42,382 bases of DNA from Flavobacteriales bacterium (lineage in GTDB: Bacteria; Bacteroidota; Bacteroidia; Flavobacteriales_G; JALEGO01), in assembly GCA_020631045.1 (NCBI GenBank), contig JAHDHZ010000011.1, forward strand, positions 13,473 to 55,854, given 5' to 3'. The notes under the pieces are model-generated. The model was not told the origin of the DNA and did no database searches. It saw nothing but the letters and a program-made list of their open reading frames with translations. The position numbers and the translations under genes were made by a program. Below are positions 1 to 42,382 of this stretch, in pieces. Within the stretch, counting starts at the first letter, position 1. Every line of letters begins with the position of its first letter.

Positions 1-2
1 GG

Positions 3-1712
3 CAATTTCAATTGAATTATACCAAAAAAGAGTTTGAAGGAGAGTTGACTGTGGTTGTGTTTCCGTTGTTGAAGCTCTTAAAAAAATCTCCTGAACAAAC
101 CGCTCAATTGCTGGGGGAGTATTTGTTAAACACTGAGTTTGTCAAAGATTTCAATGTGGTAAAAGGCTTTTTAAATCTCTCATTTACCGATGAGTTTTTC
201 TTAAGTGAGTTTGCTAAAAGCATACAAGACAAACAGGGGCTTGTAACACTTGCCGCAACAAAAGAAGAGGTCATTTTAGAGTATTCCTCACCTAATACCA
301 ATAAACCCTTGCATTTGGGTCACATTCGAAATAATTTATTGGGCTATTCTGTAGCCGAAATTTTAAAGGCTGCGGGTCGTAAGGTTGTTAAAACACAGAT
401 CATCAATGATCGAGGCATTCACATTTGCAAATCAATGGTGGCTTGGCAAAAATTTGCTGATGGATCTACTCCTGCATCAACAGGCCTAAAAGGCGATAAA
501 CTGGTAGGTGATTATTACGTGAAATTTGATCAGCAGTACAAAAAAGAAATCGCTGAGTTGATTGCGCAAGGCAAAGAAGAAAAACAAGCTGAAGCCCAAG
601 CGCCCATTATGCTTGAGGCACGGCAAATGCTAAAAGATTGGGAGGCGGGCAAAGAGCAAGTCGTTGAACTTTGGAAAACCATGAACAGCTGGGTGTATGC
701 AGGCTTTGATCAAACCTATGAGCGTTTGGGTGTTGATTTTGACAAGCTTTATTATGAATCAAATACCTATTTGACCGGTAAGCAATTGGTTGAGCAAGGC
801 CTTGAAAAAGGCGTATTTTATCGCCGTGAAGATGGTTCTGTGTGGTGTGATTTAACCTCTGATGGATTAGATGAAAAACTGGTGTTGCGCGCTGATGGAA
901 CGGCTGTGTACATGACCCAAGACATCGGAACAGCCGTCTTGCGTTTTCAAGATTATCCTTCTGCTACCCACCAGATTTATACAGTGGGCAATGAACAAGA
1001 TTACCACTTTAAAGTCTTGTTTTTAATTTTACAAAAACTGGGCTTTGAAAAGGCTAAAAACAATTACCACCTCTCATACGGTATGATGGAATTGCCCAGC
1101 GGCAAAATGAAATCTCGAGAAGGTACGGTAGTTGATGCCGATGACTTGATGCAAGAGATGATCGATACGGCAAGACAAACCACTGAAGAGTTGGGTAAGC
1201 TAGACGATATGGCTGATGCTGAAAAACAAACGCTTTATGCACAAATCGGGCTTGGGGCACTCAAGTATTTTATCTTAAAGGTTGATCCTAAGAAAAAAAT
1301 GCTGTTTAACCCTGAAGAATCAATCGATTTCAATGGCAATACAGCCCCTTTTATTCAATATACTCACGCTAGAGTTTGCTCAATTGCTAGAAGAGCTGCT
1401 GATTTGGGGCTCACAGACCATTTTGATGCAGCTAAGGTTCAATTAGACTCTTCAGAAAAAGCGGTGTTGACCTTGCTGTTTTCGTATGTTGAAACGCTCA
1501 GTGAGGCGGCAAAAAATTATTCTCCCGCATTGATTGCGAATTACTTGTATGATCTGGCAAAAACCTACAACCAGTTTTACCAATCAGTTTCTATCTTAAG
1601 AGAAGAGAACAAAGATGCTCAAACTTTTAGATTACAGCTCAGTGAAATGACTGCTTTTGTGATTCAAGAAGGTTTTAAGCTGTTAGGCATTCAGTCGCCC
1701 CAAAGAATGTAG
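3..1712 (+). CDS. argS: Arginyl-tRNA synthetase, 5' end cut by window edge
   Basis: Class I aminoacyl-tRNA synthetase that charges tRNA-Arg in the cytoplasm. The frame is open to the window edge, and the first visible residues (TKKEFEGELTVVVFPLL) belong inside the N-terminal tRNA-binding domain of the family, so the true start lies upstream; the TTG at 12 is not a credible start. Counting from that TTG, the HIGH-type signature is SSPNTNKPLHLGHIRNN at about residues 92-108, and the KMSKS-type loop is SGKMKSREGT near residue 366. The C-terminal anticodon-binding (DALR) region runs to the end, with the family-typical finish LLGIQSPQRM. About 570 residues are visible, so only some 20-30 are missing. 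The stop codon TAG shares its G with the GTG start of the transporter downstream, which suggests cotranscription. Confidence 0.97.
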   Translation, partial: QFQLNYTKKEFEGELTVVVFPLLKLLKKSPEQTAQLLGEYLLNTEFVKDFNVVKGFLNLSFTDEFFLSEFAKSIQDKQGLVTLAATKEEVILEYSSPNTNKPLHLGHIRNNLLGYSVAEILKAAGRKVVKTQIINDRGIHICKSMVAWQKFADGSTPASTGLKGDKLVGDYYVKFDQQYKKEIAELIAQGKEEKQAEAQAPIMLEARQMLKDWEAGKEQVVELWKTMNSWVYAGFDQTYERLGVDFDKLYYESNTYLTGKQLVEQGLEKGVFYRREDGSVWCDLTSDGLDEKLVLRADGTAVYMTQDIGTAVLRFQDYPSATHQIYTVGNEQDYHFKVLFLILQKLGFEKAKNNYHLSYGMMELPSGKMKSREGTVVDADDLMQEMIDTARQTTEELGKLDDMADAEKQTLYAQIGLGALKYFILKVDPKKKMLFNPEESIDFNGNTAPFIQYTHARVCSIARRAADLGLTDHFDAAKVQLDSSEKAVLTLLFSYVETLSEAAKNYSPALIANYLYDLAKTYNQFYQSVSILREENKDAQTFRLQLSEMTAFVIQEGFKLLGIQSPQRM

Positions 1713-2893
1713 TGCGTTTAACTTCTAAAGAAATAGTTATTCTAGCCATTCTGGCAGCCATCAACTTTACCCATATTGTTGATTTTATGGTCTTAATGCC
1801 TTTGCAACCTCAATTAGAATTGATTTTTGACTTGAGCCCCACGCGTTGGAGTTGGGTGGTTTCATCGTACTCATTTGCGGCTTTTTTGAGCGGCCTTGCC
1901 AGTGTGTTTTTTATTGATTGCATCGATCGCAAAGCTTTTTTGTTATGGGTATATTTAGGCTTTTTGTTGGCCACTGTTTTGTGTGGATGGGCTAATAGCT
2001 TTGAGATGTTGTTGATTGCTCGATGTTTGGCTGGGGCGTTCGGAGGCATTATTTCATCAGCTATTCTAGCGATGGTTGGTGATTTGATTGTTTTTGAGAA
2101 GCGGGGTCGTGCGATGGGAGTAATTATGCTGGGTTTTTCTTTGGCAGCTGCCTTGGGTGTGCCTTTTGGTATCTATTTGGGTACAAGCTATTCTTGGCGT
2201 ATGCCGTTTTATGTATTGGGTGCTATGTCGTTGGTGCTATTGCTAATTGGTTTGTTTGTAGTGCCTAAAGTACAGGTGCAAAACAAGCAATTTTCTTTAA
2301 GTGCCATTTTAAAGGGTATTAAAAATATTTGGACCACTTCAAAAACAGCCATGACCTTGGTGTTTTATTTTCTATTGATTTTCTCTCAGTTTATCATGAT
2401 TCCGTTTTTAACCCCTTTTATGGTTAAAAATGTGGGCTTTAGTGATTTAGATTTGGTTGTGATGTATGGCTTGGGTGGAGGAGCAACCTTAATCACAGCA
2501 CCCATCATTGGCAAACTTTCTGATCGAGTAGGATTCATCAAGGGGTTTCAAATCACCTTGTTTTTATCGTTGATTCCATTGTGTGCTGTACCTTTCTTGC
2601 CTTTTAAAGCGTTTTTAATTGCTTTTGTCATCTCAACACTGTTCTTCACTATTGTGAGTGGAAGAATCATTCCTGCAATGGCAATTTTGGTCTCTGTAGT
2701 GCCTGATCATTTAAGAGGCATGTACATGAGTTTTAGAGCCGTTGTGCAACAATTGGCCTCAGCTCTTTCAGCATTGATTGCTGGGTTTATTGTAATCGAA
2801 CAAGCAGGTGCTTATGTATATTATGAGTGGTTGGCTGCAGTGGCTGTTTTGGTGTCTTTGAGTAGTTTGTTTTTTGTAAGATTTAGCAAGTGA
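1712..2893 (+). CDS. MFS transporter, DHA1-like, about 12 membrane segments
   Basis: A 393-residue major facilitator protein of the inner membrane. The hydrophobic profile fits 12 helices in two halves split by a polar stretch near residues 185-200. A motif A-like sequence, DCIDRKAFLLWVYLG, lies between helices 2 and 3. The helix-5 region, MLGFSLAAALGVPFGIYLG, resembles motif C of drug:H+ antiporters, and a second motif A-like GKLSDRVGF opens the C-terminal half. This supports a proton-coupled exporter of the DHA1 type. The substrate cannot be told; sugar-efflux and multidrug proteins share these motifs. The start is GTG, overlapping the argS stop by one base, so translational coupling is likely. 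No promoter is visible within the end of argS. Two hairpin repeats follow the stop. Confidence 0.85.
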   Translation: MRLTSKEIVILAILAAINFTHIVDFMVLMPLQPQLELIFDLSPTRWSWVVSSYSFAAFLSGLASVFFIDCIDRKAFLLWVYLGFLLATVLCGWANSFEMLLIARCLAGAFGGIISSAILAMVGDLIVFEKRGRAMGVIMLGFSLAAALGVPFGIYLGTSYSWRMPFYVLGAMSLVLLLIGLFVVPKVQVQNKQFSLSAILKGIKNIWTTSKTAMTLVFYFLLIFSQFIMIPFLTPFMVKNVGFSDLDLVVMYGLGGGATLITAPIIGKLSDRVGFIKGFQITLFLSLIPLCAVPFLPFKAFLIAFVISTLFFTIVSGRIIPAMAILVSVVPDHLRGMYMSFRAVVQQLASALSALIAGFIVIEQAGAYVYYEWLAAVAVLVSLSSLFFVRFSK

Positions 2894-2911
2894 TGAGCAT
2901 CAGGAAGCTTC

Positions 2912-2972
2912 GAAAATGCCTTTTGGAGTGCTGACAAACCTTTGGTTTGAATGCACCCCAAAAGGTATTTTC
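2912..2972 (-). repeat. Hairpin repeat copy 1 (conserved-tip family, minus orientation)
   Basis: Arms 2912-2931 and 2953-2972 are complementary at 18 of 20 positions, one of the two exceptions being a G-T pair. The 21-base loop, read on the minus strand, is ATTCAAACC-AAA-GGTTTGTCA. It folds again into a short tip (CAAACC/GGTTTG) and is flanked by GTGC and GCAC. The same tip recurs at 3034-3054, 6595-6616 and 8623-8643. The copy begins 19 bases after the transporter stop and could end its transcript, but no T-run follows. Confidence 0.8.
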
Positions 2973-3006
2973 TACGCTCTTTCAAAACACCAAATATGTA
3001 TTTAAT

Positions 3007-3081
3007 AGGCTTTGGGAGGTTTCTTTTGTGTGCCTTCAAAGCTTGTCTTTGTCAGCACACAAAAGAAACCTCCCAAAACCT
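3007..3081 (+). repeat. Hairpin repeat copy 2 (conserved-tip family, plus orientation)
   Basis: Arms 3007-3033 and 3055-3081 pair at 26 of 27 positions; the exception is a C/T difference. The loop 3034-3054 is CTTCAAAG-CTTGT-CTTTGTCA between GTGC and GCAC. Compared with copy 4, the apical C-G pair is replaced by G-C, a compensatory change that supports a folded structure. This copy faces copy 1 in opposite orientation, and together they fill most of the 239-base gap before the surface-protein gene. Confidence 0.82.
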
Positions 3082-3101
3082 GTAGTTAGATATTAACAAG
3101 G

Positions 3102-3115
3102 TTTTTTTTTTTTTT
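3102..3115 (+). promoter_or_regulatory. T14 homopolymer tract upstream of surface protein gene
   Basis: Fourteen consecutive T residues lie 17 bases before the ATG of the T9SS protein. Such tracts can be the tail of a terminator (hairpin copy 2 ends 20 bases earlier) or a slippage-prone site that alters transcription or leader length. No TAnnTTTG box was found between the tract and the start codon. Function is not established. Confidence 0.4.
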
Positions 3116-3132
3116 GGAAAATCACTAAATTC

Positions 3133-6100
3133 ATGATTTTTATGCAATTTTTGCTTCGAAAACATAGCGTATTTTTAGGTTTTTTGACCTTTTTGAGTGC
3201 TTCTGTCAATGCCCAAAATCCGGGAGGTGTACCCTCTGCAAATATGAATTTATGGATTACGGCCGACTCTTTAGTTTTTAGTGGTGGATCAGCTGCGAAT
3301 GATGCAGATGCCGTAGATGGGTGGAATGACCTTTCAGGTAACAGGGTCAATGATTTTGCAGATTCTAACATGGCGCCACCTACCTATCGAAGCAATGCCC
3401 AAGACAACATCAATTATCACCCCATTGTAGAGTTTGATGGCATAAATGATGGAATGAATTTGGGCGATGATTATATTTTCACGCCAGCTGCAAAACTTGG
3501 GCAAACTTGGTTTTCGGTAGTAAAATCTGATGATCATGCTAATGCAAAAACCTTACAGCCGATTTTTGACTTTGGTTACCTACAGACAAGAGGCTATGGA
3601 TTGATAAAAACTAAAAATAGATCTTTGATATATACGCCAGCTGTTTTAGGAGGAAAGCCACTTGAAATGACATTTACATCAGATACATTACCAGAGCTTA
3701 ACCGATCTATTATTGACTTCGGTGATTCTCTAGCAATGTTTAAAAATGGAGATGAACTCTCAAATTCAACAAATCAAACATTGGTCGCACTCACAGCTAG
3801 TCAAATTGATGAATTACCTGTGCCAGATTTAACTGATGGGCCTTTTACTATAGGTAGAATTTCAAAAACAGGCCTAATCAATAATAACCTCGGTCGATAC
3901 CTTCAAGGTAAATTCTGTGAACTCATTGGTTTTGATACCTTACTTACCGACACCCAAATTCAAAAAATCGAAACGTATTTGACCTTGAAATACAGCCTTA
4001 AATACACAAAAAATTATCTGGCAAGTGACTCTACAATTATGTACAATACTTCAACCTTTAACGAATTCACCATAGGCATTGCAAGAGATGATTCTAGCAA
4101 TATTTTTCAAAAGCAATCGCGTGATTTTTACGATACTACGCGCATTTATTTGGGTACACTTGCATCAGATAACGCTTCAAATACCTCTACAAAAGCTGAT
4201 TTTACAGGTGATATTCGTTATTTAGTGATGGGTTCAGACGGTAAGATTATGGCTTCAAGTACAGCTGCCAAAAATGAAAAACCAAGTGGCATTTACTCAA
4301 GAATTGCTCGAGAATTTAAACTTAAAAATACCCGTTTTACTGGGACTTTTAACCTTGATTTTAGGTTAAATAAATGTGCTGATACTAGTAGAGTAGATAA
4401 AGATCATTTAAGGCTTTTGGTAGATACTGATGATGATTTCTCTGATGCTACTATTTATAGTAGTGCTGATGGGCTTACCTTTAGTTATGCAGATGGCGTA
4501 ATTTCAATTCAGGGCATTGCCAACAGTATTATTGGTAAAGATTCTTTGCGCTACCTTACCATAGGTTCTACAGATTATGATACGCCCCTTAGATTCAATA
4601 GCTACCCGATGAACATCGGTAAAAATATGAATTTTTGGATCCACTCTCAAAATGGGTCCACCACCGCCTCAAGCGCCTCTACAGATGGTGATGCTGTAAA
4701 TGGGTGGAACGATCTTTCTTGCCATAGAAAAAACAATTTGGCAGATTCTAATATGGCACCCCCTACATTTAGAGATAATGTTGCAAAAAACATCAACTAT
4801 CATCCTGCTATTGAGTTTGATGGAATAAATGATGGATTAAATTTGGGGGATGATTATGTATTTACTGAGGCTGCAAAACTGGGGCAAAATTGGTTTTGTG
4901 TGTTTTGGCCAGATTCAAATGCAAGTAATCGAACTGCTCAGTTAATGCTTGATTTTGGTAGACCCCAATCACATGGGTATGGCATTTTTGCACATCAAAA
5001 CTACATATCAATGTATTCCCCTGAAAGTTTTGGGGGCGCAACAACATTCTCAGATTCTGGTCTTCATTACAGAGGTAGTATTCCTATGCTTTCTAATTCT
5101 GGCATCGATTTTCAAGATTCTATATTTGTGAAATTAGAAGGTACATTATTTGCTCAAAATAACATCACCCTAACTAAACTAACAACAAACGAAATTTGGG
5201 AAAACCCAATAAATTTTGGTTCAAGTGGGCCATTCACAATAGGCCGTCAATCAGTCGAGACGGCAGTAAATAACAATAATGGCAGGCGTTATCAAGGACG
5301 CATTTCAGAAATCATCGGCTTCGATACTTTACTCTCCTCCACAGAAACCCAAAAAATAGAAACCTATCTTGCTATTAAATATGGCATTGCCCTTCAGAAA
5401 AACTACATTTCTAGCTCAGGCACAACTATTTATGATACCGCACAGGGCTACAGGCATTATACCATAGGTATTGGTAGGGATGATAATTCTACAAATATTG
5501 ATAAAGTCGAAAAAGGCGCTATTTTTCAAAAACAATCACATGATTACCTTGACTCTGTGCGTATTTACATGAATGCTCTTGCTACAGATAATATGTCAAA
5601 TACGGCCACAAGAGCTGATTTTGCAGGTAATGAACGCTATGTAGTCATGGGCTCTGATGGTAAAGCCATGTGCATGAAACCCTCTGTTGTTACAGATTTC
5701 CCGACTGCTACAATTTACTCAAGATTGGCAAGAGAATTTAAAGTCACTAATACTGATTTTTCAGCAGATTTTAACATTGATTTTAGGCTCAATGAATGTG
5801 CCGATACGGCCAACGTGACCACCTCACATTTAAGATTGCTCATAGATACAGACTCTAATTTAACAGATGCAACTGTTTATGGCACAGCTGATGGTTTAAG
5901 CTTTGCTTACAACGATGGCATTGTAAGTGTTTCAAATGTCTCTACTACGCTAATCCCTACGAATTCTACTCGATTTTTAACGCTCGCCTCTACTGATGAA
6001 CTTACCCCTTTGCCTATCGAATTGCTTTCTTTTGCGGGTTATACATCTGACAACACCCATGTGTTAGAATGGCAAACGGCAAGTGAGCAAGATAATTGCT

Positions 6101-6558
6101 GTTTTGAATTGCAAAGAAGTGCTGATGCTCAAACTTGGACAACCCTAGCTACCATTGATGGAGCCATCAACAGCAATGTAGTTACAAACTATAGTTATAT
6201 AGATTCCACAGTATTAAATGGCTCAAACTACTATCGGTTAAAGCAAATAGATTTTAATGGAAGCTTTTCATTTTCTGATAACATAGTGCATTTGTTACAC
6301 CAACAAGAAATAGACTTTAGTTTACATCCTAACCCAGCTTCAGATTTTTTAACCATAGAACTCTCTACACCTTATCAAAATATATCATATGAGATTTACA
6401 ACAGCGCAGGGCAACTTGTGAAAAAAAATCACTTAAATCCACTTAATGGGTTAACATTACAAATCTCTATTCAAGAGCTCGCCAAAGGAGATTATTTCAT
6501 CAAACTCACAAATGGAGCACTACAAGGTACTAAAGAGTTTGCGATACTTAAGTTTTAG
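3133..6558 (+). CDS. Secreted T9SS type A protein with duplicated LamG-like module
   Basis: An 1141-residue exported protein. Residues 1-27 form a signal peptide ending SASVNA before QNP. Two copies of one module follow, beginning at residues 38 and 499 (offset 461); each opens with a MN[LF]WI stretch and contains DGINDG[ML]NLGDDY, AAKLGQ.WF and a later YLV/YVVMGSDGK. The style, a lectin/LamG-like fold with a Bacteroidota-specific companion domain, is common in marine surface proteins, but I cannot assign a ligand. Residues 957-1141 begin PLPIELLSF and end in a type A sorting domain (HPNPASDFLTIEL, then NSAGQLVKK and YFIKL), which directs export through the T9SS and usually removal of the tail. 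ATG 3133 is used; ATG 3142 would also keep the signal peptide. The gene converges on the ABC-F gene. Confidence 0.85.
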   Translation: MIFMQFLLRKHSVFLGFLTFLSASVNAQNPGGVPSANMNLWITADSLVFSGGSAANDADAVDGWNDLSGNRVNDFADSNMAPPTYRSNAQDNINYHPIVEFDGINDGMNLGDDYIFTPAAKLGQTWFSVVKSDDHANAKTLQPIFDFGYLQTRGYGLIKTKNRSLIYTPAVLGGKPLEMTFTSDTLPELNRSIIDFGDSLAMFKNGDELSNSTNQTLVALTASQIDELPVPDLTDGPFTIGRISKTGLINNNLGRYLQGKFCELIGFDTLLTDTQIQKIETYLTLKYSLKYTKNYLASDSTIMYNTSTFNEFTIGIARDDSSNIFQKQSRDFYDTTRIYLGTLASDNASNTSTKADFTGDIRYLVMGSDGKIMASSTAAKNEKPSGIYSRIAREFKLKNTRFTGTFNLDFRLNKCADTSRVDKDHLRLLVDTDDDFSDATIYSSADGLTFSYADGVISIQGIANSIIGKDSLRYLTIGSTDYDTPLRFNSYPMNIGKNMNFWIHSQNGSTTASSASTDGDAVNGWNDLSCHRKNNLADSNMAPPTFRDNVAKNINYHPAIEFDGINDGLNLGDDYVFTEAAKLGQNWFCVFWPDSNASNRTAQLMLDFGRPQSHGYGIFAHQNYISMYSPESFGGATTFSDSGLHYRGSIPMLSNSGIDFQDSIFVKLEGTLFAQNNITLTKLTTNEIWENPINFGSSGPFTIGRQSVETAVNNNNGRRYQGRISEIIGFDTLLSSTETQKIETYLAIKYGIALQKNYISSSGTTIYDTAQGYRHYTIGIGRDDNSTNIDKVEKGAIFQKQSHDYLDSVRIYMNALATDNMSNTATRADFAGNERYVVMGSDGKAMCMKPSVVTDFPTATIYSRLAREFKVTNTDFSADFNIDFRLNECADTANVTTSHLRLLIDTDSNLTDATVYGTADGLSFAYNDGIVSVSNVSTTLIPTNSTRFLTLASTDELTPLPIELLSFAGYTSDNTHVLEWQTASEQDNCCFELQRSADAQTWTTLATIDGAINSNVVTNYSYIDSTVLNGSNYYRLKQIDFNGSFSFSDNIVHLLHQQEIDFSLHPNPASDFLTIELSTPYQNISYEIYNSAGQLVKKNHLNPLNGLTLQISIQELAKGDYFIKLTNGALQGTKEFAILKF

Positions 6559-6560
6559 GA

Positions 6561-6650
6561 TTTCAAATTTTTTTTCCAAACCTTTTTTTAGGGGGACTCA
6601 AACTTTAGTTTGACAGCCCCTAAAAAAAGGTTTGGAAAAGAAATTTGAAA
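6561..6650 (+). repeat. Hairpin repeat copy 3, between convergent genes
   Basis: Left arm 6561-6594 and right arm 6617-6650 pair at 33 of 34 positions, the longest stem of the family. The loop 6595-6616 contains ACTCAAACTTTAGTTTGACA, whose tip TCAAACT/AGTTTGA pairs again. It fills the whole 96-base gap between the surface-protein stop (6558) and the ABC-F stop (6655). That is the place for a bidirectional terminator, although neither strand has a long T-run beyond the stem. Confidence 0.82.
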
Positions 6651-6654
6651 TAAC

Positions 6655-8496
6655 TCATTCAGAAAGACTCAGCCACTGATCTTCAAGATTACTGATTTCA
6701 GCTTTGAGCTTTTCAACCAAATCAGCTTTTTCTTGAATCTCTTCTAATGATTGATTGGGGGCGAGTAGCGCTGTTTCGAGCTCGGTTTTTTGCCCTTCAA
6801 GTTTTTCGAGTTTTTTCTCGATACTGCGCAACTCTTTTCTTTGTTGGTGGCTAATCTTTGCTTTTGAAGGCGCAGTTATACTTTGAGGCTTCTCTATTTT
6901 TGTATTTTGAGCTTCTTGTTTTGCTTGATTGCTGTAATCTGTATAGTTGCCGATAAAATCTTTGATTTCTCCCGCGCCTTTGAACACAAATAAATGATCG
7001 ACGAGTTTATCCATGAAGTAGCGATCATGTGAGACGATCATTACACAGCCCTTGAATGAAAGCAGGTAATCTTCTAAGACATTTAAGGTAGCAATGTCTA
7101 AATCATTGGTAGGCTCATCTAAAATTAAGAAGTTGGGGTTTTGAATTAAAAGACTTAATAGATACAGGCGTTTGCGCTCACCTCCACTCAAAGTAGAGAT
7201 GTATTGTTGCTGCTGTGCTCTTGAGAATAAAAAAGTTTCTAGGAGTTGTTCTGCCATAAGTTTTTTGCCTTTTTCTAAAGGAATGTACTCGGCAATGTCT
7301 CGAATGAATTCAATGACGCGTTTATCAACTTTAAAGGTGAGTCCTTCTTGTTTGTAATGCCCAATGTTTAAGGTCTCGCCTAAAATCACTTTGCCCTTAT
7401 CGGGCTCAAGTTGTTTGGTGATGAGTTTTAAAAAGGTGCTTTTACCTGCTCCGTTGGGCCCTACAATGCCAATGCGGTCACCTTTTTGAAATTTATATTC
7501 AAAACCACTTACGATGGCTTTTTCATCAAAAGCTTTATTCAGATTGATTACCTCAATGATTTTGGCGCCCAAACGAGAAGATTTAAGATCAATGTTGAGC
7601 TTTTTTTCTTGGGTATAACTGTGCAGTGCCTTTTTGGTGGATGCAAAGCGATCAACCCGATCTTTAGATTTGGTGCCTCTGGCTTTGGGTTGGCGTCTGA
7701 CCCATTCTAATTCTTTTTTATAAAGTCCTTTGAGTTTTTGGTGTGCGGCGGCTTGGTTGAGCTTGGCGGCTTGTTTTTTTTCAAGGTAGTCAGCGTAATT
7801 GCCTGAGTATTTTTGCAAGGCGCCGTTTTCAAGCTCAATAATTTGATTGCAAACTGCATTGATGAAATATCTATCATGGGTCACTACAAAGAGTGTTTTG
7901 TTGGGGCTTTTAAAATAGTGCTCGAGCCACTCAATCATTTCAACATCTAAATGGTTGGTAGGCTCATCAAAAATTAAAAAGTCAGGGTTTTCAATTAAGA
8001 TTTTAGTGAGTGCAACTCGCTTGCGCTCTCCACCTGAAAGCACGCCTATTTTTTGATTTAAGTCTTCAATGTTGAGTTTTGAAAGAATCTCTTTGATTTG
8101 TGCTTCGATGCTCCAAGCGCCCAACTCATCGATTTGTGCCATACTTTGCTCAATCAATGCTTGGTTGTTTTCTTTAAGCGCTTGATTGTAGGTTTTAATG
8201 GCTTTGATGGATTTGTACTCTGAGCTGAAAAGTTCTTCAAGAATACTTTTCTGATCGTCTAACACAGGTTCTTGGGGTAAAAAACCTACTTGCAAGTTTT
8301 TTGCAAATTCAGTTTTGGCCTGCTCGCCCTCTGGTGACTCAAGACCGCTGATGACTTTTAATAGAGTGGTTTTACCTGCTCCATTTTTAGCAAGTAGAGC
8401 TGTTTTATCTCCTTTATTGATGGTCAGATCAATACCATCAAACAAGATTTTATCGCCATAGGTTTTAGTGATGTTTTCTAATTTGAGGTACTGCAT
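6655..8496 (-). CDS. ABC-F family ATPase (Uup-like)
   Basis: A cytosolic 613-residue protein with two ABC ATPase domains and no membrane segments, the ABC-F architecture; members act on ribosomes (translation factors, antibiotic protection) or, for Uup, in genome stability and ribosome quality control. Domain 1 has a Walker A AKNGAGKTT (the usual first Gly is Ala), a signature LSGGERKR and Walker B FLIFDEPTNHLD. Domain 2 has GPNGAGKST, LSGGERKR and FLILDEPTNDLD. A charged linker rich in Lys and Arg lies between them. The C-terminus (about residues 535-613) is a coiled coil with Glu/Lys/Leu repeats, as in Uup. Both sites look catalytically complete. The start ATG at 8496 gives a standard N-terminus, YLKLENITKTYGDK. 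The exact role (Uup versus resistance factor) is not resolved. Confidence 0.9.
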   Translation of the reverse strand: MQYLKLENITKTYGDKILFDGIDLTINKGDKTALLAKNGAGKTTLLKVISGLESPEGEQAKTEFAKNLQVGFLPQEPVLDDQKSILEELFSSEYKSIKAIKTYNQALKENNQALIEQSMAQIDELGAWSIEAQIKEILSKLNIEDLNQKIGVLSGGERKRVALTKILIENPDFLIFDEPTNHLDVEMIEWLEHYFKSPNKTLFVVTHDRYFINAVCNQIIELENGALQKYSGNYADYLEKKQAAKLNQAAAHQKLKGLYKKELEWVRRQPKARGTKSKDRVDRFASTKKALHSYTQEKKLNIDLKSSRLGAKIIEVINLNKAFDEKAIVSGFEYKFQKGDRIGIVGPNGAGKSTFLKLITKQLEPDKGKVILGETLNIGHYKQEGLTFKVDKRVIEFIRDIAEYIPLEKGKKLMAEQLLETFLFSRAQQQQYISTLSGGERKRLYLLSLLIQNPNFLILDEPTNDLDIATLNVLEDYLLSFKGCVMIVSHDRYFMDKLVDHLFVFKGAGEIKDFIGNYTDYSNQAKQEAQNTKIEKPQSITAPSKAKISHQQRKELRSIEKKLEKLEGQKTELETALLAPNQSLEEIQEKADLVEKLKAEISNLEDQWLSLSE

Positions 8497-8602
8497 ATAA
8501 GATAAAGGTAGTGATTTAAACAGTTTTTAAGTGGGGGTGGATGTTTGCCCCGGATAGTAGAGAGTAGCTTGTGGTGCAGGAAAAAAGTGATTGGAGGTGG
8601 GA

Positions 8603-8663
8603 GAAAAAATCTTTTTGAGTGCCTTCAAACCTTGTGTTTGACAGCACTCAAAAAGACTTTTTC
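8603..8663 (+). repeat. Hairpin repeat copy 4 (conserved-tip family)
   Basis: Arms 8603-8622 and 8644-8663 pair at 19 of 20 positions; weaker pairing continues outward to GATTGG on the left and CCAATC on the right. The 21-base loop CTTCAAACCTTGTGTTTGACA sits between GTGC and GCAC, and its tip TCAAAC/GTTTGA pairs. It lies between divergent genes, about 106 bases upstream of the ABC-F start and about 190 bases before the rpsL promoter, so it ends neither gene. Confidence 0.8.
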
Positions 8664-8741
8664 GTACGCCCCAATCTTTTTACTTAAGATGCGGAGGCTT
8701 TCTGAATACCTGTAAGAAAGACCCCGAAATCTTTAGTAAAA

Positions 8742-8784
8742 CCTTTTTTCTGTGCTACAACTACTTCGAATAGCCGGAAAAAGG
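8742..8784. other. Stem-loop of unknown role upstream of the rpsL promoter
   Basis: CCTTTTTTC (8742-8750) pairs with GGAAAAAGG (8776-8784) with one G-T pair. Inside it, GCTA (8754-8757) pairs with TAGC (8771-8774) around a 13-base loop. It does not resemble the conserved-tip family. It may be part of a small RNA or an upstream regulatory structure, but no promoter for it was recognised. Confidence 0.35.
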
Positions 8785-8854
8785 CCCAAAAAATAAGCAA
8801 GAAAAATTTTTCACAAGAAAATGTGAAAAACCTCAAAATAATTTGGTTTACCTA

Positions 8855-8885
8855 TTGGAGGGTTGCAAAAAGATTCATAACTTTG
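8855..8885 (+). promoter_or_regulatory. Promoter of the rpsL-rplQ operon (Bacteroidota type)
   Basis: TTG at 8855-8857, a 20-base spacer, and TAACTTTG at 8878-8885 match the primary sigma factor consensus of Bacteroidota (TTG, 17-23 bases, TAnnTTTG). Transcription should begin near 8890, giving a leader of roughly 30 bases before the rpsL ATG at 8923. It is the only strong promoter seen for the 33-gene block. Confidence 0.75.
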
Positions 8886-8922
8886 CGAGCCAAATTAAAC
8901 TGAACGAAAAGTATATCAACGT

Positions 8923-9297
8923 ATGCCAACGATATCACAATTAGTAAGAAAAGGCCGTAAATCAAAGACTTATACTAGTAAGTCAGCGGCTCTAAATTCG
9001 TGCCCGCAGAGAAGAGGTGTGTGCACAAAAGTGTATACCACTACTCCTAAAAAACCAAACTCGGCACTTAGAAAAGTAGCCAAGGTGAGGTTGACCAACG
9101 GAACAGAGGTGATTGCCTACATTCCAGGAGAAGGCCACAATTTGCAAGAACACTCGATTGTGCTTGTAAGAGGTGGTAGAGTGAAAGATTTGCCAGGTGT
9201 ACGTTACCACATCGTTCGAGGAGCATTAGACACGGCTGGTGTTGAAGGTAGAACACAGTCTAGAAGTAAATACGGAGCTAAAAGACCTAAGAAATAA
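8923..9297 (+). CDS. rpsL: 30S ribosomal protein S12
   Basis: Decoding-centre protein of the small subunit that helps monitor codon-anticodon pairing. At 124 residues it has the normal family length. The loop [10 protein letters not shown] (from residue 42) and the loop [10 protein letters not shown] (K88 and D89) are intact; these are the positions where streptomycin-resistance changes usually fall, and here they hold the wild-type lysines. The C-terminus [11 protein letters not shown] is standard. It is the first gene of the ribosomal block, about 37 bases past the -7 box; rpsG follows after 6 bases. Confidence 0.98.
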
Positions 9298-9303
9298 GCT
9301 AAG

Positions 9304-9774
9304 ATGAGAAAAAGAAAACCCAAAAAACGAATCATTCTTCCAGATCCTAAGTTTTCTGACAAGCAAGTTACAGTGTTTGTAAACAACTTAATGTTAGATG
9401 GTAAGAAGTCTAAGGCATTGAATATTTTCTACGATGCGATGGAGATCATCGATAAGAAAGTAGAAGATTCAACAGGTTTAGAGACTTGGAAAAAAGCACT
9501 AGAAAATGTAACTCCTGCCGTAGAGGTCAGAAGTAGAAGAATTGGTGGAGCAACTTTTCAGATTCCACAAGAGATTCGTCAGTCTAGAAAAGATTCAATG
9601 GGTATGAAGTGGTTGATTGGTTATGCAAGAAAAAGAAATGCAAAGTCAATGGCCATCAAATTAGCAGATGAAATTATGGCTGCAGCTAAAGAAGAAGGTG
9701 CTGCATTTAAAAAGAAAGAAGATACTCACAGAATGGCTGAGGCCAACAAAGCATATTCACATTTTAGATTCTAA
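9304..9774 (+). CDS. rpsG: 30S ribosomal protein S7
   Basis: Primary assembly protein of the 3' major domain of 16S rRNA, located at the E site and head of the small subunit. The 156-residue length matches the short form of the family. Recognisable segments are [10 protein letters not shown] near the start, [30 protein letters not shown] in the middle, and the helix-rich end [15 protein letters not shown]. It lies 6 bases after rpsL, and fusA begins only 3 bases after its stop, so the three str genes are almost certainly cotranscribed. The start is preceded by AGCTAAG, with no clear Shine-Dalgarno motif. Confidence 0.98.
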
Positions 9775-9777
9775 AAA

Positions 9778-11892
9778 ATGGCTAGAGATTTAAAATTTAC
9801 AAGAAACATTGGTATTGCTGCCCACATTGATGCGGGTAAAACAACAACTACTGAGCGTATTTTATTCTACGCTGGTGTGAACCATAAAATTGGTGAGGTG
9901 CACGATGGTGCAGCTACAATGGATTGGATGGCACAAGAGCAAGAAAGAGGTATTACCATTACTTCTGCTGCAACAACTTGTTTTTGGAAATACAAAAATG
10001 ATGAATACAAAATCAACATTATTGATACTCCTGGTCACGTTGACTTTACCGTAGAGGTAAACCGTTCGTTAAGAGTATTAGATGGTTTGGTGTTTTTGTT
10101 TTCTGCTGTTGATGGTGTTGAGCCTCAATCTGAGACCAACTGGAGATTGGCTGACAACTACAATGTGACAAGAATGGGCTTTGTCAATAAAATGGACAGA
10201 CAAGGTGCTGATTTCTTAAAAGTAGTAGCTCAGGTGAAAGATATGTTGGGCGGAAACGCAGTTCCGATGCAGTTGCCTATTGGTGCTGAAGACGACTTTA
10301 AAGGAGTGGTTGATTTGGTATACAACAGAGGAATGGTTTGGAATGAAGCTGATCACGGAATGACTTTCGAAGAAGTTGAGATTCCTGCTGATATGAAAGC
10401 TGAAGTTGAAGAGTGGAGAGAGAAGTTGTTAGAATCAGTAGCTGATTTTGATGATCAAATCATGGAGAAGTATTTTGAAGATCCAAATTCAATTACTCCA
10501 GAAGAAATTATTGCAGCATTGAGAAAAGCATGTATCGCTAACGAAGTAATTCCGATGTTCTGCGGTTCAGCATTCAAAAACAAAGGAGTTCAAACAATGT
10601 TAGATTACGTGATGGAGTTGATGCCTTCTCCGTTAGATATGGACAACATTGTAGGAACAGACCCTAAAACTGATCAAGAGGTTTCAAGAAAGCCATCTGT
10701 TGATGAGCCTTTTTCTGCTTTAGCATTTAAAATTGCTACTGATCCTTTTGTAGGTAGACTTTGTTTCTTTAGAACCTATTCTGGTAAGTTAGATGCAGGT
10801 TCTTATATCTATAATACAAGAACTGAGAAGAAAGAGCGTATTTCAAGAATCTTTCAAATGCATGCCAATAAGCAAAATTCTATTCCTTGCATTGAAGCGG
10901 GTGATATAGGTGCTGGTGTTGGATTTAAAGATATCAAGACTGGTGATACGCTTTGTGATGAAAAACAACACATTGTGTTAGAATCAATGGACTTTCCAGA
11001 TCCAGTAATTGCGATTGCCATTGAGCCTAAAACCCAAGCTGATGTCGATAAATTGGGTATGGCACTAGCTAAGTTATCTGAAGAAGACCCGACTTTCACG
11101 GCTCGTACTGATGAAGAGTCTGGTCAGACGATCATTTCTGGTATGGGTGAGTTGCACTTAGACATTATTGTTGATCGTTTGAAGCGTGAGTTTAAAGTTG
11201 AGGTGAACCAAGGTGCTCCTCAGGTAACTTACCGTGAAGCAATTACCTCTTCGATCAAGCACAGAGAAGTATACAAAAAACAATCTGGTGGATCTGGTAA
11301 ATTTGCTGATATTCAAGTTGAAATCGGTCCTTTAGAAACAGCAGAAGAGAAAGAAACAGGAGGTTTGGTGTTTGTAAACAACATCAAAGGGGGTAATGTT
11401 CCTAAAGAATTTATTCCGTCTGTAGAGAAAGGATTTAAGGTTTCTATGGAGAATGGTGTATTGGCAGGCTTTCCGCTTGAAGGTATGAAAGTAAGCTTGA
11501 ATGATGGATCTTATCACGCGGTAGATTCTGATTCTCTTTCTTTTGAATTGTGCGCGAAGATGGCTTACCGTACTGCGCTTTCTCAGTGTTCTCCTCAATT
11601 GTTAGAGCCTATGATGAAACTAGAGGTATTGACTCCAGAAGAAAGTATGGGTAATATTGTAGGTGATTTGAATAGAAGAAGAGGTCAGGTACAAGGTATG
11701 GATGATAGAAATGGTTCTAAAGTAGTGAAAGCTACTGTGCCACTTTCTGAGATGTTTGGATATGTAACTGATTTGAGAACACTTTCTTCAGGTAGAGCAA
11801 CTTCAACCATGGAATTCTCTCATTATGAGCCATGTCCGAAGAACATCGCTGAAGATGTAATTGCAAAAGTAAACGGTAAAGTAACTGCGTAA
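9778..11892 (+). CDS. fusA: Elongation factor G
   Basis: GTPase that moves tRNAs and mRNA through the ribosome and, with the recycling factor, helps split it. At 704 residues it is a full-length five-domain EF-G. GTP-binding motifs are [12 protein letters not shown] (residues 15-26), the switch I region [19 protein letters not shown] (about 84-91) and NKMD (about 138-141). Domain IV contains [16 protein letters not shown], and domain V the end typical of the family ([16 protein letters not shown]). It follows rpsG by 3 bases. In many bacteria tuf comes next; here rpsJ follows directly after 12 bases, so EF-Tu must be encoded elsewhere. Whether a second fusA copy exists cannot be judged from this window. 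Confidence 0.98.
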
Positions 11893-11904
11893 ATTAAAAG
11901 AGAA

Positions 11905-12213
11905 ATGGCACAAAAAATTAGAATAAAACTTCAGTCTTTTGATCACAATTTGGTAGATAAGTCTGCTGAGAAAATTGTAAAGACCGTTAAGAATACAGGA
12001 GCGGTGGTAAATGGTCCTATTCCTTTGCCTACTCACAAGAGAATTTACACAGTATTGCGTTCACCTCACGTAAATAAAAAGGCACGTGAGCAATTTCAAT
12101 TGAGTGCGCATAAAAGATTAATGGATATATACAGCACATCTACCAAAACAGTAGATGCGTTGACAAAGCTTGAATTACCAAGTGGTATCAATATCGATAT
12201 CAAGGTAATCTAA
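11905..12213 (+). CDS. rpsJ: 30S ribosomal protein S10
   Basis: Small-subunit head protein that also serves as the NusE antitermination and NusG-coupling partner. The 102-residue length is normal. Visible family segments are [21 protein letters not shown] at the start, the loop [28 protein letters not shown], and the end [12 protein letters not shown]. In many bacteria rpsJ opens a separate S10 operon; here it lies 12 bases downstream of fusA with no promoter between, joining the str and S10 clusters. A 58-base A/T-rich gap with no recognisable promoter or leader structure separates it from rplC. Confidence 0.98.
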
Positions 12214-12271
12214 GTTTAGATAAGGATAAATAAAAATATTAGAAGCGATAAACGATAATAATTAAGCTATT

Positions 12272-12970
12272 ATGTCAGGAATCATTGGAAAAAAAATCGG
12301 AATGACCTCAGTGTACAACGAGCAGGGTAAAAACATACCTTGTACGATTGTAGAAGCTGGTCCTTGTGTTGTTACTCAGATTAGAACACTCGAAAAAGAT
12401 GGCTATGAAGCTCTTCAGTTAGCCTTTGACGATAAAAGAGAAAAAACAACAAGCAAAGCTTTAGTCGGACATTTCAAAAAAGCAAAAACTACACCCAAAA
12501 GAAAGGTTGTAGAGTTTGGTGTATTTGCACCAGTGGCTAAAAAAGTAGAAGTTGCTCCAGCGGCAGAAGGTGAAGCTCCTGTAGAAGCTGCTCCAGTTCA
12601 AGATGCGCCATCAGCTTATAAGCTTGGTGATAAAGTCGAAGTAAATGTTTTTCAAGAAGGTGACTTTGTAGATGTTGCCGGTACTTCAAAAGGTAAAGGA
12701 TTTCAAGGTGTTGTGAAAAGACACGGATTTGGTGGTGTTGGTCAAGCTACACACGGTCAACACAACAGAATGCGTGCGCCAGGTTCTATTGGTGCGGCTT
12801 CTTATCCAGCTCGCGTATTTAAAGGCATGAAAATGGCTGGTCAGATGGGTAATGAGCGTGTGAAAGTTCAGAATCTTGAAGTCATCAAAGTATTAGAAGA
12901 TAAGAATATGATTTTGTTAAAGGGAGCGATTCCTGGTTCTAACGGATCATATGTAACGATAGAAAAATAA
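12272..12970 (+). CDS. rplC: 50S ribosomal protein L3, with Ala/Glu/Pro-rich insertion
   Basis: Early-assembling 23S rRNA protein whose long finger reaches toward the peptidyl transferase centre. The 232 residues exceed the usual 205-210. The excess lies at about residues 86-115, a stretch made largely of Ala, Pro, Val and Glu ([19 protein letters not shown]) between the N-terminal barrel and the segment [12 protein letters not shown]. The core motifs are intact: [34 protein letters not shown] and [12 protein letters not shown]. The frame is uninterrupted and flanking residues align, so the insertion is in frame rather than a frameshift. rplD starts 8 bases later. Confidence 0.97.
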
Positions 12971-12978
12971 GTAGAACG

Positions 12979-13605
12979 ATGGGAGTTGAAGTTTTAGACA
13001 TAAAAGGAAAAAAAGGCGGTAGCCAAGATCTAAACAAAGAGATTTTTGCTGTTAAGCCTAATGACCATGCGATATATCTAGATGTTAAACAACATTTAGC
13101 AAACCGTCGTCAAGGTACACATAAAGCCAAAGAAGTAAGTGAGCTTTCAGGTAGTACAAGAAAGATTAAAAAACAAAAAGGAACAGGTACAGCCCGTGCA
13201 GGTAGTATTAAGTCTCCTTTGTTTAAAGGTGGAGCTAGAATTTTTGGTCCTAGACCAAGAAATTATGGTTTCAAGCTCAATAAAAAGTTAAAACTTGTTG
13301 CTAGAAAATCTGCATTTACTCACAAAGCGAAAGAGAATAATATCATTGTTTTGAAAGACTTTAAATTAGATAAGCCAAGCACAAAAGCATATGCTGATAT
13401 TCTGTCAAGCGTAAAGGCTAATCAAGGAAGATCTTTGTTGCTTGTTGAGGCACATGATAAGAATACTTATTTATCTGCTAGAAACATTCCAGGAGCAGAA
13501 GTAAAGGTTGTGACAGATGCTTCAACCTACGATGTAATGAAAGCTTCAAAATTATTAATCACTCAAGGTGCTGTTAAAGCACTTGAAACGGCTTTATTGA
13601 AATAA
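12979..13605 (+). CDS. rplD: 50S ribosomal protein L4
   Basis: Lines the nascent-peptide exit tunnel; in enterobacteria L4 also represses its own operon, but that leader structure is not evident here. Length 208 is normal. The tunnel loop region contains GSTRKIKKQKGTGTARAG followed by SPLFKGGARIFGPRPR, the segment where macrolide-resistance changes occur; nothing unusual is seen there. The N-terminus carries PNDHAIYLDVKQ, common in Bacteroidota L4. rplW starts one base after the stop, so the two are probably translationally coupled. Confidence 0.98.
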   Translation: MGVEVLDIKGKKGGSQDLNKEIFAVKPNDHAIYLDVKQHLANRRQGTHKAKEVSELSGSTRKIKKQKGTGTARAGSIKSPLFKGGARIFGPRPRNYGFKLNKKLKLVARKSAFTHKAKENNIIVLKDFKLDKPSTKAYADILSSVKANQGRSLLLVEAHDKNTYLSARNIPGAEVKVVTDASTYDVMKASKLLITQGAVKALETALLK

Positions 13606-13606
13606 G

Positions 13607-13903
13607 ATGAAAGGAAGTATTGTAATAAAACCTATCGTTTCTGAAAAGTATACAGATACTTTAGAGGGGCTTGGTAAGTATAGCTTTTTAGTAGATAAAA
13701 ACGCGAACAAAATCGAGATAAAAAACGAAGTTGAAAAGATCTATGGTGTAACGGTTGATCGTGTAAATACAATGAATTACTTCGGTAAGGCAAAAAGAAG
13801 ATTTACCAAAACTGGAATACTTAGCGGAAGAACTGCTTCATACAAAAAAGCAATTGTACAAGTAGCGCAAGGAGAAGAAATTGATTTTTTCAAAAACATT
13901 TAA
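13607..13903 (+). CDS. rplW: 50S ribosomal protein L23
   Basis: Protein at the tunnel exit that docks trigger factor and SRP. The 98-residue length is standard. Family segments are IVIKPIVSEKYTDTLE at the start, YSFLVDKNANKIEIKNEVEKIYGVTV in the core, and the rRNA-binding loop around KAKRRFTKTG. The acidic residue needed for trigger-factor docking (Glu in NEVEKIYG) is present. It sits between rplD (1-base gap) and rplB (11-base gap). No sign of an alternative start. Confidence 0.97.
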   Translation: MKGSIVIKPIVSEKYTDTLEGLGKYSFLVDKNANKIEIKNEVEKIYGVTVDRVNTMNYFGKAKRRFTKTGILSGRTASYKKAIVQVAQGEEIDFFKNI

Positions 13904-13914
13904 GACAACGATAA

Positions 13915-14742
13915 ATGGCTGTTAAAAAATTAAAACCAACCACTCCAGGGCAACGTCATAAAATCGTTAGCTCTTTTGAAGAAATTACTGCTTCTAAGCC
14001 AGAAAAAAGCTTAGTAAGAGGTAAAAAAGCTTCAGGTGGACGTAACAATAAAGGAAAGATGACTATGCGTTATTTAGGCGGTGGTCACAAGAGAAGATAT
14101 AGAACAATTGACTTTAAAAGAGATAAGTTCGGAGTTCCTGCAACGGTAAAGTCAATTGAGTACGATCCAAACAGAAATGCAAGAATTGCACTTTTATATT
14201 ATGCTGATGGAGAGAAGCGATACATTATTGCTCCAAATGGCTTAAAAGTCGGTACTACGCTTAATTCAGGAAAAGGAATTGCACCTGAAGTAGGTAATAC
14301 ATTGTATTTATCTGATATTCCTTTGGGTACTGTGATTCATAACATTGAATTAAGACCGGGTCAAGGTGCTAAGATGGCAAGAAGTGCTGGATCTTACGTT
14401 CAATTACAAGCAAGAGAAGGTAAGTACGCTACCATCAAATTGCCTTCAGGTGAAACTAGAATGGTACTAACAACTTGTTTAGCAACTATCGGAACAGTAG
14501 GTAATTCTGATCACAACTTAGAGCGTTCTGGTAAAGCTGGTCGTTCGAGATGGTTGGGTAGAAGACCAAGAACAAGACCAGTAGCAATGAACCCAGTAGA
14601 TCACCCGATGGGTGGTGGTGAAGGTAGAGCTTCAGGAGGTCATCCAAGAAATAGAAATGGTGTTCCTGCTAAGGGATACAAGACTAGAGCTAAGAAAAAG
14701 CCGTCTAATAAGTTTATTGTTGAAAGAAGAAAGAAAAAGTAA
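13915..14742 (+). CDS. rplB: 50S ribosomal protein L2
   Basis: Conserved 23S rRNA-binding protein required for subunit association and peptidyl transferase assembly. Length 275 is normal. The RNA-binding core has [18 protein letters not shown], an OB-fold region with [15 protein letters not shown], and the conserved C-terminal loop [20 protein letters not shown] that holds the histidine long tied to peptidyl transferase function. The basic tail ends [12 protein letters not shown]. It follows rplW closely, and rpsS begins 6 bases after its stop. Confidence 0.98.
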
Positions 14743-14748
14743 TCTAAC

Positions 14749-15009
14749 ATGAGTAGATCATTAAAAAAACCACCATTTGTGCATTACAAATTGAACCAAA
14801 GAGTTCTCAAAGCACAAGAAAGTCAGAAAAAAGATGTTATCAAGACTTGGTCTAGAGCATCTATGATTACCCCTGATTTTGTAGGATTGACAATTGCAGT
14901 TCATAACGGAAAACAATTCATTCCAGTTTATGTTACTGAAAATATGGTAGGTCATAAATTAGGTGAATTTTCACCGACAAGAACATTTAGAGGACACGGT
15001 AAAAAATAA
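14749..15009 (+). CDS. rpsS: 30S ribosomal protein S19
   Basis: Small-subunit head protein that, with S13, contacts the A-site region and the bridge to the large subunit. The 86-residue length is within the family range. It starts [15 protein letters not shown] and carries the signature segment [20 protein letters not shown], ending RGHGKK. It lies 6 bases after rplB and 21 bases before rplV. No unusual feature was seen. Confidence 0.97.
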
Positions 15010-15030
15010 TACTTGAATAAGTAAAGTACT

Positions 15031-15429
15031 ATGGGAAAGAGAAAAGCACAAACGGCAAACAACATTAAGGAAGCAAAAAAAACTCAATATTTTGCAAAAC
15101 TTAACAATTGCCCTACATCGCCCCGAAAAATGCGATTGGTAGCTGACCTTGTAAGAGGTATGAGCGTAGAAAAAGCTGCTGGAGTTTTACAATACTCTAA
15201 AAAGCATGCTGCTGGTAGAATTGAAAAATTATTGTGGTCAGCAATTCACAATTTTGAAGCTAAAAGTGGTGAGCGTTGGGATAATTCAAATCTCTACATT
15301 AAAGAAATATTTGTAAATCAATCAAGAACTTTAAAGCGTATGCAACCTGCTCCTCAGGGTAGAGCATATAGAATTAGAAAACGTTCTAATCATGTTACAC
15401 TCGTTTTAGATAAACAAAATACTAAGTAA
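15031..15429 (+). CDS. rplV: 50S ribosomal protein L22
   Basis: Tunnel-wall protein whose beta hairpin lies near the macrolide site. At 132 residues it is somewhat longer than the ~110 of E. coli because of an N-terminal extension (MGKRKAQTANNIKEAKKTQYF) seen in related Bacteroidota. Core segments are CPTSPRKMRLVADLVRGM, a hairpin around RTLKRMQPAPQGRAYRIRKR, and the end HVTLVLDKQ. The hairpin has its normal length, with no deletion of the kind that causes macrolide resistance. rpsC starts 3 bases after the stop. Confidence 0.97.
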   Translation: MGKRKAQTANNIKEAKKTQYFAKLNNCPTSPRKMRLVADLVRGMSVEKAAGVLQYSKKHAAGRIEKLLWSAIHNFEAKSGERWDNSNLYIKEIFVNQSRTLKRMQPAPQGRAYRIRKRSNHVTLVLDKQNTK

Positions 15430-15432
15430 GTA

Positions 15433-16161
15433 ATGGGTCAAAAAACAAATCCAATAGGCAATAGATTAGGTTTCATTAGAGGATGGGACTCAAGCTGGTA
15501 CGGTGGCAGAGACTACGGTGCAAAAATTAAAGAAGATTACGAGATTAGAAGATATATCAATGCTCGTTTGAGAAAAGCAAGTATTTCAAAAATCATCATT
15601 GAAAGAACACTAAAGCTTGTTACAGTAACTATTAACACTGCTCGCCCTGGTGTAATCATCGGAAAAGGTGGTTCTGAGGTTGATAAATTGAGAGAAGAGC
15701 TTAGAAAGTTAACGGGTAAAGAAATTCAAATCAACATCTTTGAGATCAAGCGTCCTGATATCGATGCTAAGTTGGTTGCTGATAGTATTTCAAGACAAAT
15801 TGAAGGAAGAATTTCTCATAGAAGAGCAATCAAAATGTCAATTGGATCAGCCATGAGAATGGGAGCTGAAGGTATTAAAGTAACCATTTCAGGTCGTATC
15901 AACGGTGCTGATATGGCAAGAACAGAAATGTACAAAGAAGGAAGAACTCCTTTGCATACTTTTAGAGCTGACATTGATTATGCTTTAAGCGAGGCACATA
16001 CAACTTACGGTAGACTTGGAATTAAGGTTTGGATCTGTAAAGGTGAAGTTTACGGAAAACGAGATTTATCTCCAACCTTTGGTATGAAAAACAATAAGAA
16101 AGGTGGTCCAAGAAACAATCAAGGCCAAAAAGGAGGAAGATTCGAAAGAAATAAAAAATAA
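15433..16161 (+). CDS. rpsC: 30S ribosomal protein S3
   Basis: Forms part of the mRNA entry channel and helicase activity of the small subunit. Length 242 is normal. It starts [14 protein letters not shown]. The KH domain shows the GxxG loop [18 protein letters not shown]. The C-terminal domain contains [18 protein letters not shown] and the basic residues at the mRNA entrance. The end is a Gly/Asn/Lys-rich tail ([15 protein letters not shown]), probably disordered. A 29-base gap separates it from rplP. Confidence 0.98.
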
Positions 16162-16190
16162 TTAAGAGAACATCAATTAAATAAAACATC

Positions 16191-16610
16191 ATGCTTCAGC
16201 CAAAGAAAACGAAATTTAGAAAAAGACAAAAAGGAAGATCTAAAGGTGTTGCCTACAGAGGTGCACAGATTTCTTTTGGATCTTTTGGATTAAAGTCATT
16301 GAAAACTGGTTGGTTGACCTCTCGTCAAATAGAAGCAGCTCGTATTGCACTTACGCGTTACATGAAAAGAGAAGGTCAAGTTTGGATTCGAGTTTTTCCA
16401 GATAAGCCTATTACATCTAAGCCAGCTGAAGTTCGTATGGGTAAAGGTAAAGGAGCTCATTCTCATTGGGTTGCACCTATTAAGCCAGGTACGGTTATGT
16501 TTGAAATTGATGGCGTATCACAAGAAATTGCACAAGAAGCATTAAGGTTAGCAGCACAAAAATTGCCTGTGACGACAAAATTTGTTGTGCGAAGAGATTT
16601 AATTAAGTAA
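16191..16610 (+). CDS. rplP: 50S ribosomal protein L16
   Basis: Binds near the A site and central protuberance of the large subunit and assists tRNA accommodation. At 139 residues it has the usual length. It begins [16 protein letters not shown]. The central segment [19 protein letters not shown] and the segment [20 protein letters not shown] are hallmark sequences. The stretch around the conserved arginine that is hydroxylated in some bacteria lies in this region, but I cannot say whether that modification occurs here. It is followed by rpmC after 25 bases. Confidence 0.98.
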
Positions 16611-16635
16611 TTTTGCAGACTGAAACTTAGTAAAA

Positions 16636-16821
16636 ATGGCACAAAAGAATAAAATAAAGGAGTTAAGTACCGAAGAGTTAGTAGAACAAATTGGTGTTGA
16701 GACTGAAGCTTTAAAAAAGTTAAAGTTCAATCACGCGATTGCTCCACTTGAGAGCCCAACTCAGATCAAAAATAAGAGAAGAGAAGTTGCTAGGTTGAAA
16801 ACTGAGCTTAATAATAGATAA
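16636..16821 (+). CDS. rpmC: 50S ribosomal protein L29
   Basis: Small two-helix protein near the exit tunnel, next to L23. At 61 residues it is a normal-length L29. It begins [20 protein letters not shown]; the [20 protein letters not shown] segment and the basic end [16 protein letters not shown] are characteristic. It lies between rplP and rpsQ, as in nearly all bacteria; rpsQ begins one base after the stop, suggesting coupled translation. Confidence 0.97.
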
Positions 16822-16822
16822 G

Positions 16823-17080
16823 ATGATGGAAAGAAACTTAAGAAAAGAAAGAATAGGAGTTGTCTCTAGTGATAAGATGAATAAATCTATTACTGTAAAT
16901 GTTGAACGTAAAGTACAGCATCCAGTTTACGGGAAATTCATTAAGCAAAGTAAGAAGTTTATTGCTCATGATGAAAAAAATGAGTGCGGAATTGGTGATA
17001 CTGTGAAAATCATGGAAACACGTCCGTTGAGTAAAAGCAAGCGTTGGAGATTAGTAGAAATCATCGAAAAAGCGAAGTAA
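16823..17080 (+). CDS. rpsQ: 30S ribosomal protein S17
   Basis: OB-fold protein of the 16S rRNA 5' domain. Length 85 is normal. Segments include [20 protein letters not shown], the loop [21 protein letters not shown] and the conserved [25 protein letters not shown]. Two ATG codons stand in tandem (16823 and 16826); the first is used, but the second is equally plausible and would shorten the protein by one residue. Placed between rpmC and rplN. Confidence 0.97.
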
Positions 17081-17089
17081 TAAAAAGTT

Positions 17090-17458
17090 ATGGTACAACA
17101 AGAATCAAGATTAAAAGTAGCTGATAACAGCGGAGCAAAAGAAGTTCTTTGTATTCGTGTGTTAGGAGGAACAAAAAGAAGGTATGCCTCTATAGGTGAT
17201 CAAATAGTTTGTTCAGTTAAATCTGCTATGCCATCAGGAAACATCAAAAAAGGTGCTGTTTCTAAGGCTGTTGTAGTAAGAACAAAAAAAGAAATTAGAA
17301 GGCCAGATGGTTCTTACATCAGATTTGATGACAATGCAGTTGTGCTTTTAAATGGAACAGGAGAGATGAGAGGTACGCGTGTTTTTGGTCCTGTTGCCAG
17401 AGAATTAAGAGAGCGTGATCATATGAAAATAGTTTCATTAGCTCCTGAAGTATTATAA
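17090..17458 (+). CDS. rplN: 50S ribosomal protein L14
   Basis: Protein at the subunit interface; in other bacteria it is the docking site of the silencing factor RsfS. Length 122 is standard. It begins [19 protein letters not shown], with [17 protein letters not shown] following, a central [22 protein letters not shown] and an end [23 protein letters not shown]. All are family hallmarks. It follows rpsQ by 9 bases and precedes rplX by 18. Confidence 0.98.
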
Positions 17459-17476
17459 GATATAAGTAGAGAAGAG

Positions 17477-17794
17477 ATGGCTAAAAAATTACATATCCGA
17501 AAAGATGATCAAGTAATGATCATTGCTGGAAATGAAAAAGGTAAGGAAGGAAAAGTGATTTCTATTGATGTTGCCAAGCAAAGAGCAATTGTAGAAGGGC
17601 GAAATATGGTAAGCAAACACAAAAAGCCTACAGCTCAAAATGCTGATGGTGGAATTGAAAAGACGGAAGCTCCAATTCATGTTTCAAACTTGATGGTGAT
17701 TGACGCAAAAGGAAAAGCAACTAGAACTTCTAGAACTAGAAATGAAAAAGGAGAGCCTACAAGAACTTCAAAAAAGTCGGGTAGCCTAATTTAA
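17477..17794 (+). CDS. rplX: 50S ribosomal protein L24
   Basis: Assembly-initiating protein that binds the 5' end of 23S rRNA. Length 105 is normal. The KOW motif is visible at the start: [20 protein letters not shown]. The middle [20 protein letters not shown] and the end ([21 protein letters not shown]) are typical. A purine-rich GAGAAGAG just before ATG is one of the few places resembling a ribosome-binding site in this operon. rplE follows after 7 bases. Confidence 0.97.
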
Positions 17795-17801
17795 TTTTAA
17801 G

Positions 17802-18362
17802 ATGAGTAATAATACATATACACCAAGACTTAAAAAAGAATACAATGACCGTATTCAGCCAGCTTTAAAAGAAAAGTTTGGATTTAAGAGCAATATGAGA
17901 GTTCCTAGATTAAACAAGATTGTTTTGAATCAAGGTTTGGGAGCAGCTGTTGCTGATAAAAAAATTATTGAGGCTGCTGTAAAAGAAATGACATCTGTAG
18001 CTGGACAGAAAGCAGTACCTACTTATTCTAAAAAAGATATTTCTAATTTTAAGTTAAGAAAAGGAGTTGCCATTGGAGCAAAAGTTACTTTGAGAGGAGA
18101 GAAAATGTATGATTTTTTAGATCGTTTAGTTTCAGTTTCTCTTCCTAGGACTAGAGATTTTAGAGGAATTAAGAGAAAAGGTTTTGATGGTCGTGGAAAT
18201 TATTCTATGGGTATTACTGAGCAAATTATTTTTCCTGAAATAGATATTGATAAAGTAAACAGAATCAATGGTATGGACATCACTTTTGTGACTTCTACTA
18301 ATGATGATCAGGAAGCTTTTGAATTGTTAAACGAATTTGGATTACCATTTAAAAAGAATTAA
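17802..18362 (+). CDS. rplE: 50S ribosomal protein L5
   Basis: Binds 5S rRNA and contacts the P-site tRNA in the central protuberance. At 186 residues it is slightly longer than the E. coli form (179). The start [20 protein letters not shown], the segment [20 protein letters not shown], and [26 protein letters not shown] are characteristic, as is the end [16 protein letters not shown]. rpsN begins 2 bases after its stop. Confidence 0.98.
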
Positions 18363-18364
18363 GC

Positions 18365-18634
18365 ATGGCTAAAGAATCAATGAAAGCAAGAGAGCGAAAA
18401 AGACAGCGTATGGTTGAAAAATATGCTGAAAAAAGAGCTCGATTAAAAGCAGAAGGAGATTGGGAAGGTCTTCAAAAACTTCCTAAAAATTCTTCAAAAG
18501 TAAGATTGCATAACAGATGCTTGATTACGGGTCGTCCTAAAGGATACATGAGACAATTTGGTATTTCAAGGGTGACATTCAGAGAAATGGCAAACCAAGG
18601 TTTAATCCCAGGAGTAAAGAAAGCTAGCTGGTAA
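18365..18634 (+). CDS. rpsN: 30S ribosomal protein S14, zinc-free long form
   Basis: Small-subunit head protein. At 89 residues it is the long form. It lacks the CxxC pairs of the short zinc-binding S14; a single Cys remains in [20 protein letters not shown], which is the conserved signature. The start [20 protein letters not shown] and the end [13 protein letters not shown] are typical of Bacteroidota. It lies 2 bases after rplE and 10 before rpsH. The zinc-free form should work under zinc limitation without a substitute paralogue. Confidence 0.97.
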
Positions 18635-18644
18635 AAGAAAAATT

Positions 18645-19040
18645 ATGACAGATACGATCGCAGATTACCTTACAAGAGTTAGAAACGCAATTATGGCGGG
18701 TCACAAAGTAGTAGAGATTCCTGCTTCTAACTTAAAGAAAGATATTACTAAAGTGTTACATGACAAGGGTTATATCTTAAATTATAAGTTTGAAGATACT
18801 ACTGCTCAAGGATCAATTAAAATTGCTTTGAAATATCATCCTATTACAAAAGTTCCTGCAATTAGAAAGCTTGAGAGAGTGAGTAAGCCTGGTTTGAGAA
18901 AATATTCTGCAGCATCTAATGCTCCTAGAGTGTTGAATGGTTTAGGTGTTGCGATTTTATCGACTTCTAAGGGAGTAATGACTGATAAAGAAGCAAGAAC
19001 TCAGAATGTAGGTGGAGAAGTATTGTGTTACGTTTATTAA
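18645..19040 (+). CDS. rpsH: 30S ribosomal protein S8
   Basis: Central-domain assembly protein that binds helix 21 of 16S rRNA; in E. coli it also represses the spc operon. Length 131 is normal. Segments include [32 protein letters not shown], and the C-terminal hallmark [20 protein letters not shown] followed by [11 protein letters not shown]. It follows rpsN and precedes rplF by 12 bases. Whether autogenous repression works here cannot be judged; no obvious helix-21 mimic was recognised nearby. Confidence 0.98.
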
Positions 19041-19052
19041 AATCATAAAAAG

Positions 19053-19604
19053 ATGTCAAGAATAGGAAACGCACCCATATCTATAGCACAAGGAGCAACA
19101 GTAACTGTTGAGAATAATGTGGTTCTTGTTAAAGGTCCAAAAGGAGAGCTTTCACAAGCAATAGAAGATTGTGTTAAATTAGATATAAAAGAAGGTGAAG
19201 TGACTCTTTCTAGGGTTTCTGATGCCAAAGATCATAGAGCTAAGCATGGCCTATACAGATCTCTAATCAACAATATGATTGTTGGTGTGACTGAAGGTTA
19301 CAAGACTGAACAAGAGTTGGTTGGTGTTGGTTATAGAGCAAATGTTTCTGGTCAGAAATTAGAGTTAAATCTTGGATATTCTCACAGTATTGTTATGGTT
19401 CTTCCCAAAGAGATTAAACCAACGGCTGTAAGTGAAAAAGGTAAACCTCCGATGGTTGTTTTGGAATCAATTGATAAACAATTAATTGGTCAGGTTGCTG
19501 CTAAGATAAGATCACTTAGAAAGCCTGAGCCTTATAAAGGAAAAGGAATCAGATTTAAAGGAGAACACATTAGAAGAAAAGCTGGTAAAGCTGCTGCTAA
19601 ATAA
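19053..19604 (+). CDS. rplF: 50S ribosomal protein L6
   Basis: Large-subunit protein near the sarcin-ricin loop and factor-binding site. At 183 residues it has the normal length and the duplicated alpha/beta fold. It begins MSRIGNAPISIAQGATVTVE. Middle segments KHGLYRSLINNMIVGVTEGY and QELVGVGYRANVSGQKLEL are hallmarks, as is the C-terminal RKPEPYKGKGIRFKGEHIRR. It sits between rpsH and rplR, 8 bases ahead of the latter. No odd feature seen. Confidence 0.98.
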   Translation: MSRIGNAPISIAQGATVTVENNVVLVKGPKGELSQAIEDCVKLDIKEGEVTLSRVSDAKDHRAKHGLYRSLINNMIVGVTEGYKTEQELVGVGYRANVSGQKLELNLGYSHSIVMVLPKEIKPTAVSEKGKPPMVVLESIDKQLIGQVAAKIRSLRKPEPYKGKGIRFKGEHIRRKAGKAAAK

Positions 19605-19612
19605 TTTGAGTT

Positions 19613-19960
19613 ATGAGTTTAACTAAAGTACAGAAGAGAAACAAAATTAAGAGAAGAGTTAGAGCAAATGCTTTAGGTACTGCTGAAAAGCCTAGACTTT
19701 CAGTATACAGAAGCAACAAAGAAATCTATGCTCAAGTAATTGATGATAGAGCAGGCAAGACATTAGCTTCAGCATCTTCTTTGAAGTTGAAATCTAAAGG
19801 AAACAAGATTGAAATTGCAACCAATGTTGGTAAAACACTTGCAGAGGTAGCTTCTAAGGCTGGTATTTCAGAGGTTTACTTTGATAGAAATGGTTATTTA
19901 TATCATGGAAGAGTGAAAGCTTTGGCTGATGGAGCAAGAGAAGGCGGATTAAAATTTTAA
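19613..19960 (+). CDS. rplR: 50S ribosomal protein L18
   Basis: 5S rRNA-binding protein of the central protuberance. Length 115 is standard. It starts [20 protein letters not shown], contains the hallmark [20 protein letters not shown] and ends [20 protein letters not shown] followed by REGGLKF. It lies between rplF and rpsE, with a 12-base gap to rpsE. No alternative start codon fits better. Confidence 0.98.
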
Positions 19961-19972
19961 TAGAACTGAGTA

Positions 19973-20491
19973 ATGAGTACAGCAAACGTAAAAAAAGTAA
20001 AGTCAAGTGAAATCGAATTGAAAGACCGTTTGGTTGCAGTTCGAAGAGTGACTAAAGTAACCAAAGGAGGTAGAACATTTAGCTTTTCAGCTATTGTCGT
20101 TGTTGGGAATGAAAATGGTGTAGTTGGTCATGGACTTGGAAAGGCTAAAGAAGTTACTACAGCTATTGCCAAAGGAATTGATGATGCTAAGAAAAACTTG
20201 GTGAAGGTTCCGATTGTGAATTCAACAGTTCCTCATCCACAATATGGAAAATTTTCAGGTGCTAGAGTTTACTTAAAGCCTGCAGCAAATGGTACGGGTG
20301 TTATTGCTGGTGGTGCAATGCGTGCTGTGTTAGAGAGTGTTGGTATTAAAGATGTACTCGGTAAATCTTTGGGTTCATCAAACCCGCACAATGTAGTGAA
20401 GGCAACACTTGATGCGCTTTTGAAAATGCGTGATGCTTATACTGTTGCTGAGCACAGAGGTGTGAATTTAGAAAAAGTATTTAACGGTTAA
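19973..20491 (+). CDS. rpsE: 30S ribosomal protein S5
   Basis: Accuracy-determining protein at the mRNA entry channel. At 172 residues it has normal length. The dsRNA-binding-like domain contains [20 protein letters not shown] and [20 protein letters not shown]. The C-terminal domain includes the [19 protein letters not shown] segment and [18 protein letters not shown]. The spectinomycin loop (VTKGGR) appears wild type. rpmD follows after 5 bases. Confidence 0.98.
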
Positions 20492-20496
20492 GAGCT

Positions 20497-20679
20497 ATGA
20501 AGACATTAAAAATAACTCAAGTTAGAAGTTCGATAGGTAGACCAAAAGATCAGAAGCAAACAATTGTTGCTTTGGGAATCAAAAAATTGAATAAGCCTGT
20601 TGAAAAGAAGGCCACTCCTCAAATTATTGGGATGGTTGAAAAAGTAGCTCATTTATTAAAAGTTGAAGAGGTAAAGTAA
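20497..20679 (+). CDS. rpmD: 50S ribosomal protein L30
   Basis: Small peripheral protein of the large subunit. At 60 residues it is the normal bacterial length. It begins MKTLKITQVRSSIGRPKDQK, the family hallmark, with ALGIKKLNKPVEKK and a hydrophobic end VEKVAHLLKVEEVK. It lies between rpsE and rplO as in most bacteria. A GGATT before the next start is weakly purine-rich. Confidence 0.97.
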   Translation: MKTLKITQVRSSIGRPKDQKQTIVALGIKKLNKPVEKKATPQIIGMVEKVAHLLKVEEVK

Positions 20680-20686
20680 AAGGATT

Positions 20687-21166
20687 ATGAAACTAAACAA
20701 TTTAACACCTGCAAAAGGTTCAACTAAGCTCTCAAAGAGAGTAGGTAGAGGTGAGGGTTCAGGTAAGGGCGGAACAGCTACAAGAGGACACAAAGGTCAA
20801 AAGTCTCGCTCTGGATATAGTAAGAAAATTGGCTTTGAAGGTGGACAAATGCCTTTACAGAGAAGAGTTCCTAAATACGGATTCAGAAATCCAAACAGAG
20901 TTGAGTATAAGTCAATCAATCTTGATTTATTACAAACTTTAGCTGACACAAAAAAAGCTAAAAAAATAGACCGTGAGTTCTTAGTTGCTAATGGTGTTAT
21001 CTCTAAAAAAGATTTATTTAAAATTTTGGGTAGAGGCGAATTAAAAGCAAAATTAGAAGTTGTTGCTGATGCTTGCTCTGCTAGCGCTTTAGCTGCTATT
21101 GAAAAAGCTGGAGGTAAAGTAGAGGTTTTAAATAAAAAAGAAACTGTAAAAGAAGAAAACAAGTAA
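20687..21166 (+). CDS. rplO: 50S ribosomal protein L15
   Basis: Late assembly protein with an extended glycine-rich N-terminus that threads into 23S rRNA. At 159 residues it is slightly longer than E. coli L15 (144), mainly through a Lys/Glu-rich tail (LNKKETVKEENK). The N-terminus has KRVGRGEGSGKGGTATRGHK and GFEGGQMPLQRRVPKYGF. It is followed by secY after only 3 bases, the standard spc order, so the export channel is made together with the ribosome. Confidence 0.98.
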   Translation: MKLNNLTPAKGSTKLSKRVGRGEGSGKGGTATRGHKGQKSRSGYSKKIGFEGGQMPLQRRVPKYGFRNPNRVEYKSINLDLLQTLADTKKAKKIDREFLVANGVISKKDLFKILGRGELKAKLEVVADACSASALAAIEKAGGKVEVLNKKETVKEENK

Positions 21167-21169
21167 TCG

Positions 21170-22480
21170 ATGAGATTCATTCAGGTCATAAAAGATATTT
21201 TTAGCATTAAAGATTTGAGAGATCGAATCGTAACTACTCTTGGGTTTTTATTAATCTATAGACTAGGATCTTTTGTTGTTTTACCAGGAATTGATTCTGA
21301 AATTTTAGCTGCTGCATCAAAAAATGCAAATGGCTTAGTGGCATTAATTAACACATTTGCAGGAGGAGCTTTCTCTAGAGCTTCAATTTTTGCACTTGGT
21401 ATTATGCCTTATATCTCAGCTTCAATTGTCATGCAGTTGGCAGGGATTGCTATTCCTACCATTCAGAAGTTACAGAGAGAAGGTGAAAGTGGTCGAAAAA
21501 AGATTACTCAATGGACACGTTACCTGACCATCATTGTTACTTTGTTGCAAGGATCGACATATATCGGCACTCAGATTCCCGGGGAAGCTGTAGTTAACCC
21601 AGGGTTTTTATTCAATTTGACTTCTTTAATTATACTAGTGACAGGTACTTTATTTGTCATGTGGTTGGGTGAGAAAATTACTGAACGAGGAATTGGTAAC
21701 GGAACTTCGCTAATCATTATGATCGGAATCATTGCAACTTTTCCTCAAGCCTTTTTAGGAGAAGCAATTGGTAGAATCAATGGGAACGGAGGTCTTGTAA
21801 TGTTTGTTGTAGAAATAGCATTTTACTTACTTGTTATCTTGGCTTGTGTTGCTTTGGTTCAAGGTACTAGAAGAGTTCCTGTTCAGTATGCAAAAAGAGT
21901 ACAAGGAAATAGGCAATATCAAGGAGGTAGAAACTACTTGCCTTTAAAGGTGAATGCATCAGGTGTTATGCCCATTATCTTTGCATCTACCATTATGGTG
22001 ATTCCTCCTTCACTGTTTTCTTATGAGTCTTCAGTGGCTACAGTATTTGCGAATCCTTTTGGGTTTTGGTATAATTTTATTTTAGCAATATTGATTATTG
22101 CTTTCACCTATTTTTATACAGCAATTGTCTTCTCGCCACAACAAATAGCTGAAGAGATGAAGCGTAATGGTGGATTTGTTCCGGGCGTAAAACCAGGTAA
22201 GAACACAGCAAATTTCTTAGATACAATACTTTCTAGAATTACCCTTCCAGGTTCAATCTTTTTAGCATTTGTATCTATTTTTCCTGCCTTTGCTTATATG
22301 GCAGGAGTGAAACAAGACTTTGCATTATTTTACGGTGGAACTTCGCTATTAATTATGGTAGGTGTAATATTAGACACTTTGCAGCAAATAGAATCTCATT
22401 TATTAATGAAAAAATATGATGGCCTGATGAAAGGTGGAAATAAGATCAAAGGAAGATCTTCTCTGCCAATCATGGGTTAA
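21170..22480 (+). CDS. secY: Preprotein translocase subunit SecY
   Basis: Channel of the Sec translocon in the inner membrane; with SecE, SecG and SecA it exports the signal-peptide proteins seen elsewhere in this window before T9SS secretion. 436 residues with about ten membrane segments. Hallmarks are the N-terminal RDRIVTTLGFLLIYRLGSFV, the plug and TM2 region with GALGIMPYISASIVMQL-like sequence (FALGIMPYISASIVMQLAGI), the cytoplasmic loop RRVPVQYAKRVQGNRQYQGG and the motif IAEEMKRNGGFVPGVKPGKN. It lies 3 bases after rplO. map follows; adk, which separates them in many bacteria, is absent. Confidence 0.98.
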   Translation: MRFIQVIKDIFSIKDLRDRIVTTLGFLLIYRLGSFVVLPGIDSEILAAASKNANGLVALINTFAGGAFSRASIFALGIMPYISASIVMQLAGIAIPTIQKLQREGESGRKKITQWTRYLTIIVTLLQGSTYIGTQIPGEAVVNPGFLFNLTSLIILVTGTLFVMWLGEKITERGIGNGTSLIIMIGIIATFPQAFLGEAIGRINGNGGLVMFVVEIAFYLLVILACVALVQGTRRVPVQYAKRVQGNRQYQGGRNYLPLKVNASGVMPIIFASTIMVIPPSLFSYESSVATVFANPFGFWYNFILAILIIAFTYFYTAIVFSPQQIAEEMKRNGGFVPGVKPGKNTANFLDTILSRITLPGSIFLAFVSIFPAFAYMAGVKQDFALFYGGTSLLIMVGVILDTLQQIESHLLMKKYDGLMKGGNKIKGRSSLPIMG

Positions 22481-22492
22481 TTTCTGAATTTG

Positions 22493-23257
22493 ATGATTTT
22501 AAAGTCAGAAGAAGAAATAGAAAAAATAAGAACTAGTTCTTTACTTGTTGGTAAAACTTTAGCAGAAGTTAAAAAAAACATCTCAGTAGGTGTGACTCCT
22601 ATGCAGCTAGACAAAATTGCAGAAGAGTTTATTTTAGATCACGATGCTAAACCTGGATTTAAAGGTTATCACGGTTTTCCTGCGTCATTATGCGTGTCAG
22701 TCAATGATGCTGTAGTGCATGGAATTCCAAATAACAATCCCTTAAAAAATGGAGATATTATCTCTGTAGATTGCGGGGTTTTAAAAGATGGTTTTTTTGG
22801 TGATTCAGCCTATACATTTACTGTTGGTGAAGTCTCTGAAGAAGTACTCAAATTATTAGAAGTAACCAAAGAGTCACTTTATAAAGGCATTTCTTGTGCA
22901 ACAGCAGGAAATAGAACTGGAGACATTGGCCATGCAGTTCAGCAGTATTGTGAATCTTTTGGATACGGAGTTGTAAGAGAGCTTGTGGGACATGGTTTAG
23001 GTGAAAATCTACACGAGGCTCCTGAGGTTCCTAATTACGGAAAAAAAGGAAGAGGCACTAAATTGCAAGAAGGATTAGTCATAGCTATTGAGCCAATGAT
23101 TAACCTAGGAAAAAAAGAGATTAAACACCACGCTGATGGATGGACAATTGTAACCAAAGATGGCAAGCCATCAGCTCATTTTGAGCACACAATTGTTATA
23201 AGAAAAGAAAAAGCTGAAATTTTATCAAGCTTCGAGTATATAGAACAAGTTAAGTAA
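22493..23257 (+). CDS. map: Type I methionine aminopeptidase
   Basis: Removes the initiator methionine from nascent proteins. 254 residues from ATG 22493; a TTG three bases earlier (22490) is also possible but less likely. The five metal ligands are recognisable in order: Asp in SVDCGVL, Asp in GDSAYTF, His in LVGHGLGENLHE, Glu in AIEPM and Glu in HFEHTIVI; the substrate His lies in VVHGIPN. The length matches the single-domain bacterial type I form without an N-terminal extension. It lies 12 bases after secY and 25 before infA, as is common in spc operons. Confidence 0.97.
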   Translation: MILKSEEEIEKIRTSSLLVGKTLAEVKKNISVGVTPMQLDKIAEEFILDHDAKPGFKGYHGFPASLCVSVNDAVVHGIPNNNPLKNGDIISVDCGVLKDGFFGDSAYTFTVGEVSEEVLKLLEVTKESLYKGISCATAGNRTGDIGHAVQQYCESFGYGVVRELVGHGLGENLHEAPEVPNYGKKGRGTKLQEGLVIAIEPMINLGKKEIKHHADGWTIVTKDGKPSAHFEHTIVIRKEKAEILSSFEYIEQVK

Positions 23258-23282
23258 AAAAAGGATAAAAAAAAGAATATAG

Positions 23283-23504
23283 ATGCCAAAACAAGTGTCA
23301 ATAGAACAAGATGGAGTAATCTTAGAGGCTCTTTCTAATGCAACCTTTAGAGTTGAGTTAGAAAATGAGCATGTGATTACTGCACACATCTCAGGAAAGA
23401 TGAGAATGCATTACATTAAAATCTTACCTGGAGATAAAGTTGCTGTTGAGATGTCTCCGTATGATTTGACCAAAGGCAGAATTAAATTTAGATATAAGTC
23501 ATAA
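23283..23504 (+). CDS. infA: Translation initiation factor IF-1
   Basis: S1/OB-fold protein that occupies the A site during initiation. At 73 residues it is of normal length. It begins [20 protein letters not shown], with [20 protein letters not shown] and the conserved [20 protein letters not shown], ending [12 protein letters not shown]. It lies between map and rpmJ, the standard location in Bacteroidota and Firmicutes. The 25-base gap before it is A-rich and shows no promoter box. Confidence 0.98.
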
Positions 23505-23514
23505 ACCACAAACG

Positions 23515-23631
23515 ATGAAAGTTAGAGCATCAGTAAAAAAACGATCAGAAGATTGCAAAATCGTCAAAAGAAAAGGACGTGTATATGTAATCAATAAAAA
23601 GAACCCAAAGTTTAAGCAAAGACAAGGATAA
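23515..23631 (+). CDS. rpmJ: 50S ribosomal protein L36, zinc ligands lost
   Basis: A 38-residue protein in the infA-rpsM gap, starting at ATG 23515 and ending at TAA 23629-23631. It begins [20 protein letters not shown] and ends NPKFKQRQG, which identify L36. The zinc-binding form has Cys at 11, 14 and 27 and His at 33 (E. coli numbering). Here these are Ser11, Cys14, Asn27 and Phe33, so only one ligand is left and zinc should not be bound. rpsM begins 2 bases after the stop. Confidence 0.96.
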
Positions 23632-23633
23632 TT

Positions 23634-24011
23634 ATGGCCAGAATTGCAGGAATAGATTTACCTAAGAATAAAAGAGGCGTTATCGGATTAACGTATATCT
23701 ATGGTATAGGGCGCTCTAATGCCCAGAAAATTTTAGCTCAAGCTAAAGTAGATGAGAATATTAAGGTTCAAGATTGGAATGATGACCAGCTTGGTAAAAT
23801 ACGAACAATCGTAGGAAATGATTATACTGTTGAAGGTGCTCTTAGGGGAGAGGTTCAATTAAACATCAAGCGTTTGATGGATATTGGTTGTAGAAGAGGT
23901 ATTCGTCATAGAGCAAGTCTTCCTTTGAGAGGTCAAAGAACAAAGAACAACAGTAGAACTAGAAAGGGTAAGAGAAAGACTGTTGCAAATAAGAAAAAAG
24001 CAACTAAATAA
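23634..24011 (+). CDS. rpsM: 30S ribosomal protein S13
   Basis: Small-subunit head protein that forms intersubunit bridges and touches the P-site tRNA through its tail. At 125 residues it is of normal length. It begins [20 protein letters not shown], contains [14 protein letters not shown] and the hallmark [20 protein letters not shown], then [20 protein letters not shown]. The basic tail is complete. It begins the alpha part of the block and is separated from rpsK by 19 bases without a promoter. Confidence 0.98.
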
Positions 24012-24030
24012 TAGATAAAACAAGGTAGAG

Positions 24031-24414
24031 ATGGCTAAATCAAACGCTAAGAAAAGAAAGGTAAAAGTTGACTCGACTGGTCAGGCGCATGTAAATGCTT
24101 CTTTTAACAATATTATTATTTCATTGACAAATAATAATGGAGAAGTAATCGCTTGGTCTTCAGCAGGAAAACAAGGCTTTAGAGGAGCTAAGAAAAATAC
24201 TCCTTATGCAGCCCAAATGGCTGCCGAAGATTGTGCTAAAGTTGCTCATGAGGCAGGTTTAAGAAAGGTGAAAGTCTTTGTAAAGGGTCCAGGGGCAGGT
24301 AGAGAGTCTGCAATTAGAACAATTCACAATTCTGGTATTGAAGTATTAGAGATTGTTGATGTGACTCCGATTCCTCACAATGGATGTCGTCCTCCGAAAA
24401 GAAGAAGAGTATAA
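24031..24414 (+). CDS. rpsK: 30S ribosomal protein S11
   Basis: Platform protein close to the E site and the anti-Shine-Dalgarno region. Length 127 is normal. The start is Lys-rich ([20 protein letters not shown]), followed by [13 protein letters not shown], the hallmark [20 protein letters not shown] and the end [17 protein letters not shown]. It sits between rpsM and rpsD. An upstream extension of the next frame overlaps its 3' end but is not a real start. Confidence 0.98.
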
Positions 24415-24454
24415 TTATTTTAGATTTAGCGTTAAAAACTTAAGAAGAGAAGAA

Positions 24455-25063
24455 ATGGCAAGATATATTGGTCCAAAGTCGAAAATTGCAAGAAAATTCA
24501 GAGAGCCTATTTTTGGTCCTGATAGAGTTTTAGAGAAGAAAAACTATCCTCCCGGTCAACACGGAAACAGCAGAAGAAGAGGTAAGAAAAGTGAGTATGC
24601 AATCCAGTTGATGGAGAAGCAAAAAGCAAAATACACTTACGGAATGCTTGAAAAGCAATTCAGAAGATTTTTTGATATTGCATCAAGAAGAAAGGGAATT
24701 ACTGGCGAGAATCTTCTCAAATTATGCGAGTCTAGACTCGATAACGTAGTATTTAGAATGAGTATTTCGCCTTCTAGAAACGGAGCAAGACAACTTGTTT
24801 CGCACAAGCATATTCTAGTGAATGGAACTGTTGTAAACATTCCTTCTTACATTGTAAAGCCTGGAGATGTGGTTGAAGTAAGAGAAAAATCAAAGGCACT
24901 TGAGGCGATTACCAATTCTGTAGCTGCAGCTAAAATGGGACATTACCCTTGGGTAGAATTTGACAACGGATCTTTAAAAGGAACATTTTTAAACGTTCCA
25001 GAGAGAGAACAAATTCCTGAAAACATTAACGAGCAACTTATTGTAGAACTTTATTCTAAGTAA
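24455..25063 (+). CDS. rpsD: 30S ribosomal protein S4
   Basis: Primary assembly protein of the 16S 5' domain and part of the mRNA entry helicase. The frame stays open back to 24380 inside rpsK, but the family start is ATG 24455 ([20 protein letters not shown]), giving 202 residues, the normal length. The S4 RNA-binding domain contains [13 protein letters not shown] and [20 protein letters not shown]. The N-terminal segment lacks the zinc-binding Cys cluster of the C+ form. It ends [11 protein letters not shown]. rpoA follows after 27 bases. Confidence 0.97.
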
Positions 25064-25090
25064 TTTTAACACACTAGCAAGCAAACAATT

Positions 25091-26083
25091 ATGGCAATTT
25101 TAGATTTTCAAAAACCAGATAAAGTAATCATGTTAGAAGCAGACAACCACTTTGGTGTGTTTGAGTTTCGTCCATTAGAACCAGGTTACGGTCAAACTGT
25201 TGGTAATGCACTTAGAAGAATTTTACTATCATCTTTAGAAGGGTATGCAATTACTGCTGTTAAAATGGAAGGAGTTGATCATGAATTCTCAACCATCAAA
25301 GGTGTAGTTGAAGATGTGACTGAAATCATTTTGAACTTAAAACAAGTACGTTTTAAAAAGCAGATTGACGATGTTGAAAATGAAACATTAACGGTAAATA
25401 TTAAAGGTCAAAATCAATTGACTGGGGCTGATATTGCAAAGTCAACTTCTGCTTTTCAAGTACTGAATCCTGATTTTGTGATCTGTACACTAGACTCTAA
25501 AGTCAACCTTTCTTTTGAAATCACAATTGAAAAGGGGAGAGGATATGTACCTGCTGAAGAAAATACTAAGCCAGATGCTGCTGTTGGAGTAATTCCTATC
25601 GATGCGATCTTTACGCCAATTAAAAACGTTAAGTACAGTGTTGATAACTTCAGAGTTGAGCAAAAGACTGATTATGAGAAGCTAATCTTTGAGATCAAAA
25701 CAGATGGTTCGATCCATCCAAAGGATGCTTTGCAAGAGGCTGCTAAGATTTTAATTCATCACTTCATGCTGTTCTCTGATGAAAGAATTACACTTGATTC
25801 TCCCAGTAATTCTCCTGAAGAAGAGTTTGATGAGGCTTCATTGCACATGAGACAATTGTTGAAGACTAGATTGGTTGATATGGATCTTTCTGTTAGAGCA
25901 TTAAACTGTTTAAAGTCTGCTGAAGTCGATACATTAGGAGAATTAGTCGCATTTCAAAAAAGTGATTTGTTGAAGTTTAGAAACTTTGGTAAAAAATCTT
26001 TGACTGAATTAGAAGAGTTAGTAGATATGAAAGGTTTAACCTTCGGAATGAATCTTTCAAAGTATAAGTTAGATAAGGAGTAA
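25091..26083 (+). CDS. rpoA: DNA-directed RNA polymerase subunit alpha
   Basis: Assembly platform of RNA polymerase. 330 residues with both domains. The N-terminal domain shows [19 protein letters not shown] followed by [15 protein letters not shown]. An acidic linker ([11 protein letters not shown]) precedes the C-terminal domain, recognised by [19 protein letters not shown] and [16 protein letters not shown]; this domain binds UP elements and activators. It is placed between rpsD and rplQ as usual, with 2 bases before rplQ, so alpha is made in step with ribosomal proteins. Confidence 0.98.
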
Positions 26084-26085
26084 TC

Positions 26086-26580
26086 ATGAGACACAACAAT
26101 AAAGTAAATTCATTAGGTAGAAAAAAAGGTCATAGAAGAGCGCTTCTAATGAACCTAGCCAATGCATTGATTGAGCATAAGAGAATAAATACGACTTTAG
26201 CTAAAGCTAAAGAGCTAAGAAAATATGTTGAGCCTCTTATTACAAAATCAAAGCAAGATACAACACATTCAAGAAGAACAGTTTTTGGTTATTTGCAAAA
26301 CAAAGAGGCTGTAGCTGAACTTTTTAGAACAGTATCTCCTAAAGTAGCTGAAAGAAATGGTGGTTATACAAGAATCATCAAGACAGGCTTCAGGCAAGGA
26401 GATGCAGCTGAAATGTGTATGATTGAATTGGTTGATTTCAATGAGATCTATACTGCAAATGAAAAAGCAGGTGCGGCAAGCAAAGCGAAGAAAACAACGC
26501 GACGCTCAAGATCTAAAAAGACTTCAGCTGATCAACCAGCAGCAAAGACAGATCAAAAAGAAACTAAGACTGAAGAATAA
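26086..26580 (+). CDS. rplQ: 50S ribosomal protein L17 with basic tail
   Basis: Large-subunit protein near the exit tunnel. The core is standard: [40 protein letters not shown] and [20 protein letters not shown]. At 164 residues it exceeds the ~120 of E. coli because of a C-terminal tail from about residue 124 that is rich in Lys, Thr, Ser, Ala and Glu ([18 protein letters not shown]). Such tails are common in Bacteroidota. It is the last gene of the ribosomal block and is followed directly by an intrinsic terminator. Confidence 0.97.
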
Positions 26581-26603
26581 AGTGTTTAGTTTTAATGAAA
26601 GTG

Positions 26604-26642
26604 AAAAGGGAACAAAGTTTTTAACATTGTTCCCTTTTTTAT
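26604..26642 (+). terminator. Intrinsic terminator of the ribosomal block
   Basis: A perfect 12-bp stem, AAAAGGGAACAA (26604-26615) with TTGTTCCCTTTT (26627-26638), an 11-base loop, and a T-rich tail TTTTTTATTT overlapping the stem end. It starts 24 bases after the rplQ stop and ends 26 bases before carA. It is the clearest Rho-independent terminator in the window. Confidence 0.9.
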
Positions 26643-26667
26643 TTCTTGTATTTTAAATTTATGATTA

Positions 26668-29066
<2,399 letters not shown>

Positions 29067-29118
29067 GAACTGCTAAACAGTTTCGAGGGAAATAATGTTA
29101 CATTTCTTTCAGAAAATT

Positions 29119-29149
29119 TTGAAAGTTATCATTTTGAGTATTATATTTG
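29119..29149 (+). promoter_or_regulatory. Promoter of the GbsR/MarR-type regulator gene
   Basis: TTG at 29119-29121, a 20-base spacer and TATATTTG at 29142-29149 match the Bacteroidota consensus exactly. The -7 box ends only 6 bases before the GTG start at 29156, so the transcript should begin at or within a few bases of the start codon. Confidence 0.75.
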
Positions 29150-29155
29150 TAATAA

Positions 29156-29653
29156 GTGGAAAGATTAAGTAAAGAAAAACAGCTTTTTATCAACTCTTGG
29201 GGGTCAAGCGGTATAACATGGGGTATTAACAAGACTATGGCTCAAATTCATGCTCTTTTGTTGTGTCATGATAACCCACTTTCTACTGATCAAATTATGG
29301 AAATGCTCAATATTTCTAGAGGTAATGTCAATATGAACGTACGTACTTTGATTGATTGGGCACTTGTTAAAAAAGAGTTTTTAAAAGGAGAGCGTAAAGA
29401 ATTTTTTGTTGCAGAGAAAGATATGTTTAAAGTTTCAAGAGTAATTATCAACGAGCGTAGAAAGCGTGAATTGTATCCCATTCTTGAAACATTAAGAGAG
29501 ATAAAAGCAAAAGATATCAGTAAAGAAGATAAAGATTTTAAAAATTTAGTGGATGAGTTACATACTTTTTGCACTTCGGTAGATCGTTTGTCTGATAAAT
29601 ATTTGAAGTCAGAAAATACTTGGATGCAAAAAGTATTGATGAAATTAGTTTGA
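29156..29653 (+). CDS. GbsR/MarR-family transcriptional regulator
   Basis: A 165-residue DNA-binding protein of the GbsR branch of MarR regulators, widespread in Bacteroidota. The winged helix is formed by MAQIHALLLCHDNPLSTDQI, the recognition helix region NISRGNVNMNVRTLIDWALV and the wing KGERKEFFVAEKD. The N-terminal INSWGSSGITWGINK is the family hallmark. The C-terminal half is helical and charged, probably for dimerisation. The start is GTG 29156: an in-frame TAA stands just before it (29153), and the next ATG (29237) would remove the conserved N-terminus. Family members respond to osmolytes or act on membrane-stress genes, but no target can be assigned. The neighbouring polyprenyl synthetase gene is a possible one. 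Confidence 0.9.
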   Translation: MERLSKEKQLFINSWGSSGITWGINKTMAQIHALLLCHDNPLSTDQIMEMLNISRGNVNMNVRTLIDWALVKKEFLKGERKEFFVAEKDMFKVSRVIINERRKRELYPILETLREIKAKDISKEDKDFKNLVDELHTFCTSVDRLSDKYLKSENTWMQKVLMKLV

Positions 29654-29708
29654 TTTTTTTTAACCCAAATTTTCAATTTTTATTGAAATTATTAAAAAAT
29701 AAAATAAT

Positions 29709-30665
29709 ATGATTGAGGCATTAGCAAACTACCAACAGAAATATTTTAAGGGTTACAATACTTTGTTTACAGACCAATTTAATCACGTGTTTAAACAACA
29801 AGGAGGTCATTTTAGATTTAAAGTAGCCGCTTTGATTGCTGATCTTTTTGAAGTTGATCAAAAAAGTTTAATTGCCAATTATGCTCTAGTTGATATGGTG
29901 CATAGAGCATCTCTGTTGCATGATGATGTTGTAGATGGAGCATCAATTAGAAGAGGTAAAGCCTCTTTTAATGCAGTCTTTGGTAACAAACATTCTATTC
30001 TTTTCGGAGATTTAATTTTAAGCAAAGCCATGCATGCCTGCGTTGCTGCAAAAAATTTAAAATTACTTGAACTTACTTCAAAGACTTTGGTAGATCTATG
30101 TCAAGGAGAGCTTATTCAAGCTTCTTGCAACATCAACAGACTTAACGATCATTATTATAACAAAATTGCTCAGTTGAAAACAGCAAGTTTAATTAAAGCA
30201 GCTTCTTTAAGTCCTATTAGTCACTTAAAGGATATAGACGCAACTCATGTGTACGCTATCGAACGTTTTGCTTTAAATCTTGGTATTGCTTTTCAGAAGT
30301 TAGATGATTTGAAAAATATCTTTCCCAAAGAAATAACAGGAAAAGACCAGTACATCGATTTAAATGAGACTTCTAGTTCTTACGTTTTAGTTGTTTTAAA
30401 GTCAATTTTAGGAGAAAAACGCCTCAATTTTTTAATTGAGCATAAAAAGTTTGATGTTTTGAAAACTTATATTTTCTCAAAGAGTTTTAAAATACAATTC
30501 TTTTCTTCTGTTGAGAAAAACATGCAGTTAGCTATGAAATTTATTCATGGAATTAAGCAGTTAAATAAATCTCAAACTGTTATGTTGAAAGATCCTGTTG
30601 AGAAGGCTGAGCAACTGTTTGATCAAATAATGTTAAACCAAGATCAATTAAAGTTTGCAGGTTAA
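29709..30665 (+). CDS. Divergent polyprenyl synthetase-family protein
   Basis: A 318-residue all-helical trans-prenyltransferase homologue, the family that lengthens isoprenyl diphosphates for quinones, carotenoids and lipid carriers. The first Asp-rich motif is intact: LLHDDVVDGASIRRGK, D72-D73-D76. Other signatures have drifted. The N-terminal GGKxxRP element reads GGHFRFK, and the second Asp-rich motif, normally DDxxD, reads FQKLDDLKNI (D199, D200, then Asn at 203). The C-terminus is shorter on the usual Gly/Lys motif. It could be an active but specialised synthase, a non-catalytic partner of a heteromeric synthase, or a paralogue with a new role. It lies 55 bases after the regulator on the same strand and converges on a MORN-protein gene. 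Confidence 0.75.
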   Translation: MIEALANYQQKYFKGYNTLFTDQFNHVFKQQGGHFRFKVAALIADLFEVDQKSLIANYALVDMVHRASLLHDDVVDGASIRRGKASFNAVFGNKHSILFGDLILSKAMHACVAAKNLKLLELTSKTLVDLCQGELIQASCNINRLNDHYYNKIAQLKTASLIKAASLSPISHLKDIDATHVYAIERFALNLGIAFQKLDDLKNIFPKEITGKDQYIDLNETSSSYVLVVLKSILGEKRLNFLIEHKKFDVLKTYIFSKSFKIQFFSSVEKNMQLAMKFIHGIKQLNKSQTVMLKDPVEKAEQLFDQIMLNQDQLKFAG

Positions 30666-30691
30666 AAGTTCTTTTTTGTGTTTTGACAATA

Positions 30692-30714
30692 GAGCCTGAT
30701 TATTTTTCAGGCTC
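30692..30714. terminator. Hairpin at the junction of convergent genes
   Basis: GAGCCTGA (30692-30699) and TCAGGCTC (30707-30714) form a perfect 8-bp stem with a 7-base loop. It spans the stop codon of the minus-strand MORN gene and lies 26 bases after the stop of the plus-strand gene. Neither side has a T-run, so it may terminate weakly or protect 3' ends of both transcripts. Confidence 0.4.
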
Positions 30715-31617
30715 AATGGGGGCATCTCCAACGTATTTGCCCCCTTTATATTTTTCAATTTTCTCTAAAATTCCATCTTCGGTATATACGTATCTAAAGC
30801 CATCAATTAAGCGATAGTTTTTAAAAAATCCTTTTTTAGAAAGTTGTTTGTTTTTATTGTAAAGCGTGTGATTCCCATTTCCATTAAAGGGATTTTTCTT
30901 TTTATCTGCTAAGTTCTGCTTTTCTTCTCTTGTTGCTTTTGCAATTTTACTGGCGTCTGCTATTTCAATTTTTACTTCAGAAGCCTTTTTAGAAGGAGTC
31001 TTTGTGATTGTTTTTTGATGATTCACAACCCCTGGCTCATCATAATATTTTTTTTCTTTGATTGATCCATCTGGATTGTATTCGATGAACTCGCCTTGCT
31101 CTTTTCCATTGATAATATTGCCAACGATCATGAGTTTTCCATTCTCATGATAGTACTTTTGAATGCCGTTGCGCTTGCCCGTATTAGAAAAAATAAATTC
31201 TTGATGTTTTTTGCCATTTGCATAGTATCTGGTGAATTTTCCGGTATTTCGATTTCTAGACCAATTGCCTTCTTCTTCTAATCTACCGTTTTCAAAAAAC
31301 ACTTTGTAATGGCCGTGAGCTCTGCCGTTTCTGTAATTGATGATACTCTTTTCATTGCCATTCTTAAAGTATTTGATCCAGGTGCCTGTTTTTCGGCTGT
31401 TTAAGTAATTGCCTTCTTCAACAATGCTAGACGCAGCATATCCTTTTTCACTGCTCATATTTCCGTAAATCTTCCAAGGGCCTTGTTTGAGGTTTTTAAT
31501 GTCAATTTTATTGATCGTATCGCTGCCTAAAAGTTTAAAGCTTTGAGCATTGATCTGTAAAGAAATGCAATGGAGTGTACATAAAAAACAAAAGAGAAAT
31601 TGTACTTGTTTTGACAT
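30700..31617 (-). CDS. Secreted MORN-repeat protein (YwqK-like)
   Basis: A 305-residue exported protein. The N-terminus has a hydrophobic segment ending QINAQS that looks like a signal peptide. From about residue 55 to 195 there are tandem MORN_2-type units with the pattern YxxNGxxxxxxxYxNGxxxG, for example KYFKNGNEKSIINYRNG, VFFENGRLEEEGNW and RYYANGKKHQEF; a last unit (FRYVYTEDGILEKIEKYKGG) lies near the C-terminus after a Lys-rich linker. In databases such proteins are often named as YwqK-family antitoxins, but in Bacteroidota they are abundant periplasmic or surface proteins, and no toxin gene is adjacent. Function is unknown. It faces the polyprenyl synthetase gene with 34 bases between stops. 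Confidence 0.8.
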   Translation of the reverse strand: MSKQVQFLFCFLCTLHCISLQINAQSFKLLGSDTINKIDIKNLKQGPWKIYGNMSSEKGYAASSIVEEGNYLNSRKTGTWIKYFKNGNEKSIINYRNGRAHGHYKVFFENGRLEEEGNWSRNRNTGKFTRYYANGKKHQEFIFSNTGKRNGIQKYYHENGKLMIVGNIINGKEQGEFIEYNPDGSIKEKKYYDEPGVVNHQKTITKTPSKKASEVKIEIADASKIAKATREEKQNLADKKKNPFNGNGNHTLYNKNKQLSKKGFFKNYRLIDGFRYVYTEDGILEKIEKYKGGKYVGDAPIEPEK

Positions 31618-31692
31618 AATCTGTGTTTGTTTTTTTGTACGTAAGGTATTGTAATGGGGTTACATTTTTTTTGAATTGTAAATACTAATGAT

Positions 31693-32643
31693 TTAGGTTG
31701 TTTTGAGTTGTTTAAGCATTCGTTGAGTAGTTTTCTCTAGATTGTATTTTGGATCCCAATTCCAGTGTTGTTTGGCATATGAATCATCAATACTTGCAGG
31801 CCATGAATCTGCATATTCTTGTCGATGATCTGGCTTGTATGAGATTTTAAAGTCAGGATATTGTTTTTTTATTTGATGGTATATTTCTTCAGGAGAAAAA
31901 CTCAATGATGCAATGTTATAGCTTGATCTGATAAGAACCTTTTCAGATGGAACTTGCATAATTTGAATGGTAGCTTGAATAGCATCATCCATATACATCA
32001 TGGGTAAATAGGTGTCTTTTTCAAGATAGCACTTGTAGGCTTTTCTTTTGATGGCATGATGAAAAATGTGAACGGCGTAGTCTGTGGTTCCTCCCCCTGG
32101 TTGGGATTTGTGAGAAATTAAACCAGGATATCTTACCGAGCGTACGTCAACTCCGTACTTTTTATGAAAATAAGTACACCATCCTTCGCCAGCCAGTTTG
32201 CTTATTCCGTAAACAGTTGTAGGCTCTGTAATGGTGTGTTGAGGGCAGTTTTGCTTGGGGGATGTAGGTCCGAAAACAGCGATAGATGAAGGCCAAAAGA
32301 TTTTTTTGACGAGCTGTTCAGATCCAAGACTCAAGACATTGAACAATCCACTCATATTTAAATTCCATCCAAACTTAGGATTTTGTTCTGCAGTTGCTGA
32401 AAGTAATGCTGCTAAAAGATAAACTTGGGTGACTTTATAGTGTTTTACAATTTTGTGTACCTTTTCTTTGTCAAGAACATCAAGTACTTCAAAAGGTCCG
32501 CCTTCGTAGACTTCGTAAACAGGAGTTTTTAAATCTGTAGCAATCACATTGCTTGAACCATAAATTTCTCTGAGTTTTAAAACCAAGTCTGTGCCGATTT
32601 GACCTGAAGCTCCGATCACTAATATTGTTTCGCTTTTGGGCAT
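31693..32643 (-). CDS. NAD-dependent SDR enzyme, probable L-threonine 3-dehydrogenase
   Basis: A 316-residue extended short-chain dehydrogenase. The Rossmann motif is GASGQIG (residues 11-17); the catalytic residues are Ser119/120 in WPSSIAVFG and the Tyr145/Lys149 pair in TVYGISKLAGE. Segments such as LSATAEQNPKFGWNLNM, VRSVRYPGLIS and YLPMMYMDDAI match the GalE-like L-threonine dehydrogenases known from Flavobacterium, which oxidise threonine to 2-amino-3-ketobutyrate; a sugar-nucleotide epimerase is the main alternative. The frame is open to 32766, but the start is ATG 32643, because the upstream residues are not family-like and would overlap trhO. No kbl gene is adjacent. The trhO promoter overlaps the first codons on the opposite strand. 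Confidence 0.85.
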   Translation of the reverse strand: MPKSETILVIGASGQIGTDLVLKLREIYGSSNVIATDLKTPVYEVYEGGPFEVLDVLDKEKVHKIVKHYKVTQVYLLAALLSATAEQNPKFGWNLNMSGLFNVLSLGSEQLVKKIFWPSSIAVFGPTSPKQNCPQHTITEPTTVYGISKLAGEGWCTYFHKKYGVDVRSVRYPGLISHKSQPGGGTTDYAVHIFHHAIKRKAYKCYLEKDTYLPMMYMDDAIQATIQIMQVPSEKVLIRSSYNIASLSFSPEEIYHQIKKQYPDFKISYKPDHRQEYADSWPASIDDSYAKQHWNWDPKYNLEKTTQRMLKQLKTT

Positions 32644-32655
32644 TTTGTATCTTTG
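32625..32655 (+). promoter_or_regulatory. trhO promoter, overlapping the divergent dehydrogenase start
   Basis: TTG at 32625-32627, a 20-base spacer and TATCTTTG at 32648-32655 match the Bacteroidota consensus. The predicted start of transcription near 32661 leaves about 29 bases before the trhO ATG. The -33 element lies inside the first codons of the minus-strand dehydrogenase gene. Confidence 0.7.
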
Positions 32656-32689
32656 TCTGCGTTGAACGAAAAGCACAAAAGATTGTTTC

Positions 32690-33748
32690 ATGCAATTGCA
32701 TAATAAATACGACAAGCATACTTTAAAACAAAAGCTCAAAAAAGAGCATTTTGAGAGAAGAACCATTTCTTTTTACAGATATGTGAAGATTGCCCAACCT
32801 GAAGTGCTTAGAGATGCCCTTTATGAAGAGTGGTCAGCTTTAGGAGTTTTAGGTAGAATCTATTTAGCAAAAGAAGGAGTCAATGCTCAATTCAATGTTC
32901 CAGAGCATTATTTAGATGCCTTTAGAGAAAATTTAGAGTCAAGAGTAATATTTAAAGACATGCCTTTTAAGTGGGCTTTAAGAAATGATGATTCATTTTT
33001 AAAGCTCAAAATTCAGGTTAAAGATAAAATTGTTGCTGATGGCTTAAATGATGCTTCTTTCGACACTTCGAATGTAGGCAAGCATCTTACTGCTCAAGAG
33101 TTTAACAAGGCGATTGATCAGAAAGCCATTGTGGTGGATATGCGCAACCATTACGAGAGTGAAATCGGTCATTTCAAAGGCGCGATTACCCCGCAGGTTG
33201 AAACCTTTAAAGAAGAGCTGCCAAAAGTCAAAGAACTGCTCAAAGACAAAAAATCAGAAAAGATTTTACTGTATTGCACAGGCGGAATTCGGTGCGAGAA
33301 GGCGAGTGCTTATTTAAAGCACCACGGATTTGAAGATGTCAATCAACTGCATGGAGGCATCATTGATTATGCTAAGCAAGTCAAACAAGAGCATTTAGAA
33401 AATAAATTCGTGGGTAAAAATTTTGTGTTTGATGACCGTTTGAGTGAACCTATTTCTAAAGACGTGATTGCTCAGTGTCATCAATGTGGTGAGTCTTTTG
33501 ATCAACATACCAATTGTGCCAATGTAGCATGTAATTTATTATTTATTCAGTGTGAAAACTGCAAGATAAAGTACGGAAATTGCTGTACCCCAAAATGCAA
33601 AGCAATCAATGCTTTGCCCAGTGATGTTCAGGTTGAGAGAAGAAAAGGCAAAAAGGTGCAGAAGTTATTTAATAAAGGAGTCACAAACCCTGATTTGTTG
33701 AAAAATACCATTAAAAAACAAGAACAAGAAGGTTTTGTGATCGACTAG
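32690..33748 (+). CDS. trhO: tRNA uridine(34) hydroxylase, rhodanese-like
   Basis: Makes 5-hydroxyuridine at the wobble position of certain tRNAs, using oxygen and prephenate-independent chemistry; formerly YceA. 352 residues. The N-terminal acylphosphatase-like part includes YVKIAQPEVLRDALYEEW and GRIYLAKEGVNAQFNV. The rhodanese domain carries the active-site loop CTGGIRC with Cys196 and Cys202. The C-terminal part has a Cys-rich segment (CHQCGESFDQHTNCANVACN and CENCKIKYGNCCTPKC) typical of this family and likely metal-binding. The length and all three parts fit TrhO. It is transcribed away from the dehydrogenase, with hmgA 32 bases downstream. Confidence 0.93.
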   Translation: MQLHNKYDKHTLKQKLKKEHFERRTISFYRYVKIAQPEVLRDALYEEWSALGVLGRIYLAKEGVNAQFNVPEHYLDAFRENLESRVIFKDMPFKWALRNDDSFLKLKIQVKDKIVADGLNDASFDTSNVGKHLTAQEFNKAIDQKAIVVDMRNHYESEIGHFKGAITPQVETFKEELPKVKELLKDKKSEKILLYCTGGIRCEKASAYLKHHGFEDVNQLHGGIIDYAKQVKQEHLENKFVGKNFVFDDRLSEPISKDVIAQCHQCGESFDQHTNCANVACNLLFIQCENCKIKYGNCCTPKCKAINALPSDVQVERRKGKKVQKLFNKGVTNPDLLKNTIKKQEQEGFVID

Positions 33749-33760
33749 TTTGTTAACTTT

Positions 33761-33779
33761 AGTGCTTAAAGCACTTTTG
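33761..33779 (+). terminator. Small hairpin with T-run between trhO and hmgA
   Basis: AGTGCT and AGCACT (33761-33775) form a 6-bp stem with a 3-base loop, followed by TTTG. It ends only 5 bases before the hmgA ATG. It may be a weak trhO terminator or a structure affecting hmgA translation. TAACTTTA at 33754-33761 resembles a -7 box, but the nearest TTG gives a spacer of only 16. Confidence 0.35.
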
Positions 33780-33780
33780 T

Positions 33781-34938
33781 ATGCCTTTTTATCACAAGCT
33801 GGGAGCGATTCCACCCAAAAGACACACGGTTTTTAAATCTAAGCTAGGAGCGCATCACTATGAGCAACTCTTCGGAACCATTGGTTTTGATGGGATGTCT
33901 TCTCTTTTATACCACAAGCACCGACCAACTCAAGTCAAAGAGATTTTAGAAACCATTGATCTCTCGCCAGAAATTGCCATTGAAAAAAACTTAAAAGCCT
34001 ATCGATTTAAGGGCTTTGAATTGCCTGCTCAGAAAGATTATTTGCAGTCAAGAACACCTGTTTTGGTGAACAATGATGTGCACATCAGTTTGGCTGCTCC
34101 AAAAGAAAGTCAGACTGAGTATTTTTATAAAAATACCGATGCCGATGAGTTGTTGTTTGTGCATAAGGGATCAGGCATGCTTAAAACATTTATGGGGAAT
34201 CTCAAATTTGCTTACGGAGATTATTTGGTGATTCCCAGAGGCATGATCTACCAAATTGAGTTTGATTCTGATGACAATCGTTTGTTTATTGTAGAGTCTT
34301 TCCATCCTATTTATACGCCAAAACGCTATCGCAATCATTTTGGTCAGTTACTTGAGCATTCTCCTTATTGTGAGCGTGACATTAGAAAGCCAGAAAGCCT
34401 TGAAACACATGATCAAAAAGGAGACTTTTTAATGAAGATTAAAAAGCAGGGTGTATTGCATCAATATGTATATGCTACTCATCCCTTTGATGTGGTTGGA
34501 TGGGATGGGTACAATTATCCTTACGCTTTTTCGATTCATGATTTTGAACCTATTACAGGGCGTATTCACCAGCCTCCGCCAGTGCATCAAACCTTTGAGA
34601 CCAGCGCATTTGTGGTTTGTTCGTTTTGCCCTAGGCTGTATGATTATCATCCAGACTCGATTCCGGCTCCATACAATCATAGCAATATAGATTCTGATGA
34701 GGTCTTGTATTATGTTGATGGAGATTTTATGTCAAGAAACGATATAGATGCTGGGCATATTTCACTGCACCCGGCTGGTATTCCGCATGGTCCTCACCCA
34801 GGAGCGATGGAGCGCAGTATAGGGCAGGTGAAAACAGATGAGCTTGCCGTGATGGTTGATACCTTTAAGCCTTTAAAAGTCACCAAAGCAGCTTTAGGTT
34901 TAGATGATGGGAAATATTGGAAAAGTTGGATTGAATAA
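33781..34938 (+). CDS. hmgA: Homogentisate 1,2-dioxygenase
   Basis: Iron-dependent ring-opening enzyme of tyrosine and phenylalanine breakdown; it makes maleylacetoacetate from homogentisate. 385 residues, the length usual in Bacteroidota. The cupin-like N-terminal part has ADELLFVHKGSGMLKTFMG and YLVIPRGMIYQ. The active-site region includes IHQPPPVHQTFETSAFVVCS, and the iron-ligand segment with DEVLYYVDGDF and HPAGIPHGPHPGAMERSIG. The catalytic His and Glu residues appear intact. The other tyrosine-pathway genes (hppD, fahA) are not in this window. The next gene starts immediately after the stop, which implies an operon. Confidence 0.95.
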   Translation: MPFYHKLGAIPPKRHTVFKSKLGAHHYEQLFGTIGFDGMSSLLYHKHRPTQVKEILETIDLSPEIAIEKNLKAYRFKGFELPAQKDYLQSRTPVLVNNDVHISLAAPKESQTEYFYKNTDADELLFVHKGSGMLKTFMGNLKFAYGDYLVIPRGMIYQIEFDSDDNRLFIVESFHPIYTPKRYRNHFGQLLEHSPYCERDIRKPESLETHDQKGDFLMKIKKQGVLHQYVYATHPFDVVGWDGYNYPYAFSIHDFEPITGRIHQPPPVHQTFETSAFVVCSFCPRLYDYHPDSIPAPYNHSNIDSDEVLYYVDGDFMSRNDIDAGHISLHPAGIPHGPHPGAMERSIGQVKTDELAVMVDTFKPLKVTKAALGLDDGKYWKSWIE

Positions 34939-35562
34939 ATGAGAAAAATGAAACAAAATTTAGTTGTATTGCTCACGATGCTTTGTTCTTTGGGTGGATT
35001 TGCTCAAAGCGATTCACTCACTTTACTCAGTGGGCGAGTAGTGACAGGAAAAGTTACTGCTGTAAAGCCTGAGGTGGTAAAAATGAATATCGATGTAAAG
35101 GGAGGCACAAAGCCTGCTGAAATTGATAAATACCGTATTTTTTCTATTAAGTATACAGAGGGCAAAACCCAAATGATTTATGAAAAAGATACTCTAAGGG
35201 GCAAAGATTATACGGTTGATGAAATGCAACGTTTAATTTGGGGAGAGCAAGATGCTCAAAAAGGACATAAAATGGTTTTTCCTGCTCTACTCAGTACTGC
35301 AATGGGTATTGCTGGTGGATATGTGATGGCTGAAGAGTTTTTGGTGCTTGGGGTGCCTTTTGTATCTATGCTTAGCTCAACCATTCTAACCCCTCAGGCT
35401 TTTCAAAGAGAAGCTGTTCGAGATGAAGAGAAATTACTGCATGATCCTTCTTATAGAACAGGGTACAAGCGTGTTCGAAAAGCCAAAAAAAGCAAGCAAA
35501 TTGTCTGGGGAAGCTTTCTAGGAACAGCGATTGGCGTAGTTGCACATGTATTGGTTAAATAA
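34939..35562 (+). CDS. Hypothetical exported or membrane protein
   Basis: 207 residues; I do not recognise the family. The N-terminus (MKQNLVVLLTMLCSLGGFAQ) is a signal peptide. The first third (about 25-75) is a beta-rich stretch, LLSGRVVTGKVTAVKPEVVK, with YRIFSIKYTEGKTQMIYEKD, which resembles the small barrel seen in Bacteroidota proteins that begin with a signal peptide and a GxVxxGKV motif. Residues 110-145 form a hydrophobic hairpin, followed by a basic segment (YKRVRKAKKSKQIVW) and a last hydrophobic helix GSFLGTAIGVVAHVLVK. It is therefore likely anchored in a membrane. ATG 34939 abuts the hmgA stop; ATG 34948 is an alternative start. The following gene overlaps its end by 17 bases. 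Confidence 0.65.
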   Translation: MRKMKQNLVVLLTMLCSLGGFAQSDSLTLLSGRVVTGKVTAVKPEVVKMNIDVKGGTKPAEIDKYRIFSIKYTEGKTQMIYEKDTLRGKDYTVDEMQRLIWGEQDAQKGHKMVFPALLSTAMGIAGGYVMAEEFLVLGVPFVSMLSSTILTPQAFQREAVRDEEKLLHDPSYRTGYKRVRKAKKSKQIVWGSFLGTAIGVVAHVLVK

Positions 35563-36271
35563 GACCTTAATTCAGTTTTATCGTTCCCAAATTTTGATTG
35601 GTTTGGGGTGTTTTTTTTTAACCCTTTTTCATCAGTCTTTATTGCAATTATATGATTTCAATCAAGCGCTTATTGCTGGAGTGCTGTGTTTTGTTTCATA
35701 TAATTTTCAGGTTTTCTTTTCAAGAAGGCAGTATGTTAACTTGTTGTTGTGTATGGTGGGGGTGTTGTTTTTAGGAAAGTTTTATTTGCACTTTTTTATA
35801 GAACATGAGTACTCGTGGGTTTTTGTGTTACTTGGATTGGTTTCCCTACTCTATGTACCTGCCTTTAGAAAGCTTCATTATGTAAAGACACCTACCATTG
35901 CTTTGAGTTGGGGTATGTTGCAATATTTGCTTTTTAAAGAGTATGCTGTGCTTTTTTTTTGCTCGACATTTTCTTTGATTTTTGCTACCACACTTTTATT
36001 TGATCTAAGAGATCGAGTCTTAGATTTGGGTCAAATCAAAACCATTGCCCATTTAACTACCCCTTCAAAAATCACGCTCTTGAGCCTATTTTTTTACTTG
36101 CTGTTCTCTTTTATGATCTTGCAGTTATCTAATCACACTGCACTTGTTTTGGGCTTGTTGTTTGGTGTAGTTCTCTTAGTGATGGGATATAAAAAAAGAG
36201 CGCATGTTTATTATTATGTCTTCTTAGATTTACTGCCTGGAGTGTTTTATTTTGTTTCTTTGTGTATTTAG
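35546..36271 (+). CDS. UbiA-like membrane protein, first Asp motif degenerate
   Basis: 241 residues with about seven or eight membrane segments, resembling the UbiA prenyltransferase superfamily. The second Asp-rich motif is well kept: LLFDLRDRVLDLGQIKTIA, with Asp153, Asp156 and Asp160 in DxxDxxxD spacing. At the first motif, where active enzymes have NDxxDxxxD, the sequence is SYNFQVFFSRRQ, so only Asn53 is left. Similar proteins are common in Bacteroidota and uncharacterised. ATG 35546 is preferred over the TTG at 35540; either overlaps the preceding gene, so the three genes from hmgA on are probably one transcript. Homogentisate is a known prenyl acceptor in plants and cyanobacteria, but the lost aspartates argue against a standard transferase. 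Confidence 0.6.
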   Translation: MYWLNKTLIQFYRSQILIGLGCFFLTLFHQSLLQLYDFNQALIAGVLCFVSYNFQVFFSRRQYVNLLLCMVGVLFLGKFYLHFFIEHEYSWVFVLLGLVSLLYVPAFRKLHYVKTPTIALSWGMLQYLLFKEYAVLFFCSTFSLIFATTLLFDLRDRVLDLGQIKTIAHLTTPSKITLLSLFFYLLFSFMILQLSNHTALVLGLLFGVVLLVMGYKKRAHVYYYVFLDLLPGVFYFVSLCI

Positions 36272-36277
36272 TGAAAG

Positions 36278-36448
36278 AAAAAACTTGCTGTTTTTCTTAG
36301 TGAGGCGTTAAAAAAATGACATAAAAATTGCAAAGCAGGGAGGGCCTGTGCGCCAAAAAAATCAGGCGAAGCAATCTGATTTTTTAAGCGGGTTTGCGCA
36401 TTTTTATAGGCATTTTTTTTGACGAACGTGAAAAACAGCAAGTTTTTT
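36278..36448. repeat. 171-bp nested palindrome upstream of fabH
   Basis: Perfect 19-bp terminal inverted repeats (36278-36296 and 36430-36448, AAAAAACTTGCTGTTTTTC and its complement) enclose a second, imperfect layer: GTTAAAAAAATGAC and ATAAAAATTGCAAA on the left against TGCGCATTTTTAT and CATTTTTTTTGAC on the right. At the centre is an independent hairpin, AAAAAATCAG (36356-36365) with CTGATTTTTT (36376-36385) and a 10-base loop. It begins 7 bases after the preceding stop and ends 23 before fabH. No open reading frame lies inside. It resembles a miniature mobile element or a large structured RNA; target-site duplications were not evident. Confidence 0.75.
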
Positions 36449-36471
36449 ATCTTTAACCAAAACTTCATGTT

Positions 36472-37464
36472 ATGAAAACAGCCCTCATAAAAGCAGTAGG
36501 AGCATATCTTCCAGATCATGTGTTAGACAATCAACAACTCTCTAAAATGGTTGATACCAACTCTGAGTGGATCATAGAGCGTACTGGTATTCATGAGCGA
36601 AGAATTTTAAAAGACAAAAACCTAGCTTCATCTGATATGGCGGTAAAGGCTGTACAAGAAATTTTTGATTCTGGGGTTTGTTGTGCTGAAGATATTGACT
36701 TGTTGATTTGTGCCACCACAACTCCTGATCGTGTTTTTCCGGCCACGGCGAATATTATTTCAGAAAAATTAGGTATAAAAAATGCTTTTAGCTTTGATGT
36801 GAGCGCGGCTTGTAGTGGCTTTTTGTATGCCTTAGATTGCGCTTCAAATTATATTAAAACTGGTCAGAAAAAAAACGTGATTGTCGTTGGGGTTGATCAA
36901 ATGTCTTCAATCATAGATTATAGTGATCGAGCGACTTCTATTATTTTCGGAGACGGTGCGGGGGCTGTGCTTTTACAGCCAGCAACAGACAAAGAAGCTC
37001 ATTTGGGCATTATTGATAGTTGTTTGTATTCAGATGGGATTGGCGAGCAATATTTGCATCAAAAAGCTGGTGGTTCATTGCATCAAACAGACAAGAAAAC
37101 TGTAGATGCGCGTCAGCACTTTGTTTATCAGAACGGCGCGCCAGTGTTTAAATGGGCAGTCAGTAAAATGGCTGAAGTAGTAGAAGAGATTATGCAAAGA
37201 AATAAGCTCTCTTCAAAAGACATTGATTGGTTAGTTGCTCATCAAGCCAATAAGCGCATCATTGATGCTACAGCAAAAAGGGCAGGGCTTTCTGATGATA
37301 AGGTTATGTTGAACATTGATCGATATGGCAACACAACCGCAGCAACAATTCCCTTGTGTTTGTATGATTATAAAGACAAGTTGAATAAAGAAGATCAGCT
37401 TATTTTGTGTGCTTTTGGTGGAGGCTTTACTTGGGGTAGTATTTACCTGAGGTGGGCTATCTAA
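36472..37464 (+). CDS. fabH: Beta-ketoacyl-ACP synthase III
   Basis: Starts fatty acid synthesis by joining acetyl-CoA (or branched acyl-CoA) to malonyl-ACP. 330 residues, full length. The catalytic triad is present: Cys114 in DVSAACSGFLYAL, His257 in WLVAHQANKRII and Asn287 in RYGNTTAATIPL. The N-terminal VGAYLPDHVLDNQQLSKMV and the end CAFGGGFTWGSIYLRW are family hallmarks. It stands alone rather than with rpmF and plsX, as is usual when several FabH copies exist in Bacteroidota. A -7-like TATCTTTA (36448-36455) borders the palindrome, without a matching TTG. Its stop overlaps the converging minus-strand gene by 8 bases. Confidence 0.95.
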   Translation: MKTALIKAVGAYLPDHVLDNQQLSKMVDTNSEWIIERTGIHERRILKDKNLASSDMAVKAVQEIFDSGVCCAEDIDLLICATTTPDRVFPATANIISEKLGIKNAFSFDVSAACSGFLYALDCASNYIKTGQKKNVIVVGVDQMSSIIDYSDRATSIIFGDGAGAVLLQPATDKEAHLGIIDSCLYSDGIGEQYLHQKAGGSLHQTDKKTVDARQHFVYQNGAPVFKWAVSKMAEVVEEIMQRNKLSSKDIDWLVAHQANKRIIDATAKRAGLSDDKVMLNIDRYGNTTAATIPLCLYDYKDKLNKEDQLILCAFGGGFTWGSIYLRWAI

Positions 37465-39364
37465 ATAAATGCACTGTTCCGGTCTCTGTCATGTCTCTGA
37501 AGGAAATGACATAAAAATAAACACCTTCTTTTTGGTTATTTCCATCCCAAAATAGTTGTCCGGGTTCTGACTCAAAAACAGTTTTTCCCCAACGATTTAG
37601 AACTTCAAAATCTAAACACTCTTCTAAATATTGGTAATTGTCTAATGAGAAGACATCGTTTTCTCCGTCTTGATTTGGAGTGAAGTAATTTGGTATTTTT
37701 TCATTTTCATATTCATTAAAAGGGCCAATTAAGGTAGCTTTTGAAATAGAATCTTTACATCCAAAGTCATTGGTTACAACCAAAGTAGATTGAAGATTTT
37801 GAATAAAGGCAGTGGTTAGAGCAAAAGTATCTTGCGTAAATGAACCTTCTCCTTGAATTGTCCAAGTATAACTTTCAGTGGGTTTTAAGTTTTCTGGAGT
37901 AAAAGAAACCAATGCAGAGTCAGAAAAACAAGAAACTGACACTAAAACCTCATATGCTGCATTGGGGATTTCAATTGACCCTAAATCAATGCTACCACTA
38001 TTTGTGCATCCATAACTGTCAGTCAAAGTAAGGCTGTATAGTCCTGCATTGTTGTTTGATACTAAAATATTTTCAGTAGTCTCGTTAGAACTCCATAGAT
38101 AAGAACTATTTGCTAGGTTAATACTAGAAGTAGCTCCTAGTTCAATATTAGGATCGTCACAAGTCAAGGGGTCACTGATAATTACATCAATAGAATGCGG
38201 ATCATTGATAAATAAGCTAGTTGAATCAGAAATAGTATCTCCGCAAACAGAGATAGATTGTGTTACAAAAGTTATTTTTTCTAAGCCTTCGCTAATCCCA
38301 TCATCGATTGCTCCAAGCATTAAAGAAGTTTGGTTGGCGCCATTTTCAAATACTACTTGGTTAGGCAAAAGATTGTAATCAGTTCCGTTGGTAGCTGAAC
38401 CAATAATTTCAAAGTTCACAGTGTCTGGTACTAAAAGTGAATCAATACGTGTAAATAAGATTTCAGTTGAATCACACCCTTCGATAATGGTGTTGTCACC
38501 ATTGTTTGTAAGGGCAGCAATGCCCAAGGCCCCAGGAGATGAGAATGATCCAGCTTCTAAGAAAATTGCTGAGATCAATGCGGCATCAGAACCATCAGCA
38601 ATGGCTAGTTTAATGTGATAGGTTTGATTGCATTGAACAATTGCTCTAGCTGTTAATTTGGTGGTAAACCCATCGCATGCGTCTACGGTAGTTAGTGCGG
38701 TATTATCGATATAGTAAGCTGTGTTGTATGTAGTGTTTACTGAGCTAACGGTAATGGGAAGCTCTGGATTGGTTCCAGGAACAAAAGCGATATTTTGAGC
38801 GCCATTTGGAAATCCAGCCGGAGCAGCATATGGTCCTGAGATACCAGGTCCTGAGATGAAAAAAGCAAAAATATCATTGAAAGAAGAGAATTCGTACTGA
38901 TTGTATTCAGATGAGGCAAATACATAATTGAATTCAATAGTATCAGCAGATGGAGTGAAATCAAACTCAAGAGAAGCAACATCATTGACTTGACTGACAG
39001 TAAAAGTCTCATTGATAAGTTGGGGAACTGAGTTAGCAATATCAAGTAAATCTTGATCACTTGTTGCAGTGATTCCAATCTGGTTATTTGGTTGATTTGG
39101 TCCTAAAGCTGAAATGCCATCGGTAGCCATAACAATACCAGAGTTGATGCCGATGTTAGAATTTGATCCGTCAAAAAAACCAATCTGTAGAGGTTCACCG
39201 TCAAAAGTTATATTTGAAATAGTTACGCCGTTTCCTGAAAGTACATTGTTGACAAGCCATACGGGATCTCCGTAAGTGTTGGCAGGGGCTGATTGTGTAG
39301 TAAGTTGGCTGTATGCTGTATTTTGAACAGCAATTAATGCAATAAACAACAACTTTTTGATCAT
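37457..39364 (-). CDS. T9SS type B surface protein with choice-of-anchor L domain
   Basis: 635 residues from ATG 39364; the frame is open to 39445, but MIKKLLFIALIAVQNTAYSQ is a clear signal peptide. Residues about 20-275 form a choice-of-anchor L domain: VWLVNNVLSGNGVTISNITF, GIVMATDGI, FVFASSEY-like FNYVFASSEYNQYEF, FAFFISGPG and YHIKLAIADGSDAALISAIF. A Calx-beta-like region and PKD-like segments rich in Asn/Ser/Thr follow. The last ~90 residues (PNYFTPNQDGENDVFSL, NRWGKTVFES, WDGNNQKEGVYFYVI) are the gliding-motility C-terminal domain that serves as a T9SS type B signal. It is probably a surface or adhesion protein. Its -7 box lies in the short gap upstream. Confidence 0.87.
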   Translation of the reverse strand: MIKKLLFIALIAVQNTAYSQLTTQSAPANTYGDPVWLVNNVLSGNGVTISNITFDGEPLQIGFFDGSNSNIGINSGIVMATDGISALGPNQPNNQIGITATSDQDLLDIANSVPQLINETFTVSQVNDVASLEFDFTPSADTIEFNYVFASSEYNQYEFSSFNDIFAFFISGPGISGPYAAPAGFPNGAQNIAFVPGTNPELPITVSSVNTTYNTAYYIDNTALTTVDACDGFTTKLTARAIVQCNQTYHIKLAIADGSDAALISAIFLEAGSFSSPGALGIAALTNNGDNTIIEGCDSTEILFTRIDSLLVPDTVNFEIIGSATNGTDYNLLPNQVVFENGANQTSLMLGAIDDGISEGLEKITFVTQSISVCGDTISDSTSLFINDPHSIDVIISDPLTCDDPNIELGATSSINLANSSYLWSSNETTENILVSNNNAGLYSLTLTDSYGCTNSGSIDLGSIEIPNAAYEVLVSVSCFSDSALVSFTPENLKPTESYTWTIQGEGSFTQDTFALTTAFIQNLQSTLVVTNDFGCKDSISKATLIGPFNEYENEKIPNYFTPNQDGENDVFSLDNYQYLEECLDFEVLNRWGKTVFESEPGQLFWDGNNQKEGVYFYVISFRDMTETGTVHLFR

Positions 39365-39387
39365 GTTACTGAAATTAAATTTTGTTA

Positions 39388-39395
39388 CAAAGTTA
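39388..39395 (-). promoter_or_regulatory. -7 box TAACTTTG upstream of the choice-of-anchor L gene
   Basis: Read on the minus strand this is an exact TAnnTTTG box, 24 bases before the ATG at 39364. No TTG stands at 17-23 bases upstream, because that region is the end of the preceding coding sequence. It may give the second T9SS gene its own weaker transcription in addition to read-through. Confidence 0.5.
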
Positions 39396-39407
39396 CAAAA
39401 CAAATCA

Positions 39408-42197
39408 TTACCTGAAAAGGGTGATTGTGCCTTTGAAGCTCTCATCTGTGATGGGTTGTCCTAATATATCTTCGGCTTCTATAACATAGTAATAAACTCC
39501 TTCTTGAAGTGTGTTGCCTTGTTTGTTTTTGCCTTCCCATAAACAAGGTTTTGTGAAGTCTGCAACATTGCAGCTAAACACTTCTCTGCCCCATCTACTG
39601 TAGATGTTTAGCGTGTAATTATAAAACCCTGTTCCTGACAGTCCGAAGCTGTTGTTGAAATCATTTTCGTCACCTGGTGAAAAGGCGTTGCCTAAAGGCT
39701 GGTAAAATAAGTCATAAATTGTTAGGCTTAAACTGTCTTGAGAAATACAATTGTTTTCATCATAAGCAGTAAGGACCATTGAAAATTGACCCGTATCTGA
39801 AAAAGTACTTGAAGGGCCAATATAAGAAGTAGCAATTTCATTGTTGTTTAGCATCCAGCTGTATTGCTGGTAAACATCAGGTCCGTTGTTGGTAAATTGA
39901 ACTGATACAGGTAGTTCAGAACTGGCATTGTAATCTGAGGTGATGTCAAGTTGATTTGAGCTGTTAATTAAATTGACATCAACTGTAGTTGTATCAAAGC
40001 AGATAGAGGCTGAATCTGAAGCTACAAGAGTGTAGGTGCCACCAGCTTGAGCTTCAAAGCTATCTGATTGACCAAGACTGTTGTCGTTTTGCCAATAAAA
40101 CATGTAGCCATCTTGATTAGAACAAGGCAATGTGTTTAAACTCCATACCAATTCATACACTCCAGGTAGTGTGTTGTCAATATATAAGGTGTTTCCGTCT
40201 TGGTCAAGTACACTAAAAGCGGTTTCAGTCACAAAACTACCAGGGTCAAAATAAAACTCTAAAGGGAGTTCAAGACTAGAGCTGATGTATATCGTATCAG
40301 AAGCAAAATCACCACTGTTAATTGTAAATGTGCCATATGATGTAGTAGCTGAGTTGATCTCTAGGCTGCAGCCATTCCATCCATCACCAAAACTGTCAAA
40401 CATGTTAAGAATAATATAGCATTCTTGAGCATTAATAGCTTGAAGTGTTGTGCTTTGCTCAGTAGAGCAAATGACAGAATCTGTATTGATGATTACGTTG
40501 GGTTGAAAAACATTTGAAGTATTGATGACTTCAAAAGTGTTTTTAGTACAGCCTAATGGGCTGGTGATGGCTAAAAATACAGAATCAGAAATAGAAGGTG
40601 TCTCGTAGCTAAGTGTTGTATTTGGCTGGTCATTTGCACTCAAAAACATACCGTTGTTGGTTGACCAGTTAAAGGTGTAGTTTCCTGCTGGACTTCCTTG
40701 AGCATTGACTTGAACTTCTTCGCCTAAACATACCAAGTTAGAGGAGCTTGAAGTGGTGTAACTAAAATCAGCAACGCGAGTTACTGTTACAGTATCTTTG
40801 TTAGGGCAGCTCAGAGAGGCATTTAAATCACTTACGACCTCATAGGTTGTTGTGTTGTCAGGTGAAGCAATAGGATTGCTGCAAGGGTTGCATGAAAAAT
40901 TTTGCCCAACAACAATAGGATCACCTGAAATAACATTCCATGTAAATGTTGTGCCATTCACAGCGCTTAATTGAGCTTGACTACTTTGTTCAGTGTTTGG
41001 TCCGCAGGTGATCTGATCGGGGCCAGCGTATGTTGAAGATGCGACAAAAACTTGGTAGGCAAAACTTTGAATGCCTTCGATAGGACATGCGCCATCTTTT
41101 ACTTGAATTAAAATGTTGTAGACTTGGTCAAACAATTCTACGGGTGTTTGAAAGTTTACTTGAACAGTAATGGGGTTTGTGCCTGTTGTGTTTAATGTCG
41201 CTCCAGGGAACAAGTCGGTAATGTTTGATTCGATGTATAGTATGTCTGTAGGATTGATGTCATTGAATTGTAAATCAAAGCTTACATTGTTGTTTAAACA
41301 AGTATTGATTTTGGTTGAATCGATCAGTTGCGCACCATTTAAATTTTGAATGGCTCCTGCCGTAATGTCTGGAGCTGAATTCGTGCATCCACCCACGACA
41401 TGAATTTCAAGATCTTTAATGATCTCGCCAATTAGAGCTCCGTTTTCGTCATATTCTTCAATTTTTACAGCTAATACAAATGTTCCGGCGGTAGCAGGGG
41501 TGAAGTTTAAGACGCCTGTTGTTGAGTCTAGTGTAATGGGTTGAGCAGCTCCTAATGGATTTTGACAATTAAACCCTGAGAAAAAAGTCACAGATTCAGA
41601 AGGGTCATCTAAGGGGCATGTCAGCGAATAAACCAAAGAATCACCATCTTGATCAAATGAAGAAAAGTCAAGGTTAGTGGGTTGTCCTATGCATACTGAA
41701 GGCACTTCAAAAGAAGCAATTTCTGGAGAGTTGTTCTGTGGTGCAATAAGGCTATTTAGAGTGGTGTAAATATAAAAGTCTTGGCTCGAATTGATGTTGT
41801 CAACACTGTTTCTAAAAGCAATGTCTACAGAGAGTTCCCAATCTGCACAAGGAGGAAGATAAACAGTGGCAGTATGTGTAATTTTTTTGATACCCAGCTC
41901 ACTGCCATTGTTACACGTGGTTAATGAAGAGTCACAAGTTTGAGATACATCTTCAATGCTCACTAAATCCATCTCAATACTGATAGGGTTGCTGCATGAG
42001 CTATTGATGTCTAAATCATAGGTGTTGTCTTCATCTACTGTTCCGCCACAATCAAAAAGCATAGTAAAAGTGACTAGAAACGTGTCATTTTCTATGTGTT
42101 CATAAGAGATGTTTCCGCCTGTTAAATGTGAAGAAAAGGCGTGCTTGCTAAAGCATAAACAAACAGCAAGAATAAGTAGTTTGGCGTATAATTTCAT
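39408..42197 (-). CDS. Large T9SS type B surface protein with PKD-like domains
   Basis: 929 residues from ATG 42197. The frame extends to a TTG at 42221, but that codon lies within the -7 box, and MKLYAKLLILAVCLCFSKHA reads as the signal peptide. The first part starts SHLTGGNISYEHIENDTFLV, a beginning shared by many Flavobacteriales surface proteins. A cell-surface-like segment with DSFGDGWNGCSLEI lies in the middle, a motif that recurs in such proteins. A PKD-like domain (VQFTNNGPDVYQQYSWMLNN) precedes the gliding-motility C-terminal domain, recognised by FSPGDENDFNNSFGL, IYSRWGREVFSC and LQEGVYYYVIEAED, ending GTITLFR. It is exported by T9SS type B. The protein is likely an adhesin or surface matrix component; ligand unknown. 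Confidence 0.85.
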   Translation of the reverse strand: MKLYAKLLILAVCLCFSKHAFSSHLTGGNISYEHIENDTFLVTFTMLFDCGGTVDEDNTYDLDINSSCSNPISIEMDLVSIEDVSQTCDSSLTTCNNGSELGIKKITHTATVYLPPCADWELSVDIAFRNSVDNINSSQDFYIYTTLNSLIAPQNNSPEIASFEVPSVCIGQPTNLDFSSFDQDGDSLVYSLTCPLDDPSESVTFFSGFNCQNPLGAAQPITLDSTTGVLNFTPATAGTFVLAVKIEEYDENGALIGEIIKDLEIHVVGGCTNSAPDITAGAIQNLNGAQLIDSTKINTCLNNNVSFDLQFNDINPTDILYIESNITDLFPGATLNTTGTNPITVQVNFQTPVELFDQVYNILIQVKDGACPIEGIQSFAYQVFVASSTYAGPDQITCGPNTEQSSQAQLSAVNGTTFTWNVISGDPIVVGQNFSCNPCSNPIASPDNTTTYEVVSDLNASLSCPNKDTVTVTRVADFSYTTSSSSNLVCLGEEVQVNAQGSPAGNYTFNWSTNNGMFLSANDQPNTTLSYETPSISDSVFLAITSPLGCTKNTFEVINTSNVFQPNVIINTDSVICSTEQSTTLQAINAQECYIILNMFDSFGDGWNGCSLEINSATTSYGTFTINSGDFASDTIYISSSLELPLEFYFDPGSFVTETAFSVLDQDGNTLYIDNTLPGVYELVWSLNTLPCSNQDGYMFYWQNDNSLGQSDSFEAQAGGTYTLVASDSASICFDTTTVDVNLINSSNQLDITSDYNASSELPVSVQFTNNGPDVYQQYSWMLNNNEIATSYIGPSSTFSDTGQFSMVLTAYDENNCISQDSLSLTIYDLFYQPLGNAFSPGDENDFNNSFGLSGTGFYNYTLNIYSRWGREVFSCNVADFTKPCLWEGKNKQGNTLQEGVYYYVIEAEDILGQPITDESFKGTITLFR

Positions 42198-42218
42198 TTT
42201 GTGACTTTTAACAAGCCA

Positions 42219-42382
<164 letters not shown>

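Follow-up and report, generated by a model that had tools for sequence, protein, structure and literature searches.

The window, by which we mean the whole stretch of 42,382 nucleotides analysed here, carries four long hairpins in the gaps between its genes. The first follows an MFS gene (1712-2893), and the second lies close by in the opposite orientation. The third makes up the entire gap between two convergent genes, 3133-6558 on the plus strand and 6655-8496 on the minus strand, and ends 1 and 3 nt away from their stop codons. The fourth is flanked by divergent genes, one for an ABC-F protein (start 8496) and one for ribosomal protein S12 (start 8923). From 8923 to 29653 the window resembles the main ribosomal-protein gene cluster, with S12, EF-G, L3, L4 and L2 recognised by Pfam. 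The four hairpins, members of a family that we call F1, are laid out as follows.

2912..2972, minus strand: F1 copy 1, with 18 Watson-Crick pairs outside the tip loop, one G.T and one mismatch
2928..2956, minus strand: constant tip of copy 1, sequence GTGCATTCAAACCAAAGGTTTGTCAGCAC
3007..3081, plus strand: F1 copy 2, with 26 pairs and one mismatch, oriented opposite to copy 1
3030..3058, plus strand: constant tip of copy 2, inner top pair G-C, not C-G
6560..6651, plus strand: F1 copy 3, with 34 pairs
6593..6620, plus strand: tip of copy 3, the variant GGGG-ACTCAAACTTTAGTTTGACA-GCCC
8603..8663, plus strand: F1 copy 4, a member of a nine-copy subfamily with inherited arms
8619..8647, plus strand: constant tip of copy 4

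All four lie where the original prediction, made from the letters of the window, had placed them, and they fold as it described, with copy 1 reading on the minus strand. The constant part of F1 is a tip of 29 bases, TTTT-NN-GTGC-[AC][TC]TCAAA-loop-TTTG-[AT]CA-GCAC-NN-AAAA. Read in the tip sense, a unique 5' arm is followed by TTTT, one to three freely covarying pairs, GTGC, [AC][TC]T, and CAAA with one covarying pair; then, past a loop of four to five bases (TTTA, TTCA, CTTGT or CTTTG), come TTTG, [AT]CA, GCAC, the complements and a unique 3' arm. The inner tip retains a 3x3 internal loop, and since this loop is both asymmetric and conserved, the tip has polarity. The constant part had been described as the loop, mostly closed by GTGC/GCAC, above CTTTT-rich sequence; it also takes in a TTT that lies 1-3 nt beyond GTGC. 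Of 53 copies, 51 have this triplet within 7 nt of GTGC, whereas only 10 of 43 have it at a control position shifted outward by 20 nt. The inner tip stem covaries. Across the aligned copies 156 cells are double-changed, where shuffles give 49.5 +/- 6.1, and paired cells make up 90%, where slid controls reach 35-54%; for double-changed cells, score and percentage paired alike, the observed value lies above 500 of 500 shuffles and above every slid control. The compensatory C-G to G-C change noticed in the window's own copies recurs across the family, in which the top pair of the tip is CG in 19 copies, GC in 10 and AU in one. Tips that fit the tight pattern and lack long arms were not found.

How large is the family, and how far does it extend? 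The genome to which the window belongs, which its gene content places in Bacteroidota, is a 2.34 Mb draft in 86 contigs, 98.6% complete. Base-by-base reading covered 1.41 Mb of it and 0.66 Mb of a genome of the same genus, and the whole-genome counts come from pattern and model searches across all contigs. The tip pattern TCAAA-n5-9-TTTGnCAGC matches 34 times in the whole genome, the reversed control not once, and long-armed hairpins stand at 32 of the 34 matches. A covariance model built from these 32 returns 59 rows for the genome; once eight second-strand duplicates are removed, 51 distinct places remain, so that the predicted tens of intergenic copies with complementary stems were indeed found, and a hairpin census of the 1.41 Mb adds three weak copies, for a total of about 54. 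Copies cluster: contig C36 has four within 354 bp, C29 has three within about 320 bp, and the 39-kb contig C45 has nine. Several of the hairpins are found where contigs end (C54, C40, C31, C26 and C84); the assembly breaks at them, and the genome probably has more copies than were counted.

The same model gives no match among 59 relatives, the same-genus genome included. F1 is thus confined to one genome among those searched, and the Bacteroidota-specific class that had been suggested is not supported. Stems scoring at least 20 number 40 in the 1.41 Mb of this genome and one in the 0.66 Mb of its congener. The strict tip pattern has four matches in the named genomes of GTDB r220 and two in the viral contigs of IMG/VR, none of them a long variable-stem hairpin, and we take these six to be chance. 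When seven loci were compared with Rfam 15, none reached a gathering score, and the sub-threshold matches were mostly to models of miRNA hairpins. Searches of the openly available literature turned up no family in which a constant tip is described on variable or locally derived stems, which does not by itself prove F1 to be new.

The stems of F1 outside the loop consist mostly of 18-40 Watson-Crick pairs, and in 11 copies the arms are perfect over at least 20 bp. The arm sequences, however, are not shared as the tip is. Identical tips of 20-21 nt stand on unrelated arms, with an arm identity of 0.06-0.44 in most such pairs, and the mean over all pairs of copies is 0.33; the combination of variable stems and a constant tip noticed in the window describes a family of about 54 members. 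Within the 1.41 Mb the arms have no matches elsewhere, other than related copies and short weak matches. Being unshared under identical tips and unmatched elsewhere in that sequence, the arms neither come along with the tip nor serve as guides to other sites in it, and the idea of guide-like or spacer-like arms was rejected. In the tip sense, the stems of the unique-arm copies contain 1221 Watson-Crick pairs, 12 G.T, 21 A.C, 19 other mismatches and 23 gaps. G.U is not in excess in these stems, the mRNA sense giving 7 G.U against 8 A.C. A stem selected for its fold as RNA would be free to keep G.U pairs; the unique-arm stems show no surplus of them, and so look DNA-templated.

Where might such arms come from? 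At nine gene ends the distance to the hairpin is negative, the arm overlapping the last codons. One arm of the hairpin at C27:35484-35569 consists of the last codons, FNREWM-stop, of a methylase of the SpoU family. The relatives of this methylase align as far as the F of this string, and the facing arm nearly repeats it, as NKEWM-stop, where the convergent neighbour ends. A 40-bp perfect palindrome at C37:4130-4229, which has a different loop and no F1 tip, covers the FIK-stop of a Pif1-like helicase; relatives of the helicase align to residue 96 of 97, and its HTH_40 domain, like these relatives, extends to the last residues. In several copies an arm is thus made of the last codons of an adjacent gene, and its partner looks like an inverted copy; from these alignments the coding sequence is likely the original at both loci and the opposite arm the inverted copy. 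The genes at C27:35565 and C27:37881 have their C-terminal codons inside an F1 arm, and the convergent 151-aa ORF, ending QLCI-stop, may owe its present end to the copied arm. The C-terminus of a phosphoribosyltransferase at C27:37826, compared with its relatives, may be either native or a contribution of the arm. A convergent pair on C56, the sole one compared in both genomes, is separated here by a gap of about 250 bp with a hairpin, and in the same-genus genome by tens of bases only, with no hairpin.

F1 has company. A second family, F2, has the same anatomy built on another tip, TTTTCGGCTC-CCGATCC-TAAA-GGATCGAAG-TTTCTC-AAAA, and its pattern form, CGGCTCCCGATCC-n3-4-GGATCGAAGTTTCTC, finds 13 copies in the same genome and none in the 59 relatives. 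The C45 copies of F2 share arms and adjoin F1, in a repeated composite unit some 190-240 bp long in which an F2 hairpin is mostly followed by an F1 hairpin. This composite occurs seven or eight times on the 39-kb contig, where it separates unrelated genes (the SUF operon, feoB, AdoHcyase). Two further long hairpins, which perhaps represent a third tip family, F3, with two copies, lie near RNA genes, each directly past a terminator-like hairpin with a T-run.

C19:7583-7693: F2 on unrelated arms
C19:12191-12282: F2 on unrelated arms
C58:14771: F2 on unrelated arms
C84:7903-7997: F2 on unrelated arms
C73:12601-12692: F2 on unrelated arms
C45: eight copies of F2
C82:68872: F2
C45, at 282-520, 540-630, 1472-1700, 4618-4968, 14101-14330, 14981-15210 and 18617-18846: composite repeat
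C16:80-146 and C46:33-99: F3 candidate, two long hairpins with tip AATTTGCTT[GA]A..GC / GC..[TC]AGACAAATT

What process would give one tip on so many private stems? The reading we prefer, at somewhat less than an even chance, is that the tip is mobile and that its insertion, or later template switching, copies the flanking sequence back into a long stem. The spreading unit would be the tip, a self-complementary head of about 29-45 bp that contains the 3x3 internal loop and is flanked by runs of T and A. It would land mostly in short gaps past stop codons, and there it would turn DNA synthesis back, through fold-back priming or a template switch, so that 20-40 nt of flank would be copied inverted. 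Since the flank would be copied at each site, every copy would gain a new, initially perfect stem of local sequence, which later template switching or selection would keep paired in part. A putative enzyme would recognise the folded single-stranded tip. What the data show directly is the constant tip, the Watson-Crick arms that are unrelated even under identical tips, the restriction to this genome among those searched and the arms that take in coding ends; we infer the mobility of the tip, the fold-back step, the direction of copying and the recognition of a single strand by an enzyme. Several findings speak against a mobile tip. A simple clock of birth followed by decay predicts that tips deviate as arms decay, and the two are not correlated (Spearman 0.07, p 0.66). 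Neither a Y1_Tnp nor an RVT_1 domain was found in the genome, the shared-arm subfamily covaries, and the C37 palindrome has no F1 tip. A bolder form of the proposal, which we think somewhat unlikely, is a new kind of mobile DNA in which only the hairpin tip is heritable and, once inserted, acts as a turn-around primer from which the host copies the flank into a custom stem each time, with the unrelated tips of F1, F2 and perhaps F3 behaving alike.

The nine-copy subfamily deserves separate comment. Its arms are homologous, being part of a larger repeat, and window copy 4 is included. Here 97% of cells pair, five pairs are double-changed in the compensatory manner, and at most three of 500 shuffles attain any of the observed measures. 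Because these arms covary, stems must also be kept paired after birth, whether by selection on the fold or by template-switch correction. It had been predicted that stems which change yet stay complementary reflect selection on structure. The compensatory changes of the subfamily bear this out in part; the unique arms, with no excess of G.U and with inverted coding copies among them, do not. Maintenance after birth also lends weight to another explanation, that F1 hairpins are old and are held perfect at the DNA level by concerted evolution (quasipalindrome correction), with a protein bound to the tip and any mobility past or minor. DNA-templated correction predicts that G.U is not in excess, and arm decay that is independent of tip deviation fits it as well. 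There is also a precedent in Nematomorpha mtDNA, whose long palindromes keep perfect arms and for which template switching is proposed (PMC6649704). Correction of this kind would, however, be expected to remove the 3x3 internal loop too, unless that loop is protected. Moreover, F1 is absent from the same-genus genome, and the gap at the single locus compared is far smaller there, both of which call for a recent gain, and arms made of coding ends demand a local origin. We consider concerted evolution of old hairpins unlikely as the main account.

Might the hairpins instead act as RNA? Stems at the 3' ends of genes could block exonucleases or end transcription, and selection would then keep both stem and tip. 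The positions of F1 are suggestive of such a function. A gene 3' end lies on at least one side of 45 of the 49 copies for which both neighbours are known, and convergent gaps are over-represented (15 of 49 copies, against 112 of 784 gaps, or 14%; p 0.002). Divergent gaps hold only four of the 49, window copy 4 among them. Most copies lie just past stops, the bases of their stems clustering 1-14 nt from the stop codons. Position is weak evidence by itself, however, since in a gene-dense genome most of the room that is left lies in 3' gaps. A run of at least four T follows 14 of 82 stem ends (17%), against a background of 14%, and where just one of the two flanking genes turns its 3' end to the copy, the orientation of the tip to that gene is mixed. 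With no T-tract, mixed orientation and no surplus of G.U in the mRNA sense, selection as an RNA or terminator is unsupported as the origin of the stems; none of the 59 relatives has an F1 hairpin, and no Rfam family is matched at threshold. The terminator class offered in the original prediction thus finds no support, and we judge a functional RNA or terminator to be distinctly unlikely.

The other suggestion made there was a REP-like repeat driven by a RAYT. F1 would then be a non-autonomous element of the REP/BIME kind, moved in trans by a Y1/HUH transposase that reads the folded tip and whose gene is missing from the draft. The ends recognised by TnpA_REP, and those of IS200/IS605, are read as folded strands with asymmetric mismatches, much as the F1 tip might be, and the pairs or clusters of opposite orientation on C36, C29 and C82, and copies 1 and 2 of the window, resemble BIMEs. 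Searches for the enzyme were negative: PF01797 (Y1_Tnp/RAYT) has no match in the 98.6% complete draft, an absence that is not proof, and one match in each of the relatives G002 and G004. The tags of such systems are rare as well, with GTAG at most 10 nt from the stem base, on either strand, in only seven of 50 copies and CGTC in one of 50. Published REP stems are of 5-13 bp (PMC3733652), whereas those of F1 are mostly 18-40 bp and unshared. A RAYT-driven REP is therefore quite improbable. An element made by a retron or other reverse transcriptase was also considered and rejected, as PF00078 (RVT_1) was not found in this genome assembly. Tyrosine recombinases (PF00589) have five matches, a number similar to that in relatives.

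It is highly improbable that the hairpins are artefacts of assembly or amplification such as fold-back chimeras, for although the draft has 86 contigs and some copies sit at contig ends, most are contig-internal, a same-genus draft has none, and random chimeras cannot give one tip with covarying inner pairs at about 54 unrelated loci.

Known dispersed palindromes spread together with their stems, whereas F1 copies mostly do not inherit theirs. If the tip does move and builds its stem locally, this would be an unusual mode of action for a mobile element and a source of de novo long palindromes beside genes. Bacterial chromosomes would then also carry, in such hairpins, a natural archive of template switching or fold-back synthesis.

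How does F1 compare with known systems? Intrinsic terminators place a hairpin directly past the stop codon, and F1 does likewise, but F1 has no T-tract, stems that are too long, a constant tip and a distribution limited to one genome among those searched. MITEs and foldback elements are small, non-autonomous inverted-repeat units, as F1 seems to be; their inverted repeats are shared and act as transposon ends, whereas the arms are the unshared part of F1 in most pairs and are shared only in the nine-copy subfamily. In integron attC sites the conserved RYYYAAC/GTTRRRY lies at the outer ends of the hairpin and the tip is variable, while in F1 it is the outer parts that vary and the tip that is constant. 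REP and BIME sequences are like F1 in being dispersed, species-restricted intergenic palindromes with mismatched stems that occur in pairs and clusters. They differ in their short, family-shared, GTAG/CGTC-tagged stems, those of F1 being long, unique to each copy and untagged, and in their Y1 transposase, for which no gene was found here. The repetitive hairpin-forming elements of sponge and fungal mtDNA are dispersed and intergenic as well, but with the parts reversed, since their stems are conserved and their loops vary (PMC2800124). The long perfect palindromes of Nematomorpha mtDNA, for which template switching has been proposed, include coding sequence, and F1 is like them in its perfect arms and its overlap with genes; they are mitochondrial, and in the portion of that report available to us they are described with neither a constant tip nor a mobile family, the two features that set F1 apart (PMC6649704).
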